A stretch of DNA of 64,000 nt from Desulfovibrionaceae bacterium. GTDB lineage: Bacteria > Desulfobacterota > Desulfovibrionia > Desulfovibrionales > Desulfovibrionaceae. Where the stretch lies: contig CAJTFO010000007.1 of the NCBI GenBank assembly GCA_910575755.1, forward strand, positions 1 to 64,000, read 5' to 3'. The notes below the pieces were generated by a model. It had not been told where the DNA came from and did no database searches. It worked only from the letters and a program-made list of their open reading frames with translations. The translations under genes and the position numbers were made by a program. Positions 1 through 64,000 of the stretch are shown here, piece by piece (the first letter of the stretch is position 1; every line of letters starts with the position of its first letter).

Positions 1-2
1 TC

Positions 3-167
3 CGTATCGAAAGGAACAATTGCCGTCAGCGTCACTGGTTTGCCAGGTTTCGGCGAAAGTCAGTAGTTGTTTCTCGGAGTCTGCATATGGTTGATTTGAC
101 AATGGCTCTTTTTGCCAGGTTCCATGTAAATGGAAGACTGGAAGACATTAAAACATTATTTAGTTAA
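3..167 (+). pseudogene. IS1-family transposase, C-terminal end only (cut by window edge)
   Basis: One reading frame, open from the window edge to a TAA at 165-167, encodes about 54 residues including RQRHWFARFRRKS and MVDLTMALFARFHVNG. This is typical of the C-terminus of IS1-family InsB-like DDE transposases, with the basic stretch after the catalytic core. The upstream part lies outside the window, so I cannot say whether the element is intact. A related, more decayed copy lies at 39922-40047 on the other strand, which supports a mobile-element origin. No terminal inverted repeat was identified in the 170 bases downstream. Confidence 0.7.
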
Positions 168-363
168 CACTCTCTTTAATCTTTGGTAAAAAGCTGGATG
201 ATCCGTTGATAATGAGCATCATTATAAAGGTAATTTTAGTTAAAGTGGATAAGTAAACGGATAAGTAATTGGGGAAGAAAGCCGGTAAAAGCTGTTGGGA
301 GCAGGCTCCGGTATCTTCCTATAACTATAAGAAATTAAATAGAAATTATCCGTATTAGATATA
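168..363. other. AT-rich flank of the IS1 remnant, no gene seen
   Basis: This is AT-rich sequence with stops in all frames, containing no RNA gene or clear promoter that I can defend. Its composition matches the AT-rich island to its right rather than the GC-rich backbone. It probably holds the right end of the IS1 element plus decayed island sequence. Confidence 0.4.
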
Positions 364-522
<159 letters not shown>

Positions 523-604
523 AATTGATTTCCTTTTTGTACTTCAAATATCATAGTTATACTTTTCGCGCTTGCCACGTTGAAGGAACAGGCAAACCTG
601 CATA

Positions 605-1657
605 TTAGCTCCACAGCCCATCCAGCCATAGTTTACAGCGCCAGACACGGCGCTCAGGCAGCTCTGGATAATGCTCCCGCAACTTCCGGCGCAGAGCGAG
701 AAATTTATGGCTATCGGGACGCCGGGGAGGCGTTTCGGCCACAAGTCGCTCCGCAAAAGCTACATACTGCTGCGCCACCTCCTCCATATCAAGGGGGCGG
801 AGCCGTGCGCGGTGTTCATCCAGATTGGCGGCCATACGCTCCAAGGCTGCGGGAATATCTTCATCCCTGTCGTATAGCACGGCGCCTTGCGCCACAAAGG
901 AAGGGTTGCCGCCGGTATTGCGTATCAGGGCGGGCAGGCCGCAGGCAAGGGCTTCGCCAATGGCGTTGGAGCAAGGCTCGTTGTGTGAAAGTCCAACAAA
1001 AATATCGGCCTCGCGCAACAATTCGGCAAGCTCCGTACTGGGTTTTGCTGGGATATGACGGATATTTTCAAACTCCACTGGACTGTTACCGACAAAAGTG
1101 AAGCTATAGCGATTGAAATCAAGCGTTTTATCCAACATTTGCAAGGTAGGAAAGCCTTTACGTATATTATTTGACCAAGATGTATAGATTAAATGTACAC
1201 GATTATTAGTTAATTTTCTATTGCTGGGTGGATAAAATATTTTTTTGTCAGAAGCATTTCCAATCACAGTTGCGAGTATATCACGAGGGTAACCATATTT
1301 GTATTGAATATCACGGCAGTAGTCAGACTGGAAGATGACACCATCTGCGCATAGACGTGCCCAAGTTGAAACTATCTTATCTAAATATAAAAAATCATGC
1401 CCACGAACAAGATCAAAAATTCCGTCCACTCTGTGGAGTAATTTTACATTTGGATTAATTTTTTTTAAAGAAAAGAGTGAATCATAACTTGCAAGAAGTG
1501 GTTGGGAAAAAAAAGCATTTGTCAGGATAACCTGCGCTGTTGATATATCATATGTCAATAAACCGAATGAATCAAAAAGTTGAGCTAAATTTTTTATAAA
1601 CTGGTTTCCTCCACCGAAAGGGCCATCCGTTATCTTGTATGAAATATATATTTTCAT
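605..1657 (-). CDS. GT4-like glycosyltransferase
   Basis: A 350-residue GT-B fold glycosyltransferase of the group 1 (GT4-like) type, probably transferring a sugar from a nucleotide-sugar donor during surface polysaccharide assembly in the cytoplasm. The N-terminus MKIYISYKITDGPFGGGNQ carries the usual glycine-rich acceptor-side loop. The donor side shows an EX7E motif in EPCSNAIGEALACGLPAL. The length is normal. The start at 1657 is an ATG inside an AT-rich stretch. The first gene half (about 1060-1657) is AT-rich and the C-terminal half (605-1060) is GC-rich, so the gene looks like a recombinant. It lies 26 bases downstream of the second glycosyltransferase gene and is probably co-transcribed with it. 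The sugar and linkage cannot be read from sequence. Confidence 0.8.
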   Translation of the reverse strand: MKIYISYKITDGPFGGGNQFIKNLAQLFDSFGLLTYDISTAQVILTNAFFSQPLLASYDSLFSLKKINPNVKLLHRVDGIFDLVRGHDFLYLDKIVSTWARLCADGVIFQSDYCRDIQYKYGYPRDILATVIGNASDKKIFYPPSNRKLTNNRVHLIYTSWSNNIRKGFPTLQMLDKTLDFNRYSFTFVGNSPVEFENIRHIPAKPSTELAELLREADIFVGLSHNEPCSNAIGEALACGLPALIRNTGGNPSFVAQGAVLYDRDEDIPAALERMAANLDEHRARLRPLDMEEVAQQYVAFAERLVAETPPRRPDSHKFLALRRKLREHYPELPERRVWRCKLWLDGLWS

Positions 1658-1683
1658 CTTTAACCTTTTCTATTATTGTTGCC

Positions 1684-2697
1684 TCATTTGCGTTTATATA
1701 ACGTTTTAATATAATTAATTCTTGCCTCATAGCACAGTTTATTCTTGCAAATCGATTGAGAATCATTTTTGAGTTTTATAAAATTATCTTTATTGATGAT
1801 ATATTCAGAAATTATATTGCCCAATAAAGTGATGTCATTGCTGACAAGATTTGCTGGCAAAAAGTCTTTTGCAAGTCCAACATCTGTAGAAATGCAAAGT
1901 GTACCAGATGCTGTAGATTCTAAGATACATTTTGGTCCGCCCTCGGATACAGAAGTGCATATCATTATATCAGTAAGCTGGTACAAGTCGCGAATAACTT
2001 CACTGCTCTGCGTATTTATAGAGATATCATCTTCATTAACAATCTTCCCTACAAAATAATATGGGATATTAAATTTTTGACATTGAGACCTGATATAATG
2101 CCGCCTTGGGCCAGTGAGAAGTAGAATATATTTTGACCGATCAATATTTTTTAAAATTTCAATAATTCCATCTGGATTTTTTTGAAATTTGGGCTTACGC
2201 AAATCTGCGCCAAGGGAATCTCGCTGAAAGCTGCCAATGACACATTTTCCAGCCAGAATTTCTTCTGGAATATTATATAAATGACATATTTCTTTATCTT
2301 TTTTGCCTGGATGTGAGGCAAAAAATTCATAATCTATAAAAAATGGCATATAAAATGTTTTTAAGTTTAAATTATCAAGAATTTTAGCCTGTTTTATGCT
2401 CGGACATATCCATGTATTAACAATTTTTTTTGCAATATTAAATGTATCATGAAGCATAAAATATTTACTTTGAGGATCAATAAAATTTGAACATACAGCA
2501 TTTACATTTGTAAAATACTTTAAATAAAATATTTCTGACTCAATAAATAAATTCCACCAGAGAGAATGGATATATTTTGCAAGGAACGATTTTTCTGTAA
2601 GCCGGATATCACAACGATTAAATATTGCCAATAAATTTTTTCTATCTTGGTCTATTGACCAGTTATTTCCATCGTTGCCGTGTAAATAAATTTTCAT
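1684..2697 (-). CDS. GT4-like glycosyltransferase
   Basis: A 337-residue protein with a C-terminal GT-B donor domain: VIGSFQRDSLGADLRKPKF begins the nucleotide-sugar side, LLLTGPRRHY follows, and EGGPKCILE is the EX7E motif. The N-terminal acceptor domain is less conserved. It is presumably a cytoplasmic enzyme adding one sugar to an O-antigen or capsule intermediate. The gene is strongly AT-rich with Lys/Asn/Ile-rich codon use unlike the flanking backbone, a sign of horizontal acquisition. It follows the methyltransferase gene by 10 bases and precedes the 605-1657 glycosyltransferase. The specific sugar is unknown. Confidence 0.78.
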   Translation of the reverse strand: MKIYLHGNDGNNWSIDQDRKNLLAIFNRCDIRLTEKSFLAKYIHSLWWNLFIESEIFYLKYFTNVNAVCSNFIDPQSKYFMLHDTFNIAKKIVNTWICPSIKQAKILDNLNLKTFYMPFFIDYEFFASHPGKKDKEICHLYNIPEEILAGKCVIGSFQRDSLGADLRKPKFQKNPDGIIEILKNIDRSKYILLLTGPRRHYIRSQCQKFNIPYYFVGKIVNEDDISINTQSSEVIRDLYQLTDIMICTSVSEGGPKCILESTASGTLCISTDVGLAKDFLPANLVSNDITLLGNIISEYIINKDNFIKLKNDSQSICKNKLCYEARINYIKTLYKRK

Positions 2698-2707
2698 ATA
2701 ATGCCTA

Positions 2708-3394
2708 TCAAGAATGAATCGCAGTTATGTAATATCCTGTACTTGCCGCTTGGCGAAAAAAGTCTGGAAACCGACGTTCCAGCCTAAACAGCAAACGCAA
2801 GCCTATGGGTACACTTAGGCGCAGAAGAGCAGCCCCTGCCCCACGCGGCTCTTGTCGAAACCAGAAGCGAGAGGAACTTTGCAGCAGATCATGGCAGACG
2901 GCAAAGAATCCGCCCATGGGAGTTATCCTGATCTCCGTAAAACCGATAGCGCCAAGAACCCGTTCATATTTGGACGGCAGCCAACGCTGATAGTCTTCCG
3001 GGTCCGCATGGAGCGGATACAAAAAAGGTGCGGCGCAAATCAGTATGCCGCTGGGCCGCAAAATGCGGAAAGCCTCGGCCAGTGCCTCTTCCGGTTCGGG
3101 CAAATGTTCCAGTACTTCGGAGAGAAGCACCATATCAAACGAAGCGTCCGGCACAGGCACGCTCTCGGCAGGAGCAAGGTAATCGGGTCGCGTCGTAGCA
3201 TCAATATTGACGTACTCCCAACACTTCACAGCTTCCAGTGGCGGACGAAAACTGCCTCTTTTATTTTCTTTCTTGCCGCCAATGTCCAAAATGCGCCCAT
3301 GCCAAGGCGTACCAGTCAAAAATGCATCCAAGTACCAACGGCGGCAGGAGGAATAGGCATGCTTGGGAGTGATCAAGGAAGTTGAAATAATCAC
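2708..3394 (-). CDS. class I SAM-dependent methyltransferase
   Basis: A 228-residue methyltransferase of the Methyltransf_11/UbiE-like type. The glycine motif ILDIGG near residue 36 binds S-adenosylmethionine, and LLSEVLEHLPEPEEALAEAFRIL is the classic post-motif II segment. The start is a GTG at 3394 preceded by a clear GGAGG about 5 bases upstream, and the frame has no ATG near it. Base composition is closer to the GC-rich backbone than the neighbouring glycosyltransferases. Context suggests methylation of a sugar or of the polysaccharide terminus, which in some ABC-exported O-antigens caps the chain. That role is inference. Confidence 0.78.
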   Translation of the reverse strand: MIISTSLITPKHAYSSCRRWYLDAFLTGTPWHGRILDIGGKKENKRGSFRPPLEAVKCWEYVNIDATTRPDYLAPAESVPVPDASFDMVLLSEVLEHLPEPEEALAEAFRILRPSGILICAAPFLYPLHADPEDYQRWLPSKYERVLGAIGFTEIRITPMGGFFAVCHDLLQSSSRFWFRQEPRGAGAALLRLSVPIGLRLLFRLERRFPDFFRQAASTGYYITAIHS

Positions 3395-3483
3395 TGCAAC
3401 CTCCGGTATAGTATCTAATAGACCTCAAATTCCATAAAAAACTCCTTATAGTTACACCATTGTCACCACCAATTTTTATGCTC

Positions 3484-4785
3484 TCAGCAAGTCATGCTCT
3501 TAAGCTTTATAGAATAATTTTTTATTATGTATAGAAAATGCTTAGTTATATCTTTGAACCAATGGCTCATAATTTTCTTTTTATATGCAACAGCTCGGAG
3601 ATCCCTAAAGTGCCGTTGTCCATGAGTATGGGGAGATTCAAATACAATTTTTTGAAAACCAGCTGCGAGTAACTTCCTCTTCAAAGTAAATTCACTATAC
3701 CCCCACTTATGAATATCTTCAGATACCATATCCTCTGTAGGAGCTCCAAAAAAACCTCTCAAGCCTTCAGCGCCATTTTCAAGCATCTTAAAATTTTTTT
3801 TGTGCTTTAGTACAAGCTTTGCAACTTTTTCGATATCTGGACATTCAATAATTAACTTTCCTTCATCACTCAACCAATAAAATAATTTTTTAAAAATTTT
3901 GAGAGCATCATCTCTATGAAAATGTTCAATAACATGAATCATAATAATTTCACTGACGCTCTTTTCGTCAAAATTTAAATCATTAATATCTTTCTTAATA
4001 TCTGCTTTTTTTGAAAAGGCATCTATATTAAGATATCCTTCAAGATAAATATTACCACATCCAAGATTTAATTTTAATGGTCTATCCACTACTTCAATGT
4101 GAGGGACTTTGATCTCTTGAATTAAATTCCCTCGACACCCTTCTCGTAAGAGTTCACTATGGCATTGATAATTACTATATGTTGTAATAGAAGATTCTCC
4201 ATATCGAGTTTTGACTAAATAACCAAATAAAATAACAGACCAATTCCCATGCCCCACATGTGGCCCAGATTTGTAGGGAATTGCGGGTATTTTATCAAAT
4301 ATGCAAGTATTAACCAGAAAAGCACTGCCTCGGACAGTTGGCCATTCTGTCAACTGTATTTTTTCATTTAAAACATGAGACATCCATAAAATAACGTGCT
4401 TGTGAGATAAAGGAAATTGCGTATTTGGCGAAAAACTGTTACCCAAGACAAGGATATTGTTTTCAGACATATAATTTTGCAATATATATATAAAATCATC
4501 ATTTAATATTTCAACATCATCATGTAAAAATACAATATATTGGTATTCTTCTTTTCTATCCCCTAATACATTAAGCGCCTTTGAATACATGCCCCAATCA
4601 TAGCCATTATTATCAAAATAATGTATATTGAATCCATACTGTACAATTTTTGAAGGAATAAATTCTTTATCCCGATGAGTAGATATTAAAACATCATATC
4701 TTTTATTAAGAGAAATTTTATAAATTTTTTCATAAAAGGCGTTATTGAAATACCATCCTGCAATAATAATCAATGTCTTATGCAC
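3484..4785 (-). CDS. glycosyltransferase-methyltransferase fusion protein
   Basis: A 433-residue two-part protein. Residues about 1-230 resemble a GT-A type glycosyltransferase, with HDDVEIL near residue 90 as a DXD-like metal site and a WDxxG-type stretch before it. Residues about 236-400 form a class I methyltransferase (KLNLGCGNIYLEGYLNIDAF and IHVIEHFHRDDALKIF). The start is a GTG at 4785 that overlaps the end of the ABC ATPase gene by 8 bases, implying translational coupling. The gene is AT-rich. Fusions of this kind occur in bacteriophage-like and polysaccharide clusters where chain extension and terminal methylation are linked. The substrate is unknown. Confidence 0.7.
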   Translation of the reverse strand: MHKTLIIIAGWYFNNAFYEKIYKISLNKRYDVLISTHRDKEFIPSKIVQYGFNIHYFDNNGYDWGMYSKALNVLGDRKEEYQYIVFLHDDVEILNDDFIYILQNYMSENNILVLGNSFSPNTQFPLSHKHVILWMSHVLNEKIQLTEWPTVRGSAFLVNTCIFDKIPAIPYKSGPHVGHGNWSVILFGYLVKTRYGESSITTYSNYQCHSELLREGCRGNLIQEIKVPHIEVVDRPLKLNLGCGNIYLEGYLNIDAFSKKADIKKDINDLNFDEKSVSEIIMIHVIEHFHRDDALKIFKKLFYWLSDEGKLIIECPDIEKVAKLVLKHKKNFKMLENGAEGLRGFFGAPTEDMVSEDIHKWGYSEFTLKRKLLAAGFQKIVFESPHTHGQRHFRDLRAVAYKKKIMSHWFKDITKHFLYIIKNYSIKLKSMTC

Positions 4786-5968
4786 TCAAACTCCCCTCAT
4801 GGCTAAAATGGCAGTCTAGATATACCATTGATTCTGATCCAATGCGACATTCTATATGTGGTGGAACATCAATATTCAACACCAGAACATCTTGCACTCT
4901 ATCTAAATCATATCCTTTTGTTGATGCTATTCTAATATCTATATAAACTATTTTGCATGTTAGTTTAAATTGGGAGATATGGCATTTAATAGTGCCGTAT
5001 CCCTTTTTGACAGAAAAGGATGCATCTTTTGACATTAGATGCAAATTTGTAATTGGAACGGAAAGATTGTTTTTTATTTTAATCACAATAGACACGTTTC
5101 CAATGTCTTCCTTTGCGAAATATTCAAATAGTATACAAAAATTGTCGCCGTATACGACATTCTCTTTGTCTATATATGCTCTTATAATACGAAGGTCTCC
5201 AGTCCCAGGCCTAGAGATATCTGACAGTTCAAATTGAGAAAATTTTGTCGTTTCCTCGCCAATAGATCTTGATATATATGTTTGCATTACCAATGAGCTA
5301 TTGCCATATAAATCAATTCGTCCATGTTTAAGGATAATCGCGTTTTCACATATTCTTTCCATTTGGTAGGGACTATGCGTTACAAACAGCAAAGTAACGT
5401 GTTGCTGCAGCATTTCTTGAATTTTAAGATGGCATTTTTTCTGAAACATGATGTCACCAGTGCTAAGCACCTCGTCCACCAGCAGAATATCGGCACGGGC
5501 ATGCACCGCGATACCGAAAGCAAGCCGTGCCAACATGCCGCTGGAGTATTGCCAGACCGGTTTGTCTATCCATCCTTCAAGTTCGGAGAAGTCGACCACC
5601 TCAGGTTCAAGCCGGCGAATAGCTTTATCGTTAAAGCCCATAATTGTCGCCAGCAGTTGAATATTTTCACGGCCGCTCAGCTCCATGCTGATGCCGGCGT
5701 TCAGCTCGATCATGGGAAAGATGCTGCCGCGGATGTCGATGCTGCCTTTGTCCGGCGGTGTAACGCCCGCCAACAGCTTGAGCAATGTGGACTTGCCCGC
5801 GCCGTTGCGGCCCAGAATGCCCAACGAACCCCCGCGGCGCACCTGGAAGCTGATATCCTTGAGAGCGCAATCATTTTCATGCAGGGCGCGTCTTTTCCAG
5901 GGCAGCAGGGGCGGCAAGCCGTAGCGCTTCCAGACGTTTTTGACATCAATGATGATATCGTCGGACAT
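4778..5968 (-). CDS. polysaccharide ABC exporter, ATP-binding subunit (Wzt-like)
   Basis: A 396-residue ATPase of the O-antigen/teichoic-acid exporter family. It shows Walker A GRNGAGKST near residue 53, signature YSSGMLARL and Walker B ILLVDEVLSTGD, followed by a C-terminal extension from about residue 240 that resembles the carbohydrate-recognition domain of Wzt. The start MSDDIIIDV at 5968 is chosen because a GAGG lies just upstream; longer versions would run into the permease gene. The permease ends 8 bases upstream. The nucleotide-binding part is GC-rich while the C-terminal domain (below about 5450) is AT-rich, as expected if the substrate-recognition end was exchanged together with the glycosyltransferase island. 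Confidence 0.88.
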   Translation of the reverse strand: MSDDIIIDVKNVWKRYGLPPLLPWKRRALHENDCALKDISFQVRRGGSLGILGRNGAGKSTLLKLLAGVTPPDKGSIDIRGSIFPMIELNAGISMELSGRENIQLLATIMGFNDKAIRRLEPEVVDFSELEGWIDKPVWQYSSGMLARLAFGIAVHARADILLVDEVLSTGDIMFQKKCHLKIQEMLQQHVTLLFVTHSPYQMERICENAIILKHGRIDLYGNSSLVMQTYISRSIGEETTKFSQFELSDISRPGTGDLRIIRAYIDKENVVYGDNFCILFEYFAKEDIGNVSIVIKIKNNLSVPITNLHLMSKDASFSVKKGYGTIKCHISQFKLTCKIVYIDIRIASTKGYDLDRVQDVLVLNIDVPPHIECRIGSESMVYLDCHFSHEGSLSA

Positions 5969-5976
5969 GCGAACCT

Positions 5977-6753
5977 CTATATGGTGTCGGCTGCATACCG
6001 CATGGTGCGGCGAAACAGGGGGTAGCCCACAAGCCATGCCAGCAGGGTCATGCCGCATGTAACGCCAAGGGGAAAAGCGGCGGGAATATGCTCAAGGAAG
6101 AGCGCATCACGAAACATGGTTACGGCATGGGCCATGGGATTGATGCTGACGGCCCAGCGAAACTGGGCGGGCACGATGTCCGGCGGGAAAAAGATGGGTG
6201 TAACAAACATGCCCAGTTGCAGGATGATGGGCAGCAGCACGATAATGTCGCGTTTGTAAATGCCCAAAGCACAGACAAGCAGGCCCAGCCCCATGGCGAA
6301 CAGACCGACAAGAATGACAAGAAAAGGCAGGCAAAGCCATGTCCAGCTTGGCGCTACGCCAAAATACAAGCTCATGCACAGCAGCAGGGCCAGATAGATG
6401 CTGATGGTCAGCAGGGGCATGCCTGTGGCGCTGATGGCGAAAATGAGCGGATTGACGGGCATTTTGCGTAATATGCCCATATTGGCGCTGACACCGGGAT
6501 AGATGGCTCCCAATATAGTGCTGAAAAAGAGCCAAAGCGCAATGCCTGAAAAAAGAAAGGGCAGGGTGGGAATGCCTTCCGCCTTCGGCAGGCCGAACAT
6601 CATACGGAAGAAGATAAACACAGTCAGGTAGATGACGGGCGACAGAAAGGCCAGCAGCGGGCCGAAAAGCGTGCGTCGGAACTGCGATTTGAAGTCGCGC
6701 TTGAAAATGGCTTTGGCAAGCCCTAACATCGGGGTTTCAAGCATGTAGCCCAT
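5977..6753 (-). CDS. polysaccharide ABC exporter, permease (Wzm-like)
   Basis: A 258-residue ABC-2 type membrane protein with about six hydrophobic segments, a cytoplasmic N-terminus carrying KAIFKRDFKSQFRRTLFG, and the typical MPVNPLIFAIS loop. With the downstream ATPase it should form the inner-membrane exporter that moves an undecaprenyl-linked polysaccharide to the periplasm. I chose the ATG at 6753; an ATG at 6744 and an upstream TTG at 6795 are alternatives, and the Shine-Dalgarno signal (GGAAAGG) does not decide between them. It is the first gene of the island operon and is divergent from the aldehyde oxidoreductase. Confidence 0.85.
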   Translation of the reverse strand: MGYMLETPMLGLAKAIFKRDFKSQFRRTLFGPLLAFLSPVIYLTVFIFFRMMFGLPKAEGIPTLPFLFSGIALWLFFSTILGAIYPGVSANMGILRKMPVNPLIFAISATGMPLLTISIYLALLLCMSLYFGVAPSWTWLCLPFLVILVGLFAMGLGLLVCALGIYKRDIIVLLPIILQLGMFVTPIFFPPDIVPAQFRWAVSINPMAHAVTMFRDALFLEHIPAAFPLGVTCGMTLLAWLVGYPLFRRTMRYAADTI

Positions 6754-6947
6754 GACCCTTTCCGTCTGGTACGGGGACGTGTGAAGGAAATGCAATCTTA
6801 AGGATGCTGTTCTCTACACGAAACCTATGGTGAAAGCAAGCCATGCACAGAAATCATTAAATTGCAAAAAGTACAAAGGTTGGATACGTTCAGAGCTTAA
6901 TGGCGCGCATGCCGCTCGACATCCACAACCCGTAAACGAGAAGAAAG

Positions 6948-8663
6948 ATGGATGCTTCCCCCCGTATTGTTCGCGTCAACTGCCGCACCCGCAGCACGGG
7001 CAGCGCCCCCCTGCCGTCTGATCAGCCCCTGCTGGGCGCCCGCGCCCTGACTGCGGCGCTGGTGCATGCCGAAGTGCCCCCCGCCTGCCACGCGCTGGGG
7101 CCGCACAACAAGCTGGCGCTGGCCTGCGGGCCGCTGGCGGGCACGCTGGCCTCCAGCGTCAACCGTCTGTCCATAGGCGCAAAAAGTCCTCTCACCGGCG
7201 GCATCAAGGAAAGCAACGCCGGGGGCACTTCCGCCTACCTGATGGGCCGGCTGGGCATACGCGCGCTGGTGCTGGAGGATATGCCGGAAAATGCCCATGA
7301 CTGGGCGGTGCTGCATGTGAGCGTGGACGGCGTGCGCTTTGACAATGGCGCGGATCTGGCGGGCATGGGCGTCTATGCCAAGGCTGAAGCCCTGTTCAGC
7401 CGTTACGGCGACAAGGTGGGCCTGACCCTCATCGGCCCCGGCGGCGAAATGCGCCTGCACGCCGCTGGCGTCACCAATGCCGATCCCGACAATGCGCCCT
7501 CGCGGTTCAACGGGCGCGGCGGCCTTGGCGCGGTTATGGGCAGCAAGGGCATTCAGGCCATCGTCTGGGACGCCCAGGGCGCTCCCAGAGCCGCTTGTGC
7601 CGATCAGGCGGCCTTTACCGCCGCCATGAAGCAATTGGCGGCCCATATCAACAGCACGCCGCAAACAGCGGAAACCTACCGCAAATACGGCACAGCCGCG
7701 GTCATGGACGTGACGCACGCGCTCGGCGCGCTGCCCACGCGCAATTTTTCGCTGGGACGTTTTGCCGCCAAGGACAGCATCAACGCCAGGGCCCTGCATG
7801 ACGCCATTCTGGCCCGTGGCGGCGAAGGGCGCATATCCCATGCCTGCATGCCCGGCTGCCTCATCCAGTGTTCCAATGTTTTTCCCGACCAACAGGGCAA
7901 GGCCCTGTGCTCCCCGGTGGAATACGAAAATCTCGGCATGCTTGGATCCAATCTGGACATAGGCGATCTGGACGCCATAGCCCGCCTCAACCGGCTGTGC
8001 AATGACCTTGGCTGCGACACCATTGAGCTGGGCGTGGCGCTGGGCGTGGCCATGCACGCCGGGGCGCTGCCCTACGGCGATGCCGCGGCGGCGGAAGCGG
8101 CTCTGGAGGAAATACGCCGCGGCGCCCCGCTTGGGCGTATTCTTGGCTCCGGGGCCGGGGTGACGGGCGCGGTCTTTGGCTGCCGACATGTGCCCGTGGT
8201 GAAAAATCAGGGCATGGCCGCCTATGACCCGCGCGGCGTCAAGGGGGTGGGCGTCACCTACGCCACATCCACGCAGGGGGCCGACCACACGGCGGGCAAC
8301 ACCATCCGCGCCAATGTTGATCACCACAGCCCTGATGGGCAGCTTGAGACCTCGCGCGGCAGCCAGATCATGTGCGCGGTGCTGGATTCGCTGGGGTGCT
8401 GCCTTTTTCTGGGCGCGGCCCTGGGGGACTGGAGCGTCATGCTGGAGCTTGTGCGCGCCAGAACGGGCGTTTCCACCACGCTGGACGAGCTGAAGGACGC
8501 CGCCCGCCGCACCCTGCGGCTGGAGCGCGACTTTAACCGCCGCGCGGGTCTGGGCGACGCGCATGACCGCCTGCCGGACTTCATGCGTGAGGAGCGCAAT
8601 CCCGACAGCGGGCAGGTCTTTGACGTGCGGGAAGCTGACCTGCGCCGGATGGCGGAGATCTGA
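6948..8663 (+). CDS. aldehyde:ferredoxin oxidoreductase-family tungsten enzyme
   Basis: A 571-residue member of the AOR family, which oxidises aldehydes to acids (or the reverse) with ferredoxin, using a bis-tungstopterin and one 4Fe-4S cluster in the cytoplasm. The cluster ligands are visible as CMPGCLIQC near residue 300 and the late cysteine in DSLGCC near residue 480. DLGCDTIELG and AGTSAYLMGR-like stretches belong to the pterin-binding folds. The first cysteine spacing here is CX3CX3C. The N-terminus is slightly short for the family. The next gene starts 1 base after the stop and encodes a MoaD-like protein, a pairing also known from other AOR loci. The physiological aldehyde is not evident. 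Confidence 0.88.
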   Translation: MDASPRIVRVNCRTRSTGSAPLPSDQPLLGARALTAALVHAEVPPACHALGPHNKLALACGPLAGTLASSVNRLSIGAKSPLTGGIKESNAGGTSAYLMGRLGIRALVLEDMPENAHDWAVLHVSVDGVRFDNGADLAGMGVYAKAEALFSRYGDKVGLTLIGPGGEMRLHAAGVTNADPDNAPSRFNGRGGLGAVMGSKGIQAIVWDAQGAPRAACADQAAFTAAMKQLAAHINSTPQTAETYRKYGTAAVMDVTHALGALPTRNFSLGRFAAKDSINARALHDAILARGGEGRISHACMPGCLIQCSNVFPDQQGKALCSPVEYENLGMLGSNLDIGDLDAIARLNRLCNDLGCDTIELGVALGVAMHAGALPYGDAAAAEAALEEIRRGAPLGRILGSGAGVTGAVFGCRHVPVVKNQGMAAYDPRGVKGVGVTYATSTQGADHTAGNTIRANVDHHSPDGQLETSRGSQIMCAVLDSLGCCLFLGAALGDWSVMLELVRARTGVSTTLDELKDAARRTLRLERDFNRRAGLGDAHDRLPDFMREERNPDSGQVFDVREADLRRMAEI

Positions 8664-8664
8664 A

Positions 8665-8883
8665 GTGACCCTTCTGTGTCGCGTAAACCTGCCCTGGCGT
8701 CAGACCGACATAGATCTGGAAGTGCCGCCGGGCACGGACAAGGAAGGCTTGCTGGCGCTTTTGCGGGAGCAGGTGGGTGACGCGGAAGTATTCGTGTTTT
8801 TTAATGGAAAAATGCTGCTCTCCGGCCAGACCGTGCCGGAGAGCGGCGAAATACTCATCCTGCCGGTTCTCAGCGGCGGCTAG
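8665..8883 (+). CDS. MoaD/ThiS-like sulfur-carrier protein paired with AOR
   Basis: A 72-residue beta-grasp protein that starts at a GTG one base after the aldehyde oxidoreductase stop and ends in LSGG, the diglycine terminus used for adenylation and thiocarboxylation in MoaD and ThiS. The longer in-frame extension upstream lies inside the oxidoreductase gene and is not plausible. Tight coupling to the oxidoreductase suggests a dedicated role in building or sulfurating its tungstopterin. That is inference from location. The general MoaC step is encoded separately at 11347-11838. Confidence 0.82.
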   Translation: MTLLCRVNLPWRQTDIDLEVPPGTDKEGLLALLREQVGDAEVFVFFNGKMLLSGQTVPESGEILILPVLSGG

Positions 8884-8942
8884 CGGATTGTTTCGGCGCT
8901 TCTCGCCATTGCGGAGAATCAGGGGATTTCGTGGCGATTTTC

Positions 8943-9028
8943 TGGTGCCCGGAGCCGGGCTTGAACCGGCACAGCCAGTGGCCGAGGGATTTTAAGTCCC
9001 TTGTGTCTACCAATTCCACCATCCGGGC
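8943..9028 (-). tRNA. tRNA-Leu (anticodon UAA)
   Basis: On the minus strand the acceptor stem GCCCGGA (9028-9022) pairs with TCCGGGC. The discriminator A and an encoded CCA follow, ending at 8943. The anticodon loop CTTAAAA gives UAA. The variable arm is long (class II), and the T loop GTTCAAGCC is canonical. The 86 bases including CCA agree with a leucine tRNA. Confidence 0.95.
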
Positions 9029-9066
9029 ATTGTCACAGATGCAAGGCGGCGTGCGGCGCGCCGGCC

Positions 9067-9501
9067 TCAGTTTTCCTCCTCCGTGGGTTCCGAGTCTGCC
9101 GAGTCAGATCCGACAGGCGCGTGCCAGGTTTCCAGCCCCTGAGGCGGTTCCACAGGCACGGGGAGTTCTTCCTCCTGCCACTGGCCGGGCTGAATCCAGT
9201 AGACATGCAGAGCGGCCAGGCTCTTGTCCACACACAGCAGACGGCCTGTGACGCCGCGCGGCAACAGGGCCGCCGCCTCCTGCACGATTGCGCGGTAGAC
9301 ATGGAGCTGATGCGCTTCAAAGGCGCACTGGCACATCAGCACATCGCCCAGCGGTGTAAAGTCCAGATGCGCGGCGCCGGCCCGCTGCAACACGCCTTCC
9401 AGATCGGCGGTCAGCGCACGTTCCACATCCAGCAGTTCTTCATAGGTCAGGCTTTCATCGTAACTGAACTGCCCGAAAATTTCGCTGCGATTCTTATCCA
9501 T
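9067..9501 (-). CDS. hypothetical protein, acidic C-terminus
   Basis: A 144-residue soluble protein of no family I recognise. It has no signal peptide or membrane segment. The body (residues 15-115) alternates hydrophobic and charged stretches like a small alpha/beta domain, for example YEELLDVERALTADLEGVL. The tail is strongly acidic (SDSADSEPTEEEN). It is a single gene downstream of the tRNA-Leu on the same strand, with an ATG start at 9501. GC content and codon use match the backbone, so it is probably a genuine lineage-specific gene. Confidence 0.65.
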   Translation of the reverse strand: MDKNRSEIFGQFSYDESLTYEELLDVERALTADLEGVLQRAGAAHLDFTPLGDVLMCQCAFEAHQLHVYRAIVQEAAALLPRGVTGRLLCVDKSLAALHVYWIQPGQWQEEELPVPVEPPQGLETWHAPVGSDSADSEPTEEEN

Positions 9502-9689
9502 AGCGGCCTCAATCTGGGGGTTTTATATGTCAAAGTCCGGCATTAGGCAACACGGCGTCCACTTTTTCAAAAAGAGCGCAGTGCATGCGGCGCTGGCCTT
9601 GCCGCTGAAAAGCGGTTATATGCGGAACAGGCCGCGTGCGGCAGTCCTGCTCTGAACTGGCCCTGAACGGGCCCTGAACTGGAGGAAAT

Positions 9690-10160
9690 ATGCGTTTTCG
9701 GGATGCGTGCATATTGGCGTTTTGCCGTCTGGGCGTGGCCGGTCTGGCCCCCAGGGCGCCGGGCACCTGGGGCACGGCGCTGGCCTGCCTGCTGGCCCCT
9801 GTTCTTTTTTTGCCTTTCGGCATGGGCGGGCGGGTTCTGATTTTGCTGCTGCTTTTTGTGCTGGGGGCGCTGGCCGCCACGCGCGCGGAAAGGCTGCTGG
9901 GCCGCAAAGACCCCGGCCAGGTGGTCATTGACGAACTGGTGGGCGTCTGGCTGGTGCTGCTGCCCTTTGCCGAACCGGGGTTCTGGCTGATGGCCGCGGC
10001 CTTTGCCTTTTTTCGCGTGTTCGATATTGCCAAGCCCTGGCCGGTGCGCGCTTCTGAAAGCTGGCTGCCGGACGGCTTCGGGGTCATGCTGGATGATGTG
10101 CTGGCCGGATGCTGGGCCCTGCTCTGTGTGATCCTCCTGCATGGGGTCGGACTGCTCTGA
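9690..10160 (+). CDS. pgpA: phosphatidylglycerophosphatase A
   Basis: A 156-residue membrane enzyme that removes phosphate from phosphatidylglycerol phosphate in phosphatidylglycerol synthesis. Family marks are APRAPGTWGT near residue 27, the metal-binding VIDELVGVW near residue 77, and FRVFDIAKPWP. About four hydrophobic helices are present. A GGAGG stands 6 bases before the ATG. The gene is alone on this strand and convergent with infA. Confidence 0.92.
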   Translation: MRFRDACILAFCRLGVAGLAPRAPGTWGTALACLLAPVLFLPFGMGGRVLILLLLFVLGALAATRAERLLGRKDPGQVVIDELVGVWLVLLPFAEPGFWLMAAAFAFFRVFDIAKPWPVRASESWLPDGFGVMLDDVLAGCWALLCVILLHGVGLL

Positions 10161-10248
10161 GGGGGGCAGCAAAACGCCAGTGGCCCTGTTATGGGCGCAC
10201 AAAAGCGATCCGGCTGACAGCCGGAAAAATGAGAAGGGAGAAAGGAAG

Positions 10249-10266
10249 CGCCGCGCCCGGCGTTTT
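10249..10266 (+). terminator. weak stem-loop and T run after pgpA
   Basis: A 5-base-pair CGCCG/CGGCG stem is followed by TTTT on the plus strand, in the space between convergent pgpA and infA. It is short, so termination is only a possibility. Confidence 0.35.
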
Positions 10267-10483
10267 ACTTCATGCGATAGGTGATGCGGCCACGCGTGAG
10301 GTCATAGGGGGAAAGCTCCACCTTGACGCGGTCGCCAGGCAGGATGCGGATGTAAAATTTACGCATTTTGCCGGAAATATGGGCCAGCACTTCGTGGCCG
10401 TTTTCCAGCTCCACGCGAAACATGGCGTTGGGCAGGGCTTCCTGCACCACGCCGTCAACTTCTATGGAACCTTCCTTAGCCAT
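10265..10483 (-). CDS. infA: translation initiation factor IF-1
   Basis: A 72-residue S1-like OB-fold protein that binds the A site of the 30S subunit during initiation. The sequence [19 protein letters not shown] through GRITYRMK is typical and full length. The start at 10483 is fixed by a GGAGG 8 bases upstream; an 11-residue extension is open but has no support. It is a single gene, convergent with pgpA. Confidence 0.96.
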
Positions 10484-10555
10484 GGGGCCTCCGTAAAAAA
10501 TGTGTATAAACGGCAAATACCTTCACAGAAAAGACCGCGCCTGTCAACCGGCGTT

Positions 10556-11350
10556 TCAGGCGCGCTCTTGCCTGTCCGGCGTGACGTCCTTGCGCAGGAG
10601 CAGCCACAGCCCGACCAGAATCAGCGGCAGGCAGAGCGCCTGTCCCATGGTCAGCCAGCCGAAGGCCAGGTAGCCCAGCTGAGCGTCGGGCACGCGCACG
10701 AATTCCACCAGGAAGCGGAACAGTCCGTAGCCCAGGGCGAACAGACCGGACACCGCGCCGGGCTTGCGTGGTTTGCCGGAATAGAGCCAGACCATGACAA
10801 ACAGCGCCAGCCCTTCCAGAAGCGCTTCATAGAGCTGGGAAGGGTGGCGCGGGTACGGGCCGCCGCCGGGAAAGACCACGGCCCAGGGCGCGTCGCTGAC
10901 CTTGCCCCAGAGTTCGCCGTTGATGAAGTTGCCCAGACGTCCGAAAAAAAGGCCCTGCGGAACCAGCGGAGCCACAAAGTCCGAAACTTCCAGAAAGGAT
11001 TTCTTGCGGCTGCGCGCGAAGAGCCAGAAGGCCCCCAGCACGCCCAGCAGGCCGCCGTGGAAGGACATGCCGCCGTTCCAGATGCGCAGGATTTCCATGG
11101 GGTCATGGATATAGGCCGGAAGGTCGTAAAAGAGCACATAGCCCAGACGCCCGCCAAGAATGATGCCCAGCATGACGCAGGTCAGCAGGTCATCCACATC
11201 GGCGGGCCGCCAGGCGGAACCGGGACGCGACGCCCGCCAGCGCCCCAGAGCCCAGCCCACGGCAAAGCCGATGAGGTACATGAGGCCGTACCAGCGCAGC
11301 TGAAGACTGCCGATGGAAATGGCAACGGGATCAATGGACGGCGCAATCAT
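10556..11350 (-). CDS. lgt: prolipoprotein diacylglyceryl transferase
   Basis: A 264-residue inner-membrane enzyme that transfers diacylglycerol from phosphatidylglycerol to the lipobox cysteine of prolipoproteins. About seven membrane helices are present, and the Lgt signature [13 protein letters not shown] lies near residue 135, with [11 protein letters not shown] near the N-terminus. The ATG at 11350 overlaps the moaC stop in an ATGA arrangement, so translation is coupled to moaC. A predicted lipoprotein substrate is encoded nearby at 13111-13470. Confidence 0.94.
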
Positions 11351-11838
11351 GCGGGCAGTTCCGAAGCGTTGAATTCTCCGCTTTTGCCGCCGCTCTTGTG
11401 CAGCAGCCGCACGCGGCTGATGACGATGTCGCGCTGTACGGCCTTGCACATGTCATAGATGATGGCCGCGGCGCTCTGGGCCGCCACAATGGCTTCCATT
11501 TCCACGCCGGTGTTGCCTGTGACGCGCGCTTCGGCTTCAATGCGCACCTGCGGCGGCGTGTCGCGCACTTCAAAACGGATGTCCGCGTAACTCAGGTTCA
11601 GGCTGTGGCAGAGCGGAATAATCTGGCTGGCGCGCTTGGCCGCCATGATGCCGCCGATTTTGGCGCAGGCCAGCACATCGCCCTTGGGCAAGGCCGATTG
11701 CCTGAGCAGCTCCAGGGTGGCCGGGGCCAGTTCCACCACGGCCTCGGCAATGGCCACGCGCTTGCTGGGGACTTTGGCCCCCACGTCCACCATGCGTACA
11801 TTGCCCTGGGCATCCAGATGGGAAAAAGCATCTTTCAT
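11347..11838 (-). CDS. moaC: cyclic pyranopterin monophosphate synthase
   Basis: A 163-residue enzyme of molybdopterin synthesis that completes formation of cyclic pyranopterin monophosphate after MoaA. The conserved blocks are [32 protein letters not shown] and [13 protein letters not shown]-like sequence. The start at MKDAFSHLD (11838) has an AAAGAG about 9 bases upstream; ATGs at 11847 and 11880 are open alternatives. It overlaps lgt. It would supply pterin for molybdenum and tungsten enzymes, including the aldehyde oxidoreductase encoded at 6948. Confidence 0.94.
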
Positions 11839-11979
11839 ACGGTTCATCTCTTTGGGGAGAATGTATTGTGCCGGCTCCATAAAATGACGCCGCGTCTATT
11901 GAGACGGTTTCCGCCACATACTGCAAGTCGGGCGCGGATGCAAGCAACCGGGAGGCGGCCATGTACGCCGCTGTGTTTT

Positions 11980-13104
11980 TCAGCGCAGTCCCGTCAGCCA
12001 CTGGGCGAGGGTGGGGGGATGGGGAGGGCGCGGCCGCTGCCAGTGCGAGTCGCGTTTACTGTCTGAAAAACGCAGACGTTCGCGCAGCAGGAGCGGATCC
12101 CGGTTTGCCGCGCCGGGCGCGGTTTTCGCCGGAGCGCATTCCACCATGAGCTGGAAAGGAACATCCGCATGCGGACGCAGGGCCATGATTCTGCGTACAA
12201 AGGCCAGGCCGCTGCCAAAGCGCAAATCGTAAAATAAAAGAGTCTGCGCGTCCCGCACATCTGAAGGCGCTTGCGGCGCGTCTCCGGCCCGCAAGGGAGA
12301 CATGACCGGCAGCAGCGTGAACTGAAAAAACGATTGGCAGGCGACAGACTGGCGGGAAAAAGCCGCGATCAGCGCAGGGGGCGCGGCCTGATGGGCTGTT
12401 TCGGGCGCGCGCGGTCGCCCCAGCGCGTCCAGACTCTGCTCTTTTACCTGCATGCCGTGCGGGCTTTGCTCTTCAAACAGCACCCGCCAGAAAAAGGGCG
12501 CGAAGGCGTCGGGCAGCACGGTCAGACGGCTGACCTGACGATGTTCGGCTTCCAGCCGGGCCTCGGCCTGCGCCGCGTGCAGGGCGCTGAAACCCACGCC
12601 CAGAGCCGGATAAATGAAAACCCAGGCCAGGGCCAGAAGCATGAGCGCGCGCCTGCGCCGCCAGCGCCAGACGGCCCAGAGCAGGGGAAGGGTGAGCAGC
12701 AGGTCAATGATAAATACGCCGTTGAGCCGTACCCGCTGGTGCGAGAAGGGCAGAAAAATCATGGTGCCGTAAGTCGTCACCACATCCAGCCAGATATGCA
12801 GCAGCACCATGCCGCAGGCCAGCAGCCAGACCTTGACGAAGCTCCAGCGCCCTGGCGTGGAAGCGCGCCAGAGCGGATAACAGCAGAGAGCCAGCAGCAG
12901 GCCGAGCACGGGCATGCAGGCCAGAGAGTGCGTGATGCCCCGGTGCAGCAACAGAAATTGCAGCGGCGTGGAAGCAAAGAGTATGTCCAGATCGGGCGAG
13001 GCCGCGGCCAGGGCGGCCAGGGGCACGGCCCAACGGCTGGCGGGACGGGACGGCAGGGCCAGCATGGCCACGGCGCCGCTGGCGGCGTGAGTGACGGGAT
13101 CCAT
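11980..13104 (-). CDS. YdjM-like membrane-bound metal-dependent hydrolase family protein
   Basis: A 374-residue protein with an N-terminal domain of the YdjM/DUF457 family. It begins MDPVTHAASG with an early histidine, then SPDLDILF and HRGITHS, the conserved His/Asp residues proposed to bind metal, followed by four to five membrane helices up to about residue 195. The remaining 180 residues form a soluble, presumably periplasmic, domain I do not recognise. The enzymatic activity of the family is not established. It lies 6 bases downstream of a lipoprotein gene and is probably co-transcribed with it. Confidence 0.75.
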   Translation of the reverse strand: MDPVTHAASGAVAMLALPSRPASRWAVPLAALAAASPDLDILFASTPLQFLLLHRGITHSLACMPVLGLLLALCCYPLWRASTPGRWSFVKVWLLACGMVLLHIWLDVVTTYGTMIFLPFSHQRVRLNGVFIIDLLLTLPLLWAVWRWRRRRALMLLALAWVFIYPALGVGFSALHAAQAEARLEAEHRQVSRLTVLPDAFAPFFWRVLFEEQSPHGMQVKEQSLDALGRPRAPETAHQAAPPALIAAFSRQSVACQSFFQFTLLPVMSPLRAGDAPQAPSDVRDAQTLLFYDLRFGSGLAFVRRIMALRPHADVPFQLMVECAPAKTAPGAANRDPLLLRERLRFSDSKRDSHWQRPRPPHPPTLAQWLTGLR

Positions 13105-13110
13105 AAACGT

Positions 13111-13470
13111 CTATTGCCGGAAGGGGCTGCGCTGTTTGGGCACGGCCCTGTAGGCCGGATCCTCGGGCGCGGGCTGGCCGCCGGTCAGTCTCCTGAACTG
13201 GTTGATCCGCCAGTCCTGCACGCGATACATGACATCCGGCTGGTTGTAATAATAGAGCATGCGCTGGGTATTGTTTGTTCCGGTCATGGGATAGCGCATC
13301 TGTTCCGCTGAAGAGAGCGCCGCGCCGCGTTCTTCATCCGAGGAGGAACCCGCGCCGATGTCCCTGGGGCCGCACCCCGCCAGGGCCAGCCCGGCCAGCA
13401 GCGCCGTCAGGAACAGAGCCGCCAGCCTTGCCGGAAGGGCGGCACGGATATATTCCGCCATCGTCTTCAT
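13111..13470 (-). CDS. small predicted lipoprotein
   Basis: A 119-residue protein with a hydrophobic signal segment and lipobox LALAGC near residue 32, followed by GPRDIGAGSSS, so it should be diacylglycerated and anchored in a membrane. The mature part carries MRYPMTGTNNTQRMLYYYNQ and ends basic, with no domain I can name. ATG codons at 13470 and 13461 both fit; a longer start at 13590 would bury the signal peptide and overlap thiF, so I reject it. It is followed closely by the YdjM-like gene. Confidence 0.7.
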   Translation of the reverse strand: MKTMAEYIRAALPARLAALFLTALLAGLALAGCGPRDIGAGSSSDEERGAALSSAEQMRYPMTGTNNTQRMLYYYNQPDVMYRVQDWRINQFRRLTGGQPAPEDPAYRAVPKQRSPFRQ

Positions 13471-13567
13471 GGAATCAGTATAGGCATGTTCCGGGCGTCC
13501 GGCAAGGGGCGGCATGCGCGCTTGCACATGCAGACGCGCAGCCTTCATAAATCCGTGCCGCCTTGTC

Positions 13568-14176
13568 CTATTCGTCCGCTCCCAGCACAAACTCCAGCAC
13601 GGCGTCGGCCAGCAGGGCGGCGGCTTCGGTCACGCGCGGGGCCAGGGGCGGGGCGGTGAGGACGTCTGTGCTGAAATCCCCCACCAGGGTCAGACGCCCC
13701 AGGCGGCGTTTCTGCATGGCCGGGCCCCCGTAGCCGCCCATGCCCGATGCGCTGGCCACCATGTGCCCGCCCAGCAGGGCGTGTTCCACCAGCATGGTTT
13801 TGGCCTCGGCGTCGTCCAGAGCCTCCACCCAGATGGGGCAGGCGGGCAGGATGTCCGGCAGGTTGGCCGGGCACAGGCGCAGACGACGCGCCTCCACCCG
13901 CATGTCCGGATTCAGCTCGCGCAGCAGATCCGCCAGGGCTTCCACCTTGGGTCTGCCCAGATGGCGCGGCCAGTATTGCTGGCGGTTGAGGTTGGAGGGC
14001 TCCACCACGTCGTGATCCAGCAGCAGCATATCTTCTATGCCGCAGCGCGCCAGCATGAGCGCCGCGTTGGAACCCAGGCCCCCGGCGCCGGCCAGACCCA
14101 CGCGCGCGGCGCGCAGCCTGTCCAGTTGTTCCGGCAAAAGATAACGGCCCAGGCCGTCACGCAGACTGTTGGCCAT
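13568..14176 (-). CDS. thiF: sulfur-carrier adenylyltransferase ThiF (short form)
   Basis: A 202-residue E1-like enzyme that adenylates the C-terminal glycine of ThiS using ATP. The nucleotide-binding loop GLAGAGGLGSN is near residue 27, and LNRQQY follows with the conserved arginine. It lacks the zinc-cysteine tail of longer E. coli-type ThiF, as do other short ThiF proteins encoded with thiH in anaerobes. It is the last gene of the thiS-thiG-thiH-thiF run, 19 bases after thiH, so it should be under the TPP riboswitch. Confidence 0.9.
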   Translation of the reverse strand: MANSLRDGLGRYLLPEQLDRLRAARVGLAGAGGLGSNAALMLARCGIEDMLLLDHDVVEPSNLNRQQYWPRHLGRPKVEALADLLRELNPDMRVEARRLRLCPANLPDILPACPIWVEALDDAEAKTMLVEHALLGGHMVASASGMGGYGGPAMQKRRLGRLTLVGDFSTDVLTAPPLAPRVTEAAALLADAVLEFVLGADE

Positions 14177-14195
14177 AGTCCTGCTCCGGGCGGGG

Positions 14196-15311
14196 TCAGG
14201 CCGCCGGGTCTTCCCAGTCCTTGAGCACGGCCTGATAACCGTTGGCCGCCAGAGCGGCGGTCATCTCCGCAAGGCTGCGGCGGTCGGTGATTTCAAACTG
14301 GCCGGGATTGTGCTTGTCCTCCGTGGCTCTGCCGCCCACAGCCGTGGACACGCCCGCGGATACGCGGGTGACGCCCAGCGGCACCAGATGGTCGCGCATG
14401 AAGGCGCTTTCGCGGCTGGAGCAGGTGATGCCCGCGCGCGGCAGAAAACAGCGCAGGGCCGTGACGTACTGCGCCAGATGCCGGTCGTCCACGGCGTGCT
14501 GCACGTCAAATTCGCCTTCGTGCGGGCAGATGCGCGGAATGGACACGCTCACGTCCACGCCGGGAAAGTGGCGTTGCAGCCACCAGGCGTGCAGACCTGT
14601 GCAGAAGGCGTCCTGCTCGAAGGATTCCAGACCCAGCAGCGCGCCCAGTCCCAGAGAGCGCATGCCCGCGCGCGCCGCGCGTTCCGGCGCGTTGAGCCGG
14701 AAGCCGTAGTCGTGCTTGGGGCCCACGGGATGCAGCCAGGCATAGAGTTCGGGATTGTAGGTCTCCTGAAACATGGTCATGGAGTCCACGCCCGCCTTGA
14801 TCAGCAGGCTGTATTCCGCCTCGGTGAGCGAGTAGACCTCCACGCCCACGGAGGCGAACAGCGGCTTGATACGCCGCGCCACCGAGGCCATGTACTCCGG
14901 CGAGGAGAGCTTGGGAGCGTCGCCGGTGAGCAGCAGCACATGCTGAAAGCCCATGTCGGCGATGGCCCTGGCCTCGGCATAGGCTTCGTCCACGCTGAGA
15001 TGGCGGCGGGCCTGCTTGTTTTTGGCGTTGAAGCCGCAGTAGCGGCACTGGTTGGTGCAGACGTCCGAAATGTACAGCGGGGTGAAGATGTTCACGGCCC
15101 GCCCGAAATAACGCAGGGTCAGATCATGCGCCTTGCGGGCCATGCCTTCAAGATGCTCCCCGGCTGCGGGAGAGAGAAGGGTCAGAAAATCGGCGGGTTG
15201 CAGCGTGTCTTTGTTCAGCGCGGCCAGCACCTTGTCCGATGTGGCCCGGGCCACGCCCTGGGCCCGGCGTTCAGCGGGCCAGGACTGCAAAAAATTCTGA
15301 AAATTTTCCAT
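14196..15311 (-). CDS. thiH: 2-iminoacetate synthase (radical SAM, tyrosine lyase)
   Basis: A 371-residue radical SAM enzyme that cleaves tyrosine to dehydroglycine (2-iminoacetate) and p-cresol for thiazole formation under anaerobic conditions. The 4Fe-4S motif is CTNQCRYC near residue 85, with a C-terminal ThiH domain containing RICPHEGEF and ASRESAFMRD-like sequence. Normal length. It lies between thiG and thiF in the riboswitch-controlled operon. Confidence 0.94.
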   Translation of the reverse strand: MENFQNFLQSWPAERRAQGVARATSDKVLAALNKDTLQPADFLTLLSPAAGEHLEGMARKAHDLTLRYFGRAVNIFTPLYISDVCTNQCRYCGFNAKNKQARRHLSVDEAYAEARAIADMGFQHVLLLTGDAPKLSSPEYMASVARRIKPLFASVGVEVYSLTEAEYSLLIKAGVDSMTMFQETYNPELYAWLHPVGPKHDYGFRLNAPERAARAGMRSLGLGALLGLESFEQDAFCTGLHAWWLQRHFPGVDVSVSIPRICPHEGEFDVQHAVDDRHLAQYVTALRCFLPRAGITCSSRESAFMRDHLVPLGVTRVSAGVSTAVGGRATEDKHNPGQFEITDRRSLAEMTAALAANGYQAVLKDWEDPAA

Positions 15312-15338
15312 CTGCGCGGTCCTTGTGAAAAAAATGCC

Positions 15339-16109
15339 CTAGCGCAAAAAGCCCGTCAGCGGCGAGGAGGCTTCCGCGCCCTCGCCCCGCGCCCTGACCG
15401 CGCCCGCGCCCGCCAGCCAGGCGTTGCGTCCGGCCTCCACGGCGGCCCTGAAGGCCGCGCCCATGCGCACGGGATCGTCGGCCGAGGCGATGGCCGTGTT
15501 CACCAGGCAGGCCGCCGCGCCCATTTCCATGGCCTCGCAGGCCTGGGAGGGGCGGCCGATGCCCGCGTCCACCACCACGGGCAGATCCAGTTCCTCAATG
15601 AGAATGGCGATCATTTCCCTGGTGCGCAGGCCCCGGTTGGTGCCGATGGGCGCGCCCAGCGGCATGACCGCCGCAGCCCCGGCCTCCACGCAGGCGCGGG
15701 CCACATACAGATCGGGATTGATGTAGGGCAGGACGGTGAAGCCTTCCCTGGCCAGCACTTCCGTGGCTTTGGCGGTTTCATAGCCGTCGGGCAGAAGGTG
15801 GCGGGCGTCGGAAATGACTTCGATTTTGACCCAGTCGCCGCAGCCCGCGGCGCGGGCCAGACGGGCCAGGCGCACGGCCTCGTCCGCCGTGCGCGCGCCA
15901 GAGGTGTTGGGCAGCAGGCGCATGCTCCGGGGAATGTGGGCCGTAATGCCCTGCTGGCCTTTCTCCACCCGGCGCATGGCCACGGTGATGACCTCCGCGC
16001 CGCATGCCTCGGCCACGGCTGGAATCAGGCTGTCCGCGCTGTATTTGCCCGTGCCGATAAACAGACGGCTTTTCAGGGTCACGCCGCCGACCACAAAGGG
16101 ATCATTCAT
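15339..16109 (-). CDS. thiG: thiazole synthase
   Basis: A 256-residue TIM-barrel enzyme that joins deoxyxylulose phosphate, dehydroglycine and ThiS-bound sulfur to make the thiazole phosphate. The Schiff-base lysine lies in WVKIEVISD near residue 92, and phosphate-binding [11 protein letters not shown] comes later. The start at [10 protein letters not shown] (16109) gives normal family length. It follows thiS by 56 bases. Confidence 0.95.
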
Positions 16110-16165
16110 GTTTCTCTCCGCCAGACGCTGTTGAACTTGCCGAAAAATAAAAAACGAAGCGCCGT

Positions 16166-16366
16166 TTAACCGCCGCCCACAAACTGCACGATTTCAAGCC
16201 TGTCGCCGTCGCGTAACCGCGTATCCGCGAACGCGACGGCGGGAACAATGTCCCCGTTATGCTCCACTACCACGGTTTTGGGGTCATGCCCGCGCGCGCG
16301 CAGCAGATCCGCCACGCTGACGGCCTCAGCGCAGGTTTCGGTTTCGCCGTTGACGATTACATCCAT
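16166..16366 (-). CDS. thiS: sulfur-carrier protein ThiS
   Basis: A 66-residue beta-grasp protein ending in FVGGG, whose terminal glycine is thiocarboxylated and donates sulfur to the thiazole. The start at MDVIVNGE (16366) is preceded by GGAGG; an upstream extension of 50 codons would run through the riboswitch terminator and is rejected. It is the first gene of the thi operon, 25 bases downstream of the putative terminator. Confidence 0.94.
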
Positions 16367-16380
16367 GTCACCCCTCCGGA

Positions 16381-16416
16381 GAACAAGAAAGCCCGCAAAC
16401 CGGAATGTCTGCGGGC
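16381..16416 (-). terminator. riboswitch-controlled intrinsic terminator before thiS
   Basis: On the minus strand a 7-base-pair stem GCCCGCA/TGCGGGC (16416-16391) is followed by TTTCTTGTT. It stands between the TPP aptamer and the thiS ribosome-binding site, so ligand-controlled termination is the likely expression platform. The mechanism is inferred from position. Confidence 0.65.
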
Positions 16417-16443
16417 GAGCGCGAACCTGCGGCGGCAGGTCGG

Positions 16444-16577
16444 CCAGCTTCCCTTCGTCAGCACTATCTGCGTCAGGTGCAGAGCCGCTTTTGAAATGGC
16501 AGCATTTCAAAAGCAAAATGCTCTAGGGGTCAGGGCGCGCACACCCTTTCTCAGCCGTGGCAGGCTCCCCCAGCCGG
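16444..16577 (-). promoter_or_regulatory. TPP riboswitch with a palindromic repeat in the P2/P4 junction
   Basis: On the minus strand the P1 halves CCGGCT (16577-16572) and AGCTGG (16449-16444) pair over 6 bases. The conserved core follows: GGCTGAGA after a short P3, a P3a-like GGG/CCC hairpin, then GACCC, and later ACCTGA and GAAGGGAAGC of the P4/P5 arm. These are the hallmarks of a thiamine-pyrophosphate aptamer upstream of thiS. Between GACCC and ACCTGA the usual few bases are replaced by a 44-base palindromic repeat (16481-16524), which belongs to a family dispersed in this window. Confidence 0.85.
16481..16524. repeat. palindromic repeat, family A, copy inside the TPP riboswitch
   Basis: The arms are AGAGCCGCTTTTGAAATG and CATTTCAAAAGCAAAATGCTCT-like sequence, nearly self-complementary over about 18 bases. 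The same core TTTGAAATG/CATTTCAAAA recurs at 39866-39912, 41972-41999 and, in half form, at 50632-50675. It sits exactly in the junction of the riboswitch. Confidence 0.85.
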
Positions 16578-16939
16578 GAAAAAACGATAGTCCCGGCGCG
16601 GCAAGAATGCAAGAGGTCTTGTGCGGGGCTGGCAGACTGAGGCATCCAAAACCAGCCATCCTGGCAATCGCATGGGCAGACGTATCCAGTTGAGATTATT
16701 GAATGCACATTTTCAAGGCAGTGAAATTTCACTATGTTGACGGGGATCAGCAATTGCCCTGTCCAGCATCCGCCTGCGCTTGCCAAAGCGCCCAAAGGGC
16801 GTTATGTATATCGCCCCTGTCTGATATTCCCTTCAGACAGGATAAAAATTGCGCGGCGTCCGTAAAGGTCAGGCCCTGCCGGTCAGCCCGGCGACAGGCC
16901 GCTGAAGCCAGGTCCGGCCGGCCGCGACGAGGTTTTGCC
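16578..16939. other. intergenic region between thiS leader and rpmE
   Basis: About 360 bases hold the promoter region of the leftward thi operon and of the rightward rpmE gene. Visible elements are a perfect 12-base palindrome GTGAAATTTCAC at 16721-16732, a TTGACG at 16737 without a convincing -10 partner, and an 8-base-pair stem CCTGTCTG/CAGACAGG at 16816-16841 in the probable rpmE leader. No gene is supported. Confidence 0.4.
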
Positions 16940-17152
16940 ATGAAAAAAGATATTCATCCCAAAGTGTTCAAGGCCACCATTACCTGCGCCTGCGGTCATG
17001 AAGAGCAGGTGCTCTCCACCAAGGGTGAACAGATTCATGTGGAAGTCTGCTCCGCCTGTCATCCCTTTTTCACCGGCAAGCAGCGCTTCCTGGACACGGC
17101 CGGCCGCATTGACCGCTTCCGTAAAAAGTACGCCAAGTTTGAACAGAAGTAA
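16940..17152 (+). CDS. rpmE: 50S ribosomal protein L31 (zinc-binding type)
   Basis: A 70-residue L31 that starts [19 protein letters not shown] and has the zinc-ligand pattern CXC near residue 16 and CXXC near residue 37 (CSAC), so it is the C+ form. The start at 16940 is preceded by an ACGAGG about 8 bases upstream; the longer open frame has no support. It is followed immediately by the DUF1385 gene and then prfA, a common arrangement. Confidence 0.95.
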
Positions 17153-18182
17153 GCGCAACCACAGCGGACGCCAGCGTCTGGCCCCGCCGCCGGGGCTGCT
17201 GCCTGGCCTGCTGGCTTTTTTGCCCCGCCTGACGGCTGACTGTCCCTCCGTGGGCGGGCAGGCCGTCATGGAGGGGGTGATGATGCGCAATGGAGACGCC
17301 TACGGTCTGGCCGTGCGTCGTCCGGACGGCAGCATTCGCGCCCAGCGCCTGCCTTGGTTTTCCCTGACCCGCCGGGCCTGGCTCAAAAAAACTTTTGTGC
17401 GGGGTTTTCCCATTCTGCTGGAAACCCTGGTCAACGGCATCCAGGCGTTGAACCGCTCGGTGGAAGCCGCGGCCCAGAGCGGGGAGGAAGAACTGTCCGG
17501 CTGGCATCTGGCCCTGAGTCTGGGCCTGGCTCTGCTCATGGCTATCGCCCTTTTTGTGGTGGCCCCGCATCTGCTCTCGCTGGTCATGCTCTGGCTGCAT
17601 CTGGGCGGCGATGTGGAAGGGCTCTCCTTTCACATCTGGGACGGCTTTTTCAAGTGCTGCATTTTCATGGGCTACATCCGCGCGATCTCTTATGTGCCGG
17701 ATATCCGGCGTGTATTTCAGTATCATGGGGCCGAGCACAAGACCATCCATGCTTTTGAGGCCGGGGGCGAGGTCAGCGCGGCCAGCGCCGCGGGCATGAG
17801 CCGTCTGCACCCCCGTTGCGGCACAACCTTCCTGCTGTTTGTGATCTGCATTTCCATCATCCTGCATGCGGTGCTGGTTCCCCTGCTGCTGATGATTCAC
17901 ACGCCGCAGAGCATGGCGGCCAAGCATGCCCTGACTGTTTCCTTCAAACTTTTGCTCATGGCGCCCATCAGCGCTCTGGCCTATGAGCTGATCCGCTACG
18001 CGGCGCGCATGCCCGACGGCTTCTGGGCCACGCTGCTGCGGGCGCCGGGGCTGACCCTGCAACGCCTGACCACCTATGAGCCGGATCAGGAACAACTGGA
18101 CGTGGCCATAGTGGCGTTGCGCGAGGCTCTGGGGCCGGATGCCGGGGCGAGAATTCACACCGTGCCTTATTCCGAAGGCTGA
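17139..18182 (+). CDS. DUF1385 family membrane protein (YqhQ-like)
   Basis: About 347 residues of the DUF1385 family. The family signature [15 protein letters not shown] lies near residue 38, several membrane helices occupy the middle, and [15 protein letters not shown] with [12 protein letters not shown] are the conserved His/Cys-containing blocks. The molecular function is unknown; the genes often sit between rpmE and prfA as here. The start is uncertain: a TTG at 17139 overlapping rpmE by 14 bases gives the N-terminus NRSKRNHSG, while a GTG at 17250 begins exactly at the signature. No ATG fits. Confidence 0.8.
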
Positions 18183-18292
18183 TCTTTATTCCAAGACGCC
18201 GGATCCTGCGGATTGCCCCGTCTGGGGCGCGTCTGTGACGGCTGTTGTCATTTCTTTCATTTTTTGCGCAGCTTGCGTGCCGGAGTTCGCAT

Positions 18293-19372
18293 ATGTTCGC
18301 CAAACTGGAAGGCCTTGAAAAAAAATATATGGAGCTGGAAGAGGCTCTGGCCCAGCCCGATGTGTTCAATGATCAGGAGCACTACCGCAAACTGACCAAG
18401 GCTCATGCCGATCTGCGTGAAATTGTGGAACTGTTCCGCAAGTACCGGGCCTTGCAGCAGGAGCTGGACGAAAACAGGCAGATGCTGCACGACGAGGATC
18501 CCGGCATACGCGAAATGGCCCATGAGGAGGTGCGCCGGGCCGAGGAGGATCTGCCGCGTATTGAGCAGGCCCTCAAGGTGGCCCTGCTGCCCACGGACCC
18601 GCTGGACGAAAAGAATACCATTCTTGAAATCCGCGCGGGAACCGGCGGCGAGGAGGCGGCGCTGTTTGCGGCGGATCTTTTCCGCATGTATACCCGCTAT
18701 GCCGAGCTTCAGGGCTGGAAAGTGGAGCTGATGAGCGAATCGCCATCCGAATCGGGCGGCTGCAAGGAAGTTATCTGCCTGATTTCCGGCGACCGCGTTT
18801 ACAGTCGCCTCAAATTCGAGGCCGGAACCCATCGCGTGCAGCGTGTGCCCGCCACCGAAACGCAGGGCCGCATTCACACCTCGGCGGCCACGGTAGCCGT
18901 GATGCCCGAAGCCGAGGAAGTGGATGTGGAGATTCGGCCTGAAGATCTGCGCATCGACATTTACCGCGCATCCGGCGCTGGCGGTCAGCATGTCAACAAG
19001 ACGGAATCCGCCGTGCGCATCACCCATCTGCCCACAAATACCGTTGTCACCTGTCAGGACGAGCGCTCCCAGCACAAAAACAAGGCCCGCGCCATGAAGG
19101 TGCTGGCCTCGCGTATTCTGGCCGCCGAACGCGAACGGCAGAATGCGGAGCTTTCCGCCGACCGCAAGGCCCAGGTGGGTTCCGGCGACCGCTCGGAACG
19201 CATCCGCACCTACAACTTCCCGCAGGGGCGTTGCACGGATCACCGCATCAACCTGACCCTGTATTCTCTGGACCGGATCATGGAAGGGGAGCTGGCGCCG
19301 CTGTTTGACGCCCTGTCCACCGCGGCGCAGACCGAGGCGCTCAAGGCTCAGGCCGAGGATATGGCCTTGTAG
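18293..19372 (+). CDS. prfA: peptide chain release factor 1
   Basis: A 359-residue release factor that recognises UAA and UAG and triggers peptide release. The catalytic GGQ is in [18 protein letters not shown], and the stop-reading PAT tripeptide is in [14 protein letters not shown], which identifies RF1 rather than RF2. The start at [12 protein letters not shown] (18293) has CGGAG upstream. No prmC (release factor methyltransferase) follows; instead a terminator-like hairpin ends the unit. Confidence 0.96.
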
Positions 19373-19436
19373 CGCGGGCGACAGGTCGCCGACAATCCGC
19401 TGCGGAAAAACAACGCTTTTTCCGCCCAATAAAGAA

Positions 19437-19472
19437 TTGCCCCTCCCTGCTGACAAGGGCAGAGGAGGGGCA
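19437..19472. terminator. bidirectional stem-loop between convergent prfA and SPFH gene
   Basis: An inverted repeat TTGCCCCTCC/GGAGGGGCAA with a short imperfect loop region lies between two convergent genes. Short A/T runs flank it on both sides, so it may stop transcription in either direction. Confidence 0.6.
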
Positions 19473-19498
19473 ATCCGCATTCCGGCGTCTGGGAGTAT

Positions 19499-20461
19499 TC
19501 AGCTTTCGTCAGACTTCCGCCCGGCGGACAGGCCGTGGCCCGGCTTGATGATTCTGGTCATGGTGGCCACCATGCCCGCGGCGTCGGCCACATCGGCGGG
19601 AATGATCATGCTGTTGCCCGTTTTGGCCAGCTTGCCGAATTCGGCGATATAGGCTTCAGCCAGGCGAAGCTGGGCGGCGGCCACGCCGTCATTGCCCAGT
19701 TGGTCGCCCACAATGCGCAGGCCTTCGGCCGTGGCCGTGGCCACGGTGCGTATCTGGGCCGCTTCGCCCTCGGCCTGGTTGATCATGGCCTGTTTCTGCC
19801 CTTCTGACTGGGCGATGGCGGCCGCCTTGGCGCCTTCGGCCCGGTTGATCTGCGACTGCATTTCGCCTTCGGATTCGGCGATGGTGGCGCGCTTTTCGCG
19901 TTCGGCGCGCATCTGTTTTTCCATGGCTTCCATCACCGTGTCCGGGGGCGTGATGTCGCGGATTTCATAGCGCAGCACCTTCACGCCCCAGGGCGCGGTG
20001 GCCGCGTCCAGCGCCTCCACCACTTCCTGATTGATGCGGGTGCGTTCCTCAAAGGTCTTGTCCAGTTCCAGCTTGCCGATGACCGAACGCAACGAGGTCT
20101 GGGCCAGCTGGATGGCCCCCCATTCGTAGTCGGAAATGCCGTAGGCGGACTTCTCCGGCGTAATGACCTGAAGGTAGAGCACGCCGTCAATATCCACGCT
20201 GACGTTGTCGCGGGTGATGCAGGTCTGCTTGGGCACGTCCAGCACCTGTTCCTTGAGGCTGCGCTTGTAGGCGGTCACGTCCACAAAGGGCAGCAGCAGG
20301 TGAAAGCCCGCATAGAGCACCTTGTGGAATTTGCCCAGGCGTTCCACCACATAGGCGGACTGGTTGGGAACCACCACGGCGGTTTTGATCAGTACGACGA
20401 TGACCAGCACGGCCAGCAGAAACAGCCAGCCGAACTGACCCATTTGGGAAAAAATATTCAT
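19499..20461 (-). CDS. SPFH/stomatin-like membrane protein (QmcA type)
   Basis: A 320-residue protein with an N-terminal membrane anchor (residues 10-30), then the SPFH/band-7 domain beginning VVVPNQSAYVVERLGKFHKVL, and a long Ala/Glu/Gln-rich coiled coil (RAEREKRATIAESEGEMQSQ). Such proteins form ring-like scaffolds that organise membrane microdomains or regulate proteases. The start at 20461 is set by GGAGG just upstream. The NfeD gene lies 49 bases upstream on the same strand, the usual partner arrangement. Confidence 0.88.
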   Translation of the reverse strand: MNIFSQMGQFGWLFLLAVLVIVVLIKTAVVVPNQSAYVVERLGKFHKVLYAGFHLLLPFVDVTAYKRSLKEQVLDVPKQTCITRDNVSVDIDGVLYLQVITPEKSAYGISDYEWGAIQLAQTSLRSVIGKLELDKTFEERTRINQEVVEALDAATAPWGVKVLRYEIRDITPPDTVMEAMEKQMRAEREKRATIAESEGEMQSQINRAEGAKAAAIAQSEGQKQAMINQAEGEAAQIRTVATATAEGLRIVGDQLGNDGVAAAQLRLAEAYIAEFGKLAKTGNSMIIPADVADAAGMVATMTRIIKPGHGLSAGRKSDES

Positions 20462-20510
20462 GTATCCTCCACGCCCTGTCATGGCGGGCGTCATGCCGCC
20501 GTCCGGCGGT

Positions 20511-20978
20511 TCAGTGTTTTTCTGTGGCGGTCACGCGCAGCAGCAGGGCGTCATCAGACTGTGTGCCGAGCACGCGCACCGCGCGCCCGACATGAAGTTC
20601 CACTTCCGCCACGGCCCGCCAGAAACTGCCGTCAATGCTCACTTCTCCCACTTCGCCGGGGCGCAGCGCCTTGCTGACCACACCCGCGCGGCCCGTGAGC
20701 GGGTGGGATGGCGCCTGGCCGCCCTGAGCATCGGCATCGGCGGCCCGCTGCGCCCGGCCGCCGAACACGGCCCGCAGATGACGGCGCAGGAAAAGCAGAG
20801 TGAGCAGGGAAACAAGAATGAACAGAACCAGCTGCCAGCCCAGGGAAAGGCCCAGCAGCGCGGCGCAAGCCGTAACCCAGGCTCCCGCGCCGAAAAAGAC
20901 CAGCACCAGGGTCGGGGCCAGCAGCTCCACAAACAGAAAAACCAGGCCCAGCAGAAACCAGAGCAGAGGCGCGTTCAT
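20511..20978 (-). CDS. NfeD-like membrane protein, short form
   Basis: A 155-residue protein with about three N-terminal membrane helices (LLWFLLGLVFLFVELLAPTL) and a C-terminal OB-fold domain containing LTGRAGVVSKALRPGEVGEVSIDGSFW. This is the short NfeD1b type without the ClpP-like protease part. NfeD proteins are encoded with SPFH proteins and are thought to act with them at the membrane; the exact role is unknown. Confidence 0.86.
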   Translation of the reverse strand: MNAPLLWFLLGLVFLFVELLAPTLVLVFFGAGAWVTACAALLGLSLGWQLVLFILVSLLTLLFLRRHLRAVFGGRAQRAADADAQGGQAPSHPLTGRAGVVSKALRPGEVGEVSIDGSFWRAVAEVELHVGRAVRVLGTQSDDALLLRVTATEKH

Positions 20979-21005
20979 GTGTCCTCTCCAGGCGCGCCAT
21001 GCGCG

Positions 21006-21992
21006 CTATTGCTGCTGGCCCTGGTCAATATCAATGATGCGCGCCTGCAACCAGACATAGGCGTCCACTTCCTGGCCCTTTTCCGGCTCAAAGTCGCCCA
21101 GCGCCATTCTGGAGACATAGAGCGCAAGCCGCATGGGTTCGCGGGTTTCAAAGGGAAAGCTGAGGTACAGGAGCTTGAGCGGCATTTTTTCCAGCTGGCA
21201 GTCCTGCACGTCCTCAATGACGGCGCGTAACTGGTATTCGCAGAAGCGGCGGCCCGGCATGATCAGATGGCGGCCCGCAACCTCGACCTTGAGCGGCGGC
21301 ACATCCAGCCTGGACTTGCCGGGGTTTTCGGCCAGCCAGGCCTCGGCGTAGGCCTCAAAACGCGGCCCCTGGGTGATGGTCACCTCGTCCAGCAGGGCCT
21401 TGCGCAGCCCGTAGGCCAGACCGGCCAGCAGAAAGGTATGGGTGACGCCGGGGGTGAGGTCGTCACGATCGCGCCCGTACAGCGGGTCAAAGAACCACAT
21501 GGGGTTCTTGCCCTCGATCATGCTCACGGCCACGTTGGCGCCCAGGCCGCTTTCCCAGGGGTGCACCTCTTCCACGGTGAGGTCGTTGGGCAGGCCTTCC
21601 AGCAGGGGAACAGCGTTGACGGGAGTCAGCCTGCCGCCTTCCTCTCCGGCCATCAGCACCGAGGCGCGCACGGGTTGATCCTTGGGCCAGGCCATCAGCA
21701 CATGATCCCTGCCGCCGCGCTTCCACTGCCAGGCCGGACGCGTGCCGCCCTCGTGCAGCACCGTGCCCACCACCTGCGGCATGATCGCCGCCGGGTTCTG
21801 ACCGGTGAGCACGGCCCAGGCGTCGCCCAGGCCTTCAAAATGGGTACGGTTTTTGCCCTGAAGCATGGCTTCCATTTCTTCAGGACTGGGCTGCCTGGCG
21901 TCGGGATTGGCGTCGTCGGCCTGGGCCACCTTTACAAACTGCTCGCCGCCGGCGGCAGCCTGGGGCAGAGTTTCCTTGCTTTTTCTGGGCAT
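21006..21992 (-). CDS. conserved hypothetical protein
   Basis: A 328-residue protein with no signal peptide or membrane helix and no domain I can name. The first 45 residues are polar and low in order. The rest looks like a folded alpha/beta protein with stretches such as HFEGLGDAWAVLTGQNPAAI, NPMWFFDPLYGRD and VEVAGRHLIMPGRRFCEYQ. It lies 27 bases upstream of the NfeD gene on the same strand, so it may be co-expressed with the NfeD/SPFH pair. Composition matches the backbone. Confidence 0.65.
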   Translation of the reverse strand: MPRKSKETLPQAAAGGEQFVKVAQADDANPDARQPSPEEMEAMLQGKNRTHFEGLGDAWAVLTGQNPAAIMPQVVGTVLHEGGTRPAWQWKRGGRDHVLMAWPKDQPVRASVLMAGEEGGRLTPVNAVPLLEGLPNDLTVEEVHPWESGLGANVAVSMIEGKNPMWFFDPLYGRDRDDLTPGVTHTFLLAGLAYGLRKALLDEVTITQGPRFEAYAEAWLAENPGKSRLDVPPLKVEVAGRHLIMPGRRFCEYQLRAVIEDVQDCQLEKMPLKLLYLSFPFETREPMRLALYVSRMALGDFEPEKGQEVDAYVWLQARIIDIDQGQQQ

Positions 21993-22075
21993 GCGAAAAA
22001 TCCCCGTCTGCTCTCTGTCCGGCCCGTCGCCCTCCCGGCAAGGGAGGCAACGGGCCGGGGTACATACTGTCCGAA

Positions 22076-24298
22076 TCAGCGCCGTCCGCCGCGATCGCGA
22101 TCACGACCGCGTCCGCCGCGATCATGCCTGTCGCCCCGGTCGGAGCGGGGCGGACGGGCGGTTTCCTCGGGGTTCCAGGGATGTCCCTGTTCTTCCAGAA
22201 GGACGGCCTTGCGGCTGGCGCGGATGCGGTCGCCGTTGATCTCAATGACCTTGACCAGCATATCCTCGCCCAGACGGGCCACATCGCCCGGCTGCTCCAC
22301 ACGATTCACATCCAGCTGGGAAACGTGAACCAGGGCTTCCACATTGGGCAGCACTTCCACAATGGCCCCGATGTCCATGACCTTGCGCACCTTGGCCATA
22401 TAGTTCTTGCCCAGATCCGGGCGCTGGTCGTAATAGGACACCATTTCGCGGGCTTTTTCCAGGGCTTCGGCCGTGGGCGCGAAAATGGACACCCGGCCGG
22501 AATCCTCAATATCGACGGATGCGCCGGTGGCCGCGGTGATGGCTTTGATGTTCTTGCCGCCGGGGCCGATGATCAGGCGAATGATGTCCGGATTCACAAA
22601 TATTTCGGCGTGCTGCGGCGCAAAGCGCGAGAGTTCCTTGCGGGGCTCGGCGATGGCCTTGGCCATTTCGGCCAGGATGTGCAGGCGGCCTTCGCGTGCC
22701 TGCTGCATGGCCGCGCGCATGATGTCCGTGGTCAGGCCGGTGATTTTGATGTCCATCTGCACGCCGGTGACGCCTTCGGCCGTGCCGGCGATCTTGAAAT
22801 CCATGTCGCCCAGCGCGTCCTCGTCACCCAGAATGTCGGTGAGCACGATGAATTTGTCGCCTTCCTTGATCAGGCCCATGGCCACGCCCGCCACCGGCGC
22901 GCTCACCGGCACGCCCGCGTCCATCAGCGAGAGGGAGCCGCCGCAGACCGCCGCCATGGAGGAAGAACCGTTGGATTCCATGGTTTCGGCCACCACGCGC
23001 AGGGTGAAGGGAAAATCCGCGTCAGCGGGCAGAATGGGCCGCAGGGATTTTTCCGCCAGGGCGCCGTGGCCGATTTCACGGCGCGACACGCGCACGGGCT
23101 TGACTTCGCCCACGCAGTAGGGCGGGAAGTTGTAATGCAGCATGAAGCGCTTGGTCACGTCGCCGGTGAGCGAGTCCATACGCTGCTCGTCCGTGGAGGA
23201 ACCAAGGGTGGTCACCACCAGGGACTTGGTTTCGCCCCGGCGGAACAGCGCCGAACCATGCGCCCTGGGCAAGACCCCGGTCTGAATCTGGATGGGCCGC
23301 ACGCTTCTGGTGTCGCGACCGTCGATGCGCGTGCCCTCGTTGACGATGCGAGCGCGCACCAGGGCTTTTTCCATGCCGCCGAGGATGTCGCCCACGCTCT
23401 TCAGCGCGGCTTCGTTCTCGGCCCAGGCCGGATCGGCCCTGAGGGCTTCCATGACCTTGTCCTTCACGGCCTTGCGGGCGTCCTTGCGCGGCAGTTTGTC
23501 CGGCACGCGCAGGGCGTCTTCAATGCCGGCCTCTCGGGCCAGTTCCTGCACCCGCGCCACCAGGGCAGGGTCGTCCTCATGCGGGGTAAAGGCCATCTTG
23601 GCCTTGCCGCAGAGTTCGCGCAACTGGATCTGGGCGTCGATAAGCGGCTGGATTTCCTTGCGGCCCCATTCCAGGGCTTCAATGATCACATCCTCGGGCA
23701 GGAAGCGGGCGTCGCCTTCCACCATGGTCAGGGCGTCGCGCGAAGCCGCGAAGAGAATGTTCAGGTCGCTCCGGGCCTGCTGCTCAAAGGAGGGGTTGAG
23801 CACAAACTGACCGTTGATCCGGCCGATGCGACCGCCGGCCACCGGGCCTTCAAAGGGCAGGGGCGAAACCATCAGGGCCGCCGAAGCGCCGGTGAGGGCC
23901 AGCACGTCGGATTCGTTCTCCTGATCGGCGGAAATGACGCTGGCCAGCACCTGCACGTCCTCGTTCAGGCCTTTGGGAAAGAGCGGGCGGATGGGCCGGT
24001 CGATAAGGCGCGCCACCAGGGTTTCGCGCTCGGAGGGGCGGCCGATCTCGCGGCGGAAGAAGCTGCCGGGGATGCGGCCCGCGGCGTACATTTTTTCGGA
24101 ATACTCCACGGTCAGCGGGAAAAAGCCCTTGTCGAACTCCAGCGGCTGGGAGCAGACCGTCACCAGCACCACCGTGCCGCCGCATTGCATCCAGACCGCG
24201 CCGTGGGCCTGATTGGCCAGACGGCCGCACTCAAAAATGATTTCCTTGCCGCCCACCTGGGCCGTAACCCTGGCGGGACTGAAAATATCCTGCAACAT
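22076..24298 (-). CDS. pnp: polyribonucleotide nucleotidyltransferase (PNPase)
   Basis: A 740-residue 3'-5' phosphorolytic exoribonuclease. It has two RNase PH domains (the second contains TSDIMRAA-like and MDAGVPVSAPVAGVAMGLI), a KH domain (IGPGGKNIKAITAATGA near residue 565) and an S1 domain, then a C-terminal tail rich in Arg, Gly and Asp (about residues 710-740). The start at MLQDIFSPARVTAQVGGKE (24298) matches family N-termini. It follows rpsO with a 9-base-pair hairpin between, an arrangement in which PNPase autoregulation through RNase III cleavage is known in E. coli; that control here is inference. Confidence 0.96.
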   Translation of the reverse strand: MLQDIFSPARVTAQVGGKEIIFECGRLANQAHGAVWMQCGGTVVLVTVCSQPLEFDKGFFPLTVEYSEKMYAAGRIPGSFFRREIGRPSERETLVARLIDRPIRPLFPKGLNEDVQVLASVISADQENESDVLALTGASAALMVSPLPFEGPVAGGRIGRINGQFVLNPSFEQQARSDLNILFAASRDALTMVEGDARFLPEDVIIEALEWGRKEIQPLIDAQIQLRELCGKAKMAFTPHEDDPALVARVQELAREAGIEDALRVPDKLPRKDARKAVKDKVMEALRADPAWAENEAALKSVGDILGGMEKALVRARIVNEGTRIDGRDTRSVRPIQIQTGVLPRAHGSALFRRGETKSLVVTTLGSSTDEQRMDSLTGDVTKRFMLHYNFPPYCVGEVKPVRVSRREIGHGALAEKSLRPILPADADFPFTLRVVAETMESNGSSSMAAVCGGSLSLMDAGVPVSAPVAGVAMGLIKEGDKFIVLTDILGDEDALGDMDFKIAGTAEGVTGVQMDIKITGLTTDIMRAAMQQAREGRLHILAEMAKAIAEPRKELSRFAPQHAEIFVNPDIIRLIIGPGGKNIKAITAATGASVDIEDSGRVSIFAPTAEALEKAREMVSYYDQRPDLGKNYMAKVRKVMDIGAIVEVLPNVEALVHVSQLDVNRVEQPGDVARLGEDMLVKVIEINGDRIRASRKAVLLEEQGHPWNPEETARPPRSDRGDRHDRGGRGRDRDRGGRR

Positions 24299-24481
24299 AA
24301 TGGGGTCCTTTGCTCTTGCGAAGGGGATTCCGGCAAAAGCGGGCAAAAGAACTGCGCATCCTTCTGCCTGGTTTTCCCGGACCCCCCTTCTCTCGCGTTT
24401 CTGCTCCCTGCGGGGGAGCGTGTCGTCATGCCGCGCGGCTTCGGGGGCAACGCTGATGCGCCCCAGGGCCTGATGCGGCAA

Positions 24482-24503
24482 GGGGGAGTCCGGCGACTCC
24501 CCC
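24482..24503 (-). other. rpsO-pnp intergenic hairpin
   Basis: A perfect 9-base-pair stem GGGGGAGTC/GACTCCCCC with a four-base loop lies 15 bases after the rpsO stop on the minus strand. No T run follows in the direction of transcription, so it looks more like an RNA-processing or stabilising stem than a terminator. Confidence 0.6.
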
Positions 24504-24517
24504 TTTCAGCCAAAATA

Positions 24518-24781
24518 TTACTTGCGCAAGCCAAGTTTTTCGATGAGCGCGCGGTAACGCTGAACATCTTTCTTTTTCAGGTAGTTCAGAATCTTGCGGC
24601 GGTGTCCCACCAGCTTGAGCAGGCCGGTGCGGGAATGGAAGTCTTTCTTGTGCACCTTGAAATGGCCGGTGAGGCCTTCAATGCGCGCGGTGAGCAGCGC
24701 CACCTGAACTTCCGGGGAACCCGTGTCGCCTTCATGCTTGGCGTGAGCTTCAATGACCGATTTTTTCTGTTCCGCATCCAT
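24518..24781 (-). CDS. rpsO: 30S ribosomal protein S15
   Basis: An 87-residue S15, from [21 protein letters not shown] to EKLGLRK, with the conserved [19 protein letters not shown] block that contacts 16S rRNA. The start is ATG 24781 or the GTG two codons upstream at 24787; the AAGGAG is 7 bases from the GTG and 13 from the ATG, so the GTG start is also plausible. It lies between truB and pnp as in many bacteria. Confidence 0.96.
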
Positions 24782-24812
24782 AACCACAGCAGTTCTCCTT
24801 GAGAGGATGAAG

Positions 24813-25775
24813 TTAGTTCCAAAGTCCCCGCAGCACGGCCCAGCAGGATCCGCCTGGCGCGTCTTTACGCTGCGCCAGGGCCAGGGCTTCGCCCCGGTCC
24901 AGCAACAGGGCCAGGCCCTTGTCCCGCGTCTTTTCCTCACTGCCCGGCGGCAGGGACGCGCAGGGCACGGCCATGCCGTTGCGAACCCGTTGCGCCTGTT
25001 CCGGCGTGAGCTCCACCCCGGGCCAGTGCGGCAAGGCCTCGGCAATGGGGCGCAGGCTGGCGGCCAGCAGGGCGGGATCAGCCGTGAGGTCCCGCAGGTC
25101 GCGGGCCGCGTCAAGGCCGAAGGGGTAACTGTACTCCCGGGTCAGTTCCGTGAGCACGGCTCCGCACCCCAGTCGCATCCCCAAGCTGTGGGCCAGGGAG
25201 CGTATGTAGGTGCCGGAACTGCAAGCGACCCGAAAGCGCACAAACGGCAGGCTCACGTCGAGCGTGTCCGCCTGTGAAATTTCCATGCGTTTGACCTTGG
25301 CGGGAGCGGCCGCGCCCTTGCGGGCCAGCCTGTACAGGGGCTGGCCTTCGTGTTTGGCCGCCGAATAGGGCGGCACGGGCTGCTCGCGCGCTTCGCGCCA
25401 CAGGGCGATTTCGCGGCGCACGTCCTCTTCGCCCACATGCTCCCACGCGGCCTCGCCCAGCAGTTTTCCCTGACAGTCCCAGGTGTCCGTGGTCTGGCCC
25501 AGACGCAGAACGCCGCTGTACACCTTGCCGCCGCCCGCCAGCAGGTGCGAGGAAAGCTTGGTGGCCTGCCCCAGCAGCACCAGCAGCACGCCTGAGGCCA
25601 GAGGGTCCAGTGTGCCGGCGTGGCCGATCTTTTTCTGCCCCAGACGCTTGAGCGCCGTCAGGCAGCGGGCGGACGTGGGGCCCGAAGGCTTGTTCAGCAC
25701 CAGCACGCCATGCAGTTGCGGCAACGGCGGCCGGCGGGGCTGCGGCACAGGGGCCGCCATTTCTTCATCGGTCAT
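24813..25775 (-). CDS. truB: tRNA pseudouridine-55 synthase
   Basis: A 320-residue enzyme that makes pseudouridine 55 in the T arm of tRNAs. The N-terminal [12 protein letters not shown] and the catalytic aspartate in [13 protein letters not shown] are clear, and [13 protein letters not shown] is a further signature. A PUA-like C-terminus follows. The ATG at 25775 is preferred; a TTG two codons upstream is open. It sits between nrnA and rpsO. Confidence 0.94.
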
Positions 25776-25820
25776 ACGCAAGCCTGTAGCATAGCCGCAG
25801 AACGGTCTGAAGTCAAAATG

Positions 25821-26852
25821 TTATCGCGCCGCGCCGGCTGAAGCGCTTTCAGCGTCCAACTGGGCGTTGATGGCGGCCAGCAGAACCGGGGCGGCCTGCT
25901 CCGGGGGCATGTTCAGCGCGCCGCCCGCGGCGTTGAGGTGCCCGCCCCCTCCCAGAGCGGCCGCCGTGGCGCGCACATCCGTATGACCATAGGAGCGCAG
26001 GCTGAACCTGCACATCCCCGGCGTGTCCTCACGCAACAGGGCCGCCACCCGCACGCCGCCCAGACGCCGCAATTGATCCACCAGACCTTCCAGATCTTCC
26101 TTGAGGGCGCGGCAGTGCCGCAGATCTTCCAGAGACACAGTGCAGAAGGCCACTTCGCCATCGCGTTCCAGCCGCACGCGTTCCATGAGTCTGCCCCAGA
26201 GGTGCATGCGGCCCAGACTCCAGGCGTTCTCCAGGCGTTCCCGCAGGCCCGTCAGGTCACAGCCGCCCTCCACCAGATGCGCGCAGAGGGCAAAGACAGC
26301 CGCGCTGGTGTTGCCGTGGCAGAAGCCGCCCGTGTCCGTGATGATGCCCAGGGCCACGGCGCGGGCCAGTTCGCCTTGCAGCGGCAAGCCCGCGGCCAGA
26401 GCGACGTAAGCCATGAGCTGGGCCGTGGCCGCCGCCTCGGGAACCACCCAGTTGTCCAGGCTGCCCATGCCTTCCTCGCCCAGATGGTGGTCAATGTTCA
26501 GGCTGGTGAAATCGGGCAGGCGCGCCGCCAGTTCCCCGCCCAGCCGCTGGGGTTCGCCGCAGTCCAGCAGCAGGGCGCAACGCGGCGTGAAGGGCAGATG
26601 TTCCAGGCTGGTATGCACCGTGCCGGGCAGCGGGAAAAACTGAAGATACTGCGGCAGGCCGGTGCTGCTGTAAAGAATGAATTCCTTGCCCAGCGCGCGC
26701 AGAATATGCCCGGCCGCCGCCAGGGAGCCTGCGGCGTCGCCGTCGGGATTGACATGGCCGGACACCAGCACGTGGTCCAGCCCGCGCAGGGCGGCGGCCA
26801 TGCGCAAGGCGCCGTCGCGAAAGCGCGTTGGAATCAGTTCAGTCTGTGACAT
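25821..26852 (-). CDS. nrnA: DHH-family phosphoesterase (NrnA-like)
   Basis: A 343-residue DHH/DHHA1 protein related to NrnA, which degrades short RNA oligomers and, in some members, 3'-phosphoadenosine-5'-phosphate. Metal-binding motifs are GHVNPDGDAAGS near residue 33, LLDCGEPQRLGG, and NIDHHLGEEGMG near residue 120. The C-terminal GGGHLNAAGG is the DHHA1 substrate loop. The start overlaps the end of ylxP by 14 bases. Its place in the infB-truB cluster is standard. Confidence 0.9.
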   Translation of the reverse strand: MSQTELIPTRFRDGALRMAAALRGLDHVLVSGHVNPDGDAAGSLAAAGHILRALGKEFILYSSTGLPQYLQFFPLPGTVHTSLEHLPFTPRCALLLDCGEPQRLGGELAARLPDFTSLNIDHHLGEEGMGSLDNWVVPEAAATAQLMAYVALAAGLPLQGELARAVALGIITDTGGFCHGNTSAAVFALCAHLVEGGCDLTGLRERLENAWSLGRMHLWGRLMERVRLERDGEVAFCTVSLEDLRHCRALKEDLEGLVDQLRRLGGVRVAALLREDTPGMCRFSLRSYGHTDVRATAAALGGGGHLNAAGGALNMPPEQAAPVLLAAINAQLDAESASAGAAR

Positions 26853-27123
26853 AAATCTCTACCTGGCTGTCGATCATTTCCTCGGGGCAGACCGCTTCCA
26901 TCATCAGGGCGCACTTGTCCATGCGGCTGCGGAGGTGGGTTTCATTGTTGGAAAGAGAGACCACAGCCACACGCAGGCGGGTGAGGCTGTCCTCGGTGCC
27001 GACTTCGGCAACGGCCACGTTGAATTTATTGCGGGTTTTCTGTTTCAGGCTGTTGGCGACACGGCGCTTGGCCTTGAGATTGTCGTTGCCGTCCAGGCTG
27101 AATTCGACGGTCAGAACCGCCAT
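26839..27123 (-). CDS. ylxP: DUF503 protein (YlxP-like)
   Basis: A 94-residue member of the DUF503/YlxP family. The pattern NLKAKRRVANSLKQKTRNKFNVAVAEVG is characteristic. Function is unknown, but the gene usually lies after infB and before rbfA. Here the next gene is nrnA directly, overlapping by 14 bases. The ATG at 27123 is preferred; two in-frame ATGs lie 6 and 12 bases further upstream and no clear ribosome-binding site separates them. Confidence 0.85.
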   Translation of the reverse strand: MAVLTVEFSLDGNDNLKAKRRVANSLKQKTRNKFNVAVAEVGTEDSLTRLRVAVVSLSNNETHLRSRMDKCALMMEAVCPEEMIDSQVEIYVTD

Positions 27124-27296
27124 GAACATGGGCATACAAGTGAGTTTTGTTCCGGGCTTGAGCTTTGCGCGCGCCGTCATGAAGCGAAAAAAGCAATCTT
27201 TCCGGATGGCGCGCCGGCAGGTCTTTGCGCCGCGCGTCCGATGAGCGCGTTGCGCGCGCAAAGCCGCGGGCAACGTCTGCGGAAAAACCTGCGTGG

Positions 27297-27323
27297 GCCT
27301 CCATGACCAGGCAATGGAGGCCG
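27297..27323 (-). other. stem-loop after infB
   Basis: A 9- to 10-base-pair inverted repeat GGCCTCCAT/ATGGAGGCC lies about 35 bases after the infB stop, in the 232-base gap before ylxP. No T run follows, so it may be a processing site or partial attenuator. The rest of the gap shows no gene. Confidence 0.5.
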
Positions 27324-27355
27324 GCCGGGCCACAGCCCGACCGGTCCTCCGGATT

Positions 27356-30322
27356 TTACAGCGTGGCTGCTTCCTCCACGGTCTCGAAGGCTTCGATAAT
27401 GTCGCCGATCTTGACATCGTTGAAGTTTTCCAGGCCCACGCCGCACTCATTGCCTTTGACCACTTCCTTGGCGTCATCCTTGAATCGCTTGAGCGAGAGG
27501 ATTTTGCCGGTGTAGACCACCACGCCGTCGCGCAGCAGCCGCACCCCGGCATTGCGGGCTATCCTGCCGTCAGCCACATAGGAACCGGCGATGACGCCCA
27601 CCTTGGGCACACTGAAGGTATCGCGCACTTCGGCCTGACCCAGATAGACCTCACGCTGCACCGGGGCCAGCAGGCCGGCCATGGCGCTCTTGATGTCGTC
27701 TATCAGCTTGTAGATAATGTCGTAGAAGCGGATGTCCACATTTTCGTGTTCGGCCACATCCTTGATTTTGGACGTGGGCCGCACGTTGAAGCCAATGATG
27801 ATGGCTTTGGAGGCCGACGCCAGCAGAATGTCGGATTCGGTAATGGCGCCGGCGCCGCCATGCACCACGTTGAGGCGCACCTTGTCCGTGCTCTGCTTGT
27901 TCAAAGCCTCGGTAATGGCTTCCAGGCTGCCCTGCACGTCGGCCTTGACCACCAGATTGAGGGTCAGGGTTTCCTGATCCGAAGCCCGCTGGGAAAGGAA
28001 GGTTTCCAGCGTTACCCTGGATTCGGAGGCCAGATCGCGTTCACGCTGCTTGGCCGCGCGGGAATCGGCAATGCGGCGGGCCAGCTTTTCGTCGGCCACC
28101 ACAAAGAATTCCTCGCCCGCTTCGGGCACGCCCTCGAAACCCTGCACTTCCACGGGCAGGGAGGGGCCGGCCTCCTTGACTTTTTTGCCCTGGTCGCTGG
28201 TCAGGGCGCGCACACGACCCGAGAAGGGGCCGCACACGAAGTTGTCGCCCTGTCTGAGCGTGCCTTCCTGAATCAGAACCGTGGCGATGGGGCCGCGCCC
28301 CTTGTCCAGCCTGGCTTCCACAATATGGCCGCGGGCGGCCTTGTCCGGATTGGCCTTGAGCTCCATGATTTCCGATTGCAGGGCCACCATTTCCAGCAGA
28401 TCGTCCAGACCTTCGCGAGTCTTGGCCGACACCCTGGCCACAATGGTATCGCCGCCCCAGTCCTCGGGCTGGAGGCCCAGTTCGGACAATTCGCGCAACA
28501 CGCGATCCGGATCGGCTCCGGGCTTGTCCATCTTGTTCACGGCCACCATGATGGGCACATTGGCCGCGCGCGAGTGGTTGATGGCCTCGCGGGTCTGCTC
28601 CATAACGCCGTCATCGGCGGCCACCACCAGAATGACCAGGTCCGTGACCTGCGCGCCGCGCGCCCGCATGGCCGTGAAGGCCTCGTGGCCGGGCGTATCC
28701 AGAAAGACGATGTCGCCGCGTTTGCTTTTCACATGGTAAGCGCCGATGTGCTGGGTAATGCCGCCGGCTTCGCCGCTGGTCACGTTGGACTTGCGGATGG
28801 CGTCCAGCAGAGAGGTCTTGCCGTGGTCCACATGGCCCATGATGGTCACTACCGGCGGACGCGGCTTGAGCGATTCGGGCGCATCCGGCTCCTTGGGCGC
28901 CAGATAGTCGTCCTCGGAGAAGCCGGCCTTTTCCACTTCATACCCGAATTCGGCGGCCACCAGTGTGGCCGTGTCGATGTCCAGCGACTGGTTGATGGTG
29001 GCCATCACGCCCAGACCGAAGAGCACCTTGATGATCTCGTTGGCCTTGAGGCCCATCTGATGGGCCATGTCCGCCACGCGAATGGCCTCCGTAACGCGGA
29101 TCTTGCGCTTGGCCGCCTTCAGGGGCTGCGTGGTCTGGGGCGCGACAGGCTTGCCGCCCTTGCGGCGGCCCCTGCCGCGGTTCAGGCGCGGCGCATCGTC
29201 GTCGTCCTGATGGCGGCCGAAATCGCCTTGCTGGAAATCCACAGTGCGGCGGCCCTTGAGCCGCTTTTTCTTGCTCTGGCCGTCGCGGCCGTCCGTGGGC
29301 TGGGCGGGCGCGGGCTGGCCGAAGCCGCCGGCTCTGCCGGGGCCGCCGGAACGCGGCCCCCCGGAGCCAGCCGGTCTGCCGGGAGCTCCCGGACGCGGCG
29401 GCCGCGAGCCGTCGCCGGGCCGTCCGGAACCGCCGGGGCGGAAGCCGGATGCGGGCCGCGGGGCGGGACGGCTCTCCTGCGAACCGGGCGCGGGGCGCGA
29501 AATAATCCGCACCTGGGGCGCGGCGGGTTCGGCACGGGGAGCGCGGCGCGGCGCGTTTTCAACAGTTTCGGCCTCGGCGGGGGCGGGCTCGTCCGCCTGT
29601 CCGCTTTCGGCATGAGAGTCGGCCGCGCGCGGGGGCAGGGTCGGCGCGGAAGAACCTTCGGGCATGGCTGAGGCGTCGGGACGGGCCAGCCGGGAAGTTT
29701 TGGCGCTTTTTTCCGGGGCTTCGGCGGGGGGAACGTCGATGGAAGCCGCGGGATCGGCTGCTTTCTCTTCCACAGCGGCAGCGGCCGGGGCCACAGGTTC
29801 GTCTGCTCCGGCAGGCGCGACCGGGCGCGTGGCCTCGTCGCCGGGCCGACTGATGATGCGCGCGGCGGCCACCACGCGGGCGGCCTTCTGCGGCCTGGGC
29901 GCGGGGGCGTCCGCAACCGGCGCTGTGGAGGCGGCGTCCGCGACCTGCACAGAAACGGTCGGGGCGTTTTCCACCGCGTCGGCCTTGACCGCGCTTCCGG
30001 CCGCTACGGGCGTGCTTTCCGCCCCGGGCCGCGCCGCCGGAGCGGCTTCCGCCTCGGGCGCTTTGGTTTCAGGCGCAGGCGCGGCGTCGGCGTCCTTGCG
30101 GCGTCGGCGCACGATAACATTGGGCTTGACCTCCGTGCGTTCCATGCCGCCCTGTTTCTGGCCGGCAAAATGGCCGCGCAGACGGGCCGCGTCCTCCACG
30201 GACACGGAACCGGCCGTGGTTCTGGCCGGCAGCCCCAGCTCATGCAGGGCGCGCAGCATGTCCTTGGACTGCACGCCAAGCTCTCCGACGAGATCCTTTA
30301 TCTTGATTTTTTCTTCAGGCAT
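27356..30322 (-). CDS. infB: translation initiation factor IF-2
   Basis: A 988-residue GTPase that places initiator tRNA on the 30S subunit. It has an N-terminal IF2_N domain ([21 protein letters not shown]), then about 300 residues of Ala/Pro/Glu-rich linker with an [12 protein letters not shown]-type glycine-rich part, a second IF2_N motif ([20 protein letters not shown]) and the GTPase domain with [17 protein letters not shown] and NKMDKP. The long disordered linker is typical of large IF-2 forms. The ATG at 30322 has an AAGGGGGG upstream and overlaps ylxR by 8 bases. Confidence 0.96.
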
Positions 30323-30626
30323 GTTTACCCCCCTTATCAAGGCTGTCGCCAGCCGTACCGCGCGCTCCTCGCTTGCGGGCCGCCGCGCGCCGTGTACCGG
30401 GCCTGTATCTGGCGAATTTCTGTTCGCAGACAGGATCGGAACACACATACCAGCCCCTGCCCGGTCTGGTTTTTTCCGCGTCCATACTCAAAATTCCCTG
30501 CGTTGTCAGCACATGGCGCTTCAGCTCGGCCTTGGCCAAGCGACGGCGGCAGATCACGCACATCCGCACAGGCCCTTCCGGCCTTTCCCGGCCGTCCGCC
30601 CCCCTGGCGGTCTTATTTTTCGGCAT
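30315..30626 (-). CDS. ylxR: YlxR-like RNA-binding protein (DUF448)
   Basis: A 103-residue basic protein of the YlxR family, with [15 protein letters not shown] near residue 21 and the [12 protein letters not shown] block. The conserved paired cysteines and arginines suggest nucleic-acid binding; family members have been linked to transcription or RNase P regulation, which I cannot judge here. It overlaps nusA by 14 bases and infB by 8, so the three genes are translationally coupled. Confidence 0.88.
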
Positions 30627-31992
30627 CGCCGCTCCCGGCGTTTTCCGCGGCTGCCGGCGCGGCTTCGGGCTCAGTCCCGGCCTGCATTTCGCTCGCTTCC
30701 GACGTGTCCCCGGCGCGGTTCAGCTCCACAGCCGAGGATTCAGGCGCGCTTTCCACCACCGGCGCCAGGAAGTTGATGGCGGAACGCAGATCCGAGATGC
30801 GCGAAGCGCTGATGGTCAGCTTGTCGGCCAGCTCCTCGTCGCTGGCTTCACGCAACGCGTCCAGCGAGGAATACCCCGCTCCCAGCAGGGCCTCAATGGA
30901 AACTTCCGCCACGCTGGCCACCTGCTCCAGACCGTGGCCGATGGCGTTGGCCTCGTTGTAGCGGGTCTCGGTGAAGATATCGACCTTCCAGCCCAGCAGG
31001 CGCGCGGCCAGCTTGACGTTCTGGCCCTTGCGGCCGATGGCGTTGGTGAGCTGGTCGTCGGGCACGATGACTTCCAGCAGATTTTCCTCCTCGTCCACCA
31101 CGATGCGCGAAACCAGGGCCGGGGCCAGGGCATTGCGGGCGTAGGTGGCGATTTCCGGGCTCCAGACCACGATGTCAATGCGCTCGCCGCGCAGTTCCTG
31201 CACAATATTCTGGATGCGCGAACCGCGCACGCCCACGCAGGCGCCCACCGGGTCCACATCCCGCTCGCGCGAGAGCACGGCCACCTTGGCGCGGGAGCCG
31301 GGGTCGCGGGCCACGCCCATGATCTGCACCACGCCGTCATCCACTTCCGGCACTTCACGGCGGAACAGGGCGGCCATGTAATCGCGGTGCGCGCGGGAGA
31401 TGACCACCTGCGGGCCGCGTCCCTCCTTGCGCACTTCGATGATCAGGGCCTGCACGCGGTCGCCGCGCTTGTAATGCTCGCGCGGGATCTGCTCCTCGCG
31501 GGCCAGGATGGCTTCCGTGCGGCCCAGGTTGACCACCCAGCCGCCCTTGTCGCGGCGCTGGATGATGCCGGAAACAATTTCGCCCACGCGGTCCCTGTAT
31601 TCCTCGTAAATAATTTCCTGTTCGGCGTCGCGCATGCGCTGGATGATGACCTGCTTGGCGGACTGGGCCGCAATGCGTCCCAGATCTTCCACCTTGACCC
31701 GGAAGCCCATTTCGTCATCCAGCTGCACGGAGGAATCATGTTCGCGGGCCTCGGCCAGAGCGATCTGGGTGTCCTCGTTGGCCACGTCGTCATCTTCCAC
31801 CACGATTTTGAACTGATAGACCTCAATGTCGCCGGTATCGTCATTGTAGGTCACTTCCACGTCCATATCCTCGCTGAAGCGGCGCAGCACAGAAGTGCGC
31901 ACGGCGTCCTCCAGCGTGTCGATGAGCATGTCGCGGTCAAGGCCCTTGTCCTTGCTGATCTGGTCAATGGCCTTTTTGAGTTCAAGATTCAT
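30613..31992 (-). CDS. nusA: transcription termination/antitermination factor NusA
   Basis: A 459-residue NusA with an N-terminal RNA polymerase-binding domain (MNLELKKAIDQISKDKGLD), S1 domain (about 135-200), two KH domains (VGVRGSRIQNIVQEL and AIGRKGQNVKLAARLLG) and a helix-hairpin-helix region (SIEALLGAGYSSLDALREA). The C-terminal 60 residues are acidic and Ala-rich. It is second in the operon after rimP. A leader terminator upstream of rimP would be a natural target for NusA autoregulation. Confidence 0.96.
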   Translation of the reverse strand: MNLELKKAIDQISKDKGLDRDMLIDTLEDAVRTSVLRRFSEDMDVEVTYNDDTGDIEVYQFKIVVEDDDVANEDTQIALAEAREHDSSVQLDDEMGFRVKVEDLGRIAAQSAKQVIIQRMRDAEQEIIYEEYRDRVGEIVSGIIQRRDKGGWVVNLGRTEAILAREEQIPREHYKRGDRVQALIIEVRKEGRGPQVVISRAHRDYMAALFRREVPEVDDGVVQIMGVARDPGSRAKVAVLSRERDVDPVGACVGVRGSRIQNIVQELRGERIDIVVWSPEIATYARNALAPALVSRIVVDEEENLLEVIVPDDQLTNAIGRKGQNVKLAARLLGWKVDIFTETRYNEANAIGHGLEQVASVAEVSIEALLGAGYSSLDALREASDEELADKLTISASRISDLRSAINFLAPVVESAPESSAVELNRAGDTSEASEMQAGTEPEAAPAAAENAGSGDAEK

Positions 31993-32030
31993 GTGTGCCT
32001 CCGGCTGCCGCGCGTGACGGCGTAAAATCG

Positions 32031-32768
32031 CTATTTGGCTTCAGGTGACGTCCCGTTGTGCGTGTCGCGGGAACCTTTGCCGGTTCCCTTGCCGGGAATC
32101 TCCCCCGGCCTTTTTCCTGCCCCCTGTTCTGGCCCTTTGCCCGACCCTTTTCCTGGCCCTTTTCCCGGTTTGACCGGCTGACGGAAAATATACACGCGGC
32201 TCACGCGGCGCACGTCCGTCCAGGGCAGGCGCACGGGCGGCAGCGCCTCGGGGCTGACTTCGCCCTCGGCAGAAACCACGACGGGTTCCAGCACAAAGGC
32301 GTCCGCCTGCACGGCGGCGAGCCTGCCGCGCCAGAGACGGCGGGGAACCGCCCCGGATTGCGCGCAGCCTTCGGGCGCGAGAGGGGCGTGCAGTCGGGCT
32401 TCCACCACGTCGCCCAGATAGGGACGCATCTGCTCGAGACTGAAAAAAAGACGGGTGAGCCCCGGCGTGGACACTTCCAACACATAGGCTGCGGGCACGG
32501 CGTCCTCCACCTCCAGGGCCAGGCCCAGATGGCGGGAAATTTCCTCGCACTGGCCAAGGCTGGCCGAGTGGGGGGAGTGCCCCTCTCCGTCGTCGGCGGC
32601 GACGGCCCGGGCGGGATCTTCAGGGTCGCGCGCGGGCACATCCACAAAGAGGCGCACAACCATGCGACCGGCCTGGGCCACTTCAACCCCCCAGATGACC
32701 AGTCCCAGAGCGCGAACCACGGGCTCAGCCAGACGAATGACGGTTTTCTTGAGGGCGGTTTCGTTCAT
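32031..32768 (-). CDS. rimP: ribosome maturation factor RimP with insert and Gly-Lys-rich tail
   Basis: A 245-residue RimP-family protein needed for 30S maturation. The family core is seen in MVVRLFVDVP, QCEEISRHLGLALEVED and YVLEVSTPGLTRLFF. Compared with the usual 150-160 residues it has an Asp/Ala-rich insert at about residues 45-70 and a C-terminal tail of about 35 residues made of degenerate PGKGPGKGSGKGP repeats. The ATG at 32768 has AAGGAA upstream. It is the first gene of the rimP-nusA-infB operon, 62 bases after a leader terminator. Confidence 0.9.
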   Translation of the reverse strand: MNETALKKTVIRLAEPVVRALGLVIWGVEVAQAGRMVVRLFVDVPARDPEDPARAVAADDGEGHSPHSASLGQCEEISRHLGLALEVEDAVPAAYVLEVSTPGLTRLFFSLEQMRPYLGDVVEARLHAPLAPEGCAQSGAVPRRLWRGRLAAVQADAFVLEPVVVSAEGEVSPEALPPVRLPWTDVRRVSRVYIFRQPVKPGKGPGKGSGKGPEQGAGKRPGEIPGKGTGKGSRDTHNGTSPEAK

Positions 32769-32830
32769 AATTTCCTTAAAAAGGTAGGACAACGCGAAGT
32801 ACCGGCTGATCCGCGCCCCGTTGTGGAAAC

Positions 32831-32860
32831 AAAAAAAAGGGGGCCCATTCAGGCCACCCC
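32831..32860 (-). terminator. leader attenuator upstream of rimP-nusA
   Basis: On the minus strand a GC-rich stem (GGGTGGCC pairing with GGCCCCC, one bulge) is followed by eight T residues. It lies about 65 bases after the predicted transcription start and 62 bases before rimP. Identical 10-base direct repeats CACAACGGGG stand on both sides (32857-32866 and 32816-32825). Premature termination controlling the nusA operon is the likely role. Confidence 0.75.
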
Positions 32861-32930
32861 GTTGTGAACATATGTCCTGCATCAGGATGTGATGACCCGC
32901 GTAGGAACGCCAGTCATCTTGAATTTTTGA

Positions 32931-32959
32931 TATTTACTCCCGGCGGCGGGCATTGTCAA
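32931..32959 (-). promoter_or_regulatory. sigma-70 promoter of the rimP-nusA-infB operon
   Basis: On the minus strand a perfect TTGACA (32959-32954) is followed after exactly 17 bases by TAAATA (32936-32931). The predicted start is near 32924, giving a leader of about 155 bases that contains the attenuator at 32831-32860. Confidence 0.8.
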
Positions 32960-33022
32960 GTATCGCTGTTCGGTAAAGCGGAAGGGCGCGCTGTATTCCT
33001 TGCGTCCGCTCGCGGCAGTAGG

Positions 33023-34243
33023 CTATGCGCCCGGCAGGCGGCGTGCGGCGGCAAAAATCTGATCCGCCAGTTTGCGGTGGGCCGCGGGCATGGCCAGGGC
33101 CTCCAGTTCGCGGGGCGTGGCCCAGCGCCAGGCGCTGGCCGCCGTGAGCGTCGGCGGGGCCGGCGTGTCCTCCGGGTCGCCGTCTGCCAGGCTGAGGGCG
33201 AAACAGTGCAGGGTGATCTTATAGGTGGTATACCCGTGGCGGATGATGCCGTATTTGCTGTCCACTGTCGCGGCAAAACCGGTTTCTTCTTCAAATTCGC
33301 GCACAACGGCGGCATCCGGACTTTCGCCCGGCTCCACCCGCCCGCCGGGAAATTCCCAGAGATTGCCCCATACGCCGGAAGGCAGCCGCTTCTGCACAAA
33401 AATTTTGTCCTTGCGGCGCAGCACGCCCGTGACCACTTCAATGGGCGTGATGGGGGCGCGCTTGCCGGGAACCGGGCGCTGATCCACAATGCCCAGATGC
33501 AGGCTGATGCAGAAGGCGGCCAGCGGGCAGACCGCGCAGCGCGGCTTTTTGCCGCAGACCAGCGCCCCCAGTTCCATCATGGCCTGATTGTGTTCACGGG
33601 CCTTGCCTTCGGGCACCAGACGCAGCGCCCAGGCCCGCACGGCCGAGGCCGCCGGTTCCTGCCTGACCGGCGTATCCAGATCAAAAACGCGGGCCACCAC
33701 CCGTTCCACATTGGCATCCACGCAGGGCAGTTTTTCGCCGAAGGCTATGCTGGCGATGGCCCCGGCCGTGTATGGCCCCACGCCGGGCAGGGCGCGAATG
33801 TCCTCCAGCGCGGCGGGAAAAACGCCGCCATGCCTGTCCATGATCTGCCGGGCGGCGGCCAGCACATGGCGGGCGCGGGAATAATAGCCCAGGCCTTCCC
33901 AGAGGCGCAGCACTTCCTCTTCGGATGCGGCGGCCAGTGTTGCCACGTCCGGAAAGCGTTTCATCCAGCGCGTAAAATAGCTCACGCCCCGTTCCATCTG
34001 GGTTTGCTGAAGCATGACCTCGGAAATCCAGACTTCGTAAGGGCTGTAGCTGACGCGCCAGGGCAGGGGCCGCTGGTGTGCCGCGAACCAGGCCAGCAGC
34101 GCCTGCTGCAACTGCGGCAGATGGCTTTCGGGTGGCAGATGACGATGCCGGGAGGGTACGGGCGTCATGCCCGGCAGAGCCGCCGGTACGACCCGTGAGG
34201 GTGACGCGCCGCCCGTCATGGAGGATTTGGCTGTTCTGGACAT
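33023..34243 (-). CDS. mutY: A/G-specific adenine glycosylase MutY with a complete Nudix domain
   Basis: About 406 residues. The MutY part removes adenine opposite 8-oxoguanine: catalytic glutamate in [10 protein letters not shown], helix-hairpin-helix [13 protein letters not shown], catalytic aspartate in VDANVERV and an iron-sulfur motif with spacing CX5CX2CX5C (first spacing one shorter than in E. coli). The C-terminal domain carries [20 protein letters not shown] followed by TGF, matching the full Nudix consensus including the REXXEE core; in ordinary MutY this domain is degenerate. ATG 34243 is my start; the N-terminal 50 residues are poorly conserved, so a later start is possible. It is divergent from ppiB. 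Confidence 0.9.
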
Positions 34244-34295
34244 GGCGGCAGTGTATACCCGGCCCGCGGCATTGTCATCCGGCCCGGCCTGGCCT

Positions 34296-34330
34296 ATATT
34301 GCGGCAACGGCCCGCAACGGGCCGCAATAT
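34296..34330. promoter_or_regulatory. nested inverted repeats in the mutY-ppiB divergent region
   Basis: A 10-base perfect inverted repeat ATATTGCGGC/GCCGCAATAT (34296-34305 and 34321-34330) encloses a 7-base-pair hairpin CGGCCCG-CAA-CGGGCCG (34308-34324). The two structures overlap and could be alternatives. It lies 10 bases before the ppiB ribosome-binding site, so it could be an operator or a leader structure. Confidence 0.5.
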
Positions 34331-34349
34331 TCCCTATCAAGGAGCAGGC

Positions 34350-34856
34350 ATGGCTAATCCCACCGTGTTGCTGGAAACCTCGTCCGGCGATATCCTGATT
34401 GAACTTTTTCAGGACAAGGCCCCCAAAACCGTGGCCAATTTTTTGCAGTATGTGGACGACGGCTTTTATGAAAATACCATCTTTCACCGCGTGATCCCCG
34501 GCTTCATGATTCAGGGCGGCGGTCTGGGCGCGCGCATGGACGAAAAGGCCACCCGCGAGGCTGTGGAAAACGAGGCCGATAACGGCCTCAAAAACGAGCG
34601 CGGCGCCATTGCCATGGCCCGCACCCGTGACCCGCACAGCGCCACGGCCCAGTTCTTCATCAATCTGGTGGACAACGATTTTCTGAATCACACTCAGCCC
34701 AGCCTGGACGGCTGGGGTTACTGCGTGTTCGGCAAAGTCACTGAAGGCATGGATGTGGTGGACAAGATCGCCAAGGTCAAGACCAAGAGCATGGGCATGC
34801 ATGAGAATGTGCCTGTGGACATGGTTCTGATCACTGGCGCAAGCCGTTTTGAATAG
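34350..34856 (+). CDS. ppiB: peptidyl-prolyl cis-trans isomerase, cyclophilin type
   Basis: A 168-residue cytoplasmic cyclophilin (no signal peptide) that catalyses proline isomerisation. The catalytic arginine is in [14 protein letters not shown] near residue 46, and [15 protein letters not shown] is the second signature. Start at [10 protein letters not shown] (34350) with AAGGAG upstream; the longer open frame overlaps mutY and is rejected. A very strong hairpin terminator follows at 34862. Confidence 0.94.
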
Positions 34857-34861
34857 CATTT

Positions 34862-34923
34862 CGCGAAAACAGAAAGTCCGCCGCTGCCCAAAGAAAGGCA
34901 ACGGCGGACTTTCTGTTTTCGCG
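34862..34923. terminator. very long bidirectional hairpin terminator
   Basis: Arms starting CGCGAAAACAGAAAGTCCGC and ending with its complement pair over 22 bases, then one mismatch and 4 more pairs around a loop of about 8 bases. The outer arms carry AAAACAG/CTGTTTT, so each strand has a T run near its 3' side. It separates convergent ppiB and the secreted protein gene. Confidence 0.85.
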
Positions 34924-34932
34924 CTGGCGGGA

Positions 34933-35394
34933 TTACCTGATTTTGCAATTGCCGTCCTGGCAGTCGGCGCTGGGTTCCACAGGCGTGGCCTGGAACAGGG
35001 CCACCTGCTCGTGGCCGTTATTGCTGGCGATCACCATGGTGAAGCGCATCAGGCCCTGGGGCAGAGCGGGCGTGGCCGTGCCCTTGAAATGGCCGTTGGC
35101 CGTGAGCAGTCGGGTATCGCCCACCTTGGTTTCACGCGTATTGGCGAGGGTCAGGCGATCCACCACCAGCTCCTTGTTCTTGATGCTGGCGATGAAGTTT
35201 TCCTTGTCCTGGATATGACCATTGGAACTGACGTGCCAGTAGTTGGGCGCCAGCAGTTTTTCCAGGGCCGGCACGTCGCCGGTCATCACGGCTTCGGTGT
35301 ACAGGGCCACGGTATCGGCTTTGGCGTGAGCCACGCCGCCGGCAAGACAAAGGGCCAGAGCCAGAAGAAGCGGCACCAACTGTATAAATTTCAT
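34933..35394 (-). CDS. secreted NTF2/SnoaL-like protein
   Basis: A 153-residue protein with a clear signal peptide (LLLALALCLAGGVAHAKA, cleavage after AHA). The mature part resembles the NTF2-like/DUF4440 fold: an early helix VALYTEAVMTGDVPALEKLL, then NYWHVSSNGHIQDKENFIAS and beta strands. Such domains often bind small ligands or act as stress-response proteins; no catalytic residues can be assigned. The C-terminus has a CQDGNC pair that could form a disulfide in the periplasm. Single gene, convergent with ppiB. Confidence 0.75.
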   Translation of the reverse strand: MKFIQLVPLLLALALCLAGGVAHAKADTVALYTEAVMTGDVPALEKLLAPNYWHVSSNGHIQDKENFIASIKNKELVVDRLTLANTRETKVGDTRLLTANGHFKGTATPALPQGLMRFTMVIASNNGHEQVALFQATPVEPSADCQDGNCKIR

Positions 35395-35617
35395 GATATT
35401 TCCTCCATAAAATCAATGGGTTGTTGCCGGTCAGGGGCCGGCTCCTCACCAAGTGGACGCTTTCTTTACGGCGAGTCGTTCCGTCTGTCAAGAGGGCGGC
35501 GGAACTATTTGCCAAGCGGCACGCTTTCCTCTACCTTATATCTAAGCGGCATATGCAAAAAGTAAATGCCGGCAACGCTTCCGCGGCCGGTTTATCCAAG
35601 CAATATGAGGCACAGCT

Positions 35618-36535
35618 ATGTTGACCACTGTCTTGCAGACTATCGGCAATACGCCCTTGCTCCGCCTTGGCCTCTCGCGCGAACTGCCGGGCACAGTCTG
35701 GCTGAAGCTGGAAAACCGCAATCCCGGCGGCTCCATCAAGGATCGGGTGGCCTTTCACATGATTGAACGCGCCCTGGCGCGCGGCGAACTGAAGCCCGGC
35801 GGCGTGCTGGTGGAGGCCACCAGCGGCAATATGGGCATAGGCATGGCCCTGGTGGCCGCCGTGCGCGGCCTGCGTTGCGTGCTGGCCATGCCCGAATCCA
35901 TGAGCCTGGAGCGGCGCGCCCTGCTCAGGGCTCTGGGCGCGGAACTCAGACTCACGCCCGCGGGCGAGGGCATGAGCGGGGCCGTGCAGGAGGCGCGGCG
36001 CATTGCTGAAAGCGCCGGGGGGCTTATTCTGGGCCAGTTTGCCAACCCGGAGGCCGTGGAGGCCCACTATCAGACCACCGGGCCGGAAATTTACAAGGAC
36101 AGCGTGGGCAAAATGGACGTGTTGGTGGCGGGCGTGGGATCCGGTTCGTCCATCACCGGCGCGGGGCGTTTTCTGAAAGAGAGCATCCCCGGTTTCAGGG
36201 TGGTGGCCGTGGAGCCCAGAGATTCGCCCGTGCTTTCCGGCGGCAGGCCGGGGGCGCATGTGATTCAGGGCATAGGCGCGGGTTTCGTGCCGGCAATTCT
36301 GGATCGCTCGCTGCTGGACGAGATTATTCCGGTTGACGGGCAGGCGGCCATCCACATGGCCCGCAGGCTCATGAGCGCCGAAGGCGTCTGCGCGGGCATT
36401 TCCACCGGAGCCAACGTGCTGGCCGCGCTGGATGTGGCGGCGCGGCCCGAAATGCGGGACAAAAACATAGTCACTTTTGCCTGTGATACCGGCGAACGCT
36501 ACATGTCCACGGCCCTGTTTCAGAATCAGGGCTGA
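35618..36535 (+). CDS. cysteine synthase (O-acetylserine sulfhydrylase family)
   Basis: A 305-residue fold-type II PLP enzyme. The cofactor lysine is in NPGGSIKDR near residue 42, the substrate loop is TSGNMGIG, and the phosphate-binding loop is GVGSGSSITG. It condenses O-acetylserine (or possibly another activated serine) with sulfide, which is abundant in a sulfide-producing organism. The sequence lies between CysK and CysM types: the NM in the substrate loop fits CysM, so I leave the symbol open. GAGG stands 8 bases before the ATG. Confidence 0.88.
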   Translation: MLTTVLQTIGNTPLLRLGLSRELPGTVWLKLENRNPGGSIKDRVAFHMIERALARGELKPGGVLVEATSGNMGIGMALVAAVRGLRCVLAMPESMSLERRALLRALGAELRLTPAGEGMSGAVQEARRIAESAGGLILGQFANPEAVEAHYQTTGPEIYKDSVGKMDVLVAGVGSGSSITGAGRFLKESIPGFRVVAVEPRDSPVLSGGRPGAHVIQGIGAGFVPAILDRSLLDEIIPVDGQAAIHMARRLMSAEGVCAGISTGANVLAALDVAARPEMRDKNIVTFACDTGERYMSTALFQNQG

Positions 36536-36667
36536 CGTTCGGACATGCGGGCGACCCGGCTTATTTGTGGGGCCGCCGCTAATCTTTTTTGGAGAACGAC
36601 CGATAAAGAGACTCAACGGCACAGGAGACGCGCCGGCTGTTCTCGTCACCGGGGCCGCATCCTGAAT

Positions 36668-36694
36668 GTTTTTATTTGATTTTCAAATAAAAAC
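36668..36694. other. AT-rich perfect hairpin upstream of cheV
   Basis: A 12-base-pair perfect stem GTTTTTATTTGA/TCAAATAAAAAC with a three-base loop stands 96 bases upstream of cheV and 130 after the cysteine synthase gene. It could be a terminator for the upstream gene or a protein-binding site. The rest of the 255-base gap shows nothing else. Confidence 0.5.
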
Positions 36695-36790
36695 GGCGAG
36701 TTCTGAACAGTCGCACATATCCCGGTTCCGGCATGGAGTCCGGAAGCGGAATTATTATCCGCGTGGCGTCCCCGCACATGGAGCAGCTAT

Positions 36791-37732
36791 ATGGCGCAAA
36801 CCAATATTTTGCTGGAAACCGGCACCAATGAGCTGGAAATTGTGGAGTTTTACGTCAATCAGGACGGCTACGAAGCCCATTACGGCCTGAATGTGGCCAA
36901 AGTGGTGGAAATCGGGCGGCGACAGACAGTCACCGCCATGCCGGAAATGCGCCATCAGGCTTTGCTGGGGGCCTTTCCCCACCGTAACGGTCGCATTGTG
37001 CCGCTCATTGATATGGCCATGTTTCTGGGCAGCGGGCCCATCACCAACGAGGACGCCAAAGTCATCGTCACCGAATTCAATACCGTTTGCACGGGCTTTC
37101 TGGTTTCGGGCGTCAACCGCATCTACCGTTTGAGCTGGACGGATGTGGAAGCGCCGGGCAATTTTTTGCAGAACGTCAGCCGCAGTTCAGTGACGGGTGT
37201 GGTGCGCCTGGAGGAGAGGGTCATCTTTCTGCTGGATCTGGAGGCCATTGTGGCCGAGCTGCATCCGGCCATGGCCATCAGCTTTGAAGGCGCGGCCGTG
37301 GATGATCCGGACGGCAAAACCTATGACATCCTGCATGTGGACGATTCCAGCAGCATCCGCTCTCTGGTGCTGGATCTGCTCTCCAGGGAAGGGCGCTTCA
37401 ATCTGACGCAGCGCGTCAACGGCCAGGAGGCCTGGGATTACCTGCGGGAGATACGCGCCCGCAGCGAGGATGAGGGCAAGCCCATTTCCTCCTATGTGCA
37501 GGGCATCATCACCGATATCGAAATGCCTTCCATGGACGGTTTGGCGCTCTGCAAGCGGGTCAAGGAAGATCCGCTGCTGAAACGCCTGCCGGTGGCCATC
37601 TTTTCTTCCATGATCAATGACAGCCTGGCCCGCAAGTGCGCCAGCGTGGGCGCGGACGCCCAGTATACCAAGCCGGATCTCAAGGCGCTTTCGGAGAAAC
37701 TGCACGAGCTGATCACCGCGGCCTGGGCCTGA
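36791..37732 (+). CDS. cheV: chemotaxis coupling protein CheV
   Basis: A 313-residue protein with an N-terminal CheW-like domain (about 1-155, ILLETGTNELEIVEFYVN) that couples receptors to CheA, and a C-terminal response-regulator domain (about 175-313) with ILHVDDSSSIR, the phosphoacceptor aspartate in GIITDIEMPSMDG and lysine in YTKPDL. It may buffer phosphoryl flow and adapt receptor signalling. Start has GGAG 8 bases upstream. A strong terminator follows. The gene is alone, followed by a GGDEF protein. Confidence 0.93.
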   Translation: MAQTNILLETGTNELEIVEFYVNQDGYEAHYGLNVAKVVEIGRRQTVTAMPEMRHQALLGAFPHRNGRIVPLIDMAMFLGSGPITNEDAKVIVTEFNTVCTGFLVSGVNRIYRLSWTDVEAPGNFLQNVSRSSVTGVVRLEERVIFLLDLEAIVAELHPAMAISFEGAAVDDPDGKTYDILHVDDSSSIRSLVLDLLSREGRFNLTQRVNGQEAWDYLREIRARSEDEGKPISSYVQGIITDIEMPSMDGLALCKRVKEDPLLKRLPVAIFSSMINDSLARKCASVGADAQYTKPDLKALSEKLHELITAAWA

Positions 37733-37753
37733 GGCCGCTTCTGTCCGGCCTTC

Positions 37754-37792
37754 GCCCCGCCGCTGGAATGTTCCGGCGGCGGGGCTTTTTTT
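37754..37792 (+). terminator. intrinsic terminator after cheV
   Basis: A GC-rich stem GCCCCGCCGC/GCGGCGGGGC with an internal mismatch and loop is followed by seven T residues, 22 bases after the cheV stop. A near-identical stem occurs at 39727-39765. Confidence 0.9.
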
Positions 37793-37969
37793 AGGGCCAG
37801 CCCGTAATACTCCGCGCATGCTCCGGTTTTTTCAAAAATAATTGAAATGGGTTGCCTGTAATGGCTTTTCCTCAAATTTCATGTTACAGAGCGTCAGAAG
37901 GATATTTCGGCATTTTTTGTTAATTGTCAGATATTTTTTTATTAACTTCAGATTATGAGGCGATGGCGT

Positions 37970-39544
37970 ATGCTCCATCATACTATCAATATCGCCATCT
38001 TCGGCGAAAATATTTTGTTGAAGCATGTCATGGAAGCTGTTCCTCCAGCAGAGCATCTTGATTGGACTGCGGCATGCCATAAAAACTTCGAGCCGACTCT
38101 GGCTGACCGGGCGGATGTCATCATTTTCAATGGCCCGGCGGATTTCCGCGCCGCAAGAGCATGCGCCAGACAGGACGCCTGTCTGGTGGCCTGCCTGAGT
38201 GCCGAGGAAGAGAAAAACCTTTCCGCTGAGGAGAGAGACGCGCTGGATGACATTTGGCTGGCGCCTCTTTCCGAGGCCAGAGCCCGTATGCGCGTGACCC
38301 ACCTTTTGGCGGAAATCAACGGAAGCCATTGTTTCGCTTTCTGTAGCCAGTGTCTTGACACATTCATAAACAGCCTGCCGCACATGGTTTGGTTCAAGGA
38401 TATGGACGGGCGTCACAAGAAGGTTAACGACTATTTTTGCGAGTTTGTCGGCAAAACGAGAAAAGAGATAGAAAATAAGACACACGAGGATATCTGGGGC
38501 GTCTCTCCACAGGAAGACGAGTTCAGTTGTCATGAGACTGATCGCGCCGCCATAGAGACGGGAGAGACCGTGACGGCGGAGGAAGTGGTTCAGACTGGCA
38601 ACGAGAAGCGTCTTTTCAAGACCATCAAGACGCCCATTCGTGGTCTGGATGGGGAGATTCTGGGAACGGTAGGCATCGCCCATGACATAACCACTCTGTT
38701 CAATCTGAATGTGGAGGTGGATCTTTTCATTGAGGTGATGCCCTTTCCACTCATGATTTGCGACTTTGACGAACAGATAGCCAAAGTCAATGCCAATTTT
38801 CTTGAATTTTTTGAAATCGACATTGAGGCCGTAGCCGGCGTCAGTTGGAGAGAATGGTACGAGCGCAATATACTTCATGAAATCTCCCCCACAGGCGAAG
38901 AAATATACATGCGTTTCATTCATTCCGATGGGCATATGTCATTTTTGAAAATGATATCACATGATATAAATGATATATTTGGCAATTATCAAGGCGTGAT
39001 TCATGTCTTTGAAGACGTTACGGACGAAAAGGAGCTTGAATATCATATCTGGAAGCTTGCCAATACGGATGCCTTGACCGGTCTTGCCAACAGACAGGCA
39101 TTTTACGAATATGCCAAAAGAATAACTGCCAACGAAAGGATTCACCTCTTTTATGTGGATCTGGATAATTTCAAACAGGTCAATGACAATTTCGGCCACA
39201 AGGCCGGCGATGAGGCGCTCAAGGCCACAGCCATGATTCTGCGTCAGGTTTTCGGAAAAGATTTTCCCGCCAGGCTGGGGGGCGATGAATTCATTGTTTG
39301 CGTGAGGCGGGAAGTCACCCTGCGGGACATCGAAGACATGGCCCAACGGTTGCTTCATCTCATGAAGGAGCAGTTTGCTGCCAGCGAAATGTGGAGCGGT
39401 CTTTCTTGCAGCGTGGGAATATCCGTCAATGGCTCCATGCGCAATGGCATAGAGCCATTGATCAAAATTACAGACAAGGTAATGTATGACGCAAAAAAGC
39501 AGGGAAAATCCTGCTACTGCATACGGCATGACAATGACGAATGA
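37970..39544 (+). CDS. PAS-PAS-GGDEF diguanylate cyclase
   Basis: A 524-residue soluble signalling protein predicted to make cyclic di-GMP. Residues 1-115 form an unassigned domain that starts like a Rossmann or receiver fold (NIAIFGENILLKHVMEAV). One PAS domain follows (about 135-255, SLPHMVWFKDMDGRHKKVN) with a PAC-like GTVGIAHDIT, then a second PAS-like domain (about 260-365). The GGDEF domain (about 375-520) has intact RLGGDEFIV. The inhibitory RXXD site is FGKD here, so product inhibition at that site may be absent. No membrane segments. ATG 37970 has GAGG nine bases upstream. Confidence 0.88.
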   Translation: MLHHTINIAIFGENILLKHVMEAVPPAEHLDWTAACHKNFEPTLADRADVIIFNGPADFRAARACARQDACLVACLSAEEEKNLSAEERDALDDIWLAPLSEARARMRVTHLLAEINGSHCFAFCSQCLDTFINSLPHMVWFKDMDGRHKKVNDYFCEFVGKTRKEIENKTHEDIWGVSPQEDEFSCHETDRAAIETGETVTAEEVVQTGNEKRLFKTIKTPIRGLDGEILGTVGIAHDITTLFNLNVEVDLFIEVMPFPLMICDFDEQIAKVNANFLEFFEIDIEAVAGVSWREWYERNILHEISPTGEEIYMRFIHSDGHMSFLKMISHDINDIFGNYQGVIHVFEDVTDEKELEYHIWKLANTDALTGLANRQAFYEYAKRITANERIHLFYVDLDNFKQVNDNFGHKAGDEALKATAMILRQVFGKDFPARLGGDEFIVCVRREVTLRDIEDMAQRLLHLMKEQFAASEMWSGLSCSVGISVNGSMRNGIEPLIKITDKVMYDAKKQGKSCYCIRHDNDE

Positions 39545-39569
39545 TCGTGACTTTCAATTTCAAGCGCTA

Positions 39570-39657
39570 TAGAATTTCTCGATTGAAGATGTAAATTTTC
39601 AATTCGCGGAAAAAGCGAGTTTTTCCGTTCATTTAGTGCGATTGTCCATTTGCGCGG
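39570..39657. repeat. long dispersed repeat, copy 1 (family B)
   Basis: The segment from AATTTCTCGATTGAAGATG to TTTGCGCG aligns base by base with 50390-50493, including GATGTAAATTTTCAAT, TCGCGGAAAAA and TTTCCG.TCATT. This copy lacks about 15 bases present in the other. The second copy contains a perfect GATTGAAAAT/ATTTTCAATC palindrome; here it is imperfect. Confidence 0.8.
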
Positions 39658-39662
39658 CCAAC

Positions 39663-39697
39663 AGAGCATTTACCTAATTTCATCAGATAAATGCTCT
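39663..39697. repeat. short palindrome with AGAGCATTTA ends
   Basis: AGAGCATTTA at 39663-39672 and TAAATGCTCT at 39688-39697 form a perfect 10-base inverted repeat. The AGAGCATTT end is shared with the family A and family B repeats, so it may be a minimal or decayed member. Confidence 0.7.
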
Positions 39698-39726
39698 AAA
39701 ATCGGCTGTTTTATCCCATCTGTCGC

Positions 39727-39765
39727 GCCCCGCCGCCGGAGTTTTTTCGGCGGCGGGGCTTGTTG
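39727..39765 (+). terminator. terminator-like stem downstream of the GGDEF gene
   Basis: A perfect 12-base-pair stem GCCCCGCCGCCG/CGGCGGCGGGGC is followed by TTGTTG. It is nearly identical to the cheV terminator. It lies 182 bases after the GGDEF stop with repeats between, as if repeats had inserted between the gene and its terminator. Confidence 0.7.
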
Positions 39766-39865
39766 TATGCTGTTCACCTTCTCCCCCAATTCGGTTGCTG
39801 TTTTATGCTAAGTCCAGCTTTACCGGCTTGAGAGAGGGTGAACAGCCTGTTGAAACATTACAGCC

Positions 39866-39912
39866 AGAGCATGTTGCTTTTGAATGTTACCATTTCAAAA
39901 GCAATATGCTCT
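39866..39912. repeat. palindromic repeat, family A copy
   Basis: Arms AGAGCATGTTGCTTTTGAATG and CATTTCAAAAGCAATATGCTCT-like sequence are complementary over about 20 bases around a four-base centre. It is the most complete family A copy in the window. Confidence 0.88.
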
Positions 39913-39921
39913 GATGTTTTT

Positions 39922-40047
39922 ATCCTTCCAGAGCGTCATTTGCATGGAACCGCGCAAAAAGGTCATCGTCAAGTCAATGATGTGCGGGCTTCGGGAAACA
40001 ACAACCAGCTTGTGTCGAAATTTCGCAAACCAGTGGCGCTGACGACA
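39922..40047 (-). pseudogene. IS1-family transposase C-terminal remnant
   Basis: On the minus strand CRQRHWFAKFRHKLVVVSRS and IIDLTMTFLRGSMQM align without gaps to the transposase end at 3-167 (RQRHWFARFRRKSVVVSRS, MVDLTMALFARFHVN). Sequence upstream of the cysteine and downstream of WKD no longer matches, so only about 42 codons survive. It abuts the 3' end of the TRAP operon. Confidence 0.75.
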
Positions 40048-40088
40048 GAGGCGCATAGTGGCAGCAGCCCCTGGACCACACTCGGTCT

Positions 40089-41384
40089 TTACACATAGCC
40101 AAGCAGACGCGGCAGGCAGAGTGAAATTTCCGGAATGAACGCCACCAGCAGCGTGCATAAAAGCAGTACGCCCAGGTAGGGCAGGATGCCTATGACCACT
40201 GATTCTACCGGAATGTTGGCGATGCGTGAGGAGACGAAGAGGTTTACGCCCAGAGGCGGTGACAGCAGGGCTACCTCATTGGTCAGCACGAGGAAAATGC
40301 CGAAATGCACGGGGTCAATGCCGAGTTGCGCCACAATGGGCATCAGCACCGGCACGAGGATGATCAGCGTTGCCAGCGTCTCAAGAAACATGCCGAGCAC
40401 GAGCAGCAGAGCCAGAATCAGCAACATGATGACGGTTTTGCTCTGGGAAAAGGCAAGAAAGGCCTCCGCCAGGCGCAGGGGCGCCTGTTCATAGGTCAGC
40501 AGCTTGCCGAAAAGCGTGGAGGAACCGACAATGAGCAGCACCACGCCGCAGAGCATGGCCCCGTCCACGAAGGACTGGTAGATTTTGCTCCACGTCAGTT
40601 GCCGGTTGACGAGTCCCCCTACGAAAAAGGCCCAGACCACCGCCACCACCGAGGCTTCCACCGGTGTGCAGATGCCGGAATAGATGGAACCGAGGATAAT
40701 GAAGGGCGTCAGCAGTGATGGCAGAGAGCGGAAGCAGGTTTTGCAGAAATGGACGGCATTGAACGGGGAGGCCGAGACATCGCCCGAGAAGCCCTGTTTC
40801 CTGGCCATGAGCCATGCTGTCAGGCTCATGAAGAAAGCGACCATGAAGCCGGGCGCGAAACCGGCTGTAAACAGGCTGGTGATGGAGACATTGCCCATGA
40901 TTCCGTAAATGATCAGCGGGTTGCTCGGCGGGATGAGGATGCCGATGGTTCCGCCGGATGATGAGGCGGCCGCCGCGTAACGCGGGCTGTAGCCGTTACG
41001 GATCATGGACGGGATGAGCAGGGTTCCCACGGCGGCAACTGTTCCCGGACCGGAGCCGGAAATGGCGGCAAAAAAAGTGCAGGCCAGAATGGTCGTAATG
41101 CCCAGTCCGCCGTGGATGCGGCCGGTCAGCTGCTTGACCGTATCAATAATTTGGCTGGTGATGCCGCCGCGCTCCATGAGCGAGCCTGCCACAACAAAGA
41201 TGGGGATAGCCAGCAAGGCGAAGGAGTTCAGGCCTTCAAAGAGAGCTTCATGAATGATTTCCAGGGGGAGCGTGCCCGCACAGAGAAGCGCGATGACGGT
41301 TGCGCCCATGAGCGCCATATATACAGGGACGCCAACCAGGATAAGGAGGAGCAGGCTTGTTCCGAGAACGGTCAGCGTATCCAT
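40089..41384 (-). CDS. dctM: TRAP transporter large permease (DctM-like)
   Basis: A 431-residue membrane protein with about 12 helices, the ion-coupled translocation subunit of a TRAP transporter. Family sequence includes GVPVYMALMGATV, PIFVVAGSLMERGGI and SSSGGTIGILIPPSNPLIIYG. It works with the small permease and the binding protein to import a carboxylate- or sulfonate-like solute using a sodium gradient. Its start shares a base with the dctQ stop, indicating coupling. It is the last gene of the operon. Confidence 0.93.
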   Translation of the reverse strand: MDTLTVLGTSLLLLILVGVPVYMALMGATVIALLCAGTLPLEIIHEALFEGLNSFALLAIPIFVVAGSLMERGGITSQIIDTVKQLTGRIHGGLGITTILACTFFAAISGSGPGTVAAVGTLLIPSMIRNGYSPRYAAAASSSGGTIGILIPPSNPLIIYGIMGNVSITSLFTAGFAPGFMVAFFMSLTAWLMARKQGFSGDVSASPFNAVHFCKTCFRSLPSLLTPFIILGSIYSGICTPVEASVVAVVWAFFVGGLVNRQLTWSKIYQSFVDGAMLCGVVLLIVGSSTLFGKLLTYEQAPLRLAEAFLAFSQSKTVIMLLILALLLVLGMFLETLATLIILVPVLMPIVAQLGIDPVHFGIFLVLTNEVALLSPPLGVNLFVSSRIANIPVESVVIGILPYLGVLLLCTLLVAFIPEISLCLPRLLGYV

Positions 41385-41890
41385 CAGAGATCTCCTTCGC
41401 CCGTATTGTTGACGAGGTTTTCCAGTGTTCCCCGCCGCCAGTTGACGATCCAGACCTCAATGCAGCGCCAGCTTGCAAGGACAAAGCAGACGGGAATGAC
41501 CATTTCAACATAGCCTTTGACGATGCCCAGTGTGGCTGAAACTTCGGGGAAATCAAAATTGTCGGCGATAGCGGAAAAGCATATCCAGGCGACAAAGAGA
41601 TTAAATACAATGCAGATGGCGTCGGCCAACAGGCGAAACGCAAGTCTGGTCCGTACGGAAGCCCGCAGAAACTGCGCGGTGATGCGCACTTGCGTCAGCC
41701 GCTTTGTGGCAAAACACATGGCCGCATAGACGGTCCAGATGAAGCAATAGCGGCTGAGTTCTTCCGTCCAGGCCAGCGCGTCCCCGGTCAGTGTTCTGAT
41801 GCACACCTGAAGGGTGAGACAGAGAGTCATGACGGCACTGAAAAAAAAACAGAGATATTCTTCAAGATTATCATAAAGTTTACGGAGCAT
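41384..41890 (-). CDS. dctQ: TRAP transporter small permease (DctQ-like)
   Basis: A 168-residue protein with four hydrophobic helices and the family block DALAWTEELSRYCFIWTVYAA. It stabilises or connects the large permease and binding protein. It sits directly before dctM and 210 bases after dctP; that gap contains repeats and a strong hairpin. Confidence 0.9.
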   Translation of the reverse strand: MLRKLYDNLEEYLCFFFSAVMTLCLTLQVCIRTLTGDALAWTEELSRYCFIWTVYAAMCFATKRLTQVRITAQFLRASVRTRLAFRLLADAICIVFNLFVAWICFSAIADNFDFPEVSATLGIVKGYVEMVIPVCFVLASWRCIEVWIVNWRRGTLENLVNNTGEGDL

Positions 41891-42100
41891 GTCTCCTCCC
41901 TGATCTCTGCCGGGCCGGAGCGGTGACGCTCCGGCCCGGCTTCATCCTGAAGCCTGACCCTGGGATATTTTGTTTTTGAAATTTCCCCATTTCAAAAACG
42001 GCGCTGCAATGAGCCTGGAAAGCGCGGTTTTCAGGCTCATTGGGCGCGGGCGTCCGCTCTCACGCCCGCCGGGCAAGTGCTTTCTTAAAGGCAATTCGCT
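41891..42100. other. dctP-dctQ gap with nested palindromes
   Basis: Two perfect stems are present: GTTTTTGAAAT/ATTTCAAAAAC (41972-41999, family A core) and CAATGAGCCTG/CAGGCTCATTG (42007-42042), the latter extended by outer GCGC pairing. The stretch TTTCAAAAACGGCGCTG and later CGTCCGCTCTCACGCCCG also match 50660-50695, so the whole block is a dispersed repeat. Confidence 0.75.
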
Positions 42101-43102
42101 CTAGTTTTGCCCCATGATGGCCAGGGCATCGTCCAGCACGGCCTTGCCCCCGATCACGTCATAGTACCGGGGCCAGATGCTGCGGGCCTTCTTTATCCAG
42201 ATATCCTCATCCTCAAGATCATTGACGAGCATGCCATGTGCAAGACACTCCTGAAGGGCCTTCCTGTCCTGCTCTTCCGCCCAGTCCCACATCCACAGGG
42301 CCGCTTCGCGGGCCGCGCGGTCAAAAAGCTCTCTGACGTCGGGAGACAGCTTGCGATACCAGCGTTCGCTCACCAGAATGGGGGCCACCCACACCATATA
42401 GTGCACATTGGTGATGTATTTCTGCACTTCCCAGAACTTGGTGTCCCGGTTCAGATCATTGGGATTTTCCTGACCGTCGATGACGCCCTGCTGCAGGCCG
42501 TTGAAGGTTTCAATCCAGGACAGGGGGTGCGGTTCCACGCCCCAGGCCCGGAAGGTGTTCAACTGCAATTCCACCGGCGGCACGCGCCACTTGAGGCCCT
42601 GCATGTCTTCCAGCTTTCTGATGGGGCGCCTGGAATTGGTAAGCACGCGATAGCCGCTCATCAGCCATGCCAGAGGGCGGGTGCGGCTTTGCCCGGCTAT
42701 CCTGTCCGCCAGATTGTCCATCATGTTTTTGTCGCTGAAGAATTTGCGGGCCATTTCCTTTTGGGGAAAAAGGTACGGCATGATGACGAGTGTGGAACTG
42801 GGCGCAAAAGGCGTGAGGTTGCCGGCGGCCATGACGCCTATCTGGATGCTGTCGCTGCGTAACTGCTTGACGGTGCTCTGTTCGTCGCCCAGAACGCCGC
42901 CGTAAAATTTTTCAAAGGTAATTTTGCCGCCTGATTCCCGCTCCACAATCTCCGCAAGCTTGTCCAGCGGTGCGGCCTGAATGGCGCCTGGGGGCGTCGA
43001 ACAGGCCATGCGGACATTCATTTTTTCATATTCCGCCGCATGGGCGGAAGCGCCCCAAAGCACCAGGGTCACCAGGAAGAAGCATAACTTGATACTGTTC
43101 AT
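42101..43102 (-). CDS. dctP: TRAP transporter substrate-binding protein (DctP-like)
   Basis: A 333-residue periplasmic binding protein with signal peptide (CFFLVTLVLWGASAHA). The DctP signature LKWRVPPVELQ near residue 165 contains the conserved arginine that holds the solute carboxylate, and GVIDGQENPNDL follows. The arginine suggests an acidic organic substrate. It lies 20 bases after the thiamine-diphosphate enzyme gene, so enzyme and uptake system are expressed together. Confidence 0.93.
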   Translation of the reverse strand: MNSIKLCFFLVTLVLWGASAHAAEYEKMNVRMACSTPPGAIQAAPLDKLAEIVERESGGKITFEKFYGGVLGDEQSTVKQLRSDSIQIGVMAAGNLTPFAPSSTLVIMPYLFPQKEMARKFFSDKNMMDNLADRIAGQSRTRPLAWLMSGYRVLTNSRRPIRKLEDMQGLKWRVPPVELQLNTFRAWGVEPHPLSWIETFNGLQQGVIDGQENPNDLNRDTKFWEVQKYITNVHYMVWVAPILVSERWYRKLSPDVRELFDRAAREAALWMWDWAEEQDRKALQECLAHGMLVNDLEDEDIWIKKARSIWPRYYDVIGGKAVLDDALAIMGQN

Positions 43103-43122
43103 GGCTATTTCTCCTCAAGGAG

Positions 43123-44835
43123 TCAGTCCGTGATCTTATAGGCTCCGAGCTGGCCCAGGGCGATGCTGGCCGGGCTGATGACCTCGGGGTCCACCATGAC
43201 GTTGACGCAGGCCACGGTATTGGCGGCAAAGGCCGCTTCAATGGCCGGGCGGATGTCTTGCGGGCGCTGCACAAAAAAGCCCTTGCCCCCGGCGGCTTCC
43301 ACCATCTTGTCGTAGGGGGTGGGGCCCAGCCAGGTTACGGAATCCAGCGTATAGCCCAGGCGCAGTTGCTGGCTGTGCCGGATCATGCCCCAGCTCTGGT
43401 CGTTGGCCACCACGATGACCATAGACAGCCCCTTGCGCAGGGCCGTGGTCACTTCCATGAAGTTGAAGCCGAAGGAACCGTCGCCGGTGACCAGCATGAC
43501 GCGGCTTTCCGGGTAGACCAGCCGGGCGGCGATGGCGTCGGCTATGCCGCCGCCGATGCACCAGTACTGCCCGTGGTCCAGAAGCCTGTAAGGCGTGCGG
43601 ACCGTGCGCCCGATATGCGCCCAGGTCAGGGTGTCGCCGCCGTCGGCCAGCACCACGTCGTCGTCGCGGTCCATGAACTTGTCCACCTCTTGCATCAGCC
43701 GTTGCGGATGGATGGGCATGGCGTCGCTGGTCTGCATGGGCAGCATGGCCTCGGCGCAGCGCCGCCGCTCCGCGCGCAATTCCTCCAGCCAGGGCGCATA
43801 GCGGCGGCCCAGGCCATTGGGCCCCACTCCGGAGAGGCCCAGGGCGTCCAGACGGCTGTTGGCCAGTTCCAGAAAGGCGCGCACATCGCTCACCACAGGC
43901 AGGTCAATGGCCCGGTTGCGCCCCAGTTCCTCGCCGACCACATCCACCTGCACCAGCGTGGCCGTCTTGTTGTAGGCGGCCCCGAAAAAGTGGTTGAGGC
44001 TGATGCGATTGCCAAGAATCAGGGCCAGGTCTGTTTCCGCATAGGCCTTTTTGGCTGTCAGCGGGCGGTGCGGCCCGGCCAGGCCGAAGCAGAGCGGGTG
44101 CAGATCCGAAACAAGGCCGCGCCCCATATTGCAGGTAAAGACCGGGATGCCGCATTTTTCCACAAAGGCGCGCAGTTCTTCCCCGGCTCTGGCATAGCCG
44201 GCGCCGCTGCCCGCCACCACGATGGGGCGTTCAGCCTCGCGCAGAAGGGCGATGGTTTTCTCCACGCCGCGCTGGTCCACAGGCCGGGATTCCACCACCG
44301 TCCTGTGCCATGCGCATTGCCCGCCGGGCATGGCCTTGCCCAGTATGTCGCAGGGCAGTTCCAGAAAGACCGGGCCGGGCCGCCCGGACAGGGTCGTGCG
44401 AAAGGCCGTTTCCACATATTCGGCCACCCGTTCTGTCTGCGTGCAGACATAGGCCGCCTTGACGATGGGCGCGGCAATGGCCGCCTGGGGCGCGTCCTGA
44501 AGGTCCATCTTGTCCCTGTAGTCTGTGCCGGATGCCCCGGCGATGACCAGCAGGGGCGTGCAGTTGGTGGCTGCCTGCTGCAGGGGGGAAATGCAGTTGG
44601 TGAAACCCGGCCCGGCGGTGAGCATGGCCACGCCGGGCTTGCCCGTCATGCGGGCGTAGGCGTCGGCCATGAATGTGGCCGCCTGCTCGTGGCGCGTGTC
44701 CACCAGGCGGACAGGGCTTTTTTCCAGAATCTGATGGATGTGGTTGAGGTGTCCGCCGGTAAGGGTGAAGACAAATTCCACGCCCAGTTCCATCAGGGCG
44801 CGTGCGGCGGCTTCGCCTCCATTGGCAGCTTGCAT
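43123..44835 (-). CDS. thiamine-diphosphate-dependent enzyme, acetolactate synthase-like
   Basis: A 570-residue enzyme with the three-domain layout of the POX/acetolactate synthase family. The N-terminal PYR domain has the activating glutamate in TRHEQAATFMADAYARMTG near residue 50, a central TPP_M domain follows, and the C-terminal PP domain has the cofactor motif GDGSFGFNFMEV through NDQSWG. It lacks features that would identify acetolactate synthase proper, oxalyl-CoA decarboxylase or sulfoacetaldehyde acetyltransferase, so the reaction is open; a 2-keto acid or 2-hydroxyacyl substrate is likely. ATG 44835 has AAAGGAG upstream. It is the first gene behind a sigma-54 promoter. Confidence 0.85.
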   Translation of the reverse strand: MQAANGGEAAARALMELGVEFVFTLTGGHLNHIHQILEKSPVRLVDTRHEQAATFMADAYARMTGKPGVAMLTAGPGFTNCISPLQQAATNCTPLLVIAGASGTDYRDKMDLQDAPQAAIAAPIVKAAYVCTQTERVAEYVETAFRTTLSGRPGPVFLELPCDILGKAMPGGQCAWHRTVVESRPVDQRGVEKTIALLREAERPIVVAGSGAGYARAGEELRAFVEKCGIPVFTCNMGRGLVSDLHPLCFGLAGPHRPLTAKKAYAETDLALILGNRISLNHFFGAAYNKTATLVQVDVVGEELGRNRAIDLPVVSDVRAFLELANSRLDALGLSGVGPNGLGRRYAPWLEELRAERRRCAEAMLPMQTSDAMPIHPQRLMQEVDKFMDRDDDVVLADGGDTLTWAHIGRTVRTPYRLLDHGQYWCIGGGIADAIAARLVYPESRVMLVTGDGSFGFNFMEVTTALRKGLSMVIVVANDQSWGMIRHSQQLRLGYTLDSVTWLGPTPYDKMVEAAGGKGFFVQRPQDIRPAIEAAFAANTVACVNVMVDPEVISPASIALGQLGAYKITD

Positions 44836-44898
44836 GATGTTCTCCTTTGCTGGGATAGCGACGTGGCGGCGTGAAAAACGTCCGCTTTGCCGCAAGAG

Positions 44899-44914
44899 AG
44901 CAAGGATTGTGCCC
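44899..44914 (-). promoter_or_regulatory. sigma-54 promoter of the TPP-enzyme/TRAP operon
   Basis: On the minus strand GGGCAC-N5-TTGCT matches the -24/-12 consensus TGGCAC-N5-TTGCW except for the first base, with the obligatory GG and GC at correct spacing. It lies 64 bases upstream of the enzyme start, and the adjacent gene encodes a sigma-54 activator. Confidence 0.8.
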
Positions 44915-45032
44915 TTCATGGAAGCTCTTTTGATTTATTTATATTTCAGCATATTGTGTAAAAATATTTCCGGCGCGGTCTATGCCAGCCCTTGCTTTAT
45001 GTAAAGAGTCCTTAATGCGTGTACAGCGGAAA

Positions 45033-45050
45033 TGTAAATATAACTTTACA
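45033..45050. promoter_or_regulatory. candidate activator-binding inverted repeat
   Basis: TGTAAA-N6-TTTACA forms a perfect 6-base inverted repeat about 120-135 bases upstream of the sigma-54 promoter, overlapping the end of the activator gene. Further TGTAAA half-sites occur near 44957 and 44999. Position and symmetry suit an enhancer site, but binding is inferred. Confidence 0.5.
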
Positions 45051-46464
45051 GTGCGGCGGTGTTCGTATCCACAGCCAATTGCGGGATGCCGTATTTTTTC
45101 AGTTTGGCGTACAGCGTCACGCGCGAGATGCCCAATTGCCGGGCCGTGGCCGTGACGTTGCCCTGATTTTCCTGCAGGGCGGCGGCGAGAAAGCCCGCTT
45201 CCTGGGCGTTCAGCCAGGCGGCGAGGGTGTGGTGCCGCTGTCGTGGCGAATGGCGGTCGGGGATGCGGCCCCCGCCCATGATCTCAGCCGGCAGGTCAGC
45301 CGCGTCAATGCGGTCGCCTTTCTGGTGCAGGGTGGCGTGCACCAGAGAGTTGAACAACTGGCGCACGTTGCCGGGCCAGGAGTAGGCCTCCAGAGCGCGC
45401 ACGGCCTCATCCGTAAAGTCCGCCGTGGCACAGCCGATTTTGGAGAGAATCTGCCGGGCCAGGGGCAGAATGTCCTCTGTGCGGGCGCGCAGGGGCGGCA
45501 GGCGGATGGTCAGCGTGCTGATGCGGTAATACAGATCCTCGCGAAAACTTTCCTGCCGGATCATGTCCTGCAGGTCGCGATTGGTGGCTGTGATCAGCCG
45601 AAAGTCCACCTCCCGACCGGTTACGTCGCCCAGCCGGGTGATGCGTTTTTCCTCCAGCACGCGCAACAGCTTGACCTGGGCATGCAGCGGAATATCCCCG
45701 ATCTCATCCAGAAAGAGCGTGCCGCCGTTGGCCAGCTCCATCTGGCCGACCTTGCCTTCCTTGCGCGCGCCGGAAAATGCGCCCGGCGCGTAGCCGAAAA
45801 GCTCGGCCTCGAAAAGCTCCTTGGGAATGGCCGCGCAATTGATGCTGATGAACGGCCCGGCCGCGCGGCGGCTGAGCGCGTGCAGGGCGTGCGCGGTCAG
45901 TTCCTTGCCCGTGCCGGTTCTGCCCAGAATCAGCACCGGATGCGAACCGGCGGCATAGCTGCGGATGAGCCCCTTTACCGCGAGCATAGGCGCGCTTTCG
46001 CCGATGATGCTTCCGATATCGTAATGGGCGCTGCGCTCCGGCTTGAGGCTGCGATTATAGCTTTTCAGCTTTCTGGCCAGAAAGTCGATTCTGCGGGTCA
46101 GCTCACGCAGTTCCGTCGGGTCAGTGAACAGAATGTGCGAAACCATACCTGTGACCACGCCGTTGCCGTCGCGCACCGGAATCCGGTTGACCACGAATTT
46201 GTGATTATCGCCAAAGAGCGGCAGGGTGCACAGGTCGCCCATTTCCGGACGGCCATGCCTGATGACCAGAGCGGCGCGAGTCAGGGGATTCAGGTCAGGC
46301 AGCGGCTTGCCCAGCATGGTCCTGACGTCGCCGCCCAGCAGGGAGGCGTAGCATTTGTTGATCTTGCGGACGATGAAGTCTGTGTCGCAGTACAGGACGC
46401 CTTCGGGCAGAGCGTCCAGCACATTCTGGTAGAGCTGTTCGGAATTGTTCCATCCTTCCGGCAT
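45046..46464 (-). CDS. sigma-54-dependent PAS/AAA+/Fis-type activator
   Basis: A 472-residue enhancer-binding protein. An N-terminal PAS domain (about 12-120, ALPEGVLYCDTDFIVRKINKCYA) probably senses a ligand or redox state. The AAA+ domain (about 160-390) has Walker A GRTGTGKE, the sigma-54 contact loop as GAFSGA (usual GAFTGA) and Walker B GGTLFLDEIGDIP. A Fis-type helix-turn-helix ends the protein (ATARQLGISRVTLYAKLKKYG). The ATG at 46464 has GGAGG just upstream; a GTG 7 codons earlier is open. It should control the neighbouring TPP-enzyme/TRAP operon. Confidence 0.93.
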   Translation of the reverse strand: MPEGWNNSEQLYQNVLDALPEGVLYCDTDFIVRKINKCYASLLGGDVRTMLGKPLPDLNPLTRAALVIRHGRPEMGDLCTLPLFGDNHKFVVNRIPVRDGNGVVTGMVSHILFTDPTELRELTRRIDFLARKLKSYNRSLKPERSAHYDIGSIIGESAPMLAVKGLIRSYAAGSHPVLILGRTGTGKELTAHALHALSRRAAGPFISINCAAIPKELFEAELFGYAPGAFSGARKEGKVGQMELANGGTLFLDEIGDIPLHAQVKLLRVLEEKRITRLGDVTGREVDFRLITATNRDLQDMIRQESFREDLYYRISTLTIRLPPLRARTEDILPLARQILSKIGCATADFTDEAVRALEAYSWPGNVRQLFNSLVHATLHQKGDRIDAADLPAEIMGGGRIPDRHSPRQRHHTLAAWLNAQEAGFLAAALQENQGNVTATARQLGISRVTLYAKLKKYGIPQLAVDTNTAAL

Positions 46465-46650
46465 ACGCCCTCCGTCGGCTTCCACAAAAGGGAAGATCTG
46501 CGGCCGCAGAGGCGGCTCTCTGATCTTTTGTCTTCTGTAACACAGGCGGGCGTATTGTAACCAATGGTATTATAATAAAAATACTTGTATATGATCTGCT
46601 ATATAAACCCGAAAATGTCGCGGGCCGGCATATGCCGGCCCGTGCGCGAG

Positions 46651-47325
46651 TTAAAATCCTTCTTCCAGCGGCGGCCAGACCAGCCAGTGCCCGTCCGGCT
46701 TCAGCGCGGGCCGCGCGCCCGGCGTCACAAGCACCTGACGGCCCTGCGTGCTGATGCGCCCCTCGGCAAACCATTGCAGCGCCTGGGGATAGATGCGGTG
46801 TTCCAGGCCATGAATGCGGTTCATCAGGCTGTCCAGCGCCTCCCCGGCTTCCACGGGCACGGCGGCCTGGATGATCACCGGGCCGCTGTCCATCTTTTCT
46901 TCCACGAAATGCACGGTGCAGCCGGAAATTCTGACCCCATAGGCCTGGGCGTCGGCCCCGCCGTGCACGCCCGGAAAGCTGGGCAGCAGGGCCGGATGAA
47001 TGTTGATGACCCGCCCGGCAAAGGCTTCCAGAAACACGGAGGAAAGCAGGCGCATGTACCCGGCCAGCACAATGAGTTCCGCGCCGCTTTCGCGCAGGGC
47101 GGCGACGAGTTGCCGGTCATAGGCCTCCCGGTCCGGAAAGAGGGTATGATCCAGAACCAGATGCGGCAGCCCGGCCTTGCGGGCGCGTTCCAGCACGCCC
47201 GCGCCCGGCCTGTTGCTGAGAATCAGGCGGATGTCCACATCCAGAATGCCGGCGGCGGCCTTGTCGATCATGGCCTGGGCGTTGGTTCCCCCGCCCGATG
47301 CAAGTATGGCGATTTTCAGGGGCAT
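46651..47325 (-). CDS. purN: phosphoribosylglycinamide formyltransferase
   Basis: A 224-residue enzyme of purine synthesis that formylates GAR with 10-formyltetrahydrofolate. Visible marks are the phosphate loop ILASGGGTNAQ, the catalytic asparagine and histidine in VINIHPALLPSFPG, and the aspartate in HFVEEKMDSGPVI. Normal length with a slightly longer C-terminus (VTPGARPALKPDG). It follows cobA-hemD by 7 bases. Confidence 0.95.
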   Translation of the reverse strand: MPLKIAILASGGGTNAQAMIDKAAAGILDVDIRLILSNRPGAGVLERARKAGLPHLVLDHTLFPDREAYDRQLVAALRESGAELIVLAGYMRLLSSVFLEAFAGRVINIHPALLPSFPGVHGGADAQAYGVRISGCTVHFVEEKMDSGPVIIQAAVPVEAGEALDSLMNRIHGLEHRIYPQALQWFAEGRISTQGRQVLVTPGARPALKPDGHWLVWPPLEEGF

Positions 47326-47332
47326 GGCGTCC

Positions 47333-48865
47333 TCAAAGCGCGGCTGGGCCGCGCGTAAAATAGTCCGTTATGGTCTTGACCAGGGCCGGGATGGTGTATT
47401 CCTCCGGCTGGATGTGGGCCTCCAGACCGTGCTCGCGCAGGGTCCGGGCCGTTATGGGGCCGATGGCCGCCAGTCGGGTTTCCGGGTGTTCCTTGAGCTT
47501 TTCCGCCGGGATCAGGCTGAGAAAATTCTCCACCGTGGAGGAGGAGCCGAAGGTCACGCAGGCAAGCGAGCCTTCTTCCAGACGTTCCAGCACCGCACCC
47601 CTGCGCCCGGCCGCCGGTATGGTTTCATAGGCGGGCAGCACGTCCACCAGTGCCCCGGCCTTGCCCAGCTCCACGGGCAGCACGTCGCGGGCCTTGGCCG
47701 CGCGCGGCAGCAGCATGCGCCTGCCCGCCAGCTGGCCGCCTTCACGCGCCAGCAGGCCTTCCACCACGCCTTCAGCCACATAGCGTTCAGGCACAAAATC
47801 GGGCCGGATGCCGCGCGCCAGCAGGGCGTCAGCCGTGGCCGGGCCTATGGCCGCCACCTTGCAGGGCCCCAGCGCCCTGCTGTCCTTGCCCGCCGCTTCC
47901 AGGCGCAGCCAGAAATGGCGTACCCCGTTCACGGAGGTGAAAATCAGCCAGGCATAGTCCGCCAGCCGGGCCACAGCCGCGTCCAGCGCCGCATATTCGG
48001 GCAGAGGGCGGATTTCAATGGTGGGGCACTGGATGACCTCGGCCCCCAGTTCCGTCAGGCTGCCGGCCAGGCCACTGGCCTGCTCCCGCGCGCGGGTGAC
48101 CACAATGCTTTTGCCCAGCAGGGGCTTTTGCTCAAACCAGTTCAGCTTGTCATGCAGACTGACCACCTTGCCCACCACAATCACCGCGGGATTGGTGAAA
48201 TGCGCTTCCCGGGCGGCCTGGGGCAGATCGCGCAGAGCGGCCGTCAGACTGCGCTGGCGCGGCGTGGCGCCCCGGTACACCAGAGCCGCCGGGGTTTGCG
48301 GGTCCATGCCCGCATCCAGCAGGTTACGAACAATGTCCGGCAGGTTTTTCATGCCCATGACAAAGACCAGGGTGGAGGCGCTCCGGGCCAGAGCCTGCCA
48401 GTTGTGCACAGAGCCGGGCTTGTCCGGATTTTCATGTCCGGTGATGATGGTCACCGAGGAGGCGAAGTCGCGGTGGGTCAGGGGAATGCCCGCGTAGGCC
48501 GGCGCCGCGATGGTGCTGCTGATGCCCGGCACTTCCTCAAAGGGCACGCCCGCGGCCAGCAGTTCTTCGGCCTCCTCGCCGCCGCGTCCGAAGATATAGG
48601 GGTCGCCGCCCTTGAGACGGGCCACCACCTTGCCCTCTTTGGCCTTGCGCACCAGAAGGGCGTTGATTTCCCGCTGGGGCAGGGCGTGGTTGCCCGCCAC
48701 CTTGCCCACATAGATCAGTTCGGCGTCGGGCCGGGCATGGCCCAGCAGGCTGTCGTTGGCCAGAGCGTCATAGATCACCACGTCCGCCGCGGCCAGAACA
48801 TCCCTGGCCTTGAGGGTCAGCAGGCCGGGATCGCCGGGGCCCGCGCCCAGAAGATAGACTTTCAT
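47333..48865 (-). CDS. cobA-hemD: uroporphyrinogen-III C-methyltransferase / uroporphyrinogen-III synthase fusion
   Basis: A 510-residue bifunctional enzyme. Residues 1-245 are the SAM-dependent methyltransferase making precorrin-2 (YLLGAGPGDPGLLTLKA, VARLKGGDPYIFGRG, VPGISSTIAAPAYAGIPLTH). Residues about 255-510 are HemD, which cyclises hydroxymethylbilane (GKSIVVTRAREQASGL, FTSVNGVRHF). Together they lead to siroheme and cobalamin, and through siroheme to heme. The ATG at 48865 overlaps the aminopeptidase stop (ATGA). A longer open frame upstream is not a start. Confidence 0.95.
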   Translation of the reverse strand: MKVYLLGAGPGDPGLLTLKARDVLAAADVVIYDALANDSLLGHARPDAELIYVGKVAGNHALPQREINALLVRKAKEGKVVARLKGGDPYIFGRGGEEAEELLAAGVPFEEVPGISSTIAAPAYAGIPLTHRDFASSVTIITGHENPDKPGSVHNWQALARSASTLVFVMGMKNLPDIVRNLLDAGMDPQTPAALVYRGATPRQRSLTAALRDLPQAAREAHFTNPAVIVVGKVVSLHDKLNWFEQKPLLGKSIVVTRAREQASGLAGSLTELGAEVIQCPTIEIRPLPEYAALDAAVARLADYAWLIFTSVNGVRHFWLRLEAAGKDSRALGPCKVAAIGPATADALLARGIRPDFVPERYVAEGVVEGLLAREGGQLAGRRMLLPRAAKARDVLPVELGKAGALVDVLPAYETIPAAGRRGAVLERLEEGSLACVTFGSSSTVENFLSLIPAEKLKEHPETRLAAIGPITARTLREHGLEAHIQPEEYTIPALVKTITDYFTRGPAAL

Positions 48866-50367
48866 TGCACGCCTCCGCGGGCCAGCTCCAGCAGGGTGCG
48901 CGCGCCGAAGCCCGACGCGCCCACCGGACAGAGCGGGGTTTTTTTGGCGTTCCAGTCCACACCCGCAATGTCCAGATGCGCCCAGCGCACGCCTTCGCGC
49001 ACAAAATGCCTGAGAAAGAGCGCGGCATTGATGGCCCCGCCCTCGCGCGGGCCGGTGTGGCAGATGTCCGCCACCTCGCTTTTGAGCTGTTCGGCATAGG
49101 GCTGCCAGAGCGGCAGCCGCCAGTAATTCTCGCCGCCCACGCCGCCCGCGGCGCTGATGCGTTCGGCCAGGTCTTCGTCGTCGCAGAACAGCCCGGCCAG
49201 CTCCGTGCCCAGAGCCACGGCGCACGCGCCGGTGAGGGTGGCCATGTCAATGATGGCGGCCGGGGTCCACTGCTTCTGGGCGTAGGCCAGGGCATCGCAG
49301 AGCGCCAGACGGCCCTCGGCGTCCGTATTGGTGATTTCCACCGTATCGCCGCTGGCCGCGCGCACCACGTCGCCGGGGCGCGTGGCCGTGCCGCCGGGCA
49401 TGTTTTCGGCGCAGGCCAGCAGGCCGATGACGCGGCGGGGCGCGTCCTCCTCGGCCAGAGCCGCAATGGCGGCCAGCACCGCCGCCGCGCCGGTCATGTC
49501 GCACTTCATCTGCTGCATGTTGGCGGCGGGCTTGAGGCTGATGCCGCCAGAATCAAAGGTAATGCCCTTGCCCACCAGAATCAGCGGCTTGTCCTGCTCA
49601 TGGCCCTTGGGGGCGTGTTCCAGCGCCACCAGACGTGGGGGACGGGCCGACCCCTGACCCACGGCCAGCAAGGCTCCCATGCCTTCGGCGGCCAGGGCTT
49701 CCTCATCCAGCACCGTGCAGGAGAAACCCAGCTCTTTGGCCAGGTCGGCGGCGCGCTGGGCCAGACTTTCGGGATAGAGCAGATTGCCCGGCATGTTGGC
49801 CAGATCCCGCGCCAGGGCCACGGCCCTGGCCGCGCGTTCGCCCCGGCGGGCCGCCGCATGCGCGCCGTCTGGCACGGACTGGCCGTCAAAACCCAGGGCC
49901 AGCCATTGCGGATCAGCGGTTTCATCTTCCTGCGGCTTCTTCAGGGTTGTGAAGCGGTAGAGGGCCAGTTGCACGGCGTAGACGCATTCCTCCACCAGCC
50001 GTTCCCGGCCGCCGGGCAGACGGGCCAGGGCCGGTTCAGGCAGCAGGATGGACTCCAGGCCCAGTTGCCGGCAGCGCTGCACGGCGGCGGCCACGGCCGC
50101 GCGCAGTTTGTTGGCGTCCACTTTTTCGCGCGGTCCCAGACCCACGGCCAGCACGCGCGGCACGGCAAGTTCCGGATGGCCGTGCAGCAGGGCCAGTTCG
50201 CCCTCCTTGCCCTTGAAATCGCGCAGGGCCGGAGCTACGGCCAGCCAGGGCGCGGCCTTGTCCAGTTCCGGGCACTGGCGCAATATGTCTTCGCCCTCGC
50301 AGGACGGGGCCAGCATGATGGCGGCTTTCCACTGTTCGGGGCCGAGATTCTGGAAGCGTATATCCAT
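48862..50367 (-). CDS. pepA: leucyl aminopeptidase (M17)
   Basis: A 501-residue two-zinc aminopeptidase that trims N-terminal residues from peptides in the cytoplasm. Catalytic blocks are VGKGITFDSGGISLKP near residue 268 and the signature NTDAEGRLAL near residue 350. The N-terminal macro-like domain is present. The start at MDIRFQNLGPEQW (50367) has AAGGAG upstream. A dispersed repeat begins 21 bases before it. Confidence 0.94.
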   Translation of the reverse strand: MDIRFQNLGPEQWKAAIMLAPSCEGEDILRQCPELDKAAPWLAVAPALRDFKGKEGELALLHGHPELAVPRVLAVGLGPREKVDANKLRAAVAAAVQRCRQLGLESILLPEPALARLPGGRERLVEECVYAVQLALYRFTTLKKPQEDETADPQWLALGFDGQSVPDGAHAAARRGERAARAVALARDLANMPGNLLYPESLAQRAADLAKELGFSCTVLDEEALAAEGMGALLAVGQGSARPPRLVALEHAPKGHEQDKPLILVGKGITFDSGGISLKPAANMQQMKCDMTGAAAVLAAIAALAEEDAPRRVIGLLACAENMPGGTATRPGDVVRAASGDTVEITNTDAEGRLALCDALAYAQKQWTPAAIIDMATLTGACAVALGTELAGLFCDDEDLAERISAAGGVGGENYWRLPLWQPYAEQLKSEVADICHTGPREGGAINAALFLRHFVREGVRWAHLDIAGVDWNAKKTPLCPVGASGFGARTLLELARGGVQ

Positions 50368-50387
50368 AGACGGGTTCTCCTTGAGAG

Positions 50388-50493
50388 CATTTCTTGATTG
50401 AAAATGTAAATTTTCAATCTGTTCGCCGCCGTCGTTTCGCGGAAAAAACGTGGTATTTCCGCTCATTCGGCGCGGTTGTCCGTGTGCGCGCTC
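50388..50493. repeat. long dispersed repeat, copy 2 (family B)
   Basis: The segment starts GAGCATTTCTTGATTG, includes the perfect palindrome GATTGAAAAT-GTA-AATTTTCAATC minus one base of spacing, then TTTCGCGGAAAAA and TTGTCCGTGTGCGCG. It matches 39570-39657 along its length with one extra block of about 15 bases. It lies directly upstream of pepA. Confidence 0.8.
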
Positions 50494-50631
50494 TATGTGG
50501 GCGCGGACGCCGGGGAGTCACGGCTGAAAGCTGAGCGTTCGAATATACGCCGGGCCGCTGTTTTTGCCAAGCTCGGTCATGGGGCGGCAACAATCCATCT
50601 GTGGGGTGTGGTGGGGCGGAAAATTGGCCCT

Positions 50632-50697
50632 GGAGCATTGTGCCTTTGATGCTCCCGTTTCAAAAGCGGCGCTGTCGTCCGCTCTCGCGCCCGGCCG
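50632..50697. repeat. family A half-element upstream of the VUT gene
   Basis: GGAGCAT/ATGCTCC arms (50632-50656) are followed by CGTTTCAAAAGCGGCGCTG and CGTCCGCTCTCGCGCCCG, which match the block at 41989-42070 with an internal deletion. Its right end adjoins the -35 element of the promoter at 50702. Confidence 0.7.
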
Positions 50698-50701
50698 GCT
50701 C

Positions 50702-50728
50702 TTGACGGTTCGCGCTCCAGCGTATAAT
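50702..50728 (+). promoter_or_regulatory. promoter of the VUT transporter gene
   Basis: TTGACG at 50702-50707 and a perfect TATAAT at 50723-50728 are separated by 15 bases, slightly short. The predicted transcription start is near 50735, only about 3 bases before the ATG at 50738, so the transcript would be essentially leaderless. Confidence 0.65.
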
Positions 50729-50737
50729 ATACCTCGC

Positions 50738-51241
50738 ATGTTTTCGCTCTTTACTTACATAGCTCTGATTGTGGGCGTCAATTACGCGTTTGCCGCCACG
50801 CCTCTTGTGGAACTGCCCAGCGGCGACCTCTGGCCGCCGGCTTCGCTGCTCGTGGGCTTTATTTTTGTGGTTCGCGACTTTGCCCAGCGCCGTGTGGGCC
50901 ATCATATTCTCTGGGCCATGCTGGCGGGCTGCGTGGTAAGCTGGCATATGGCTTCGCCCCAACTGGCCGTGGCCAGCGCGGCGGCCTTTGCCGTGGGCGA
51001 ACTGGGCGACTGGGCGCTGTTCACCTTCACGCGCAAGCCCTTTTCCCAGCGCATCCTGATCTCCAGCCTGCTGGGAGCGCCTCTGGACAGTCTGGTCTTT
51101 CTGCTGTTCATCGGCCTCGCCACGCCCTGGTCCATTGTGATCATGAGCCTGTCCAAGCTGGTCGGTTCTCTTCTGGTCTTTTTTCTGGTGCGCCGCCGTG
51201 AACGCCGCGAGGCCGCCGGCCTGGCCGCCCAGAACCTCTGA
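50738..51241 (+). CDS. VUT-family (queuosine precursor-type) transporter
   Basis: A 167-residue membrane protein with five to six hydrophobic helices. PPASLLVGFIFVVRDFAQRRVG near residue 30 and AVGELGDWALFTFTRKPF are typical of the VUT/YhhQ-like family, members of which import preQ0 or preQ1. It is convergent with tgt, which inserts the queuosine base precursor into tRNA, and that supports a role in precursor salvage. No Shine-Dalgarno sequence precedes the ATG, and the promoter -10 is only 9 bases away, suggesting a leaderless message. Confidence 0.8.
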   Translation: MFSLFTYIALIVGVNYAFAATPLVELPSGDLWPPASLLVGFIFVVRDFAQRRVGHHILWAMLAGCVVSWHMASPQLAVASAAAFAVGELGDWALFTFTRKPFSQRILISSLLGAPLDSLVFLLFIGLATPWSIVIMSLSKLVGSLLVFFLVRRRERREAAGLAAQNL

Positions 51242-51266
51242 AGCGCCAATGCGCCGGAACTTCAAG

Positions 51267-51289
51267 AAGCCGCCCCAGGGCGGCTTTTT
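51267..51289 (+). terminator. intrinsic terminator after the VUT gene
   Basis: An 8-base-pair stem AAGCCGCC/GGCGGCTT with a four-base loop is followed by TTT, 25 bases after the stop and 20 bases before the convergent tgt end. Confidence 0.8.
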
Positions 51290-51309
51290 CATGTCCGGCG
51301 GAAAAGAAT

Positions 51310-52446
51310 TCACAGTCCCGCGGCCAGGGCGGTTTCCTCAGGGTACAGAGATTCCACATGGGCCAGAAAGGCTGCATAACGGTTTTCCCGCACGGCCTGC
51401 CTGGCCTCGCGCGCCAGCCGCAGGAAATAGGTCAGATTGTGCAGGGAATTGAGCCGGAAGGAGAGCAGCTCCTTGCTCACATAGAGATGGCGCAGATAGG
51501 CCCGCGAGAAGGTTCGGCAGGCATAGCAGTCGCAGGCCGGGTCCAGGGGGCCGTCGTCCTCCGCGTATTCCTTCCTTTTGATGTTCACCTTGCCCAGCGA
51601 AGTATACAGCGTGCCGTTGCGGGCATTGCGCGTGGGCAGCACGCAGTCGAACATGTCCACGCCCGCATGGATGCCGTGGGCGATGTCCAGGGGCGTGCCC
51701 ACGCCCATCAGGTAGCGGGGCTTGTCCGCCGGCAGCAGCGGGGCCGTATGGTAGAGCAGGTCATACATTTCGGCCTTGCCCTCGCCCACGGACAGCCCGC
51801 CGATGGCAAAGCCGTCGCAGTCAATGGCGCAGATTTCCTCCACCGAGCGACGCCGCAGGTCCTTGAAAAAACCGCCCTGAGTGATGCCGAAAAGCAGATT
51901 GTCGCCCGCGCCCGCCGGCCAGGCGGCGCGCGCCCGCGCGGCCCAGCGCGTGGTCAGGGCCAGGGAGCGTTCCGTATAGGCATAGTCCGCGCCGTAGGGC
52001 ACGCACTCGTCCAGCACCATCATGATGTCGGAATTCAGGTTGCGCTGAATGGCGATGACCTTTTCCGGAGTGAACAGATGCCGCGAGCCGTCCAGGTGCG
52101 AACGGAACTCCACCCCTTCCTCGCGGATTTTGCGCAGCGAACTCAGGCTGAATACCTGAAAGCCGCCGCTGTCCGTAAGCACGGCCCCCGGCCAGGAGGC
52201 GAAGCCGTGCAGGCCGCCGTGCCTGGCCACCAGTTCGTCGCCGGGCCGCAGGTACAGATGGTAGGTATTGCCCAGAATGACAGGCGCGCCGATGGCCGCG
52301 AGATCATCAGGGGCGATGGCCTTGACCGAGCCCACTGTGCCCACGGGCATGAAAATGGGCGTGGGGATGACGCCGTGGGCCGTGCGCAGCAGGCCGGCGC
52401 GGGCCGCGCCGTCAGTATGTTGCACTGTAAAAACGGGTTCAGACAT
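51310..52446 (-). CDS. tgt: queuine/preQ1 tRNA-guanine transglycosylase
   Basis: A 378-residue TIM-barrel enzyme that replaces guanine 34 in tRNAs for Asp, Asn, His and Tyr with preQ1. The active-site aspartate lies in [13 protein letters not shown] near residue 90, the nucleophile aspartate in [15 protein letters not shown], and the zinc site in [17 protein letters not shown] near the C-terminus. The start at [12 protein letters not shown] (52446) gives normal length. Confidence 0.95.
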
Positions 52447-52596
52447 GCCGCGCAGCCTATCCGCAAGCGCGCCGCGTGGCAAGACCTTGCCTGCGGGAAA
52501 GGCCGTGCGCCATACTCTTTTTGAGAGTGTTGCCACAAGGATAGGCTTATCCCATTGAACTGACTGAAATGTCCTGATAAATACCGACAAGGCCAT

Positions 52597-52910
52597 CTCA
52601 ATGGGCCTGTGCTTGTTTGGGAATATATTTCAAATAGTTATGCCAATATTATCAACCTGTGCGTGAAAACTCTCCTTTTTTTCTTGTGCCCGGGTCCTAA
52701 TGCTGCTATGTGGCAGAACTGGTCATTTTTGAACAGGAATCCCGGCATGCGCAATTTCAGCCAGACCGGCCACAGGATTCTGAGCGAGATGGTTTCCCCG
52801 GCCATGAAGCGCCGCGCCAGACGGACCGGTTCCAGCATGACCAGAACAAAGCCCCTGCCGGCCTCCGTTCTTGCGGGCCGTGACCGGCGTTGCCGCTTTA
52901 CGGAGCATTC
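52597..52910. other. tgt-alr divergent region, no gene supported
   Basis: The left half (52600-52690) is AT-rich with several possible -10 sequences and probably holds the promoters of both divergent genes. The right half is GC-rich. A 101-codon plus-strand frame ends in an ATGA overlap with alr, but its translation is basic and low in hydrophobic order, and I do not call it. Confidence 0.4.
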
Positions 52911-54041
52911 ATGAGCGCTTACACTGTTACGCCGTCGCGCTGCCATATTGACCTAGCCGCCCTGCGGCGCAATTTTTCCCGCCTGGGGAACCCCGCCTCC
53001 ATCATGCCGGTCATCAAATCCGACGCCTACGGGCATGGCCTGCTGCCTGTGGCCCGCGCTCTGGATCAGGCCGGGGCCCGTCGCTTCGCCGTGGGGACGG
53101 TGGACGAGGGCATGGCTCTGCGCGAGGCCGGGCTGGGTCAGCGCATCGTGCCGCTGCTGGGGGCCGTCAGCCCGCAAGACTGGCGCACCGCCGCGGCCCT
53201 TGACCTGACGCCGCTGCTGACTGATTTTGAGGATATTGAAAAAGCGGCGGCCTGCTGCCCGGCGAACCGCCCCCTGCATGTGGCCGTCAAGTGTGAAACC
53301 GGCATGAACCGCCTGGGCTTTTCCGCCGAGGATCTGCCCGCGCTTCTGGAAAGTCTGCGCCGCTTCCCCCACATGACGCCCGTGCTGGCGCTGTCGCATC
53401 TTTCCTGCGCCGATATGCCGGAAGAGGCCGCGTATACCCAGGCCCAGATCAGACTTTTCGCTGACATGTGCGCCACGCTGCGCGAGGCTTTTCCGGATAT
53501 GGCGCGCTCTCTGGGCAATTCTCCGGCGGTTCTGGGGCTGCCCGAAACCCGCTACGAGGTCTGCCGCCCCGGTCTGGCCCTGTATGGCGGCAATGCCTTT
53601 TCCGGCACCGGCAGGGAAACCCTGGGTGCGGATCTGGAATGGGTCATGAGCGTCAGCGCCCCGGTTCTACGGGTGCGGCGAATCAAGGCCGGGCAGAGCG
53701 TTTCCTACGGACGCGCCTTCGTCGCGTCCTGTGACGCCACTGTGGCAGTGGTGGCCGCCGGCTACGCCACAGGCCTCGCCCGCAATCTCTCCAACCGCAC
53801 TGACCTGCTGATCAACGGCCGCCGCGTCCCGCAGGTGGGCCGGGTGTGCATGGGCATGGTGATGGCGGATGTTTCCGCCCTGGCGAATGTGCGGGCCGGC
53901 GACACGGCCTGGATTCTGGGCGGCCCCGCCGCGCCGGGCCAGCGCCCGATCACCGCGCAGGAAATGGCTGACAAACTGGACACCATCCCCTACGAAATTC
54001 TCTGCCAGATGGGAAGCGCCAATCCGCGCGTCTATTCCTGA
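52911..54041 (+). CDS. alr: alanine racemase
   Basis: A 376-residue PLP enzyme that makes D-alanine for peptidoglycan. The cofactor lysine is in VIKSDAYGHG near residue 36, and the catalytic tyrosine of the second domain is in AGQSVSYGRAF near residue 260. The start at MSAYTVTPSRC (52911) has CGGAG about 6 bases upstream. Single gene. Confidence 0.95.
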   Translation: MSAYTVTPSRCHIDLAALRRNFSRLGNPASIMPVIKSDAYGHGLLPVARALDQAGARRFAVGTVDEGMALREAGLGQRIVPLLGAVSPQDWRTAAALDLTPLLTDFEDIEKAAACCPANRPLHVAVKCETGMNRLGFSAEDLPALLESLRRFPHMTPVLALSHLSCADMPEEAAYTQAQIRLFADMCATLREAFPDMARSLGNSPAVLGLPETRYEVCRPGLALYGGNAFSGTGRETLGADLEWVMSVSAPVLRVRRIKAGQSVSYGRAFVASCDATVAVVAAGYATGLARNLSNRTDLLINGRRVPQVGRVCMGMVMADVSALANVRAGDTAWILGGPAAPGQRPITAQEMADKLDTIPYEILCQMGSANPRVYS

Positions 54042-54187
54042 GCCGCCATTGCCGGGAGATTGCAAAAAACGCAAGGCATTTGACAAGGATACGGCCAATC
54101 CATATTGTTCCTTACGGCGGGTCGCGCGACCATGGCGGCATTGCCGGGCCTGATCATGCGCGCGCATATGCAATGAGGAATACCGCA

Positions 54188-55108
54188 ATGCCCATATGGG
54201 ACGCAATCAGACACATCTTTACCTCCGCCAGGCCCCACAGGCGTCATCATCAGCCGCGTCCGCGCACACTCATCAACGCCGCCTTCAGGCATGACGCCGG
54301 AGTCAGCCTTTTTTTCGTGGATCGGGAGCGGCAACTGCAAAATGTCGCCTGCTGCATCAGGGCCATTGAAAAAAAGCGCATTCTTCTCCGTTCCCGCAAG
54401 AATTTTCTGCCAGACATTCTCAATAATGAAAAGTGCAGCATCTACTTCAAGCTGCCCTATGACGTGACCGTCAATGATCTCAAGCTGCCCGCGCCCACGG
54501 CGCGCGACGGCTTTTTGTGCAACAGCCAGATCATCAGCAATACCATCAATGAACAGAACAACTCCTGCGAAATCCGGATCCGCATGCCGCTTCAGTACGT
54601 GCAGCGGGAACTGCGCAGGCATGAGCGCGTCTATCCCGCTTCCGGCATGATCAAGGCGGCGGCGCTCTGGCTGCCGCCCAGCCGTTTGCCCGAAACCCCG
54701 TTCCAGCTCGGCGCTCCGGACTATGCCTGCCGCGACGGCTGCCCCTCCCAGATGCGCCTCGTCAACATTTCCGCCGGCGGCGTCAAACTGCAACTGAACA
54801 AGGTCGAATTTCTCGAAGCATTCAACAATATGAACGGCGGGGAGCTTATGCTTCAGGTTGCGCTGCGCCAGAGCGGCGGCAACTGTCTCAGCGCGCTGGC
54901 TGTCTGCCAGTGCGTGGAAAGCGCCTACAGCATTATTTTGCGCCGCCTGACCCTGCGCCTGAAATTCATAAGGCTCTGGGGAGACAACGGGGGCAGCGCG
55001 CCGCCAGGCTGGAATGTCGTGGGAAGAAAGGGCGTGGCCGCCATTCTGGACTGGATCAACAACGACTACGGCATATTGCTGAAAAAGAACGACAAGCAGA
55101 CCCTCTGA
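54188..55108 (+). CDS. PilZ-domain cyclic di-GMP-binding protein
   Basis: A 306-residue soluble protein. The N-terminal part (about 25-130) resembles the YcgR-type PilZN domain (LINAAFRHDAGVSLFFVD). The PilZ domain follows, with the RXXXR motif as RRHER near residue 142 and the (D/N)XSXXG motif as NISAGG near residue 195, both needed to bind cyclic di-GMP. It probably controls motility or surface behaviour in response to cyclic di-GMP. The ATG at 54188 has GAGGA 9 bases upstream; an ATG at 54173 is an alternative. A diguanylate cyclase is encoded at 37970. Confidence 0.8.
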   Translation: MPIWDAIRHIFTSARPHRRHHQPRPRTLINAAFRHDAGVSLFFVDRERQLQNVACCIRAIEKKRILLRSRKNFLPDILNNEKCSIYFKLPYDVTVNDLKLPAPTARDGFLCNSQIISNTINEQNNSCEIRIRMPLQYVQRELRRHERVYPASGMIKAAALWLPPSRLPETPFQLGAPDYACRDGCPSQMRLVNISAGGVKLQLNKVEFLEAFNNMNGGELMLQVALRQSGGNCLSALAVCQCVESAYSIILRRLTLRLKFIRLWGDNGGSAPPGWNVVGRKGVAAILDWINNDYGILLKKNDKQTL

Positions 55109-55200
55109 CCCCATCCTCCGGACGACAGTTGTTCGCACTGCGCCAGGACTGCCGGAATTCACATCAGATGCGATTGCCCTGTGAGCGGCGTTTCCGGCGC

Positions 55201-55229
55201 TTGACACTGCTTCCTCCCCTCTGTATACA
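55201..55229 (+). promoter_or_regulatory. sigma-70 promoter of rpsF-rpsR-rplI-dnaB
   Basis: Perfect TTGACA at 55201-55206 and TATACA at 55224-55229 with a 17-base spacer. The predicted start near 55236 gives a leader of about 50 bases. Confidence 0.85.
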
Positions 55230-55240
55230 GCTTCTTCCTT

Positions 55241-55262
55241 GCTCGCGCCGGAGCGCGCGGGC
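55241..55262 (+). promoter_or_regulatory. leader hairpin before rpsF
   Basis: An 8-base-pair stem GCTCGCGC/GCGCGGGC (one G-T pair) with a six-base loop lies at the very 5' end of the predicted transcript. Leader structures that bind the S6:S18 pair are known in other bacteria; I cannot confirm that motif here. Confidence 0.4.
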
Positions 55263-55286
55263 TGTCAATCCAAAAGGAGAACAAAC

Positions 55287-55595
55287 ATGCGGAAATTTGA
55301 AACCCTGCTGCTCCTGTCGCCGGAGCTTTCCGCCGAAAACCGCGAAGGCATTGTCAATGCGCTCGTGGCGGTTGTCGAGCGTGAAGGGGGCGCCATGACG
55401 GAAGTGGATCACTGGGGCATGCGTGATCTGGCCTATCCCGTGCGCAAACTGATGCGCGGCTATTATGTGCGCCTGGAGTATGACGCGCCGGCCGCTCTGG
55501 TGGCCGAGCTGGAACGCAATATCCGGATCACCGACGGCATCTTCAAGTTTGTGACCGTCAAGCTGGCCGACGAAGCGGCCGGGGAGGTTGCCTAA
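55287..55595 (+). CDS. rpsF: 30S ribosomal protein S6
   Basis: A 102-residue S6 starting MRKFETLLLLSPELS, with the conserved WGMRDLAYPVRKLMRGYYV block and no long glutamate tail. AAAGGAG precedes the ATG at 55287. First gene of the S6-S18-L9-DnaB operon; S6 binds S18 on the platform of the 30S subunit. Confidence 0.96.
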   Translation: MRKFETLLLLSPELSAENREGIVNALVAVVEREGGAMTEVDHWGMRDLAYPVRKLMRGYYVRLEYDAPAALVAELERNIRITDGIFKFVTVKLADEAAGEVA

Positions 55596-55859
55596 ATGGC
55601 CTTCAAGAAGAAATTTTCCCCGCGCCGCAAGTTCTGCCGCTTCTGCGCCGACAAGGAACTGCCCCTGAACTACAAGCGCCCCGACATCCTGCGTGATTTC
55701 ATCACCGAGCGCGGCAAGATCATCGCCCGGCGCATCACGGGCACCTGCGCCCATCACCAGCGCCTGCTGACCCGCGAAATCAAGCGCGCTCGCCAGATGG
55801 CCCTGCTCATTTACACCGCCACGCACGACTCTGTCGTCAAGAAAAAGAGCATGATCTAA
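55596..55859 (+). CDS. rpsR: 30S ribosomal protein S18
   Basis: An 87-residue S18 with [21 protein letters not shown] and [15 protein letters not shown]. The cysteines CRFC and the later TCAHH could bind zinc, as in the C+ form of S18. It starts directly after the rpsF stop with a GGGGAGG upstream. Confidence 0.96.
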
Positions 55860-55869
55860 GGGGGCGCAC

Positions 55870-56394
55870 ATGAAACTGATACTTCGCGCCGATGTGGAAA
55901 ATCTCGGCACCCTTGGCGATGTGGTCAACGTCAAGCCCGGATACGGTCGCAACTTTCTGTTGCCTCAGGGCCTGGCCATGGTGGCCAGCGAAGCCAACCT
56001 GAAAGTTTTTGAACGGGAACGCAAAAAGCTCCAGGCCCGTATGGACGCTCTGCGCGCCGACGCCCAGAGCGTGCAGGCCCGCCTGGAAGCCCTGGAAGTC
56101 GTCATTCCCATGCATGTGGGCGAAAACGAAAAACTCTACGGTTCCGTGACCTCCACCATCATCGGCGACGCCCTCGCCGCTCTGGGTGTGGATGTGGACC
56201 GTCGCCGCATCCTGATGGACGCGCCCATCCGCACACTGGGCGAACACCCGGTGCGTATCCGCCTGCACGCCAGCGTCGTTGCGGTGGTGCCGGTGAAGGT
56301 GATTTCCGATCATCAGCCCGAGGAAGAGGACGTCGCTGTGGAAGCGACCCCCGAAGCCCAGGCTGAAGAAGCCCAGGCCGAGGCCGCCCAGTAG
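55870..56394 (+). CDS. rplI: 50S ribosomal protein L9
   Basis: A 174-residue L9. The N-terminal domain has MKLILRADVENLGTLGDVV and GYGRNFLLPQGLA; the long connecting helix follows (ANLKVFERERKKLQARMDALR), then the C-terminal domain. An extra acidic Ala/Glu-rich tail of about 25 residues is present (EATPEAQAEEAQAEAAQ). Start 10 bases after rpsR. Confidence 0.96.
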   Translation: MKLILRADVENLGTLGDVVNVKPGYGRNFLLPQGLAMVASEANLKVFERERKKLQARMDALRADAQSVQARLEALEVVIPMHVGENEKLYGSVTSTIIGDALAALGVDVDRRRILMDAPIRTLGEHPVRIRLHASVVAVVPVKVISDHQPEEEDVAVEATPEAQAEEAQAEAAQ

Positions 56395-56401
56395 GCGCGG
56401 C

Positions 56402-57895
56402 GTGGCTTCTCCGCATGACAGAATGACCGCCCCCGGCCGCGAGGCCGGGGGCGGCTCGTCTTCCCGGCCCGGCGGAACAGGCGGCAGAAGCGCCCAGGCC
56501 GGTTCGGTCGTTCGCGCGGCGGAAGCCGACCTGCTGCGCCGTGTGCCGCCGCACAGCGCCGAAGCCGAACAGGCCGTGCTGGGCGGTGTGCTTATGCGGC
56601 CACAGCTCATGCACAGCATTGTGGATGTGCTGACCGAAGACGATTTTTATCTGCCCGCCCATACCATCATTTTTCGCGCTTTTCTGGAGCTTTACCGCAA
56701 ATCCGCTCCCATCGACCTCGTTTCCACGGCAGAACAGCTCAAGGGCCGCAACGAGATGGAAGAGGCCGGCGGCGCGGTCTATCTGGCTGATCTGGCGCAG
56801 GCCGTGGTTTCCGGGGCCAATGCCGAGTATTACGCCACCATCGTGCGCGACAAGGCCTTGCAACGCGGGCTCATTGAAGTCTGTTCCGGCATCATCGGCA
56901 ACTGCTACGATGCCTCGCGCGAAGTGGCCGCCCTGCTGGACGAATCCGAACAGGCGGTGTTTTCCATCTCTCGGCGCACCTCAAGCCGCGACTTCACGCC
57001 CACCAGGGAGCTGCTGGACAAGGTTTTTGAAAATCTCTCCAAGCTGGCTGACGCCAAGGACGTGATCACCGGCGTGACCACGGGCTATACCCGGCTGGAC
57101 AAGCTCACCGCCGGGCTTCAGCCTTCGGATCTGATCATTGTGGCCGCCCGCCCCAGCATGGGCAAGACGGCCTTTTCACTCTGCATGGCGCTCAACGCGG
57201 CCGTGCGCCAGAACGTGCCGGTGGCGGTATTCTCGCTGGAAATGAGCAAGGAACAGCTCATGCAGCGCATGCTGGCCGTCTGGGGCAAGGTGGACCTTTC
57301 CAAGCTGCGCCGGCCCTCCCTGCTCAGCGATGATGACTGGCAGCGTCTGTACACCGCCGCCGATGTGGTGGCCCGCGCGCCCATCTACATTGACGACACC
57401 CCGGCCCTGACCACGCTGGAATTGCGCGCCCGCGCCCGCCGCCTCAAGGCTGAAAAAGGCCTGGGCCTGGTGGTGGTGGATTACCTTCAGCTCATGCGCA
57501 CCAGCCGCCGCACGGATTCGCGCGAGCTGGAAATTTCGGACATCTCCCGCTCTCTCAAGGGCCTTGCCAAAGAAATGGATGTGCCGGTGGTGGCCCTTTC
57601 CCAGCTCAACCGCAAGGTGGAGGAGCGCGGCGACAAAAGGCCCATGCTGTCCGACCTGCGCGAATCCGGCGCCATTGAGCAGGACGCGGACGTGATCATG
57701 TTCGTTTATCGTGACGACGTGTACAAATTTCAGAAGCCCTCCGAGCGCCCGCCCCAGGGCGTGGCTGAAATCATCATCGGCAAGCAGCGCAACGGCCCGG
57801 TGGGCGTGGCCGAACTCATGTACATCTCGCCCTATACCTCTTTTGAGGACATGGCGCCTGACTGGTCGCCGCCGCCCTCGGAAAGCCAGAGCTGA
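56402..57895 (+). CDS. dnaB: replicative DNA helicase
   Basis: A 497-residue hexameric helicase. The N-terminal domain starts PPHSAEAEQAVLGGVLM near residue 49, preceded by a Gly/Ser/Arg-rich extension; the RecA-like domain has Walker A ARPSMGKTAFSL near residue 245, VVVDYLQLM as Walker B, and LRESGAIEQDADVI. The start is a GTG at 56402 seven bases after rplI; an ATG seven codons later (56423) is an alternative. No intein. Confidence 0.95.
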   Translation: MASPHDRMTAPGREAGGGSSSRPGGTGGRSAQAGSVVRAAEADLLRRVPPHSAEAEQAVLGGVLMRPQLMHSIVDVLTEDDFYLPAHTIIFRAFLELYRKSAPIDLVSTAEQLKGRNEMEEAGGAVYLADLAQAVVSGANAEYYATIVRDKALQRGLIEVCSGIIGNCYDASREVAALLDESEQAVFSISRRTSSRDFTPTRELLDKVFENLSKLADAKDVITGVTTGYTRLDKLTAGLQPSDLIIVAARPSMGKTAFSLCMALNAAVRQNVPVAVFSLEMSKEQLMQRMLAVWGKVDLSKLRRPSLLSDDDWQRLYTAADVVARAPIYIDDTPALTTLELRARARRLKAEKGLGLVVVDYLQLMRTSRRTDSRELEISDISRSLKGLAKEMDVPVVALSQLNRKVEERGDKRPMLSDLRESGAIEQDADVIMFVYRDDVYKFQKPSERPPQGVAEIIIGKQRNGPVGVAELMYISPYTSFEDMAPDWSPPPSESQS

Positions 57896-58084
57896 TCCGC
57901 CGCGCGCCGACGCTGCCGCCCGGACTTCACTGCAAAGCTCACGGGATCTAATCACAACTTTTTTGTGCAGTTTCGTTGACAAGGCGCGCAAAGCATGCTC
58001 TTGTCCTGAGCAAGGGCCGCGTACCGGCGATACGTTTTGCCGGAAGGCTGCGCGGGAAGATTGTTTTTTTTGAGAGGGTGTTTC

Positions 58085-58351
58085 ATGTCCAAGTCCATTT
58101 ATGTCGGAAACCTTCCCTGGTCGGCTACTGAAGAACAGGTTCAGGACCTTTTTGCCGAATACGGCAACGTCCTGTCCGTGAAACTCATCAGCGACAGGGA
58201 AACCGGACGCGCCCGCGGGTTCGGTTTTGTGGAAATGGAGGACGGCGAAGCCGATGCCGCCATTGAAGCTCTGGATAATTTCAGCTTTGGCGGTCGCACC
58301 TTGCGCGTCAACGAGGCGAAACCCAGGGCGCCGCGTCAGCCCCGCTACTAG
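58085..58351 (+). CDS. small RRM RNA-binding protein
   Basis: An 88-residue protein consisting of one RNA recognition motif: RNP2 as IYVGNL at residues 5-10 and RNP1 as RGFGFVEM near residue 43, ending in a short basic tail (PRAPRQPRY). Such proteins resemble the glycine-tailed Rbp proteins of cyanobacteria and are common in sulfate reducers; targets are unknown. GAGAGGG precedes the ATG, and the long leader (57896-58084) with T-rich stretches is reminiscent of cold-inducible genes, which is speculation. Confidence 0.92.
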   Translation: MSKSIYVGNLPWSATEEQVQDLFAEYGNVLSVKLISDRETGRARGFGFVEMEDGEADAAIEALDNFSFGGRTLRVNEAKPRAPRQPRY

Positions 58352-58373
58352 GGCATTCCGACGGTCTCCCCGA

Positions 58374-58406
58374 CGCCCCGGCAGGTTCGTCCGCCGGGGC
58401 GTTTTT
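58374..58406 (+). terminator. intrinsic terminator after the RRM gene
   Basis: A perfect 9-base-pair stem CGCCCCGGC/GCCGGGGCG with a ten-base loop is followed by five T residues, 22 bases after the stop. Confidence 0.92.
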
Positions 58407-58545
58407 CTGTTGGCGGGCCGCCTTGCCGTGCGGCGCAAATTCTGCCATGATGCCCTCATGGACGCTGCCGCCTCGCCGGAGGAGCCATCCCCGGCGGGAA
58501 ATTGCCTGAGTGTCCGGCATTACATATCTTTTTGAGGAGGCAAAT

Positions 58546-59100
58546 ATGCTCAACCCCAATCAATGTGTTCTCTACAGTGGCGGCGCTGCCGGAACGGAAC
58601 AGTTTTTCGGCGCCTTGGCGGAAAGCTGGGGCATTGAGGAAGTGAACTACAGCTTTGAAGGCCACCAGATTGAGCGCAGTCGCGGTGTGCGTGTGCTCAC
58701 CTCTGAAGAGCTGGCCCTCAAGGATGTCAGCCTGACTTATGTTTCCAAACTGATGAACCGCGAGTACACCCGCGCGCCCATCTTCCGCAAGGTGCTGCAA
58801 TCCATCTGCTGGCAGGTCAGCAGCGGCGAGCAGATCATCGTGGTGGGTTCCATTCAGCCTGACGGCACGGTCAAGGGCGGCACGGGCTGGGGCGCGGAAT
58901 TCGCCAAGATCTGCAACAAACCCCTGCTGGTGTTCGACCAGCCGCGCAGCACATGGTTCATCTGGCAGAAAGACAACTGGAGCGAAGTGGAAAAGCCGCT
59001 CATTGAGCACGCCCACTTCGCCGCCACAGGCACACGCTTTCTGGAGGATAACGGCCGTATTGCCATCCAGGATCTCTTCGCCCGTTCCTTCAAGCGGTAA
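58546..59100 (+). CDS. conserved hypothetical protein, Rossmann-like start
   Basis: A 184-residue soluble protein of no family I can name. It begins [21 protein letters not shown], a glycine-rich loop and helix like those of SLOG/LOG-type nucleotide-binding domains, and later has [38 protein letters not shown] and WFIWQKDNW. Taken together a role in binding a nucleotide-like ligand is possible but unproven. GAGGAGG stands 6 bases before the ATG, implying strong translation. Single gene between an RRM gene and the tetrapyrrole genes. Confidence 0.7.
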
Positions 59101-59198
59101 AGGCGCATCCGCCTGCCTGGCGCAGTTTTTCCGGCCGTGTCCGCCGCCTTGTCCGGCGGGCGCGGCCGCGTCGTTTCCACCCCAGCCGGAGACCGCCC

Positions 59199-59678
59199 AT
59201 GAGTCACCAGTTCAGTGAAGCCGAACGCGCCGTTCTGCGCATTGTCCAGGCCGATCTGCCGGACACGCTCACGCCCTATGCCGACATGGCCCGCGAAGCG
59301 GGCATCAGCGAAGCCCAGGTGCTGGAGTTGCTGACCCGTCTGAAAAATTCGGGCGCCATCCGCCGCTTTGGGGCCAGCATCAAGCATCAGAAAACCGGCT
59401 GGACGCACAACGCCATGGTGGCCTGGAAGGCGGACGATGCCACGGCGGAGGCGTGCGGGCGCATTGCCGCAGCGCACGACCATATTTCCCATGTCTATTA
59501 CCGGCCCAGCCCCGCGCCGGACTGGCCCTACACCCTCTACACCATGATACACGGCCGCAGCGAGGCGGAATGCCGCGGCGTGGTGGATGATCTGCTACGC
59601 TCCTGGCCGCTCAAAGAGTATGCCATTCTGCGCACGCTCAAGGAACTGAAAAAAATTTCCATGACCTATTTCGCCTGA
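59199..59678 (+). CDS. siroheme decarboxylase subunit (AhbA/AhbB family)
   Basis: A 159-residue protein with an Lrp/AsnC-like winged helix ([35 protein letters not shown]) and a RAM-like C-terminal domain. In sulfate reducers and archaea this family, as an AhbA-AhbB pair, decarboxylates siroheme to didecarboxysiroheme on the alternative heme route. I cannot tell AhbA from AhbB. The partner gene is not in the window. It is followed 32 bases later by hemL, which makes the common precursor 5-aminolevulinate, supporting the assignment. Confidence 0.85.
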
Positions 59679-59710
59679 CGCCCGCGCCAGAGCAGCAAGG
59701 AGAAGCCTGT

Positions 59711-60982
59711 ATGGACGACATTTCCCGCCAATTGTTTGAAAAGGCCCGCGCGCTGATCCCCGGCGGGGTCAACAGCCCGGTGCGGGCCTGCCATAATGTG
59801 GACAGCCTGCCCCTGTTCATTGCTGAAGCCCACGGCTGCCGCCTGACGGATGTAGACGGCAGGGAATACATCGACTTTGTGCTCTCCTGGGGCCCCATGA
59901 TCCTGGGCCATGACGAGCCTTCGGTGACCGCGGCCCTGCGCGAGGCGGCCGGGCGCGGCGCCAGCTACGGCGCTCCCTGCCCGGATGAAGTGGCCCTGGC
60001 CGCCGAAGTGGTGGCGGCCATGCCCAGTCTGGAAATGGTGCGCATGGTCAATTCCGGCACCGAGGCCACCATGAGCGCCCTGCGTCTGGCGCGCGGCGTG
60101 ACCAAACGCCACAAGGTGCTCAAGTTCATGGGCTGCTACCACGGTCATGCCGATCCCTTCCTGGCCGCCGCCGGTTCCGGCGTGGCCACCTTTTCCATCC
60201 CCGGCACGCCCGGCGTGCCCCCGGCGGTGGTGGCCGACACTCTTCTGGCCCCGTACAATGATCTGGACGCGGTCAAGGAATGCTTCTCCCGGCACGGGGC
60301 GGACATAGCCGCCATTATCGTGGAACCCGTAGCCGCCAACATGGGCCTGGTTCTCCCCAGTCCCGGCTTTCTGGAAGGGTTGCGCTCCCTGGCCGACCAG
60401 TACGGCAGCCTGCTGATTTTCGACGAGGTGATCACGGGCTTCCGCGCGGCCTTTGGAGGCGCTCAGGCCCGCTTCAACATTGATCCGGATCTGACCACCT
60501 TCGGCAAGATCATCGGCGGCGGTCTGCCCGTGGGCGCGTTTGGCGGCAAGCGGCGCTTCATGGAGCATGTGGCGCCGCAGGGCGGGGTTTATCAGGCGGG
60601 CACCCTGTCCGGCAATCCGCTGGCCATGGCGGCTGGCCTGGCTACCCTGCGCAGGCTGAAAACCCTGGACTACGCGGCTCTGGAAGCCCGCACCCGCGCC
60701 TTTGCCGAAGCCCTGGGCGATATTCTGCGCGCCAAGGGCGTGCCGGTGCAGGCGCCCACCCTGGCATCCATGTTCTGCCTCTTCTTCAGTGAAGAACCGG
60801 TGACTGACTTTGCCCGGGCGCAGGCCTGTGACCAGAAACTTTTCACCAGTTTTTACAAGCAGATGCGCGCCCAGGGCATTTACCTGGCCCCATCGGGCTT
60901 CGAGACGGGCATGGTTTCTTTCGCCCACAGCGACGACGACTTCAACCGCGCGCTGGACGCGGCCCGCAAGGTGCTTTTTTGA
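59711..60982 (+). CDS. hemL: glutamate-1-semialdehyde 2,1-aminomutase
   Basis: A 423-residue PLP aminotransferase-like enzyme that converts glutamate-1-semialdehyde to 5-aminolevulinate. The cofactor lysine is in [18 protein letters not shown] near residue 265, and [16 protein letters not shown] binds the phosphate. The start has AAGGAGA 12 bases upstream. Its last bases overlap the possible TTG start of cbiG. Confidence 0.95.
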
Positions 60983-62160
60983 GTCAAGGGCCACGGGAAG
61001 CGGGGGCTGGCTCTTGTGCAGACACAGAGATGGCCCCCGCCCTGCTTTGCCATACCCTCAGCCGAGATGGCCTGCCTCTGGCGCGACGGCTGGCCGCGCA
61101 ACTGGCCGCAGCCCCCTGGCGCGCGCCCGGCGGCCATACAGTGGCAAGCTGCCGCATCAGCGCTCCAACCCGTCTGGCGGGGGCGGACATCCGCCCCTTT
61201 GATGATCTGGCCGCCTTTCTGGCCCGTGAGTATCGCCGCCACGCGGCGCATGCTTTTGTGGGCGCCGCGGGCATTGCCGTGCGGGTACTGGCCCCCCTGC
61301 TGCGGCACAAAAGCCAGGACCCGCCCGTGGTGGTGCTGGATCCGGCCGGCCGCTTTGTCATCAGCCTGCTTTCCGGCCACTGGGGCGGGGGCAATGCTCT
61401 GGCTCGTCATCTGGCCGCGCTGCTGCACGCCATGCCGGTGATTACCACAGCCTCGGATCAAACGGCGTGCGCTCCCATGCCCCTGGATCTGCTGATCCAG
61501 CGCGCGGGCCTGCATATTCTGGACTGGGCGCCTCTGCCCCAGGCGCAGGCCGCCCTGCTGGAAGGCCGGCCCCTGCGGCTCCTGGATCCCTGTTGCGCCC
61601 TGCCCGCCGCCCTGCCGCCGCGTTTTGAGCGCCTGCCCGCCCATGACCACAGTGTGAAAAACCTGCCCGGCGAGGCTCCGCTGCTGACCGCTCACTGGCG
61701 GAGTCAGCCGCCGTCCCCCGGCCTGCTGCGTCTGGCCGTGCCCTGGCTTTACATGGGGCTGGGCTGCCGCCGGGGCATCCCTCAAGACGCGGCCCTGAAC
61801 GCGCTGACCACATTATGCGACGAGCGCCATCTGGAGTTGCGGGCCGTGGCGGCCCTGGCCACAGTGGCAGAGAAAGCGGATGAACCCGCCCTGCGCCATG
61901 CGGCGGACCGGCTGGGCATCCCTTTACGAACCTTTTCCGCCGGGGAGCTGGCCTCTTGCGCCACGCCCCATCCTTCCGAAGCGGCCGGACGGCGCTTCAA
62001 TCAGCCGCCGTTCAGCGTCTGTGAAGCCTCGGCCCTGCTGGCCGCACGAGCGGACGGACACAACGCCCGCCTGCTTCTGCCCAAAACCGTCGTTCATGGT
62101 CGCCTGACCCTGGCCGTGGCCCTGGCCGATCCCGCAACCTCAACCCCGCAAACAGCATGA
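60979..62160 (+). CDS. cbiG: cobalt-precorrin-5A hydrolase
   Basis: About 393 residues with the CbiG layout: an N-terminal domain ([44 protein letters not shown]), a mid region, and a C-terminal domain ([19 protein letters not shown]). It opens the delta-lactone of cobalt-precorrin-5A in anaerobic cobalamin synthesis. The start is uncertain: a TTG at 60979 overlapping the hemL stop has AAGG upstream, and the first ATG is 17 codons later at 61030. It overlaps cobJ by an ATGA. Confidence 0.9.
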
Positions 62161-62930
62161 ACAACGCGCCTCTTTTTGTGGTGGGCCTGGGACCGGGCGA
62201 CGCCCGCTGCCTTACCCCCCAGGCCCGCGCCGCCCTGGAGCAGGCCCAATGCGTCGCAGGCTATCAGCTCTATCTGGATCTGACACCGCCGGAGCTGCTG
62301 CGCGGCAAAACCCTCATCAGCACCGGCATGCGCCATGAGGAAGAACGCTGCGCCGCCGCCGTGGACGCGACCCTGGCCGGGCGGCCCACCGCCCTGGTCT
62401 GTTCCGGCGACCCCGGCATTTATGCTCTGGCCGGGCTGGTTCTGGAGGTTCTGGAAACACGCGGTCTGCTTGAGCGCATTCCCCTCAACGTGATTCCCGG
62501 CGTGCCCGCGGTCTGCGCGGCGGCGGCCTTGCTGGGCGCGCCCCTGACGCACGATTTCGCCTGCATCAGCCTCAGCGATCTGCTCACCCCCTGGCAAACC
62601 ATCCAGCGCAGGCTCAGCGCGGCGCTGGAAGCGGATTTCGTCTGCGTCATCTACAACCCGCGCTCCAAGGGACGCCCGCATCAACTGGGCCAGGCTCTGG
62701 CCGAGGCCCGGCGCTTTCGGCGTCCCGACTGCCCGGTGGGCCTGGTGCGCAAGGCCTTTCGGCCTGGTCAGGAAGTTTCCGTGCATGCGCTGGCCGACTT
62801 TGACGAAAGCCGGGTGGACATGCTCTCCCTGCTGATTATCGGCAACAGCGAAAGCCGCGCCCTCGGCCCCTATCTGCTGACCCCGCGCGGCTACGCCAAC
62901 AGGAAGCGTGGCCAGACCGACGCCAGGTGA
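62157..62930 (+). CDS. cobJ: precorrin-3B/cobalt-factor III C17-methyltransferase
   Basis: A 257-residue SAM-dependent tetrapyrrole methyltransferase that methylates C17 with ring contraction. Family marks are VGLGPGDARCLTPQARAAL at the N-terminus, CSGDPGIYALAGLVLE, and VIPGVPAVCAAAALLGAPL. In the anaerobic route the same protein is called CbiH. It overlaps cbiG, so the two corrin steps are co-translated. Confidence 0.92.
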   Translation: MNNAPLFVVGLGPGDARCLTPQARAALEQAQCVAGYQLYLDLTPPELLRGKTLISTGMRHEEERCAAAVDATLAGRPTALVCSGDPGIYALAGLVLEVLETRGLLERIPLNVIPGVPAVCAAAALLGAPLTHDFACISLSDLLTPWQTIQRRLSAALEADFVCVIYNPRSKGRPHQLGQALAEARRFRRPDCPVGLVRKAFRPGQEVSVHALADFDESRVDMLSLLIIGNSESRALGPYLLTPRGYANRKRGQTDAR

Positions 62931-63025
62931 AACTGTTTTCAGCGGGGCTGAGGCATTCCCTCCCTCCTCTTGCGTGGCGGATGCCGCGGGAAAAGAATTT
63001 TTTTCAGGCAGCCCCTGATCCATCC

Positions 63026-63041
63026 TGGCACTCAAATTGCA
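63026..63041 (+). promoter_or_regulatory. sigma-54 promoter upstream of an 82-residue orphan gene
   Basis: TGGCAC-N5-TTGCA matches the -24/-12 consensus at every position. It lies 72 bases upstream of the ATG at 63114, with the predicted transcription start near 63053. No other gene could use it on this strand. Confidence 0.85.
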
Positions 63042-63113
63042 TAATTCAGAATATCCGTCCGCAGGGACGGAAAATTTGACTCCCCGCCACGGTGGATATC
63101 TGGAGGATACGTC

Positions 63114-63362
63114 ATGGAAATTTCCGGCATCAGCTCTTCCTTTCCCTTTGCCTTCACCATGCCCGACAAGGACGACTCCGGTTCCGCCCCCGCCGCCGTG
63201 CAGGACACGGTGAACGTCCGCGCTCCCCATCTGCTGGAGGACAGCGAGGTGGACAGCGTGCTGGATGACACCCTGAGCATGATTGCCCAGGATAATCTGG
63301 CCGCCCTGTCCGTGCATGGGGGCTTGAGCCAAAGCCGCGTGTTTGCCCTGCTCGGCCTGTAA
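63114..63362 (+). CDS. small hypothetical protein under sigma-54 control
   Basis: An 82-residue protein with no signal peptide or membrane helix: MEISGISSSFPFAFTMPDKD, then an acidic middle (LLEDSEVDSVLDDTLSMIAQ) and a more hydrophobic C-terminus (LSQSRVFALLGL). I do not recognise the family. GGAGG-like TGGAGGA stands 9 bases before the ATG. The perfect sigma-54 promoter suggests motility, nitrogen, or stress regulation. The gene is alone, 171 bases before tyrS. Confidence 0.75.
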   Translation: MEISGISSSFPFAFTMPDKDDSGSAPAAVQDTVNVRAPHLLEDSEVDSVLDDTLSMIAQDNLAALSVHGGLSQSRVFALLGL

Positions 63363-63533
63363 GATCAGCCCCCCCCCGGGGCGTCGCCTGTCGCAACGCC
63401 GCCGCTGTATGTCCGGCGGCCTTGCAGGGGCCGGCAGCGGGCGTATGCCCATACGGCTTTGCCGGTGTTTGTCCCGCGCGCCATGCGCGGGCGCGTCCGG
63501 CATTTTTTACCGCAGCTCAAGAAGGATACGGCG

Positions 63534-64000
63534 ATGACGGATATTGACCGGCAGATGGCGCTTATCAAACGCGGCGTGGCTGAACTGATCGACGAGGGCG
63601 AATTGCGCAAGAAACTGGCGCGCGGCGTGCCCCTGCGCGTCAAGGTGGGTTTTGACCCCACGGCTCCGGATCTGCACCTCGGCCATACGGTGGTGATGCA
63701 CAAGATGCGCCACTTTCAGGAACTGGGGCATACGGTCATTTTTCTGATCGGCGATTTCACCGGTCGCATTGGCGACCCCTCGGGCCGTTCGGAAACCCGC
63801 CCGCCGCTCACGGAAGAACAGGTGCTGGCCAACGCCGAAACCTACAAGAAGCAGGTATTCAAAATTCTCGACCCGGAAAAGACGCGGGTGGAATTCAACT
63901 CCCGCTGGCTGGGCGGGCTGGACGCCACGGGCTTCATCAGGCTGGCCTCCAGCTACACCGTGGCCCGCATGATGGAGCGCGACGACTTTGAAAAGCGTTT
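63534..64000 (+). CDS. tyrS: tyrosyl-tRNA synthetase (5' part, runs off the window)
   Basis: The first about 155 residues of a class I aminoacyl-tRNA synthetase, open to the window edge. [20 protein letters not shown] holds the HIGH-type motif HLGH near residue 47, and [20 protein letters not shown] is the TyrS substrate loop. The ATG at 63534 has AAGGA about 8 bases upstream. The KMSKS motif is expected outside the window. Confidence 0.94.

Follow-up and report, generated by a model that had tools for sequence, protein, structure and literature searches.

Analysis of the window (the whole 64,000-nucleotide stretch of DNA under study) indicates, with a probability of roughly 0.78, that the thiS leader represents a TPP riboswitch whose mode of control is probably transcription termination, that the left terminal hairpin of an IS630-family MITE has taken the place of its genus-specific J2/4 helix, and that the aptamer should remain able to fold and to bind TPP. 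The aptamer and the genes and putative signals surrounding it are the following.

16433..16581, minus strand: TPP riboswitch aptamer of the thiS leader (Rfam RF00059 and genus model R1)
16584..16612, minus strand: putative promoter, TTGCAT-N17-TATCGT (conserved sequence, identical in sister species G019)
16381..16416, minus strand: intrinsic terminator upstream of the thiS start, with a 10-bp stem (16416-16391), conserved in G019, and a T-rich tail
16166..16366, minus strand: thiS, sulfur carrier protein (TIGR01683 thiS, 77.7 bits; PF02597)
15339..16109, minus strand: thiG (assigned from its sequence and its location between the thiS and thiH genes)
14196..15311, minus strand: thiH, 2-iminoacetate synthase (TIGR02351, 462.7 bits)
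13568..14176, minus strand: thiF, ThiS adenylyltransferase (NF006395, 207.5 bits)

The first-pass annotation had recognized a TPP aptamer with intact P1-P5 in this leader and had proposed the Rfam TPP covariance model as a check, which gave a divided result. The aptamer was not recovered in a whole-window Rfam scan at the curated cut-off of 54.3 bits, which it misses with the 28.3 bits (E 0.00097) obtained in a permissive local scan, and the leader (L030) gave no RF00059 match at E 0.01 in a search of stem-bearing leaders. A covariance model constructed from 18 leaders from relatives, with the window left out (R1), matched positions 16576-16441 with 88.8 bits (E 3.7e-21, R1 E-values being rough because the calibration was short), covering all 114 model positions with no non-standard pair marked, and this was the sole R1 match within the window. 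By this model the leader possesses the conserved aptamer sequence and helices P1-P5 of its relatives, and both the aptamer assignment and the intactness of P1-P5 were borne out. Since the same cut-off fails stem-bearing leaders of relatives and passes a stemless one (L037), the thiS leader is called a TPP riboswitch on aptamer conservation, as judged by sequence and model, and on gene context, with the RF00059 threshold as a stated exception.

Behind the aptamer, the minus-strand gene order is thiS-thiG-thiH-thiF, in which thiS, thiH and thiF were recognized by NCBIfam models, placing the leader upstream of thiamine genes. No NCBIfam match at E 1e-10 was obtained for thiG, which has 73-95% identical copies in almost every genome of the genus. 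The terminator is likely to constitute the expression platform, and control is probably exerted by transcription termination. The promoter is a reading of conserved sequence, and was not among the promoters listed by the promoter scan.

The segment between P2 and P4 and the related repeats in the window are as follows.

16479..16526, minus strand: J2/4 segment of 48 nt, a single hairpin between GACCC and ACCTGA (sequence and predicted fold)
16481..16524, minus strand: 44-nt repeat hairpin, equivalent to the left terminal hairpin of the IS630-family MITE (from repeat copies)
39865..39913, plus strand: stand-alone single-hairpin relative of the repeat, with 20-nt arms that are 95% complementary
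41962..42103, plus strand: MITE copy of nearly full length, flanked by two TRAP-transporter-like genes (L158)
50632..50675, plus strand: left-end fragment of the MITE (L165)

The J2/4 segment was predicted to fold with an energy of -21.3 kcal/mol (z -4.65), and the 44-nt hairpin at 16524-16481 reads AGAGCATTTTGC...GCGGCTCT, exactly where it had originally been placed (16481-16524). Its membership of a dispersed repeat family, also claimed at first pass, was confirmed: the arm AGAGCATNTTGCTTTTGAA occurs in 28 copies in the 2.8-Mb genome (up to 2 mismatches; none for a reversed-pattern control), the relatives previously noted at 39866, 41972 and 50632 are real members, and the hairpin core is present three times in the window, compared with zero expected from shuffles. 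The nearest genomic copy of the thiS-leader hairpin, L002, is identical to it at 44 of 46 bases. Across the genus, a 21-base arm (up to 3 mismatches) was found in 47 of 79 genomes, with zero control matches in each genome; genome G025 alone contains 266 such matches.

A chance hairpin was ruled out by the shuffles, the arm count against its control and the match to L002. That a native stem had drifted, by chance or convergence, to a repeat-like sequence is practically negligible as an explanation; genus J2/4 stems and repeat ends do have a TAGRRC-like base in common, but the agreement with another copy contradicts convergence, none would be expected in shuffles, and the corresponding stems of sister genomes occur once each and show no sequence relationship to the repeat.

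The hairpin at 39865-39913 is intergenic and has near-perfect ends (AGAGCAT/ATGCTCT). The 3' end of a minus-strand ORF (42101-43102; TRAP-type binding protein) overlaps the GCTCTA terminus of the MITE copy at 41962-42103, and as that copy ends in GCTCTA at this point, the TAG of the element appears to supply the stop codon.

Aligned copies define a modular element of ~148 bp with three hairpins, which typically starts with AGAGC and ends with GCTCTA; among seven genomic copies measured end to end, five are 148 bp long and the others 130 and 144 bp. At the thiS locus the left hairpin is present without the remainder of the element, and such truncation to the first hairpin is seen elsewhere too, as several other genomic copies also lack the later modules. 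In G025 (L200-L219) the family is strongly expanded, with nearly identical copies and nested inner modules; these copies have an identical 40-base first hairpin, for which 62 exact-pattern matches were obtained. Full copies were found to be flanked by TA, with TA on both sides in 13 of 15 scored G025 copies and on the left side in 30 of 48 copies from both genomes.

IS630-family transposase genes were found in both the window's own genome and G025, one from the former (L273) matching NF033545 (IS630 family transposase) with 196.3 bits. The right end of the G025 IS630, in reverse complement, reads TAGAGCATTTTGCTTTT... and agrees with the MITE left end at 17 of 17 bases, so that a terminal sequence is shared with an IS630 transposon of a near genome, as expected of an IS630-family MITE. 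The left end adjoining the IS630 transposase of the own genome, TAGAGCAATTTGACTTTT, is related to the MITE end. Because the repeat end is that of an IS630 and IS630 transposases are present, the repeat was called an IS630-family MITE, and the transposase that moves it would presumably be of this kind. Like other IS630-family MITEs (Tc1/mariner superfamily), it is short, is flanked by TA and shares an end with an IS630 transposon of a related genome; what differs at thiS is that only the left hairpin is left, built into an RNA helix.

Two other classes were considered for the repeat. A CGTC-tagged REP was entertained since CGTC is present in some copies, where it precedes the second palindrome as in the published CGTC-tagged REPs (PMC3733652); this was dropped, as the repeat ends match IS630 and not REP. 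For those REPs, the same paper reports no dedicated transposase. A RAYT-mobilized REP was likewise dropped, the ends being TAGAGC/GCTCTA and not a GTAG tag. Y1 transposases do occur in the own genome, and the loci fetched around them contained no matching pair of TAGAGC/GCTCTA ends.

The first-pass annotation also held that P2 and P4 are normally separated by no more than a few bases and that the hairpin would add a fourth arm to a three-way junction. Neither view applies to this genus, in which a hairpin is normal at this position and relatives already carry a covarying, single-copy stem; the event is therefore a replacement (35 nt for 15 nt, compared with G019). Among thiS-type leaders of relatives, 38 have a J2/4 stem of 19-30 nt and six have 4-7 nt. 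A second, lower-scoring leader class, whose own-genome member precedes thiC, has a J2/4 of ~4-5 nt, and J2/4 measures 1-6 nt in the leaders sampled from outside the stem-bearing Desulfovibrio group.

The native hairpin of G019 is CTAGAACCGCGCATGCGCGCGGCTCTGC. Native-stem cells are paired in 97.3% of cases, compared with 28-52% for slid controls, and 22 cells have changed on both sides versus a shuffled mean of 6.6; the covariation score was reached by 0 of 500 shuffles, a control that kinship can inflate, while the slid control retains kinship. The native stem is single copy in each of G019, G007 and G025, the three genomes covered by the search for repeats of a genome's own J2/4 stem, and the stems of these three were not found in the window's genome. 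By-eye comparison with the MITE repeat revealed no repeat-derived J2/4 among the 38 stem-bearing leaders. An unrelated conserved stem in related leaders, which the annotation had named as counter-evidence to its reading, thus exists in the relatives but not in the window leader, whose stem is nearly identical to another repeat copy.

In the thiG tree, the window genome (G000) and G019 are sisters (support 100/98), with G007 and G025 next at less well-supported forks. Given the native stem in the sisters and this tree, a stem already present gave way to the MITE hairpin on the lineage leading to this species, as seen in one genome in a comparison with one genome per species. By sequence comparison, the J2/4 stem is old in the genus and its present sequence is new in this species alone. 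It is distinctly unlikely that the genus helix is itself an exchangeable socket, founded in the genus ancestor by a TAGAGC-type mobile hairpin; if so, riboswitches would have gained helices from mobile hairpins on two or more occasions, the present replacement being a recent repeat of an old event.

The genus helix also has a bearing on annotation. All six tested stem-bearing leaders scored 33-42 bits with RF00059, below 54.3, and the stemless L037 scored 54.7, above it. Standard annotation therefore likely misses these TPP riboswitches, indicative of an annotation gap in which the J2/4 helix is the likely reason that the tested Desulfovibrio thiS riboswitches fall under the Rfam cut-off. Examples of sub-cut-off, stem-bearing thiS leaders are L031-L034, L053, L220 and L227. 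Compared with RF00059, the window leader has the same conserved P2, P4, J4/5 and binding-site sequences and thiamine operon context, and differs by an extra J2/4 helix that is nearly genus-wide, mobile-element-derived in this species and accompanied by a sub-cut-off score.

Comparison with G019 located the exchanged tract and a possible insertion site.

16487..16521, minus strand: MITE-derived 35-nt tract replacing 15 nt of the G019 native stem (alignment and boundary comparison)
16523..16526, minus strand: CTAG opening the J2/4 segment on its 5' side, also found in relatives; putative TA insertion site (alignment)

The tract comprises 35 nt (GCATTTTGC...AAAAGC) where G019 has 15 nt (ACCGCGCATGCGCGC), a net gain of 20 nt, and is bounded on the left by CTAGA and on the right by GGCTCTGC. 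The right boundary is common to G019 and G007, whereas the usual element has GGCGCTGC; one other genomic copy, L141, also carries GGCTCTGC. IS630-type elements target TA and duplicate it on insertion (PMC2170065), and preferential insertion into the TA within CTAG was reportedly described by Tenzen and Ohtsubo in 1991, going by the title as listed among the references of that paper. Most likely, the MITE would first have entered at the TA within the CTAG, at the foot of the native stem. Deletion or recombination between GCGGCGCTGC of the element and GCGGCTCTGC of the native 3' arm, via the short shared tract GCGGC-CTGC, would then have eliminated the native 5' arm along with the remainder of the element. 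The remnant hairpin would close with six basal pairs, and for this reason the junction would keep its topology, with the aptamer expected to remain capable of folding and of binding TPP. Insertion followed by loss appears to be the simplest route suggested by the boundaries, gene conversion between hairpins would fit equally well, and no intermediate of the two-step origin was found.

These boundaries also bear on an assembly artefact, i.e. a hairpin joined to the leader in error. The genome is a draft of 61 contigs, and a second record of the replaced leader was not found among viral contigs; nevertheless, an artefact is extremely unlikely, as common read lengths exceed the 46 nt of the repeat and there is an exact fit to the native sequence at either boundary.

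Beyond the exchanged helix, the leader is almost the same as that of G019. On the 3' side of J2/4, the two agree at every one of the next 99 nt, up to and including the terminator stem, compared with a summed thiG branch length from this genome to G019 of ~0.07 changes per site (~7%), which would fit either continued selection or an event too recent for decay. In the predicted aptamer fold, the hairpin adds one more arm to P2-P5 and a closing P1, all of which form together, while the lowest-energy structure of the longer leader, which is less clear, has different pairing partners for parts of P1 and of the basal stem. The TPP junction is described as a k-junction that makes no direct ligand contact and is exchangeable with binding partly kept (PMC10573300); by our own mapping, J2/4 would correspond to its bulged strand.

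The alternative pairing in the long-leader fold, together with an R1 score below those of relatives (88.8 versus up to 120 bits), could be taken to mean that the replacement harms the riboswitch, a very stable hairpin misfolding the junction so that TPP control of thiSGHF is lost or changed. We consider this rather unlikely: no change is seen in any conserved aptamer base, in the promoter-like site or in the terminator stem, the aptamer fold is predicted to retain its helices, and most of the score loss would be expected from the length of the unmodelled insert. Conversely, the perfect 13-pair upper stem, longer than the native stems seen in the relatives' leaders, might have been selected for an added role, as an RNase III or pausing site or through a shifted ligand response. 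This is very unlikely, the hairpin being confined to one species, with no conserved loop or motif and no insert-specific sign of selection. The findings as a whole are best read as a mobile-element hairpin that has become a tolerated helix in a working riboswitch, with ligand binding presumably maintained.

Peripheral helices at tolerant riboswitch sites have been described previously. Barrick and Breaker (2007; PMC2258182) report an optional P3a in TPP riboswitches and 'variable insertions' at tolerant riboswitch sites, which are likewise peripheral stem-loops that spare the core; P3a, however, adjoins P3 and does not lie between P2 and P4, and a mobile-element origin is not described in the available part of that paper. 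The exchange of the TPP k-junction for that of DUF-3268 (PMC10573300) concerns the same junction and keeps binding in part, but it is an engineered chimera with binding about ten times weaker, and the portion of the article at hand describes no such P2/P4 helix. The BOX element of Streptococcus pneumoniae (PMC3049150) is another case of a short mobile repeat lying in a riboswitch leader whose control seems to have survived, although it sits between two T-box riboswitches and not inside one aptamer. A search of the open-access literature, a scope that most subscription papers fall outside, revealed neither a genus-wide TPP J2/4 helix nor a transposon hairpin, repeat or MITE inside a natural aptamer, which is not proof of absence. 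The thiS leader would represent a rare visible case of mobile DNA as a structural part of a regulatory RNA. The sister species, with near-identical riboswitches containing a native J2/4 stem and a transposon hairpin, respectively, form a natural before-and-after pair, making testable both the freedom of a riboswitch junction to change and the role of mobile DNA as a source of regulatory RNA parts.

Possible empty sites that might reveal the TA duplication were also compared. The G019 sites look empty and are too diverged for the duplication to be read, and the orthologous G007 sites hold other short hairpins. Two of the latter, L264 and L268 (orthologous to the own-genome MITE copies L010 and L005), are short TAGAGC/TAGAAC...GCTCTA hairpins located just after genes; as other hairpins occupy the same sites in G007, hairpin-for-hairpin exchange may be common in the genus.
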